Shown here: one piece after another, positions 1 through 24,163 of the stretch
How the letters are laid out: each line of letters begins with the position of its first letter
How positions within the stretch are numbered: position 1 is the stretch's first letter
Source: a virus
Virus record (IMG/VR): IMGVR_UViG_3300020195_000164
Location: 1 to 24,163 of that record
Direction: 5' to 3' (one strand)
Length of the DNA: 24,163 nt
The notes under the pieces: model-generated
What the model saw: the letters and a program-made list of their open reading frames with translations, nothing else
Database searches by the model: none
Told to the model about the DNA's origin: nothing
Position numbers and translations under genes: made by a program

Positions 1-3
1 CAC

Positions 4-47
4 CTAACAACCAAGTACACGCATTGCGTATATTTAAACCCCAAACA
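4..47. repeat. 44-bp direct repeat, copy 1
   Basis: These 44 bases recur without mismatch at 1134-1177. The unit begins CTAACAACC, contains the palindrome ACGCA-T-TGCGT (19-29) and ends in TTTAAACCCCAAACA just before an ATG. Here that ATG (50) opens only an 11-codon ORF (50-85), which may be a remnant. The two copies bracket the MT-A70 gene and the small gene at 879, so the enclosed block may have moved or duplicated as a unit. The repetition is directly seen; the mobility is inference. Confidence 0.85.
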
Positions 48-132
48 AAATGAAAGACGATTTATTAAAACTTGAAAATAACTAATCGTTTGTGCGGTGG
101 GTTTTTGTTTTTAAAAATTGTTACCACACACT

Positions 133-684
133 ATGACAAAATATAAAACAATAGTAGCAGACCCACCTTGGAAGTATGGGAAATGGGGTGTAGGAAGTTC
201 AAAAAGTGTATTCAGCAAAAAGCATAATGAAGAAGCCGAACCAATGCCATACGAAACTATGAGTGTTGATGAAATTAAGGCTTTGAATGTAGCAAGTTTA
301 GCTGATGAAAATTGTGAACTTTATTTGTGGACTACTCAAAAATATTTACCTGATGCTTTTGAAGTATTGAAGGCTTGGGGTTTTAAATATTGCCAAACTT
401 TGACTTGGTGTAAAACTCCAATGGGAACTGGACAGGGTGGTGTTTATTGCCCTACAACTGAATTTATTTTACTTGGAAGAAAAGGCAAAGCACCAAAAGT
501 AAAAAGAGTGGATACAACTTGGTGGAATGTAAAGAGAACAAATAAACACTCTAAAAAGCCTGAATTTTTTCAAGACTTAATAGAAACCGTTTCCGATGCT
601 CCACGATTAGAAATGTTTGCAAGACGTGAACGTGTCGGGTGGCATATTTGGGGTAATGAAGTCGTTAGCGATGTCGTTCTTTAA
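133..684 (+). CDS. MT-A70 family adenine-N6 DNA methyltransferase
   Basis: The product is expected to transfer a methyl group from SAM to the N6 of adenine in DNA; such phage enzymes usually protect against host restriction. The DPPW catalytic motif sits at residues 10-13. The C-terminal half has the family's GxGxGGVYCPTTEFILLGRKG-like block (read as GTGQGGVYCPTTEFILLGRK) and the ending RLEMFARRERVGWHIWGNE, typical of MT-A70 proteins. At about 183 aa it is a normal compact phage version. I chose ATG 133 because a start at TTG 118 adds only five residues not typical of the family. The target sequence cannot be predicted. The gene lies between two copies of a 44-bp repeat, which suggests it was acquired as a cassette. 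Confidence 0.9.
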   Translation: MTKYKTIVADPPWKYGKWGVGSSKSVFSKKHNEEAEPMPYETMSVDEIKALNVASLADENCELYLWTTQKYLPDAFEVLKAWGFKYCQTLTWCKTPMGTGQGGVYCPTTEFILLGRKGKAPKVKRVDTTWWNVKRTNKHSKKPEFFQDLIETVSDAPRLEMFARRERVGWHIWGNEVVSDVVL

Positions 685-693
685 AATGGCTAC

Positions 694-821
694 TAACGTT
701 TTGCAGCTACCAGAAGGGCGGGATTTAAACCACTAAATAAACTTAGAAAGATGAAAAATAATTTAACCACAAATGTTTCTGACGAAGCCGAAAGCCCCGC
801 CTTTTTGGTAGGTGCTGTTAG
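694..821. repeat. Imperfect long inverted repeat, cassette-boundary-like stem-loop
   Basis: The arm 703-722 (GCAGCTACCAGAAGGGCGGG) pairs with 796-815, matching its reverse complement at 17 of 20 positions. Outward of the stem CTAAC (694-698) pairs with GTTAG (817-821), with a five-base bulge on the left. About 73 bases separate the arms. After the left arm comes ATTTAAACC, also found in the 44-bp direct repeats at 4 and 1134, so all three elements share a CTAAC...TTTAAACC...ATGAA layout. A 36-codon ORF at 751-861 runs through the right arm and is probably repeat-encoded. The architecture recalls integron attC sites, but the core-site consensus is not met. Confidence 0.7.
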
Positions 822-861
822 CAGATGTAAAATTTCCCTTTTGAGCGTGGGATGCTCGTAA
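751..861 (+). CDS. Very short ORF inside the inverted repeat (36 aa), doubtful
   Basis: ATG at 751 follows an A-rich leader and opens 36 codons. The middle (PAFLVGAVS) is simply the translation of the right arm of the surrounding inverted repeat, so its sequence is constrained by DNA structure. I see no domain, signal peptide or membrane segment. It could be a short leader peptide or chance. It is listed because it fills the gap between the methyltransferase and the gene at 879. Confidence 0.2.
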   Translation: MKNNLTTNVSDEAESPAFLVGAVSRCKISLLSVGCS

Positions 862-878
862 CATAAAACAAATTCAAA

Positions 879-1103
879 ATGAAAATTACAATTGAAAGTA
901 CTACAAAAATCACAGAATTAAACGGAGTTCCAGCAAGGGTTTGGGAAGGACAGACCGAAAGCGGAATAAAAGTTCATTGCTACATAACAAGAGTAGCGAT
1001 TGACAAAGATGAGCCAAGAGTAGATGAGTTCAAAAATGAATTGCAGGAACAGAAAGTTCCATCGGCAGAAATTGAAGCGATACCATTACGAATGATTATG
1101 TGA
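879..1103 (+). CDS. Small conserved-looking protein of unknown function (74 aa)
   Basis: This is a 74-aa acidic soluble protein with no signal peptide or membrane span. The N-terminal half reads as beta strands around NGVPARVWEG and GIKVHCYITRV. The C-terminal half is predicted helical, ending in PSAEIEAIPLRMIM. I do not recognise a named family, though the NGVPARVWEG...AIPLRMI pattern looks conserved rather than random. The start is ATG 879 after an A-rich leader (acaaattcaaaatg). It sits between the inverted repeat (694-821) and the second copy of the 44-bp repeat (1134-1177), as if it were the payload of a small gene cassette. Confidence 0.55.
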   Translation: MKITIESTTKITELNGVPARVWEGQTESGIKVHCYITRVAIDKDEPRVDEFKNELQEQKVPSAEIEAIPLRMIM

Positions 1104-1133
1104 TTGTGCGTTGGCGGGATAATTTTATTTCTG

Positions 1134-1177
1134 CTAACAACCAAGTACACGCATTGCGTATATTTAAACCCCAAACA
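1134..1177. repeat. 44-bp direct repeat, copy 2
   Basis: Identical to 4-47, including the central palindrome ACGCATTGCGT (1149-1159). It ends three bases before the ATG of the gene at 1180, so it serves as that gene's leader, as copy 1 does for the 11-codon ORF at 50. Two identical leaders in front of unrelated coding sequence point to recombination at this element or to a shared regulatory site. Confidence 0.85.
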
Positions 1178-1179
1178 CC

Positions 1180-1383
1180 ATGAAGGTCATAGATGTAAAA
1201 GCCGAGATTAGATACAGGAGGGATGGTGACGACACCTTTTTTGTAATTGTCGAGGGACAGAAGCCAATTAAAGGAAGGTTGAAGTACTGGAATGGAGGCT
1301 TGCTGGAAAAGTCCGGCGGGCACACACCGAAACGCAGATCAGACATTAAGTGGCTGACCGATAGAGAGTATCACGGAAAATAA
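1180..1383 (+). CDS. Small unknown protein (67 aa)
   Basis: A 67-aa, lysine/arginine-rich protein starting at ATG 1180 immediately after the 44-bp repeat. The first half (VKAEIRYRRDGDDTFFVIVEG) looks like a two-strand beta hairpin. The second half is basic, with KPIKGRLKYWNGGLLEKSGG and a KRRSDIKWL tail, and could bind nucleic acid. No family is recognised. It is followed after 13 bp by the broken XF1762-like reading frame. Coding status rests on the clean ATG, length and amino-acid composition. Confidence 0.5.
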   Translation: MKVIDVKAEIRYRRDGDDTFFVIVEGQKPIKGRLKYWNGGLLEKSGGHTPKRRSDIKWLTDREYHGK

Positions 1384-1396
1384 ACCTTAAACACAG

Positions 1397-1618
1397 TTGC
1401 TGTCTATTGTCCCAATTTTTCAAGACGAAGCCTTTGCCTTTATTGTGCAATATCACCGACATCACAAAAAACCAATAGGTAGTTTGTTTCAAATTGCAGT
1501 AAGTGACGGGGAAAAAATAGTTGGTGTTGCAGTAGTTGGGAGGCCAGTAGCCAGAATGATTCAGGATGGCTTGAAGGTGAAATGGTTGGCTATGCTCGCT
1601 GCATGGTTACACAAGTAA
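1397..1618 (+). pseudogene. XF1762-like phage protein, N-terminal fragment, frame broken
   Basis: The first ~55 residues match the start of the XF1762 family of phage proteins as I know it: a LSIVPI opening, QYHRHHKKPIG (the HRHH block), then GEKIVGVAVVGRPVAR. Full members run well over 100 residues with a downstream EVTRLCTDG-type block; here the family sequence stops after GRPVARM and ends in an unrelated short tail at 1618. The only usable start is TTG 1397. A different frame takes over near 1561 and continues to 1659, where its TGA overlaps the ATG of the next gene. I read this as a deletion or recombination scar joining the head of one gene to the tail of another. Confidence 0.6.
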
Positions 1619-1659
1619 AATATTGGAGACAGGAATTTTATAAAAAACACAACCAATGA
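1561..1659 (+). pseudogene. C-terminal coding remnant in a second frame
   Basis: From about 1561 this frame reads SGWLEGEMVGYARCM, continues with VTQVKYWRQEFYKKHNQ and stops at 1657-1659. The composition is strongly protein-like, and the stop forms an ATGA overlap with ATG 1656, the coupling used throughout this window. It has no plausible start of its own: upstream the frame is open only to a TGA at 1504. It therefore looks like the genuine 3' end of a gene whose 5' part was lost or shifted out of frame. The family is not recognised. Confidence 0.45.
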
Positions 1660-1898
1660 AGCACCTCCTATACACCATCCTCACCGGATTTGTCATCGTC
1701 TACGGCACCATCACGGCGATAATCTACGGTCATGAAATTGACGACTTCATGACTACTCACAGTGTTGGAGCCTCATTGGTGCTAATGGTATTCCTATTAA
1801 TTTTTTCGATGACTTGCTTCTTGCAGACAAACGAGTGGTTGAGGAACTTGGTTAGAAAAGTAAAGACGATAGTTTTGAAAAGAATTGGTAGAACATGA
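1656..1898 (+). CDS. Small membrane protein with two transmembrane segments (80 aa)
   Basis: Two hydrophobic stretches, about residues 5-25 (LLYTILTGFVIVYGTITAII) and 37-57 (ASLVLMVFLLIFSMTCFL), predict a two-pass inner-membrane protein, followed by a basic cytoplasmic tail (RNLVRKVKTIVLKRIGR). Small two-span phage proteins include holins, but this one lies with recombination-type genes rather than a lysis module, and no endolysin is visible nearby, so I make no holin call. Its start overlaps the preceding frame's stop, and its stop overlaps the next start (ATGA at 1895), so the three are translationally coupled. Confidence 0.6.
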   Translation: MKHLLYTILTGFVIVYGTITAIIYGHEIDDFMTTHSVGASLVLMVFLLIFSMTCFLQTNEWLRNLVRKVKTIVLKRIGRT

Positions 1899-2335
1899 AA
1901 CTCCTGACCTACACAGCCGGGAACCCCAAGAGCCATAAGGAAATAGGCCAAAGGCTTCGTGAACTCAAGCCGGGGGAATATATAATCCAGATAAAAAGGA
2001 ATCGCCCTGTGCGATCCTTGAGCCAAAACAAATTCTATTGGGCACTCATTCAGATAGTGGCAACGGACACGGCCCACACAGCCAAAGAGGTTGACAATAT
2101 GTTCAAGATGGATCGCTTCTTTGAAACCATTGAATATCCAGGTGGGAGGACAAAGACAATTCCGAAAGATTTTCATAATCTTGACACGGTTGAATTCAGC
2201 GTAGTAGTCAACAACCTTCAGCAATGGATCAGGGAGACGTTCCCTGAGCTAATTATTCCAAGAAAGGAGGATTTGACGTATGCCCAATGGCTTCAAATTC
2301 AAAAGCAGTATGCAGATGTTAATTCAGGATTTTAG
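1895..2335 (+). CDS. NinB-like recombination protein (146 aa)
   Basis: The segment IKRNRPVRSLSQNKFYWALI at residues 33-52 matches the signature of the NinB/Orf family (a basic stretch followed by RSxxQNxxYW). The C-terminal part has a LQQWIRETFPELIIP helix. In lambda, NinB (Orf) binds ssDNA/SSB and assists recombination in the RecBCD-independent pathway. Length is close to the family norm of ~140 aa. It overlaps the membrane protein by four bases and is followed 14 bp later by an HNH-type protein that resembles NinG; ninB and ninG also cluster in lambdoid phages. Family assignment is by motif only. Confidence 0.6.
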   Translation: MKLLTYTAGNPKSHKEIGQRLRELKPGEYIIQIKRNRPVRSLSQNKFYWALIQIVATDTAHTAKEVDNMFKMDRFFETIEYPGGRTKTIPKDFHNLDTVEFSVVVNNLQQWIRETFPELIIPRKEDLTYAQWLQIQKQYADVNSGF

Positions 2336-2349
2336 TTTATATTTGAACA

Positions 2350-2913
2350 ATGCCTTGTAATATTTGCGGCCATAGCATCATTGAGAATAAAGACACCGGG
2401 CTTTGTGCATCCTGTGGGGCAAACGAGCGCAAGGCAGAGCGCAATTCAAACAAGCCAATCAAATCATACCAGCTTCCCAAAGTATCTCAGAGGCGAAAAA
2501 AAGAAATCATTCAGGGAAATCCGATCAGGCATAAAACTCCGAACCTCTATTACTGTTCTGATGGATCAAGGGTTTCACAAAATAAGATAGACTGGAAATA
2601 TCAAAGAGCCAGGGAGAAAAGGTATGCCGGACTTTCTACTAAGCACTGCGAAGGATGCGGGGCAATGTGCAACGGATCAGCGCACATAATTGCTCAAGCC
2701 AGGTGTAAGGTGATTCACAAAACAGAATTAATATGGAATCCAAAGAACTTTTTTCCAGCTTGTTCCCCTTGTAATTTAGCAATAGAAAATCCGAAAGGAG
2801 AAGCGTGGAAGTCGCTGAGAAATATTGAATATTGTTTGGAATTCATCCAGGCACATGATCCAGAACTTTATCGCAAATTTGAAGTTCAGTCAGGGAAATC
2901 ACTTCCTGCATAA
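2350..2913 (+). CDS. HNH/zinc-ribbon protein, NinG-like nuclease candidate
   Basis: There are two metal-binding parts. An N-terminal zinc ribbon has C3, C6, C19 and C22. A C-terminal HNH-like core has CEGCG at 100-104, AHII with the candidate H at 112, LIWNPKNFF with N at 130, and CSPCN at 138-142. The spacing matches the treble-clef His-Me finger fold, where two CxxC pairs hold zinc and the central His is catalytic. NinG (Rap), a Holliday-junction nuclease of lambdoid phages, has a comparable CxxC...AHxx...CxxCN layout, and the NinB-like neighbour supports that comparison. An RNA- or DNA-binding HNH of another class is equally possible. Confidence 0.6.
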   Translation: MPCNICGHSIIENKDTGLCASCGANERKAERNSNKPIKSYQLPKVSQRRKKEIIQGNPIRHKTPNLYYCSDGSRVSQNKIDWKYQRAREKRYAGLSTKHCEGCGAMCNGSAHIIAQARCKVIHKTELIWNPKNFFPACSPCNLAIENPKGEAWKSLRNIEYCLEFIQAHDPELYRKFEVQSGKSLPA

Positions 2914-2968
2914 AAAATCAAACCACTAAGGTAAACACGGTTGGTCATTATTTTCCGAACCACTGAGG

Positions 2969-3000
2969 GGGGTTGGAAAAATCATAAAACTTACAACCCC
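2969..3000. other. 7-bp inverted repeat in a 229-bp intergenic gap
   Basis: GGGGTTG (2969-2975) and CAACCCC (2994-3000) are exact inverted repeats 18 bases apart, in the gap 2914-3142 between the HNH gene and the next gene. No T-tract follows, so it is a poor intrinsic terminator. It could be an operator or chance. The rest of the gap is A/T-rich, and I see no convincing TTTG/TAnnTTTG promoter pair. Confidence 0.3.
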
Positions 3001-3142
3001 TATGCCGGTTGAATTTTGGTAAGTTTTTGTCTTACCAGGTTTAATTCTGGATTAAAAAAAACAGCTATTTGTGTTAAGTATTTAAAACCTATTCAGTACA
3101 TTCACGTTTGAATAAGAAACAAAACACAAAACACAAAATCAA

Positions 3143-3451
3143 ATGAAAACAAAAATGAGGACTATTGACATTATAGCACTTGAATGGATGGACCGTATTA
3201 ATGGCAATTCCTATTTTGCAGCAAGGCTAATTATTAACTTACAAATGAAGGGAGAACAAACTATTTTGTTACCTTTTCAATACGGTTATGGGGATCACTA
3301 CCAGGATATGGCAAAACAGGAATTAAAAGCGCGCGGCCTACTCCCAAATGGGATTAATCACCTATGGCAGTTAAGTGAATTGGGTGTTATCATTCGTTCT
3401 TCCAAAATGGAGAACTGTAAAAAAAGAGACTTAAAACAACTTACCAAATGA
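3143..3451 (+). CDS. Conserved-looking phage protein of unknown function (102 aa)
   Basis: A 102-aa soluble protein. The block IDIIALEWMDRINGNSYFAARL (about residues 8-29) followed by LPFQYGYGDHYQDMAKQEL (about 43-61) looks like a conserved core rich in aromatic and acidic residues; I know similar small proteins from Bacteroidota phages, but no function. The C-terminal tail is lysine-rich. The start follows an extended acaaaacacaaaacacaaaatc leader, the usual A-rich translation context here. It opens a second run of small genes ending at the terminator at 4761-4790. Confidence 0.6.
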   Translation: MKTKMRTIDIIALEWMDRINGNSYFAARLIINLQMKGEQTILLPFQYGYGDHYQDMAKQELKARGLLPNGINHLWQLSELGVIIRSSKMENCKKRDLKQLTK

Positions 3452-3495
3452 AGTAAGGATAATTGCAACAAATGAATAATTAAAACAAAAAAGCC

Positions 3496-3972
3496 ATGAG
3501 AATTAAAGAAACAAAATTGTATCACTTCGATGAACTATCTGAGGAGGCAAAACAAAAAGCCATTGAAGGTCTATCTGATATTAATACAGACTATGAATGG
3601 TGGGAATCAACTTATGAGGATGCTGAAAATATTGGTTTGAAGTTGACCAGCTTTGGCCTGGATCGTAACAGGCACGCAACCGGTGAAATAATTACTTCTT
3701 ATCCTGAAATGGCTGAAAGTATTATTTCAGAACATGGCAAAGATTGTGAAACCCATAAGACAGCAAAGCAATTCCTTTCAGATAGGGATGAACTGGTGGC
3801 AAAATATTCAGATGGCAAAAAAACGGATATTGTCATTGAGGATAATGAAGTCAAATTTGATAATGAACTGGATGAATTGGAGGATGAATTTTTGAAGTCA
3901 ATTTTGGAGGACTATTCAATAATTCTGCAAAAGGACTACGAACACCTTACAAAGCAGCGAAGCCATAATTGA
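3496..3972 (+). CDS. Phage protein of the acidic YHFDELSEEAKQ type, C-terminus frameshifted
   Basis: The opening YHFDELSEEAKQKAIEGL and the block INTDYEWWESTYEDAENIGLK (28-48) recall a common family of hypothetical phage proteins, sometimes labelled antitoxin-like without proof. The protein is very acidic. The frame ends at 3972 with a tail (KQRSHN) foreign to the family. Skipping one A in the AAA at 3951-3953 continues as SSEAIIETIQANEYEFTENG to a stop at 4025-4027, which is what the family end looks like. The full product would be about 176 aa. A one-base insertion, a sequencing error or +1 slippage would each explain it. The start is preceded by aaaacaaaaaagcc. Confidence 0.65.
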   Translation: MRIKETKLYHFDELSEEAKQKAIEGLSDINTDYEWWESTYEDAENIGLKLTSFGLDRNRHATGEIITSYPEMAESIISEHGKDCETHKTAKQFLSDRDELVAKYSDGKKTDIVIEDNEVKFDNELDELEDEFLKSILEDYSIILQKDYEHLTKQRSHN

Positions 3973-4027
3973 AACAATCCAGGCAAATGAATATGAATTC
4001 ACCGAGAACGGTAAATTAGAACGATAA
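3952..4027 (+). pseudogene. Out-of-frame C-terminal end of the gene at 3496
   Basis: This +1 frame encodes SSEAIIETIQANEYEFTENG followed by KLER and a TAA at 4025-4027. It is acidic like the body of the upstream protein, and the junction aca-a-agc (3949-3955) restores a continuous sequence if one A is removed. It has no start of its own. The next small ORF begins three bases after its stop, which suits an intact gene ending here. Confidence 0.5.
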
Positions 4028-4030
4028 CCC

Positions 4031-4117
4031 ATGAAAAAAATCTATTCACAAATCGAAGACGTTGTGACCCTGGTAATACTGATCCTGATATTATGGATCA
4101 TTGACATAACAAATTGA
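4031..4117 (+). CDS. 28-aa single-span membrane peptide
   Basis: ATG 4031 opens 28 codons: a short polar N-terminus (MKKIYSQIEDV) followed by a run of V, L, I and W that makes one transmembrane helix (about residues 11-26). It starts three bases after the restored stop of the preceding gene and lies 21 bp before the next one. Size and hydrophobicity resemble the small membrane peptides common in phage early regions. Function is unknown, and coding status rests on layout and composition. Confidence 0.4.
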   Translation: MKKIYSQIEDVVTLVILILILWIIDITN

Positions 4118-4138
4118 TAACACAAAAACAAAAAAGCC

Positions 4139-4609
4139 ATGAAACAAATTGAAATTTTAACAGCGTTTGGAATTGGGAAACCAAACACAACCGAAAGGAT
4201 GCACGCAAAAACTCTTTCAGAAATTTTTGCAATGATTGCATCCATGCTATGTAATATTATGAGTGTGGTAATTGAATCCAGGGAATTCCATTTTGGGCAA
4301 ATCTGGGATACACCTATTGATAGGGATGCCAAACCATTCAGTGAAGGGACAAAAATGGAAGGTGAAAAATGGATCGTAAAAACAAAAACCGGCACTTACT
4401 CATTTAGTTTGCCAACCGGCAACCTATTTTACTTTGCCTTTTGCGATTTACTGAAAAACTTTGTTCCTGGATACATGAAAAAAGAAATTCAAGCAGAAGA
4501 AATTACCAGAAGGAACAAAACATTTGCAGCTATTTGCTATCTTGCATTTGGCTGTTTTGTGGCACTGATGGCCTATATTTTTTCTGGTATGGCTGTTTAT
4601 GCCTCATGA
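4139..4609 (+). CDS. Membrane-anchored protein of unknown function (156 aa)
   Basis: A soluble N-terminal region of about 125 residues is followed by one strong C-terminal transmembrane segment (about residues 128-152, FAAICYLAFGCFVALMAYIFS). An internal stretch FAMIASMLCNIMSVVI (29-44) is moderately hydrophobic and may be a buried helix. The C-terminal anchor would leave the bulk in the cytoplasm if the tail is outside. No family is recognised. The leader acacaaaaacaaaaaagcc before ATG 4139 is nearly the same as that before the gene at 3496, so the two probably share translational control. Confidence 0.55.
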   Translation: MKQIEILTAFGIGKPNTTERMHAKTLSEIFAMIASMLCNIMSVVIESREFHFGQIWDTPIDRDAKPFSEGTKMEGEKWIVKTKTGTYSFSLPTGNLFYFAFCDLLKNFVPGYMKKEIQAEEITRRNKTFAAICYLAFGCFVALMAYIFSGMAVYAS

Positions 4610-4625
4610 ATCAAAACAAAACAAC

Positions 4626-4736
4626 ATGAAATACAATCAAAATTTAAGGATCGAAGGTAACAGGGTTATTAGTTACAGCACTCATGTGGCAACCCTGGAC
4701 CATTCAAAAAGAGAGGTAACGGTAGGCAAGAGATAA
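4626..4736 (+). CDS. 36-aa phage protein, probably a shortened family member
   Basis: ATG 4626 opens MKYNQNLRIEGNRVISYSTH followed by VATLDHSKREVTVGKR. The N-terminal pattern (RIEGNxVxSYxTHVA) is one I know from small Bacteroidota phage proteins, whose usual length is longer with a further C-terminal block, so this copy may be truncated. It is the last gene before the terminator at 4761-4790. No function can be given. Confidence 0.4.
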   Translation: MKYNQNLRIEGNRVISYSTHVATLDHSKREVTVGKR

Positions 4737-4760
4737 GGCAAGCCACAATCCAACAAACCG

Positions 4761-4790
4761 AACCCGTCATTTGATTATGACGGGTTTTTT
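4761..4790 (+). terminator. Strong rho-independent terminator
   Basis: AACCCGTCAT (4761-4770) pairs perfectly with ATGACGGGTT (4777-4786) around a six-base loop TTGATT. The 3' arm runs into TTTTTT (4785-4790), giving a ten-pair stem plus U-tract. It ends the small-gene operon (3143-4736) and separates it from the late region. Confidence 0.9.
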
Positions 4791-5127
4791 ATTGCCCTAA
4801 TATATCCATACAGGGTATAGGATAACACCATCCAGACAGATAAGCCAGCTTAAATGCAAACGTAATGCAAGTGACAAGCCACCACGCAAAGGGTCAAAGG
4901 CTTGTAAGGTATAGTATGCCTTGGTATGCACTATTTACAGTCCATTACAGACACGCATACAAAACAAGCAGGCAATACACCCTAATAAGTAAAGCCCTCC
5001 CATATCGCACGCAATGCAGTCCTATAGCCATGACATTGTGACACTGACAAGGTACTCCGACAGCCCAAAACCTGACACGCAAAGGATGCGAAGCCGCACG
5101 AAGCGACCTCATTACGCAAAAAACAAA
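4791..5127. other. Non-coding region with recurring ACGCAA motifs
   Basis: No credible gene is visible on either strand; the reverse-strand frame at 4945-5139 has an unprotein-like composition. The motif ACGCAA occurs on the + strand at 4884, 5009, 5077, 5114 and, just beyond this stretch, 5229; three copies extend to ACGCAAAGG (4884, 5077, 5229). A hairpin lies at 4803-4824 (TATCCATAC, loop AGG, GTATaGGATA with one bulge). CGAAGC is repeated at 5090-5095 and 5100-5105. Short repeated motifs in a gene-free gap between operons could be regulator sites or part of a replication origin; nothing decides between these. Confidence 0.5.
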
Positions 5128-5164
5128 AATTGTCGCCATTTGTCGTCTGGTTTTGGCGACAATT
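5128..5164. promoter_or_regulatory. 11-bp perfect inverted repeat, operator candidate
   Basis: AATTGTCGCCA (5128-5138) and TGGCGACAATT (5154-5164) are perfect inverted repeats with a 15-base spacer. The spacer holds a third TGTCG half-site (5141-5145), ten bases after the first at 5131. The element ends three bases before the TATATTTG promoter-like box, where a bound repressor would block transcription of the methyltransferase-terminase operon. It could also form an RNA hairpin, but it lies upstream of the likely transcription start. Confidence 0.6.
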
Positions 5165-5166
5165 AC

Positions 5167-5174
5167 TATATTTG
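5167..5174 (+). promoter_or_regulatory. Bacteroidota-type -7 promoter box (TATATTTG)
   Basis: TATATTTG matches the TAnnTTTG -7 consensus of Bacteroidota housekeeping promoters. TTTG sequences upstream occur at 5139-5142 and 5152-5155, giving gaps of 24 and 11 bases against the usual ~19, so the -33 element is imperfect. Its position 113 bp before the methyltransferase start and directly after an operator-like palindrome supports the call. Confidence 0.45.
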
Positions 5175-5198
5175 TGGATTGGAGAGAGAGTTGGGGGG

Positions 5199-5243
5199 AT
5201 GAAGCGGGAATTGCTTCTGAGTATTAATACGCAAAGGTTGTAG
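5199..5243 (+). CDS. Possible 14-codon leader ORF
   Basis: Within the ~110-nt leader between the promoter box and the methyltransferase, ATG 5199 follows a GGGGGG run and opens 14 codons (MKRELLLSINTQRL) ending in TAG. GAAGC...GCTTC could form a small hairpin over its start. It might act as a leader peptide or be chance; there is no further evidence. Confidence 0.2.
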   Translation: MKRELLLSINTQRL

Positions 5244-5287
5244 AAAGGGTTTTAGATATTCAACACTTTTTTGAAATTATTTTTTTA

Positions 5288-6430
5288 ATGAATGTTCTTT
5301 CGCTCTTTGATGGGATGTCGTGTGGTCAGATTGCCCTTAATCGTGCAGGTATCAAATACGATCAATATTTTGCTTCCGAGATTGACAAGTCTGCGATGAA
5401 GGTGACGATGGCTAACTATCCTGATACGATTCAGATTGGTGACGTGACGAAGGTTGATGGTAGAAGTTTTCCACGAATTGATTTATTGATGGGCGGGAGT
5501 CCCTGTCAGGGCTTTAGTGTTGCTGGCAAGAGATTGAAGTTTGCTGACCCAAGAAGTGCGCTAATAATGGACTACTTCAGGATATTGGATATTTGTAAAG
5601 CAGTTAATCCAAAGGTCTATTTCATTTTAGAAAATGTTCCTATGGACAATAAATGTGAAATTGAAATCAGTCGGAGGCTTGGCGTGAATCCAATTAAGAT
5701 TAATGCAGCGTTGGTATCAGCACAGAATCGGGTGAGATTGTTTTGGTGCAACTTTGGAATTGAATCTTCAGATATGTACGGTCATGTGTCGTGGAGTATT
5801 CCGCAGCCCCAGGATAGGGGTATTGTCTTGAAGGACATCCTGGAATCCGAGGTTGACGAGAAGTACTATCTGAGTGAGAAGGCGTTGGCGAGGATTCAGA
5901 GGAAGGAGTATTTGGAGCCGAAGATCAATCCTGATAAGACGGGTTGTTTAAATACGAAGAACAATTCCGGCCAGTTGAGTGTAGATTCGGGGACTACATT
6001 AATTACCGACATTAATGGTAAACCGAAAAAAAAACAGGGGCATGACAATCACGGATCAAGGACGATGATCTTGCAACGGCCCCGTGGCAAGAACAAAGGG
6101 GGTGAACACACAGAGAAGTCCCCAACGATGAGTGGTAATTCGTGGCACACCAATCACGGAGTCATTCAGATCAATCCATCGCTTGAAAGTGGAGGTCAGC
6201 AACCATTCCAGCAAAATAGAGTTTACAATCCAGAGGGCAAGAGTCCGCACCTTGCCGCACAGTTGCCAGGTGGAGGGATGATCCGCAGATTGACACCGAT
6301 AGAATGTGAGAGGTTGCAGGGAGTACCCGATTTTTTTACAGCACACACTTCAGATTCCCAGCGTTACAAAATGTTAGGCAATGGATGGAATGTGGATTGT
6401 GTTGTTCATATTTTAAAACACATGAAATGA
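5288..6430 (+). CDS. DNA (cytosine-5-)-methyltransferase
   Basis: The product methylates cytosine C5 in DNA using SAM. Motifs appear in standard order: SAM loop FDGMSCG (7-13), catalytic GGSPCQGFS with Cys73 (69-77), ENV (115-117), QNRVRLFW (146-153), then after the target-recognition region RRLTPIECERLQG (333-345) and KMLGNGWNV (361-369). At 380 aa it is complete. The ~140-residue target-recognition region is rich in Gly, Asn and His, with an HGSRTMI/NHGVI near-repeat. It is the first gene after the promoter and operator, and its stop overlaps the terminase small-subunit start (ATGA at 6427). Likely roles are antirestriction or marking DNA before packaging. No partner endonuclease is visible, so it is probably an orphan enzyme. 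Confidence 0.93.
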   Translation: MNVLSLFDGMSCGQIALNRAGIKYDQYFASEIDKSAMKVTMANYPDTIQIGDVTKVDGRSFPRIDLLMGGSPCQGFSVAGKRLKFADPRSALIMDYFRILDICKAVNPKVYFILENVPMDNKCEIEISRRLGVNPIKINAALVSAQNRVRLFWCNFGIESSDMYGHVSWSIPQPQDRGIVLKDILESEVDEKYYLSEKALARIQRKEYLEPKINPDKTGCLNTKNNSGQLSVDSGTTLITDINGKPKKKQGHDNHGSRTMILQRPRGKNKGGEHTEKSPTMSGNSWHTNHGVIQINPSLESGGQQPFQQNRVYNPEGKSPHLAAQLPGGGMIRRLTPIECERLQGVPDFFTAHTSDSQRYKMLGNGWNVDCVVHILKHMK

Positions 6431-6933
6431 TTCACAGTAACAAAGAATTCGCTGCTATCTGTGGACTTAAAACAAAAGACCTGAGCAATTACATCAAGAG
6501 GGGTAAGGTAGTCTCAATCAACAAAAAGATTGACGATCAGTTACCGGAGAATGCAGAGTTTTTAGAGAAGTACCAAGCGAAGGCAGGGGCAGTTCATATT
6601 GATGTCAAAGAAAAGAAGTTCACGAAGGCAGAACAATCAAAGGCCCAGGAGTACATTAACAAGCAGGAGGCGAAGGCAAAGAGGGTTGAGGAATATTCGG
6701 TTTTGAATCAGAAGAAACGCCAGCTTGAAACAGAGCAGTTGACGGAGAGTATTCAACTCTTAAAACTGAAGAAGGAAAAACAGGAGGGGTACTTAATTCC
6801 CACCTCCCTTGTTCGGGACTTATTCACACAGCATTTCAGGAGCGTTACTATTTCCTTCCAGCAGGGGGCCGAAAACCTTATTGTTGAGATTAGTAAAAAA
6901 AAAAGTTTAGTCGGGAGGAAACGGCAAAGTTGA
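6427..6933 (+). CDS. Terminase small subunit-like protein, frame interrupted at A10
   Basis: The N-terminus (about residues 5-28, KEFAAICGLKTKDLSNYIKRG) looks like a helix-turn-helix DNA-binding unit, as in Nu1-type small terminases. A charged coiled-coil segment (about 60-120) and the block LIPTSLVRDLFTQHFRSV follow. Position directly before the large subunit fits. I chose ATG 6427 because it forms an ATGA overlap with the methyltransferase stop; 6385 would sit deep inside that gene. The frame ends at 6933 just after an A10 run (6895-6904). The -1 frame continues for 44 codons with coherent helical sequence to 7037, where its stop overlaps the next ATG. So the natural product is probably about 203 aa, with the 168-aa form a truncation. 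Confidence 0.65.
   Translation: MIHSNKEFAAICGLKTKDLSNYIKRGKVVSINKKIDDQLPENAEFLEKYQAKAGAVHIDVKEKKFTKAEQSKAQEYINKQEAKAKRVEEYSVLNQKKRQLETEQLTESIQLLKLKKEKQEGYLIPTSLVRDLFTQHFRSVTISFQQGAENLIVEISKKKSLVGRKRQS
6895..6904 (+). other. A10 run: slippage site or indel in the terminase small-subunit gene
   Basis: Ten consecutive A residues are followed by GTTTAG. In the zero frame the codons are AAA AAA AAA AGT. A -1 slip on A-AAA-AAA gives AAG TTT AGT and opens the downstream frame to 7037. Runs of nine or more A can also cause transcriptional slippage, and homopolymers of this size are the commonest place for sequencing indels. Confidence 0.6.
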
Positions 6934-7037
6934 GAAAGAAGTTAGTGGACATCATCAACGCAGCAGTAAATGACAGTGCAGAAAGCAGTTCAAAGAATGT
7001 GGAAAATATTGTGAAGGCGTATTCGCAGAAGAAATGA
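6903..7037 (+). CDS. -1 frame C-terminal extension of the terminase small subunit
   Basis: Read in the -1 frame from AAG 6903, this encodes KFSREETAKLRKKLVDIINA followed by a Ser/Asn-rich stretch and VENIVKAYSQKK, stopping at 7035-7037. The composition is helical and protein-like, matching the upstream coiled-coil protein. There is no ATG near its beginning. Its TGA overlaps ATG 7034, exactly the coupling used by all neighbouring genes, which is good evidence that translation normally reaches this stop. Confidence 0.55.
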   Translation, partial: KFSREETAKLRKKLVDIINAAVNDSAESSSKNVENIVKAYSQKK

Positions 7038-7225
7038 AAGTTGGAACGCAACCAGATTTATCAGATATAATTGAGACACTCTTTACGAAAGGAACGCAAC
7101 CGGTAACAATGATTGTCACGGTTCCAAAATGGATGTCAAAAAAGTGTGACAGAGAGGGGTGGAGTTCATTGAGGCTTTTGCATGAGATAGAAAAACACGA
7201 CAAGAAGAAGCGGTCAAAAAAATGA
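7034..7225 (+). CDS. 63-aa protein between the terminase subunits
   Basis: A small basic protein starting at ATG 7034 (ATGA overlap with the extended small subunit) and stopping at 7225 (ATGA overlap with the large subunit at 7222). The middle VTMIVTVPKWMSKKCDREGW reads as a beta strand followed by a helix, and the C-terminus is a Lys/Arg tail (KHDKKKRSKK) suited to nucleic-acid or acidic-protein contact. No family is recognised. Tight coupling on both sides suggests a packaging-related role, but that is inference from position only. Confidence 0.55.
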   Translation: MKVGTQPDLSDIIETLFTKGTQPVTMIVTVPKWMSKKCDREGWSSLRLLHEIEKHDKKKRSKK

Positions 7226-9243
7226 CGAAGTACAAAAGCCAGGCTCTTGAAATAATTGAAAGCACAAAAATTCAGCTTTCAAACATTCTTCCTAGTGATT
7301 GGACGGAGAAGCACCGGGTTATGACAACTGACGTGTCCCCGTTTCCTGGGAAGTTCAGTTTTACAAGGACACCATACTATCGTGAGATTCTTAATTGTTT
7401 ATCACCATACCATCCGTCAAGAATTATTGCTGTAATGAAAGGAAGTCAAAATGGATGTTCAACCTGTGTAATCGAATCTGGTATCGGTTATATCATTGCA
7501 CAGAATCCGGGGAATATTTTATTTCTTACGGGTCACACAGAATTGGTTGAAGAAGCCATGAACAAGAAGGTGGACCAGATGATTGATAGTTGTGGACTTC
7601 GACCACTCATAAAGCCGAGCATCCTTCGGACCAAGAACATGAGGACGGGTGACACCAACAGGAGTAAAGAATTTCCTGGAGGGAGCCTAATTGCAGGGAG
7701 CGCATCAAATCACAAGTTGCTTCGGCAGAGATCAGTGCAATTTGGGTTCATTGATGACTTTGATGCCGCAAAAATGTCATCGAAGGAATCTGGAAGCACC
7801 ACAACCATGATAGAACAGCGATTTGCCGCCTACTATGAGAAGATGAAGCTGTTCTACATTTCCACCCCTGAGTTGAAAGAGACATCGAACATCGAGCCAG
7901 TTTTTTTACTTGGTGACCAGAGGTACTATCACATTCCGTGTCCTAAATGTGGAAAATTCATCGTATTAAAGTGGAATGTTGAAATTGAGGGCACAGATGG
8001 TCGGGAAAAAGGTGGAATGATATGGAAAACAGATAATCATGGTCACTTATTGCCCGGAACCGTTGAATATGTGTGTCAAAAGTGTGCGAATGCTTTCGAT
8101 GATACTGACAAAGATGAGTTGAACATAGCGGGTAAGTGGGTTCCCACTGCCGAGCCATCACAGGAGGGGTACTATTCATATCACATTTCTTCGCTCTATG
8201 CTCCGACTCAGATGTACGACTGGCAATTTTATGTCAGAAAATATTTGGAAGCCTGTCCTCAAGATGCACCGAGAAAAGAGGACAAGTACAAAGCCTTTCA
8301 GAATCTTGTACTCGGTGAACCTTATGAAAGGGAGGGGGAAGCACCGAAGGCAAATCAGCTTCAGCGCAACATCCGGCCTTACGATCCCAGGATTGTTCCA
8401 GAGAAAATTTCTATCCGGGATGGTAATGGGAAGATCGTTTTACTCACTTGTGCTGCCGACTTGAACGGAAATGAGGATGATGCACGTCTGGATTGGGAAA
8501 TTGTTGCATGGTCTGAGAACGGAGCCTCTTACAGCGTGGTTCATGGCTCCATAGGAACCTTTGTGCCACGTGAAGGAAATAGAGTGAATAAGGATGATCG
8601 TTTCCATTGGACATATCAACGTGGGAAGGCGTATAGCGTATGGCCTGAGTTTGAAAATATACTAGGAACCATTTACATGACCGACAATGACAGGAAGATG
8701 AAGGTGTTCATTGCCGGGGTTGACTGTGGGTTCCATTCAAACCATGCTTATGCCTTCGTTGACAGGGCAAATACTTATGTGATCGGGCTAAAGGGAAAGG
8801 ATGTGGAGGTTTATTCCAGATCATCTACTGTTGCAGACATTCCGGCTTTCCATACCGCAAAGGAGCGAAGCAAACTGTTTTTGGTTGAAGTGAATGCGGT
8901 AAAGGACGATTTGGCTGATTTGATGAAATTGAAGTGGGATGAGAGTTCAGGTGAGAAGCAGCCTCCTGGATTTATGAATTACCCACAACCTTCAGGTGGG
9001 TTGTATGGATTCAAGAATTTTTTCTCACATTACGAATCAGAACATCGGGTGACCGAAATGAGGACAAATGGAGCGATGGTTGCAAGGTGGGTGAAAAAGA
9101 GTTCCATTTCTCAAAATCACTGCTTCGATTTGAGAGTTTATGGGATGGCATTGAAAGATATTTTAGTTTCGCTAGTCTGCCGGGAACTAAAGATAAAGAA
9201 CTACACATGGCAGGATTACGTGAATTTAGTTTTGAAGAAATGA
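7222..9243 (+). CDS. Phage terminase large subunit, GpA family
   Basis: This is the DNA-packaging motor ATPase and nuclease that cuts concatemers and drives DNA into the prohead. At 673 aa it fits lambda GpA-type terminases (about 640 aa). Seen in order: a Walker A-like KGSQNGCST (73-81), Walker B-like FIDDFD (176-181), the coupling motif YISTP (212-216), a zinc-ribbon insertion CPKC (240-243) and CQKC (285-288) characteristic of this family, then nuclease acidic residues in AADLNGNEDD (411-420), AGVDCG (498-503) and near DLRVYGMA (about 636-643). All look intact, so packaging should be functional. ATGA overlaps join it to the 63-aa gene before and to the glycosyltransferase-like gene after. 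Portal and capsid genes would commonly follow; here they do not. Confidence 0.93.
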   Translation: MTKYKSQALEIIESTKIQLSNILPSDWTEKHRVMTTDVSPFPGKFSFTRTPYYREILNCLSPYHPSRIIAVMKGSQNGCSTCVIESGIGYIIAQNPGNILFLTGHTELVEEAMNKKVDQMIDSCGLRPLIKPSILRTKNMRTGDTNRSKEFPGGSLIAGSASNHKLLRQRSVQFGFIDDFDAAKMSSKESGSTTTMIEQRFAAYYEKMKLFYISTPELKETSNIEPVFLLGDQRYYHIPCPKCGKFIVLKWNVEIEGTDGREKGGMIWKTDNHGHLLPGTVEYVCQKCANAFDDTDKDELNIAGKWVPTAEPSQEGYYSYHISSLYAPTQMYDWQFYVRKYLEACPQDAPRKEDKYKAFQNLVLGEPYEREGEAPKANQLQRNIRPYDPRIVPEKISIRDGNGKIVLLTCAADLNGNEDDARLDWEIVAWSENGASYSVVHGSIGTFVPREGNRVNKDDRFHWTYQRGKAYSVWPEFENILGTIYMTDNDRKMKVFIAGVDCGFHSNHAYAFVDRANTYVIGLKGKDVEVYSRSSTVADIPAFHTAKERSKLFLVEVNAVKDDLADLMKLKWDESSGEKQPPGFMNYPQPSGGLYGFKNFFSHYESEHRVTEMRTNGAMVARWVKKSSISQNHCFDLRVYGMALKDILVSLVCRELKIKNYTWQDYVNLVLKK

Positions 9244-9893
9244 AAATAGGCTTATTGATTCCAGATAGAAATGACAGGCCAGAGTTTTTGGCTAACTGCT
9301 TACGAATGATGAAGGATCAGACGCTTCAGCCGGAAATAGTTGAACTGGTCAATGATCCACCAAAGGACGATAAGATTGACATTACATATCGTTACCGGAT
9401 TGGGTACGACAGATTGTGCAACAGAGGGCTTGACCTGATTGCCTTCATTGAGAACGATGACTGGTACAGTCCGAAGTATTTGGAGATTCACGCAAAGAAG
9501 TGGCTTGATACCGGGATGCCATTGATTCTTGGAACAAACTACACGATCTACTATCACCTTCGGATGCAGAAGTACTACACGATGTATCACGAACAGAGGT
9601 CTAGTTCGATGAATACGTTTATCAGACCAAATCAGATTATTGATTGGCCCGTTGACGATCAGCCGTACACAGATATTACCCTATGGGAACAACTTTATAA
9701 AAAAGGAGGACTCATCTGGCAACCACATATAATATCAGTAGGGATGAAACATGGTATTGGGAAGTGTGGTGGGTTTGCACACATTGACCAGCTTGAGCGT
9801 TACATTAATGATGACAGTGGATTTTTGCACAACACGATCCAGATGGAAGATGAAGAAAGTTTTCAGTTTTACACTAAATTCAAAAATGTATGA
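9240..9893 (+). CDS. GT-A fold glycosyltransferase-like protein (217 aa)
   Basis: The N-terminus reads like a family 2 glycosyltransferase: MKIGLLIPDRNDRPEFLANC, corresponding to the nucleotide-binding strand and first helix, then a DxD-type metal and sugar-nucleotide site IENDDWYSP (70-78). No transmembrane segment is present, so it should act in the cytoplasm on a soluble acceptor. The donor sugar cannot be predicted. The start at 9240 is set by the ATGA overlap with the terminase stop; an earlier start at 9087 would lie inside the terminase. It opens the 13-gene sugar/methyl cassette. Fold assignment is moderately sure, substrate unknown. Confidence 0.7.
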   Translation: MKIGLLIPDRNDRPEFLANCLRMMKDQTLQPEIVELVNDPPKDDKIDITYRYRIGYDRLCNRGLDLIAFIENDDWYSPKYLEIHAKKWLDTGMPLILGTNYTIYYHLRMQKYYTMYHEQRSSSMNTFIRPNQIIDWPVDDQPYTDITLWEQLYKKGGLIWQPHIISVGMKHGIGKCGGFAHIDQLERYINDDSGFLHNTIQMEDEESFQFYTKFKNV

Positions 9894-10027
9894 AAGAGCC
9901 TTATGTAAAAATTACTATCAAGGAGTACAATGACCTCCGTGATGGATTTAAAGTTTTTGAAGAAGCCATCAGAGAACTTATAAAACAAAAACAAAAAAAA
10001 CCATGGTATAAATTCTGGAAATTATGA
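9890..10027 (+). CDS. 45-aa basic protein
   Basis: ATG 9890 overlaps the preceding stop, and the TGA (10025-10027) overlaps the next ATG (10024), so it is coupled on both sides. The product has an acidic, helical first half (YVKITIKEYNDLRDGFKVFE) and a strongly basic, aromatic end (KQKQKKPWYKFWKL) that could bind membrane, nucleic acid or a partner enzyme. No known family is recognised. The double ATGA coupling is the main evidence that it is real. Confidence 0.55.
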   Translation: MKEPYVKITIKEYNDLRDGFKVFEEAIRELIKQKQKKPWYKFWKL

Positions 10028-10524
10028 TACAAGAAGCAAACCTGATATGGCAGTATAAAGACACAGAATGTCTTGGATTAGTGATGCCCTGGTACACACT
10101 TCCAGCATTGGAGTGGTTGAAGTCACAGGACACAAAGAACTGGAAGGTATTTGAGTTTGGTACGGGGTATTCCACTATCTGGTGGCTGCTTAATTGTCGT
10201 GATCTCAGAGGGGTTGAATCAAATAAAGAATGGGCAAATGCAATTGGTAGTTATTTCATAAACAATAAAGAATCGTATGTGAATGCGTCTGGTGGGGACT
10301 CAGGAGAATATAACTGCATCATCGTTGATGGTATTGACCGAGAGGAATGTGTCAGGAATTGTTTAGACAACATCAGGAGTGGTGGGTTCCTCATCATTGA
10401 CAATTTTGAAAGTGAGAACTACGATGCTTCACAGACGGATGAACTTTTGAAAGACTGGCCCGTTGTGTTGCATCATCAACCGAACCATTCTGTTTGGGTG
10501 ACTGCTATTTTTACAAAGCCATGA
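10024..10524 (+). CDS. Class I SAM-dependent methyltransferase-like protein (166 aa)
   Basis: A Rossmann-type SAM site is visible: KVFEFGTGYST (41-51) as motif I, an acidic strand end VESNKEWA (64-71), EYNCIIVDGID (95-105) as motif IV and GGFLIIDNFES (120-130) as motif V. No DNA-methyltransferase signature (DPPY or PCQ) is present, so small molecules, sugars or proteins are likelier acceptors. The pentapeptide NKEWA and the layout recur in the methyltransferase at 15071, suggesting paralogy. It sits between glycosyltransferase-like genes, so methylation of a transferred sugar is a reasonable inference. Confidence 0.7.
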   Translation: MIQEANLIWQYKDTECLGLVMPWYTLPALEWLKSQDTKNWKVFEFGTGYSTIWWLLNCRDLRGVESNKEWANAIGSYFINNKESYVNASGGDSGEYNCIIVDGIDREECVRNCLDNIRSGGFLIIDNFESENYDASQTDELLKDWPVVLHHQPNHSVWVTAIFTKP

Positions 10525-11237
10525 GCAATATATTAATAAAATTTGCTACAAGGGGCAGACCAGAATGGTTTAAGAAAGCCATCGTCAACATCTTGGGGAC
10601 AAAGAGAACCAGGAGTATTATTATTTTGGTTACTGCCGATGAGGACGATCCTACAATGAACAATGATGACATTCGGAAGTTCGTTGAAAGATATTTTTCT
10701 GTTGTGATTATCTACGGAAAGTCAGAAAGTAAAATTCATGCGATCAATCGGGACATTGACCAAATGGGAAATTGGGATATACTCATCAACATGAGCGATG
10801 ACATGATGTTCATAGTTGACGGGTGGGATGACATCATGGTAAAAATGATTCAAGAAGTTTGGGGTGACTCACTTGATTTTTTTGCACACTTCAATGATGG
10901 ATATATTGGAGACAAGTTGGCAAGCATGAGCATCATTGGGAAAACTTACTATGAGAGGGACAATTACATTTACTACCCTGAGTACAAATCTTTTTCATCG
11001 GATGCCGAAGCGTGGTTTGTAGCAAGAGCCAGAGGCAGACATCATTACTTCCCTGAAGTTCTTTTCTTGCACCAGCATCCAACATGGACCCCACGAAGCG
11101 ATGATGAAACATACCGTAGGAATTCACTTGCAACTCCGCACGACTTGGAGGTATATTGGAGAAGATTGAATAGTAACTTTGGGCTTGAAATAGAAGGCCA
11201 CACACTTTGGGATGAATTCAAAACAAAAAAACCATGA
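10521..11237 (+). CDS. GT-A glycosyltransferase-like protein (238 aa)
   Basis: The N-terminus MSNILIKFATRGRPEWF matches the ...(T/S)RxRP...start of family 2-like transferases. KIHAINRDI (71-79) precedes WDILINMSDDMMFIVDGWDD (85-104), where SDD replaces the usual DxD metal site. A late HHYFPEVLFLHQHP segment supplies histidines typical of the C-terminal acceptor side. The protein at 15592 shares the RxRP start, the AIN motif and the SDD site, so the two look like diverged duplicates. There is no membrane helix. The start is set by the ATGA overlap at 10521. Sugar and acceptor are unknown. Confidence 0.7.
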   Translation: MSNILIKFATRGRPEWFKKAIVNILGTKRTRSIIILVTADEDDPTMNNDDIRKFVERYFSVVIIYGKSESKIHAINRDIDQMGNWDILINMSDDMMFIVDGWDDIMVKMIQEVWGDSLDFFAHFNDGYIGDKLASMSIIGKTYYERDNYIYYPEYKSFSSDAEAWFVARARGRHHYFPEVLFLHQHPTWTPRSDDETYRRNSLATPHDLEVYWRRLNSNFGLEIEGHTLWDEFKTKKP

Positions 11238-11836
11238 AACCATCACTTGCCATTTTAATCTGCACACTCACGGATCGAAAAGAATTATTTGATCGAGTGT
11301 CCAAAGAACTTCAGTCGCAAGCATCAACGGTTGAAAATGAGGTTTTCATTTTAAAAAATGAGGACTCAAGAGAAAAGACAACCGGCCAAAAGCGTAATGA
11401 ATTACTTGAGCAAGCAAGACTGTTAGGAGTAAAGGTCGTTAGTTTCGTTGATGACGATGATATGGTTGGACCAACATATATTAAGAGAGGAATTGAAGTG
11501 GCTGAAAGCGGGATGGACTGTGGAGAGTTGTGGGGACAAATATATTTTAATGGTGTTCGTGGTAATCCATTTCATCACTCATTAATTCACAAGGAATGGT
11601 ATCAGGATGAAAAGTTTTATTACAGAAATCCAAACCATCTGAATTTTACAAGGCTTGATGCAATCAAAGACATCAAGTATCAAAACATGACAATTGGAGA
11701 GGACGGACAATATTCACTTGCCATTACTGCGGCAGGTGCGCTGAAAACAATGTATCCTATTCCAGAAATTATTTATCACTATTTTACAGGAGAACCAAAA
11801 TACGCACTTGAACTGCGAAAGTTATGGGTAAATTAA
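11234..11836 (+). CDS. Family 2-like glycosyltransferase (200 aa)
   Basis: Features of a GT2 enzyme are clear: LAILICTLTDRKELFDRV (5-22), TTGQKRNELLEQA (49-61) and the metal site VVSFVDDDDMVGPTYI (68-83), then GEDGQYSL (155-162), which fits the ED acceptor-base motif. At 200 aa it is the catalytic domain alone. No transmembrane segment is present, so it differs from lipid-linked GtrB-type enzymes. It starts in an ATGA overlap and runs 13 bases into the next gene. Best-supported glycosyltransferase of the cassette; donor and acceptor unknown. Confidence 0.78.
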   Translation: MKPSLAILICTLTDRKELFDRVSKELQSQASTVENEVFILKNEDSREKTTGQKRNELLEQARLLGVKVVSFVDDDDMVGPTYIKRGIEVAESGMDCGELWGQIYFNGVRGNPFHHSLIHKEWYQDEKFYYRNPNHLNFTRLDAIKDIKYQNMTIGEDGQYSLAITAAGALKTMYPIPEIIYHYFTGEPKYALELRKLWVN

Positions 11837-12633
11837 TTTCCTACGCCCTTTTCAGTCATCCTTCAGCACTACCCTTCGAGCGACTTGCATACGTTCGTGG
11901 ATTTTATTTTAATGCCAGGATGAACAATCTCATGTTCCCTGATTGGAGAACTCATTTGGAAGTTGATCGTGTCACACACGATGAGTTTGCTGGATTATTC
12001 AAATGGCTTATTGAGAACAATAATCTTGATATTCACGTGAACGAAGTGAGTCCACTACTTTGTGAAGGAATGATTTGGAGGATGAAGCCAGTGTGGACTG
12101 CTGACATTACGCACGTACTGTGCAGGGATTGTGATTCGATAACAACGTACAGAGAGGCGCAGTGCGTTCAGCAGTGGCTTGAGTCTGACTACCATCATCA
12201 TGCGATCAATGACAATCCGGCTCACGGAGGATTAATGGGTGGTATGGTTGGATTTGAAACGGCTCACCTGAAATCAATCATGGGATGGACTTCATGGGAA
12301 CAAATGATTTCTGGTTACAACCTTTCTGAGAGAGGAAGCGATCAGCAGTTGATGAATGAAAGAATGGGAAAGTATATTGCACCAAGCACGATGCTTCACA
12401 AAATTCAGGGAGCAGGATTTCCGGCTGGACGTATTATTTCAGAAGTTCCATTAATCCGGTTACCGCAAGTTGATCCTACTCTTTGGGAATCAAACCTTGT
12501 CTGCCGACACATTGGCTCTGCCGGAGTTGTTGACATGGAAGTTCTACGGTACTTCAAGCGGTGGGACGCTTACGACTGGAAGTATCAGCCGATTGAAAAA
12601 GAATTTTCAAGATTATTTTATTGGCAGCAATGA
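11824..12633 (+). CDS. Glycosyltransferase-like protein with RDCDS motif (269 aa)
   Basis: The centre reads THVLCRDCDSITTYREAQCVQ (96-116), a strand ending in a DxD-like site with flanking Arg residues. QQWLESDYHHHAINDNPAHG and GGMVGFE follow, which matches a pattern I know from capsule- and virus-type transferases (R-D-x-D-S, then a WL...H...H...GGMWG-like segment). I therefore call it a sugar transferase of uncertain family. It overlaps the upstream gene by 13 bases instead of the four used elsewhere, and is joined to the next by ATGA at 12630. No signal or membrane segment. Confidence 0.62.
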   Translation: MGKLISYALFSHPSALPFERLAYVRGFYFNARMNNLMFPDWRTHLEVDRVTHDEFAGLFKWLIENNNLDIHVNEVSPLLCEGMIWRMKPVWTADITHVLCRDCDSITTYREAQCVQQWLESDYHHHAINDNPAHGGLMGGMVGFETAHLKSIMGWTSWEQMISGYNLSERGSDQQLMNERMGKYIAPSTMLHKIQGAGFPAGRIISEVPLIRLPQVDPTLWESNLVCRHIGSAGVVDMEVLRYFKRWDAYDWKYQPIEKEFSRLFYWQQ

Positions 12634-13406
12634 AAAAATATATAGTTCTCTCGGTCAACGAGAATCCAGAATATCTGTACTACTTGCCCCTCACCTGTTG
12701 GGCATGGAGAAAGTTTGGGTGGACACCTATTGTCTTTACTTCCGGTGTAGTTCCTGAAAATTTCAGAGTGGAAACACCATTAGTTTTTCCATTAAAGGAA
12801 ATTGACGGATACAGGTCTGATACGATTGCTCAAGTGTCAAGACTTTATGCTGGAGCCATTTCATTGAATGGTGATCCAATAATTATGACGGGGGACGTTG
12901 ACATGATTCCTCTTTCCGACTACTGGAACCCACAGGACGGTGATATAACGATCTACGGGCACGATCTCACAGGTTACGTTCATTATCCCATCTGTTACAT
13001 TGCGATGAATAAGCATAGGTGGGTTGAGGTAATGGGACTTTCTGGAAACGATTACGATGCTCTTATTAAGCGTGATCTTGATACCCTACCACAAGCCAGG
13101 GCTGACTTCGATCCGGTTAGGCGATGGGTCAGTGACCAAGATTTAATAACGAAAAGGCTCAATGAGACTCAATTTAAAAAGGTTTTTGTGTCACGTGGAA
13201 CATTAACCAACGGTTATCCGGTAGGCAGGGTTGACAGGAGCGCATGGACGATAGACCATCAACAGTTGATTGACTGCCACTTATTCAGAGGGCTTTACGA
13301 GCCAGCAAATGTTAAGTTTGATGCTACACTTGAATTACTGAGGAAGGTTTGGCCTAACGAAGATTTTACTTGGTTCATTGACCATACAAATAAATGGATG
13401 ATGTAG
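12630..13406 (+). CDS. GT8-like glycosyltransferase (258 aa)
   Basis: After an N-terminal KYIVLSVNENPEYLYYLPL segment, the strand IIMTGDVDMIPLSDYW (84-99) carries GDVDMIP, a close match to the metal- and UDP-sugar-binding DxD of GT-A family 8-type enzymes. A later RRWVSDQDLI (about 165-174) resembles the DQD segment that follows in that class. The length suits a single catalytic domain, with no membrane helix. A TTG start at 12621 would add three residues; ATG 12630 is preferred because it forms ATGA with the preceding stop. The acceptor is unknown. Confidence 0.7.
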   Translation: MKKYIVLSVNENPEYLYYLPLTCWAWRKFGWTPIVFTSGVVPENFRVETPLVFPLKEIDGYRSDTIAQVSRLYAGAISLNGDPIIMTGDVDMIPLSDYWNPQDGDITIYGHDLTGYVHYPICYIAMNKHRWVEVMGLSGNDYDALIKRDLDTLPQARADFDPVRRWVSDQDLITKRLNETQFKKVFVSRGTLTNGYPVGRVDRSAWTIDHQQLIDCHLFRGLYEPANVKFDATLELLRKVWPNEDFTWFIDHTNKWMM

Positions 13407-14035
13407 TATTTGTCAGTGTTGGCTTCGGAGAGAAGTATATTGAGCAACAGGATCGACTGAAGGAATCAATACTTGCCATCTACCCAAATGCAAACTTGCT
13501 TTTCTTCCGTGACCGCCTTCCAGCGAAGTCAAAACAATTTTTTGATTCGCTGTACGGATTTAAGGTCCATGCTATTCAGGAAGCGTTGGAGTTTGGATTT
13601 AAAAAAGTAATATGGTTTGATCCAGCAATGATTCTTGTTGACAAGATTGACAACCTATTGGATTATTGGATGGTCGCAGTGAAAGACGACAACAAACTGC
13701 ACAATTGTATTTCTGTGAAGGCGTGTAATTTTTTCAAGACCAGTTCATACGTTGTTGAGCAACTTGGATGGAACCTTGTAGGAGGTAGTTTATACTATTT
13801 CAATTTTCACGACATGAGAGTACGATCTATTTTTATATTATGGAAGGAGTCAGAGGAAGCTGGATGTTTTGGGAGTCAGGTGGAAGCGGCAAGTGAACAG
13901 CTTCAGGGACATCGTTATGATGAAGCGTGTCTTGCTTTGTCAATGTACGGTCACCACCTTCATCCAGTCAGCGCACCCGAAGTAAGATACTGCATAGAGA
14001 ATAATCCTATGTTTATAAAAAAGCACTTTAAATGA
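13394..14035 (+). CDS. Glycosyltransferase-like protein with altered DxD (213 aa)
   Basis: The order of elements parallels its upstream neighbour: an N-terminal VVFVSVGFGEKYIEQQDRLK, then KVIWFDPAMILVDKIDNLLD (71-90) where the strand ends in FDPAMIL rather than DxD. The C-terminal part has HRYDEACLALSMYGHHLHP, recalling the DE/DQ-x-acceptor region of GT8-type enzymes. The changed metal motif could mean an inactive or metal-independent transferase. It overlaps the preceding gene by 13 bases and is coupled to the next by ATGA at 14032. The family call is weaker than for its neighbours. Confidence 0.52.
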   Translation: MDDVVFVSVGFGEKYIEQQDRLKESILAIYPNANLLFFRDRLPAKSKQFFDSLYGFKVHAIQEALEFGFKKVIWFDPAMILVDKIDNLLDYWMVAVKDDNKLHNCISVKACNFFKTSSYVVEQLGWNLVGGSLYYFNFHDMRVRSIFILWKESEEAGCFGSQVEAASEQLQGHRYDEACLALSMYGHHLHPVSAPEVRYCIENNPMFIKKHFK

Positions 14036-14580
14036 TTTCAGTTATTGCAGAACATTCCGTTGATCTTGATTTGCTTCCTGATTTAGCTAAGATTCTCGAT
14101 TTAGGATGTCGTGGTTTTAGATTCGCTAATGAAATGGCAAATCACATTGTAGTTTCTGTTGACATTGATGATCTTGGGTCCGATCACCCGTATCTTCGGT
14201 GTGCAGTAAGCGATTTTGATGGGTTATGTGGGATAATTAATATTGATGATAAACAAGCTACAAAAATTAATAGACAGGGAACCGGAATTGATTGTTACAC
14301 CCTGAAATCAATTTCACAGAGGTTCAATGTGAAAATGTGGGATTTGATAAAGATGGATATAGAGGGAAGTGAGTATGAAATAATTATGAGTCTGAATGAA
14401 CCACCAGCAAAACAGTTAAGTATTGAGTTTCATCTGCATACCGGAGCATATAAGATTTTTGAAATGAACATGATGGAGAATAAACTGAAATCACTTGGCT
14501 ATGAGTTTGTGAAACATGATTACACAACTCAACACGGAGCCGGGTTTAATTATTGGGATTCTTTGTGTGTTTTGAAATAA
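14032..14580 (+). CDS. FkbM-family SAM methyltransferase (182 aa)
   Basis: The signature is good: ILDLGCRGFRFA (21-32) as the SAM loop, VSVDIDDLG as motif II, CYTLKSIS (88-95), and above all WDLIKMDIEGSEYEII (103-118), the hallmark of FkbM-type enzymes. IEFHLHTG follows. FkbM methyltransferases commonly O-methylate sugar hydroxyls in natural products, glycans and rhamnose-containing polymers, which fits this glycosyltransferase-rich operon. Length is near the domain size. There is an ATGA overlap upstream and an 8-bp gap downstream, the only gap inside the cassette. Confidence 0.82.
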   Translation: MISVIAEHSVDLDLLPDLAKILDLGCRGFRFANEMANHIVVSVDIDDLGSDHPYLRCAVSDFDGLCGIINIDDKQATKINRQGTGIDCYTLKSISQRFNVKMWDLIKMDIEGSEYEIIMSLNEPPAKQLSIEFHLHTGAYKIFEMNMMENKLKSLGYEFVKHDYTTQHGAGFNYWDSLCVLK

Positions 14581-14588
14581 ATGAAGGT

Positions 14589-15074
14589 ATGGCAATAATA
14601 GGAAACGGAAATATAGCTAGGGTTTTAAACGACAGAGAGGGGGCAATCTTTTTTGCGTCCGGTATTTCAAATAGTTCAATTGTTGGCTCTTCAAATGAAT
14701 GGGAAAGAGAGAGAGTATTATTGAAGTCACAACCACGTGACTTGTGCCTGTTCTATTTTAGTTCAATCGGTATTTATACTTGCAAAAAAGATTATTACCT
14801 GCATAAGATCAACATGGAGTGGTTGGTAATTGAACTTTTTCCTAACTACAACATCATTCGCTTGGGAAATATTTCATGGGACACAAACCCAAACACGTTC
14901 TTGAATTTTATCCGAAACAAAATTGCAAAAGGGGAACCTGTTGAAATCAGGAACGAGTATCGCTACATGATTGACAAGGAGGACCTACTTGCAATAACAG
15001 ACACACTTCCACTTGTCGGCCAAAGAAAAATAAACGTATTTTCAAGAATGGCAAAAGTAAAAGACTTGATATGA
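14589..15074 (+). CDS. Compact SDR/epimerase-like NAD(P)-binding protein (161 aa)
   Basis: The N-terminus AIIGNGNIARVL (2-13) is a Rossmann dinucleotide loop. FYFSSIGIY (55-63) and YYLHK (69-73) fit the catalytic Ser and YxxxK of extended SDR sugar epimerases and reductases, followed by NYNIIRLGNISWD, the usual strand after the active site. At 161 aa it is about half the length of typical extended SDRs, lacking much of the substrate domain and the N-terminal spacing, so it may be a minimal or degenerate enzyme. ATG 14589 gives the Rossmann loop at the right distance; a longer TTG start at 14553 overlaps the FkbM gene. It may supply or modify the nucleotide sugar used by its neighbours. Confidence 0.6.
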   Translation: MAIIGNGNIARVLNDREGAIFFASGISNSSIVGSSNEWERERVLLKSQPRDLCLFYFSSIGIYTCKKDYYLHKINMEWLVIELFPNYNIIRLGNISWDTNPNTFLNFIRNKIAKGEPVEIRNEYRYMIDKEDLLAITDTLPLVGQRKINVFSRMAKVKDLI

Positions 15075-15595
15075 CAAAAGAAGAATTCACAACCGGAATA
15101 GATGAGTGGAGTAATCACAGACTATTGTTGTATCCGGCACTGGAAGCAACAAAGCATCTGAAACTTCCTGTTTTAGAAATGGGCTGTGGTAATGGCAGCA
15201 CTCCATACCTAAAGCAGTATTGCAAAGACGAAGGATTGCAACTTTGCTCTTTCGACAACAACAAAGAGTGGGCTAAAAAGTTTGGGGCCAACTATTGTCC
15301 TGATTGGGACTTTATGGCTTGGTTTTATAAAATGCAATACTCAGTGGTACTTGTTGATGAAGCACCTGGAGAACATCGAAAAGTAGCATTAGAGTTATTT
15401 AAACAATTTCCAATCCATGCTCAAATAATTGTTGTTCACGATTCGGAACCAGTTGGATGGAACTCGTCTGATTATCAGGTTCGGCCAATTATTGAAAAGT
15501 TTAAGTACTACCAAGATTTGATTTCAAAGAATACCGGTGGAGCATGGGCAACAATATGTTCGATGACAATTGATGTAACTGATTTCAAGATATGA
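15071..15595 (+). CDS. SAM-dependent methyltransferase-like protein (174 aa)
   Basis: PVLEMGCGNGSTPYLKQY (33-50) is a clear class I motif I. FDNNKEWAKKFG (61-72) is the acidic motif II region, SVVLVDEAPGEHR (91-103) motif IV and AQIIVVHDSEP motif V. The NKEWA pentapeptide and the VDxxxxEER/VDEAPGEHR region align with the methyltransferase at 10024, suggesting both descend from one gene. No DNA-specific catalytic motif is seen. ATGA overlaps on both sides couple it to the SDR-like gene and to the next glycosyltransferase-like gene. Confidence 0.7.
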   Translation: MTKEEFTTGIDEWSNHRLLLYPALEATKHLKLPVLEMGCGNGSTPYLKQYCKDEGLQLCSFDNNKEWAKKFGANYCPDWDFMAWFYKMQYSVVLVDEAPGEHRKVALELFKQFPIHAQIIVVHDSEPVGWNSSDYQVRPIIEKFKYYQDLISKNTGGAWATICSMTIDVTDFKI

Positions 15596-16275
15596 GTTTG
15601 GTGAGCATCATTCATCCCTCACGGTCCAGACCAGACCAAGCATTTGAAACTGCCGAGCAGTGGATTTCAAAAGCCGGATGTGACGTAGAGTATATCCTGA
15701 GTCTTGACATTGACGATCCGAAAAAAACTAAATACCTAACGCATACTCATTCTGGATTAAAGCGATTCATAACAAGGTTCCATGACAACCGTTCAGCGAT
15801 TGACGCAATCAATGGTGGTGCTTGTGAGGCACACGGAAATATATTTATTGTGATTTCAGATGACTTTGAGTGTCCAGAAGATTGGGGAAAATACATTCTT
15901 GACTTCGTTGGCGAAAGACGAGACTGGATTATCAAAACACAAGACGGGATTCAGGATTGGGTTATTACACTTCCGATCATGGACCGGGATTACTACAATA
16001 GATTCCTTTACATCTACAACCCACAATACCTTCACGGATTTTGCGATACTGAAATGACGTGTGTAGCGGAACTAACCGGAAGAAAATTAGTTTGTGACAT
16101 TCCATTCAAGCACAATCACTACACGGTTGGTGGGATCAAGGACGAGGTGAGCGAACGTGCTGATGCACACTTTGAACAAGGAAGGCAAGTATTTTTGGAA
16201 AGGAAAAGTAGAAACTTCTATTTACCTGATACACCAGGAAAAATGACTGATAACATTTACACCAAAATGATATGA
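15592..16275 (+). CDS. GT-A glycosyltransferase-like protein (227 aa), paralog of 10521 gene
   Basis: LVSIIHPSRSRPDQAFETAE (3-22) is the family 2-like start, YILSLDIDDP (34-43) the end of the second strand, and SAIDAINGGACEAHGNIFIV (68-87) with ISDDFECPEDW (88-98) the region leading to the SDD metal site. These match the gene at 10521 in order and in key residues (RxRP, AIN, SDD, then W). Late CDIPFKHNHYTVGG provides acceptor-side histidines. No membrane helix. ATGA overlaps flank it on both sides. Sugar and acceptor unknown. Confidence 0.7.
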   Translation: MSLVSIIHPSRSRPDQAFETAEQWISKAGCDVEYILSLDIDDPKKTKYLTHTHSGLKRFITRFHDNRSAIDAINGGACEAHGNIFIVISDDFECPEDWGKYILDFVGERRDWIIKTQDGIQDWVITLPIMDRDYYNRFLYIYNPQYLHGFCDTEMTCVAELTGRKLVCDIPFKHNHYTVGGIKDEVSERADAHFEQGRQVFLERKSRNFYLPDTPGKMTDNIYTKMI

Positions 16276-17057
16276 TTGAAGTAAAAAAACTTACTGCTAT
16301 TTACAACATTTGGGATGGCGTTGAATTATTAAAAGGTTCCATTGACTGCATCAAAAATCATGTTGATCTGATAATCATTGTATATCAGAACACCTCAAAT
16401 TTTGGAGAACCGTTTGCCCCATTGAGCGATATTGACACTTCAGATGTTGAGGCATACCATTGTCCTGTCATCTATGAGAAATACACCCCGATAGCAATGG
16501 GTGGGACGTTCAACGAGCAGAACAAGCGCAACATAGGAATAACAATTGCAAGAAAGAATGGATGTTCACATTTCTTCCACATTGACGTTGATGAGTACTA
16601 TGAAGATTTTGGAAAGTCTTTTGAGGAATACATGGAACTTGGATCATCCGGTTCGGTCTGCCCAATTTATACTTACTTTAAAAAACCAACATGGAGGCTT
16701 GAAACATTAGACAATTACTACGTTCCATTCATTCATCACTTAAAGGATCACACGGCTTCTGGATATGGATTCAATTATAAATACTACGTGGACCCGACAA
16801 GGGTAATCAATGAAGCTGATGTATCAATACTTTCAACTCCGATGCACCATTATTCCTGGGTCAGAAATGATATAAAGCGAAAGGCAAGAAATTCGTCAGC
16901 CGGACAGCAAGGGAACAAACTAACTGGCCTATTGGACATCTACTCACATTTGGATTCTAATTCAGACCCGACAGGATTTATAATTCCAGATATGGGCAAC
17001 CAAAAACTCATTGTGGTTGAGGACTTTTTTGGTATCGGTGATGTTTTGTCCGTATAA
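16272..17057 (+). CDS. GT2-like glycosyltransferase (261 aa), last gene of the cassette
   Basis: LTAIYNIWDGVELLKGSIDC (7-26) fits the start of family 2-like transferases that retain a long first helix, and IIIVYQNTSNFGE (34-46) the second strand. FNEQNKRNIGITIARKNGCS precedes SHFFHIDVDEYYED (99-112), a strong DxD metal site. The rest is helical with many aromatic residues, including MHHYSWVRNDIKRKAR. The protein is soluble. ATGA links it to the previous gene; after it comes a 77-bp gap, the first substantial break since the methyltransferase promoter, so the cassette ends here. Confidence 0.72.
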   Translation: MIEVKKLTAIYNIWDGVELLKGSIDCIKNHVDLIIIVYQNTSNFGEPFAPLSDIDTSDVEAYHCPVIYEKYTPIAMGGTFNEQNKRNIGITIARKNGCSHFFHIDVDEYYEDFGKSFEEYMELGSSGSVCPIYTYFKKPTWRLETLDNYYVPFIHHLKDHTASGYGFNYKYYVDPTRVINEADVSILSTPMHHYSWVRNDIKRKARNSSAGQQGNKLTGLLDIYSHLDSNSDPTGFIIPDMGNQKLIVVEDFFGIGDVLSV

Positions 17058-17063
17058 TACGGA
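17049..17063. promoter_or_regulatory. Perfect 7-bp palindrome before the tail operon
   Basis: TCCGTAT-A-ATACGGA is a perfect inverted repeat spanning the stop codon of the last cassette gene (17055-17057). It is followed by TAAAAATA rather than a T-tract, so a protein-binding site is likelier than a terminator. Downstream, GATATTTG (17080-17087) is one mismatch from TAnnTTTG, but no TTTG lies at the right distance. It may mark separate control of the tail genes. Confidence 0.35.
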
Positions 17064-17134
17064 TAAAAATATGCTCATAGATATTTGCATGGCATTTTCG
17101 TTGTGTAATAACACGGAAATAACCGCAAAATCGA

Positions 17135-18649
17135 ATGGCTTCAGATGCAGTGGGCAGCGAGAGAGTATCCAGGGTCGTTGGGTATAAAATAACAAAGGGT
17201 AATTTCAGTAACACAACGCCCAACCTCCCTCATAGGATTGCGGTTATTGCAGAAGCCAACAATGCTAATCAAGCCTCACTCTCCCTCACCCCAAAAGAAA
17301 TTACGACACTCCAGCAAGCCGGACAATTTTACGGTTATGGCTCACCGATCTATACTATCCTTCGCATCCTTCGCCCGACAGGTGGTGATGGTGTTGGTGG
17401 AATTCCGGTAGTTGTTTATCCACAAGCCGAAGCTGGTGGAGCGTCAGCAAAAGTTATTCTCGTTTCTGCTTCTGGAGTTGCAACCGGAAATGGAACCCAC
17501 AAACTGAAGATTGCCGGACGTGATGGTGTTGACGGAACTTTTTACGATTTGAATATTGTGACAGGTGATTCGTCAGCTAGCATTGCGCTTAAAATTTCAA
17601 ATGCAATAAATGCAGTTCTTGGTTCACCGATGCAAGCATACAATTCAGGATATGATGCAATCCTAACAAGTAAATGGAAGGGGCTTACAGCAAACGATCT
17701 GAACGTAGTTGTTGATCGTGGGGACTTTACACTTGGTTTGACGTACACCGTTGTAAATCAAACAGCCGGAAGCGCAACACCAAGCGTTCAACCAGCACTT
17801 GATCTTTTTGGTGCAAGCTGGAATACTATTGTTGTAAATTCATACGGGGCTGTGTCAGCCGTTATGAGTACACTTGAAGCATTCAATGGTATTCCTGATC
17901 CATCAACTCCTTCTGGACGGTATGCTGCACTCATTATGAAGCCATTCATTGCCATCACTGGCTCCGTTGCAGACGATCCTTCTTCTGTAACTGATCCAAG
18001 ACTGAATAATGTTACTATTGCCATTGCGCCAGCACCAGGGTCAACCGGATTACCAATGGAAGCCGCAGCAAACGCTACTCTGTTATTTGCACGTCAGGCA
18101 CAGGACAATCCAAATCTTGATATTGCCGGATCATTCTATCCTGATATGCCGACACCGATAAGTATTGGGTCAATGGTTGTTTATACATTCCGTGATTCAA
18201 TCGTGAAGAAGGGATGTTCAACAGTTGATCTTGTTGCAGGGAGGTATCAAGTGCAGGATTTTGTCACAACCTATCATCCAATTGGAGAGATTGTTCCTCA
18301 GTTCCGTTATTGCAGGAACCTGAACATAGACTTCAATGTGCGTTTTGGGTATTATTTACTTGAGCAAATACACGTAGTTAACCATTCAATTTCCAAAGAC
18401 GGAGACACGGTATCTGCAAACAAGGTTGTCAAGCCGAAGCAGTGGGATGCGGTGTTGAGTGGTTATGCTGATGACTTGGCACTCAGGGCACTCATTGTTG
18501 ATTCAGCGTTTATGCAGGACAGCATTTTAGTGAATATAAGTACGACTAATCCTGACAGACTGGAAACTTTCTTCCGCTATAAGAGAAGTGGTTTCGCAAG
18601 AATTGCAAGCACGACAGCAGAGGCGGGATTTAATTTTGGAACCGTTTAA
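17135..18649 (+). CDS. Contractile tail sheath protein (Mu gpL-like)
   Basis: This forms the outer contractile cylinder around the tail tube. The 504-aa protein has the sheath layout: an N-terminal strand-rich segment with a PHRIAVIAEANNAN motif (32-45), GQFYGYGSPIYTILRILRPT (63-82), a variable Gly/Ser/Thr-rich middle with VTGDSSASIALKISNAI (about 141-157), and a C-terminal part with AGSFYPD, QDFVTTYHPIGEIVPQFRYC and DFNVRFGYYLLEQIHVV. This C-terminal region is the conserved sheath core that attaches to the tube. Size agrees with Mu gpL (about 495 aa). It is followed by the tube gene after 11 bp. The gene order sheath-tube-chaperone-tape measure confirms a myovirus-type tail. Confidence 0.88.
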   Translation: MASDAVGSERVSRVVGYKITKGNFSNTTPNLPHRIAVIAEANNANQASLSLTPKEITTLQQAGQFYGYGSPIYTILRILRPTGGDGVGGIPVVVYPQAEAGGASAKVILVSASGVATGNGTHKLKIAGRDGVDGTFYDLNIVTGDSSASIALKISNAINAVLGSPMQAYNSGYDAILTSKWKGLTANDLNVVVDRGDFTLGLTYTVVNQTAGSATPSVQPALDLFGASWNTIVVNSYGAVSAVMSTLEAFNGIPDPSTPSGRYAALIMKPFIAITGSVADDPSSVTDPRLNNVTIAIAPAPGSTGLPMEAAANATLLFARQAQDNPNLDIAGSFYPDMPTPISIGSMVVYTFRDSIVKKGCSTVDLVAGRYQVQDFVTTYHPIGEIVPQFRYCRNLNIDFNVRFGYYLLEQIHVVNHSISKDGDTVSANKVVKPKQWDAVLSGYADDLALRALIVDSAFMQDSILVNISTTNPDRLETFFRYKRSGFARIASTTAEAGFNFGTV

Positions 18650-18660
18650 ACTAAAAATTC

Positions 18661-19077
18661 ATGGGACGAGCAGTTGGTGGTGATATTATTGAGATAACCT
18701 ACAATCACGCTGGTCTTGGGAAAAGTGGGACCATCTTTCCAAAGGCAAATGAAGATTCAACATTTGATTTAGGTGGATTCCGGGGTGATGACGATGCCAA
18801 CATGGTAGATGGTGGTGGAGCGAACATTAAGAAACTCAATCGCAATCGTTGGTCATTTGAAGTGGTTGTAGCTTGGGATATGAATATCGCCAAAGAACTT
18901 GAAGTAATAGTAGAAATGGCTGGTGACACCCAGGATGCCACATGGACATTCACTCACATCAACGGTTCTGTTTATCAGGGATTAGGTTCTCCTGTTGGAG
19001 ATCAGCAAGGCAACGGCAACGCAGCGACTTTCCCTTTGAAGGTTTCAGGTGGAGGTAGCCTGAAGAAAATATCATGA
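18661..19077 (+). CDS. Tail tube protein (138 aa)
   Basis: A 138-aa beta-rich protein directly after the sheath, the standard place for the tube subunit (Mu gpM-like). The middle LNRNRWSFEVVVAWDM and VYQGLGSPVGDQQGNGNAAT, with FPLKVSGGGSLKKI at the end, match the tail-tube fold, where stacked beta strands close into a hexamer ring and a Gly-rich C-terminus follows. The start ATG 18661 is 11 bp after the sheath stop, and the stop overlaps the chaperone start (ATGA at 19074). Function rests on size, composition and order. Confidence 0.8.
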   Translation: MGRAVGGDIIEITYNHAGLGKSGTIFPKANEDSTFDLGGFRGDDDANMVDGGGANIKKLNRNRWSFEVVVAWDMNIAKELEVIVEMAGDTQDATWTFTHINGSVYQGLGSPVGDQQGNGNAATFPLKVSGGGSLKKIS

Positions 19078-19481
19078 AAGTTTCCAGAGAAGCATCTGAA
19101 GTAGAAGTAAACTCATGGCTTGACAGTAAGAAGGTCAGCGAAAAAAAGCGGACCGACTATCAGGACCAGATTGATATACTCATTGAAGCCATAAGTGATG
19201 GCTCTCTTGTTCTTGATTCAAAAACTTTTGTGTTTACGTATTCGCTAAAATTTCCAATTGAGGCAGAGAAAGAAGAATCAGGTATAATCGAGTTGAAGTT
19301 CAAACCCAGGGTGAAGATGGATGCGATAAGGCTTCAAATGGCAAGTGTGAAATCTGGTGACACAATGGGAATGACGTTTGCTTACGTTGCAGCCATCACG
19401 GCACAACCCAAAGCCCTTATTGGAAAATTGCTCACTGATGACTATGCTGTGGCCGGAGCGATAATGGTTTTTTTTCTCTGA
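19074..19481 (+). CDS. Tail assembly chaperone, zero-frame product (gpG-like)
   Basis: The 135-aa product lies between the tube and tape-measure genes, where tail assembly chaperones are found. It is charged and helical at the start, with a strand pair around KTFVFTYSLKFPIE and a helical end (MASVKSGDTMGMTFAYVAAI). The final codons GTT TTT TTT CTC TGA lie on a T8 run (19468-19475). A -1 slip bypasses the stop and gives a longer fusion of 190 aa ending at 19645. Producing both a short and an extended chaperone is a conserved trait of many long-tailed phages, and the two proteins recruit tape measure and tube subunits. An ATGA overlap links it to the tube gene. Confidence 0.85.
   Translation: MKVSREASEVEVNSWLDSKKVSEKKRTDYQDQIDILIEAISDGSLVLDSKTFVFTYSLKFPIEAEKEESGIIELKFKPRVKMDAIRLQMASVKSGDTMGMTFAYVAAITAQPKALIGKLLTDDYAVAGAIMVFFL
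19468..19475 (+). other. Programmed -1 ribosomal frameshift site (T8)
   Basis: The zero-frame codons are GTT TTT TTT CTC TGA, so T-TTT-TTT (19469-19475) is a canonical X-XXY-YYZ slippery heptamer one codon before the stop. After the slip, translation reads TCT CTG AGT GAA onward to 19645. Position in the tail chaperone gene matches the known phage mechanism. Confidence 0.85.
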
Positions 19482-19645
19482 GTGAAAGTGATATTGAAAA
19501 TGTAATCAAATCCGTTGTTCGTGAACACCACTGGCCACCTGATGTAATCGGTGGCCTTTTTATTGATGAGCAAGATGAGAATGGAATTTTATATTGGTAC
19601 AATGATGTTGCAGAAGTCAATGAAGAAATGAAATCTAAAAAATGA
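19469..19645 (+). CDS. Tail assembly chaperone, -1 frame extension (gpGT-like)
   Basis: Read in the -1 frame, the sequence after the slippery site gives SLSESDIENVIKSVVREHHW, then PPDVIGGLFIDEQDENGILY and a short acidic tail, stopping at 19643-19645. REHHWPPDVIGGL is the kind of sequence seen in downstream tail-chaperone frames, which interact with the tape measure. There is no independent start near its beginning, so it is made only as a fusion. Its TGA overlaps the tape measure ATG 19642, which couples the two. Confidence 0.8.
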   Translation, partial: FFSLSESDIENVIKSVVREHHWPPDVIGGLFIDEQDENGILYWYNDVAEVNEEMKSKK

Positions 19646-21525
19646 GCAAGGCATTTACCATACCAACAATATTTACTGCCGTCAATCGGTTTTCCGGCCC
19701 AATGAGAGCCATGAGCAGAAGTATGTCCAGTTTTGCGACACAGGCAGAGATAGGTGTGGCAAGGGCAGAGATGGCATTCATGAGACTTGGCAGGGTCTTT
19801 AGTCCGATCATGACAGGGCTTAGATACTTTGGAATTTTTGCCGGAGGCATTGCGGCAGTCATGTTAGGCAGGAGTATATTTAACACGATAGCTGATTTTC
19901 AACAGGCACAGGCAGACTTGAATGCCGTGATGACGGATTCATCACCAGGGTTGTTGAAGAACCTATCCGATGATGCTAAACGGCTTGGGTTGACAACAGC
20001 CAGATCGGCCACAGAAGTTTCCGGGCTTCAAACTGAACTAGCAAAATTGGGGTATGCTGGTAATGAAATTTTATCTATGACCGAAGCGATGGTTAGGGGG
20101 TCGGTGGCAATGGATGCTTCTCTTGACAGGACCGCAACGCTTGGTGGTGCAATGGTGAGAACATTTGACTCTCTCAAGTCGAGCGATATGTCAAAGATAA
20201 TGGATCAGATGACGCTTGCCACTTTGGACACAGCTTTGAGTTTTGAAAAATTGGAGACAATGCTTCCAATTGTATCAGGAGCCGCAAATGCCGTTGGGGT
20301 AACATTTCCAAATCTACTGGCTTTACTTGGTAAGTTGTCTGATGCCGGTATTGATGCCTCATCTTCAGCGACAGCTTTAAGAAATATTTTTATAGACAGC
20401 AGAAGGCGTGGACACACTTATGCTGAAGTATTGGGAAATATTGCCAAGAAAGCAGACAAACTTACTCCTGCATTCAACAAGTTTGGAAAACGTGGTGCTG
20501 TATCGGCAGTTGTATTGGCCGCAAAACTTAAAGAGGTTGCGGCAGCGCAGAAGCGATACGATGAAGAAAGTTCCGGCATTGCTCAAACAGTAATGGATAA
20601 GAGGTTGAATACCCTTAGAGGGTCAATCACATTATTGGGTGCTGCATGGAAAGGGTTTATTCTCACCCTTGAAGATGGGACAGGGAAACACGCAATCGCA
20701 CTTAAAGCAATTATTGATGCGGCACGTGGGATGATTCTATTGACAGCCGGAACCAGTGAAGCAATGGATGCCTTCAAAGAACTAAATCCAAAGATTCAGG
20801 AGTCAGCGAAAAGCGCATTAAGGTGGTTGGAAATTCTTGGAAGTCTTGTAAAGTGGATTCTCATTACAAGGGCTGCGTTATGGGTACTCAGGGGGATGTT
20901 AGTTGCCTACAACATTATTCTTGGGGTGTCTGTTTCTCTTGGGTGGGCCAGCATATTTGCCCTAAGAGGGAATGCACTAGCCATGACAATATATTCAGCA
21001 GCAACAGCAACAGCAACTGGAATACAAAAGGCTTTCATGTTATTGATGAATGTAAATCCTGTTTTAAGGATGGGGCTTGCAATTCTCGCACTGGTGGCAG
21101 CTTACGAAGCATTAATAAAGACAACCCCCAATGGTCCTATGACTAAAGAGGAAATTTGGGAAATGAATTCAAGAAGGAGAAGGAACCTTGCTAATGGTAT
21201 GGGTTTTAAAAATAAATTTATTGCACCAAATCTTTTACAACAACTTGTTCAACATGAAAGAGATAGTCTTAATGCCCCCGGAAGATTTCCTGGATGGGAG
21301 TCAAAAATGGATTCAATGGGGCTAGGTGGAAATAAGTACATTAAGAGAAACGATCAAGAAATTGACGTGAGGAAATTTAATGAGTTGCTAGAACATCAGA
21401 TGAAGTTTTGGGATAAAGCAATTATTGATGGAAACGTGAAAGTTAATATTAATTATTTGCGTGGAGTAACAGAATCAGTTGGTGTTCCTGTTAGAGTTGG
21501 AGGAACAATGGGATATGGAAAGTAG
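19642..21525 (+). CDS. Tail tape measure protein (627 aa)
   Basis: It sets tail length and helps DNA pass into the cell. The N-terminal half carries a TP901-type core: AVMTDSSPGLLKNLSDDAKRL, AEVSGLQTELAKLGYAGNEI-like blocks near residues 115-145, ATLGGAMVRTFDSLKSSDM and LLALLGKLSDAGIDASSSATALRNIF (about 225-250), followed by a helix rich in Ala and Lys. Hydrophobic segments near residues 55-75, 400-435 and 470-490 fit the membrane-active parts of these proteins. For tape measures of roughly 1.5 angstrom per residue, 627 aa suggests a tail near 90-100 nm. The start overlaps the chaperone extension stop; 9 bp separate it from the gp46-like gene. Confidence 0.9.
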   Translation: MSKAFTIPTIFTAVNRFSGPMRAMSRSMSSFATQAEIGVARAEMAFMRLGRVFSPIMTGLRYFGIFAGGIAAVMLGRSIFNTIADFQQAQADLNAVMTDSSPGLLKNLSDDAKRLGLTTARSATEVSGLQTELAKLGYAGNEILSMTEAMVRGSVAMDASLDRTATLGGAMVRTFDSLKSSDMSKIMDQMTLATLDTALSFEKLETMLPIVSGAANAVGVTFPNLLALLGKLSDAGIDASSSATALRNIFIDSRRRGHTYAEVLGNIAKKADKLTPAFNKFGKRGAVSAVVLAAKLKEVAAAQKRYDEESSGIAQTVMDKRLNTLRGSITLLGAAWKGFILTLEDGTGKHAIALKAIIDAARGMILLTAGTSEAMDAFKELNPKIQESAKSALRWLEILGSLVKWILITRAALWVLRGMLVAYNIILGVSVSLGWASIFALRGNALAMTIYSAATATATGIQKAFMLLMNVNPVLRMGLAILALVAAYEALIKTTPNGPMTKEEIWEMNSRRRRNLANGMGFKNKFIAPNLLQQLVQHERDSLNAPGRFPGWESKMDSMGLGGNKYIKRNDQEIDVRKFNELLEHQMKFWDKAIIDGNVKVNINYLRGVTESVGVPVRVGGTMGYGK

Positions 21526-21534
21526 AAGATAATT

Positions 21535-21999
21535 ATGGACGTAGAAGTAATTGAATCTGGCAATGGTGGTGACCTTGTAAAAAAGGCAAAGGACTTGTCA
21601 GTGATTTTTGGTTTTGAAAACATGATTTACCTTGCCATGTTCGGTGGTAACGTAGAAGCATCCACACCGAGCAAGAGGCTTGAGAGTGAGCAGGGATTTG
21701 ATTTTTGGGGGAACAATTTATTGTGGCCCAATGACAGCAGTGTTCAATTCAATTCAATTACAGAGAGGCGGTTAAAAGAAGTTGCATTAAGTAGTTCAGG
21801 CCGTGTTCAGATCGAGCAGGGAATAAAACAGGACTTGCAGTTTATGAGTTCATTTGCGGAGGTCACGGTGAGCGCAACAATTATTTCAACAGACAGACTT
21901 AGAGTAAGCATCATAGTCAAGAGAATTGATAACTTACAGGAAAGGGAGTTCATTTATATTTGGGATTCTACAATTTCAGAATTGGAGGCAGCAGCATGA
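21535..21999 (+). CDS. Baseplate protein, Mu gp46 / gpW-gp25-like
   Basis: A 154-aa protein with the features of the gp46/gp25 group that forms the inner baseplate next to the tube. The central FGFENMIYLAMFGGNVEAST leads to SEQGFDFWGNNLLWP and SITERRLKEVALSSSGRVQI, then IKQDLQFMSSFAEVTVSATI and VKRIDNLQEREFIYIWDSTI. The pattern of an N-terminal strand pair, an RLKEVALSSSGR helix and a C-terminal strand set matches family members I know. Position directly before the gp47-like gene agrees. The stop overlaps the next start at 21996 (ATGA). Confidence 0.78.
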   Translation: MDVEVIESGNGGDLVKKAKDLSVIFGFENMIYLAMFGGNVEASTPSKRLESEQGFDFWGNNLLWPNDSSVQFNSITERRLKEVALSSSGRVQIEQGIKQDLQFMSSFAEVTVSATIISTDRLRVSIIVKRIDNLQEREFIYIWDSTISELEAAA

Positions 22000-23174
22000 T
22001 AACCATACCAAAACTCAAAGAACTTTATGATTCTGTAATTGCAGAGATTGAGGCAACCTATGCAGACAACATCCCTACGTTTGGGAAGAACTTTTTACGG
22101 GCACTTTCATCAGTACTAGCAGCGAAGTTTAAACTGTATTATCTGGCGATAGCTAATTTACAGAAGAACATATTTGTTGACACGGCTGATCCAGAGTCCG
22201 GTGGTGGGACGCTTGAAAGATTTGGGAGGATCAAACTTGGCAGGAATCCATTTGCAGCAGTGGCCGCACAATACAAAATTCAGGTTACCGGAATCATCGG
22301 GGCCACAGTTCCCGCACAACAGACCTTCAAGAGCGATGATAACTCAACAAGCCCAGGACGGTTATTCATTTTTGATGTTGCCTACGTTTTAATTGCCACA
22401 ACAGATACCATAACAGTTCGGGCACTTGCAGCAGGACTTGATTCAAGACTTGCCATAGGCAATAAATTGACAGCCACTTCTCCAATTGCAAATGTGAATT
22501 CATCTGCCACAGTCACCGTAGAGGTTATAGTACCACAGGCATCCGAGGACATTGAGGAATATCGCAGGAAGGCACTTGAATCGTATCGTTTAGAAACTCA
22601 AGGAGGGGCAGGAACAGACTATCGTATTTGGTCATTCAATGCGTCAGGAGTTAAGCAAACCTACCCATACGCCAAAACAGGCTTCTCCAACGAGATCAAC
22701 TTGTATGTAGAGGCAAATCTGGTTGACTCAGTAGATAACAAAGGGACACCATCTGCTGCCACTCTGTTAAGGGTTTCAGAAGTGGTGGAGTTTGACCCCG
22801 ACCAAAGCAAACTTCAGTCTGAGCGAGGCAGAAGGCCGCTAGGAGTCCTTCAGGTAAACTACCTGGCTATTACCACCAGAAGCATTAACATTCAGATTCC
22901 CGGTTATAAGAATTTGACGGTAGCAATTCAGACTACAATCACGAATGCCCTAAAAAAGTTGGTTGGTTCATTCCGTCCTTTTGTTCCATCCTGTGACATC
23001 ATTGCAGACAGGAATGATGTTATTGATGTGAACAGAATAACAAGCGCAATTTTGGTAGCAACCCCCGGAGCATCATTTGGAACGGTTGTATTAATAGTAG
23101 ATATGGTTTCTATGACCACATACACATTTATAAATGGAGACATACCTGATTTCAATACGCTGACATTCACATGA
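21996..23174 (+). CDS. Baseplate J-like protein (Mu gp47-like)
   Basis: The main wedge protein of the baseplate. LRALSSVLAAKFKLYYLAIA leads into NLQKNIFVDTADPESGGGTLERFGRIKLGR (about 50-80), the J-family hallmark of a short helix, PES..G.LERxG. GIIGATVPAQQTFKS (about 97-111), ASEDIEEYRRKALESY and GAGTDYRIWSFNASGVK (about 208-224) follow the conserved order. C-terminal repeats of strands end in TTYTFINGDIPDF. The 392-aa length is near Mu gp47. ATG 21996 is preferred because it forms ATGA with the gp46-like stop; a TTG at 21960 would overlap that gene. The stop overlaps the next start at 23171. Confidence 0.88.
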   Translation: MITIPKLKELYDSVIAEIEATYADNIPTFGKNFLRALSSVLAAKFKLYYLAIANLQKNIFVDTADPESGGGTLERFGRIKLGRNPFAAVAAQYKIQVTGIIGATVPAQQTFKSDDNSTSPGRLFIFDVAYVLIATTDTITVRALAAGLDSRLAIGNKLTATSPIANVNSSATVTVEVIVPQASEDIEEYRRKALESYRLETQGGAGTDYRIWSFNASGVKQTYPYAKTGFSNEINLYVEANLVDSVDNKGTPSAATLLRVSEVVEFDPDQSKLQSERGRRPLGVLQVNYLAITTRSINIQIPGYKNLTVAIQTTITNALKKLVGSFRPFVPSCDIIADRNDVIDVNRITSAILVATPGASFGTVVLIVDMVSMTTYTFINGDIPDFNTLTFT

Positions 23175-23884
23175 CGCTTCTTGAAAAATTAAATCAACTT
23201 ACACGGAGATTCTATCCTACTGGCAGGGCATTCAAAATGCCAACGGGTGGTGATTTGGATAAACTTCATACGGCAATTACTGTGAGGGAACATAAAGCCC
23301 TGATAGATGCAATTTCAATTCTTGATAGTGCGTTGCCTGACAATGTAAATTTTACAGCCGATGATGCGACAGCATGGGAAATAAGGCTTGGTCTTGTTAC
23401 TAACATTGCAACACCACTTACTGATAGGAAGTTATCAATAATTCGGAAGATGAATCATCCGGGTACGATAAAAGCCAGACAACATTATCTTTATGTGCAG
23501 GGACAGTTGCAAGCGGCTGGTTTTAATGTCTTTGTGTATGAAAACAGATTTCCTACTTATCCAAGTGGGTTCACTACAAAAACGCCAGCAGTTTTTTCAT
23601 TGACTACATATCCTTCAGTTAGCGTTCAGCATAATGAAGGCGTGAGTTATGGAGACGGGAATCATGGAGTATTGTGGGGCAACAAGGCAGCGAATCAACT
23701 CACCGAATCGTTGGATAATTATTTCAATATTGGATTGAATTACAAGAGTACGTTCTTCATTGGTGGTCCGTACCCTGGTGAATTTGCAAACGTGTTGTTA
23801 AGTCGAAAGACAGAATTCAGGCAATTGATATTCAAGTTGAAACCAAATCAGACAATAGGATTCTTATTAATCAATTATATTTGA
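23171..23884 (+). CDS. Tail protein, Mu gp48-like (YmfQ/DUF2313 type)
   Basis: A 237-aa protein coupled to baseplate J by an ATGA overlap, the position of gp48 in Mu-like tails. The N-terminus LTRRFYPTGRAFKMP resembles the LLPxGxxF-type opening of this family. SALPDNVNFTADDATAWEIRLGL and LSIIRKMNHPGTIKARQHYLYVQGQLQAAGFNVFVYEN (about 96-133) match the family's conserved core, where RKM and the GFNV/VxE segments recur. The C-terminal half is unlike the family core and may bind the fibre. This protein attaches the fibre to the baseplate wedge in related phages. Confidence 0.7.
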   Translation: MTLLEKLNQLTRRFYPTGRAFKMPTGGDLDKLHTAITVREHKALIDAISILDSALPDNVNFTADDATAWEIRLGLVTNIATPLTDRKLSIIRKMNHPGTIKARQHYLYVQGQLQAAGFNVFVYENRFPTYPSGFTTKTPAVFSLTTYPSVSVQHNEGVSYGDGNHGVLWGNKAANQLTESLDNYFNIGLNYKSTFFIGGPYPGEFANVLLSRKTEFRQLIFKLKPNQTIGFLLINYI

Positions 23885-23888
23885 GGCT

Positions 23889-24163
23889 ATGAGACAACTG
23901 AAGTATAAGAATTCAGTCACACCAGATTCCATTTATCCTTATGGTAGGGCGAAGGACAATCCCGGTAACGGTAACGGGACCAAGATCGGTGAATTTGCTC
24001 ATGGAGACTGGCATCAATTTTTTGAGAGGTTGGTAAATTCTGTGAATGTTACTCCGAATGATTTAGTTGAGAATACAACAAATGGATTTCAGTTCATGGA
24101 TGCGTTGATGCTGTTGATGCGGAGGGTGATAATTTTCACGGCACGTGTGGCAGCACAAGCAAA
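23889..24163 (+). CDS. Tail fibre/tail protein N-terminus, runs off the window
   Basis: ATG 23889 opens a frame still open at the window end (at least 91 codons). The N-terminal part reads MRQLKYKNSVTPDSIYPYGR, then DNPGNGNGTKIGEFAHGDWHQFFERL and FQFMDALMLLMRR. The TKIGEFxxGDxHQFFxRL pattern is one I know from Bacteroidota phage tail-fibre-type proteins just after gp48-like genes. The receptor-binding part would lie downstream of the window, so no host range can be inferred. It starts four bases after the gp48-like stop. Confidence 0.65.
   Translation, partial: MRQLKYKNSVTPDSIYPYGRAKDNPGNGNGTKIGEFAHGDWHQFFERLVNSVNVTPNDLVENTTNGFQFMDALMLLMRRVIIFTARVAAQA

Follow-up and report, generated by a model that had tools for sequence, protein, structure and literature searches.

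The 24,163-base linear virus fragment from IMG/VR analysed here, referred to throughout as the window, carries a cassette of 13 genes between its large terminase (TerL) and tail sheath genes, at a site that is a hotspot for exchangeable glycosyltransferase (GT) cassettes in a lineage of Bacteroidota myoviruses. On balance, we consider it probable that this cassette acts in the cytoplasm and, during assembly, adds sugars and methyl groups to a protein of the virion, most likely one of the head. An earlier note on this DNA had described a soluble, tightly packed cassette of GTs and methyltransferases coupled to structural genes, and that description stands.

Gene content and layout of the cassette

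The cassette genes, their borders and a C5-cytosine methyltransferase gene further upstream are as follows.

5288-6430: C5-cytosine methyltransferase, upstream of TerS
7222..9243, plus strand: TerL, GpA family, left border of the hotspot (Pfam GpA_ATPase 3.2e-50, GpA_nuclease 4.6e-42)
9240..9893, plus strand: c1, GT2-type glycosyltransferase, predicted GT-A fold (AF2 pLDDT 93.8; Foldseek SpsA 7.8e-7)
9890..10027, plus strand: c2, 45-aa protein of no clear family (ORF, 4-nt overlaps)
10024..10524, plus strand: c3, class-I SAM methyltransferase-like (motifs; Methyltransf_24 2.1e-4, below cut-off, in relative L051)
10521..11237, plus strand: c4, glycosyltransferase, paralogue of c12, with which it clusters (PHROG_14945 2.7e-13)
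11234..11836, plus strand: c5, glycosyltransferase (PHROG_14775 1.4e-26)
11824..12633, plus strand: c6, glycosyltransferase-like, GT-A type (AF2 pLDDT 73, Foldseek)
12630..13406, plus strand: c7, glycosyltransferase-like by motif (DxDM conserved in alignment; no convincing profile match)
13394..14035, plus strand: c8, glycosyltransferase-like by motif (alignment)
14032..14580, plus strand: c9, FkbM-family methyltransferase (Pfam Methyltransf_21, PF05050, 4.9e-8)
14589..15074, plus strand: c10, short SDR/RmlD-like protein (GxGxI and YxxxK motifs)
15071..15595, plus strand: c11, class-I SAM methyltransferase-like (Methyltransf_23 0.12, below cut-off)
15592..16275, plus strand: c12, glycosyltransferase, paralogue of c4 (PHROG_14945 6.3e-13, Pfam GT2 6e-4)
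16272..17057, plus strand: c13, glycosyltransferase-like by motif (conserved motif and position; no profile or PDB support)
17135..18649, plus strand: tail sheath, right border of the hotspot (PHROG_165 6.7e-79)

All 13 ORFs are open and begin with ATG, and both their coordinates and their overlaps were confirmed. Counting the TerL-c1 junction, at which the TerL stop overlaps the c1 start by 4 nt, ten of the 13 junctions are 4-nt ATGA overlaps, with the remainder comprising two 13-nt overlaps and one 8-nt gap. A hydropathy scan of the cassette proteins found no membrane helix, the highest mean Kyte-Doolittle value over 19-residue stretches being 1.16, in keeping with what had been read from the sequence before. 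The same genes recur in identical order, at ∼42–64 % identity, in L002, L010 and L051, whilst L015 shares only the end of the cassette, with gene order kept and roughly the same identity, such that the comparison of related genomes called for previously bears out the arrangement.

The earlier note had counted eight GT-like proteins, three SAM methyltransferases and one SDR-like protein, and these assignments now separate by strength. GT identity is well supported for c1, c4, c5 and c12. The c1 model is a confident prediction of a GT-A/GT2 fold: its top Foldseek matches are SpsA and other GT2 enzymes, its viral structural neighbours include the glycosyltransferase of mycobacteriophage Che8, and the acidic pair D73 D74 of its metal-binding motif is invariant. 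Modelling gives moderate support to c6 as a putative GT, with nucleotide-diphospho-sugar transferases and glycogenin as its Foldseek neighbours, whilst c7, c8 and c13 are candidate GTs through conserved DxD-like motifs only, with profile and PDB searches giving nothing convincing for any of the three. Of the methyltransferases, c9 scores above the gathering cut-off of PF05050 (33.7 bits against 22.7), whereas c3 and c11 are class-I-like with matches below cut-off, the glycine-rich motif of c11 recurring in the c3 family. For c10, a protein of only 161 aa, the GxGxI and YxxxK motifs are invariant in five sequences and profile support consists of a sub-threshold RmlD match in one relative, L051. 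Searches of PDB profiles with c6, c7, c10 and c13 gave no useful match, profile-profile comparison among the cassette GT families revealed no links, and neither an Rfam search nor PADLOC on the cassette proteins gave a useful result.

The TerL-sheath slot and cassette exchange

In order to describe the slot across the lineage, we considered relatives in which both borders were readable: it is empty in 19, where the borders lie 80–250 bases apart, and filled in 21, with insertions of 0.9–9 kb that are mostly GT cassettes and occur on either strand. On a sheath tree of 38 rows, the contents of the slot must have changed at least 19 times and its empty, plus-strand or minus-strand state at least eight times. 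The window and the plus-strand cassettes of its type (L002, L010, L015 and L051) form one clade in a quick tree (SH-aLRT 96). Minus-strand cassettes are common, that of L021 being a near-inverted version of the window cassette. Many relatives thus carry the cassette opposite to the late-gene strand, which speaks against late co-transcription as a defining trait; around the cassettes, a strict consensus for Bacteroidota promoters gave matches too few and too scattered to be of use.

Cassettes with c1 are located at junctions of structural modules, either between TerL and the sheath or in a second slot, placed divergently beside the portal gene (L166, L178, L179, L184, L185, L192 and L198). Within them c1 is a near-constant member, and in L190 and L197 it is the sole recognised cassette gene, whilst c13 usually comes last. 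The middle varies, being c3–c12 as in the window or combinations of GT and FkbM genes in relatives; in a further type of middle, a GT2 protein (X5) is accompanied by two enzymes, an amidotransferase resembling asparagine synthase and a hexapeptide acyltransferase. FkbM proteins, the amidotransferase and the acyltransferase are sugar-tailoring partners, and their presence supports the building of a glycan. Of 20 contigs, 13 gave GT2-domain matches, and the five empty-slot contigs scanned gave none.

Position of the head genes

No head genes lie in the window, and portal, protease and capsid genes are accordingly absent between terminase and sheath, as had been observed before. It had been concluded that the cassette replaces them, which we reject: the 14 long relatives all share one arrangement, namely TerS, TerL, slot, sheath, tube, tape measure, baseplate, some five further genes, portal, protease, decoration, capsid, head closure and neck, so that the head genes, whose location had been left to be established, follow the tail module. 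Four of the contigs (G004, G007, G013 and G016) are cut at another point, have ends that share sequence, and keep the same order after allowing for circular permutation. Judging by G001 and G003, the head module starts ∼5 kb past the right end of the window. The gene order of the clade, together with the truncated contig, therefore explains why TerL and sheath have no head genes between them. The nearest sequenced isolates, Cellulophaga phage phiSM and Flavobacterium phage FCV-1, have homologous TerL, sheath, tube and baseplate proteins but differ in that their portal, protease, capsid and neck genes sit between TerL and sheath, with no such cassette there.

A capsid-neighbour module on cassette proteins of relatives

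A module of ∼48 residues, first met through an unexpected BLAST link, connects the head region with the cassettes. Early clustering had drawn proteins encoded next to the major capsid protein (MCP) gene into the c1 family; this grouping was rejected as single linkage through one module-bearing c1-type GT, and it was from this artefact that the module was recognised. We built an HMM from the small ORFs between the capsid and head-closure genes and applied it to ORFs from six-frame translation, both those of the window, the 14 contigs and the two isolates and 16,297 from fetched loci. For the capsid-neighbour module on TRANSFERASES, all HMM matches fall in two kinds of ORF. The first is the small ORF between major capsid and head closure, found in ten of the 14 long contigs and as gp24 beside the capsid gene of FCV-1 (detected by the HMM, whilst tblastn of the module in the isolates gave no useful match). 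The second consists of cassette proteins encoded near c1, which bear the module at their N-terminus and come in about six architectures, one of which has a c1-type GT. Gathering the loci via sheath and c1 biases the sample towards cassettes; the full contigs give the same exclusivity. The module-bearing cassette proteins are as follows.

X5, many loci: GT2, GT domain by Pfam
L004: c1-type GT followed by a second GT, GT domains by Pfam
L020: GT-like by position and appearance only
L192 and L198: ∼550–600 aa; L192 a GT by Pfam, L198 by position and appearance only
L169: 760 aa, GT domain by Pfam
L166 and L178: ∼290–330 aa; L166 GT-like by position and appearance only

The repeated recruitment of one head-region module by unrelated transferases is best read as putative docking to a head component. 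Neither the 13 proteins of the window, searched with the HMM as six-frame ORFs, nor the capsid-gene neighbourhoods of its closest complete-cassette relatives, G003 and G014, contain the module, and the suggestion of head docking therefore reaches the window solely via the shared c1 family.

Proposed function and alternative explanations

We infer the acceptor, product, timing and benefit of the cassette as follows. Soluble GT-A enzymes would take sugar nucleotides from the host and assemble from them a short chain on a protein of the virion, most likely of the head. The chain might be attached or started by c1, as this gene is near-constant and sometimes alone, and extended or capped by c4–c8, c12 and c13, whilst the FkbM and class-I methyltransferases would O-methylate the sugars. 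In particular, c9 may methylate the sugar added by c8, because homologues of the two are fused into a single 418-aa protein in one relative (L035/G011). Swaps of the middle genes would then yield differing surface glycans, with a possible benefit in shielding from binding, proteases or predators, or in changed adsorption. A virion target, probably in the head, is preferred because the capsid-neighbour module is fused to GTs in relatives. A further-reaching and more tentative proposal, which we find plausible without expecting it to hold, is that the cassettes are exchangeable islands in which the module on unrelated GTs docks the head, giving each phage its own methylated, acylated or amidated coat.

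It is rather unlikely, though worth weighing, that the enzymes instead modify glycans of the Bacteroidota host surface, such as O-antigen or capsule, while the cell is infected or lysogenic, in order to exclude superinfecting phages or to hide the infected cell. Mixtures of GT2, FkbM, asparagine-synthase-like and hexapeptide-acyltransferase proteins are typical of O-antigen and capsule clusters, and lipid-linked sugars can be built by peripheral soluble GTs at the cytoplasmic face; the alternative cassettes resemble such O-antigen tailoring sets and often lie opposite to the late genes. Against this, the window cassette has no membrane anchor, flippase or GtrA/GtrB-like pair, cassettes are linked to structural modules, and in relatives it is cassette enzymes that carry the capsid-neighbour module.

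The earlier note had left the target open between capsid, tail and DNA. Judged from comparative evidence, a head or other virion protein appears favoured by the module fusions and DNA disfavoured. Hypermodification of DNA, with GTs adding and extending sugars on hydroxymethylated bases as in T-even or TET-type phages, is an improbable reading, to which the C5-cytosine methyltransferase of the window, a TET/JBP protein in the cassette-bearing relative G007 and a weak, insignificant match of c5 to PF20691 TAGT (E 0.16) lend some colour. The window genome is incomplete and may encode an acceptor-making enzyme beyond the sequenced part. Among 20 contigs of relatives TET occurs in one (G007) and the thymidylate-synthase family, which includes the dCMP/dUMP hydroxymethylases, in none. 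Furthermore, cassette-bearing G004, which is probably complete as its ends share sequence, has neither. As such, DNA glycosylation was rejected as a general function.

Glycosylation of a tail or baseplate protein, tuning receptor binding, would suit the commonest slot, which directly adjoins the sheath, and mycobacteriophages are reported to glycosylate their tail tubes (cited in PMC12619734). We nevertheless regard it as very doubtful, as the module shared with GTs belongs to the head region and the second slot adjoins the portal. Finally, an assembly chimera or contaminating bacterial glycan cluster, a danger the earlier note had itself raised and one to which head genes missing where phiSM and FCV-1 carry them could have pointed, has a negligible probability and is refuted: numerous independent contigs, from viruses as well as from MAGs, show the same junctions, the same place is empty or holds alternative cassettes in relatives, and third-position GC overlaps between cassette and phage genes.

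Distribution and comparison with known systems

At least 361 relatives of c1 are present in IMG/VR, whilst a search of 50,697 phage records found no homologue of c1 or c13, no sequenced isolate carrying c1, and for c6 distant matches only, in large phages. Searching IMG/VR for relatives with TerL gave no useful result. Most sheath relatives come from MAGs of Bacteroidota, among them a Taibaiella contig of 1.0 Mb.

In the gtr systems of seroconversion, GTs are likewise phage-encoded, but the modules are lipid-linked and include membrane proteins. Profiles and hydropathy detected none of the gtr families (flippase GtrA, GtrB, membrane GT) in the window cassette, and the distinction from lipid-linked seroconversion drawn previously therefore holds. 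DNA glycosylation of the T4 or TET-associated type also relies on phage GTs and recalls the cytosine methyltransferase of the window, but differs in that the hydroxymethyl-base enzyme is absent in nearly all relatives. In chlorovirus PBCV-1, a methylated capsid N-glycan is made by viral GT and methyltransferase domains (A064R, A061L; PMC9614988). This fusion of GT and methyltransferase is comparable, by description, to that of c8 and c9 in L035, although PBCV-1 is a eukaryotic algal virus. We know of no exchangeable slot beside its structural genes.

Closest in kind are the mycobacteriophages, Che8 and its relatives, whose GTs are thought to glycosylate capsid and tail-tube proteins (cited in PMC12619734 and PMC11256854). 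The likeness lies in phage-encoded GTs and in the resemblance of the c1 model to the Che8 glycosyltransferase. The putative glycosylation system described here differs in that its cassettes hold as many as 13 genes, methyltransferases and further tailoring enzymes among them, in an exchangeable hotspot, as well as in the capsid-neighbour module on the GTs of relatives and in its Bacteroidota hosts. Phage virion glycosylation as such is therefore already known; the novelty lies in a hotspot with exchangeable contents, in the wide range of tailoring enzymes and in the capsid-neighbour module carried by transferases, no description of which was found in the limited set of papers searched.

Few systems exist in which glycosylation of phage particles is known experimentally, and the present findings add a widespread, undescribed lineage with swappable glycan kits at fixed genome slots. 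They also yield a rule, open to testing, by which a glycosyltransferase could locate its target on the virion. Were the coat proposal true, these phages would possess a counterpart of bacterial serotype switching into which a rule for substrate docking is built. Confirmation of the virion-glycosylation reading would explain a large class of phage GTs that currently lack an explanation and help in predicting phage surface diversity from sequence, and the docking module could find use in capsid labelling.

Cassette composition and gene order

The cassette is in a minimal form at two loci of relatives, L190 and L197, where the only recognised cassette gene in the interval between the large-terminase (TerL) and sheath genes is c1, the GT2-type, near-constant member (L190:2788-3450 and L197:2771-3442). 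At L146, L171 and L176, c1 was found at the TerL end with c13, the GT-like gene that usually comes last, adjoining it; c1 has therefore lost its usual place at the head of the minus-strand cassette. Adjacent homologues of c1 and c13 were also observed, without myovirus neighbours, on a viral contig of jumbo size (L205, 482,156 bases; match at 6001-6627).

Within the plus-strand cassette of L010, the product of one ORF (2407-2922) has, as judged by eye, the appearance of an HNH/AP2-type homing endonuclease, and this putative enzyme could aid spread of the island.

Additional genes in the window and its relatives

1397-1618, short ORF resembling the N-terminus of a phage protein, then a stop
5288-6430, C5-cytosine DNA methyltransferase gene, immediately 5' of the small-terminase ORF, with which it overlaps

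The short ORF resembles the N-terminal part of a conserved, XF1762-like phage protein and may be what is left of such a gene after truncation or a frameshift. Homologues of the methyltransferase were present in only part of the relatives. A TET/JBP-family dioxygenase was found in just one of 20 relatives, the cassette-bearing G007 (the L022 contig, at 42029-42391 on the record's minus strand; see also L079); this phage may hypermodify its DNA.
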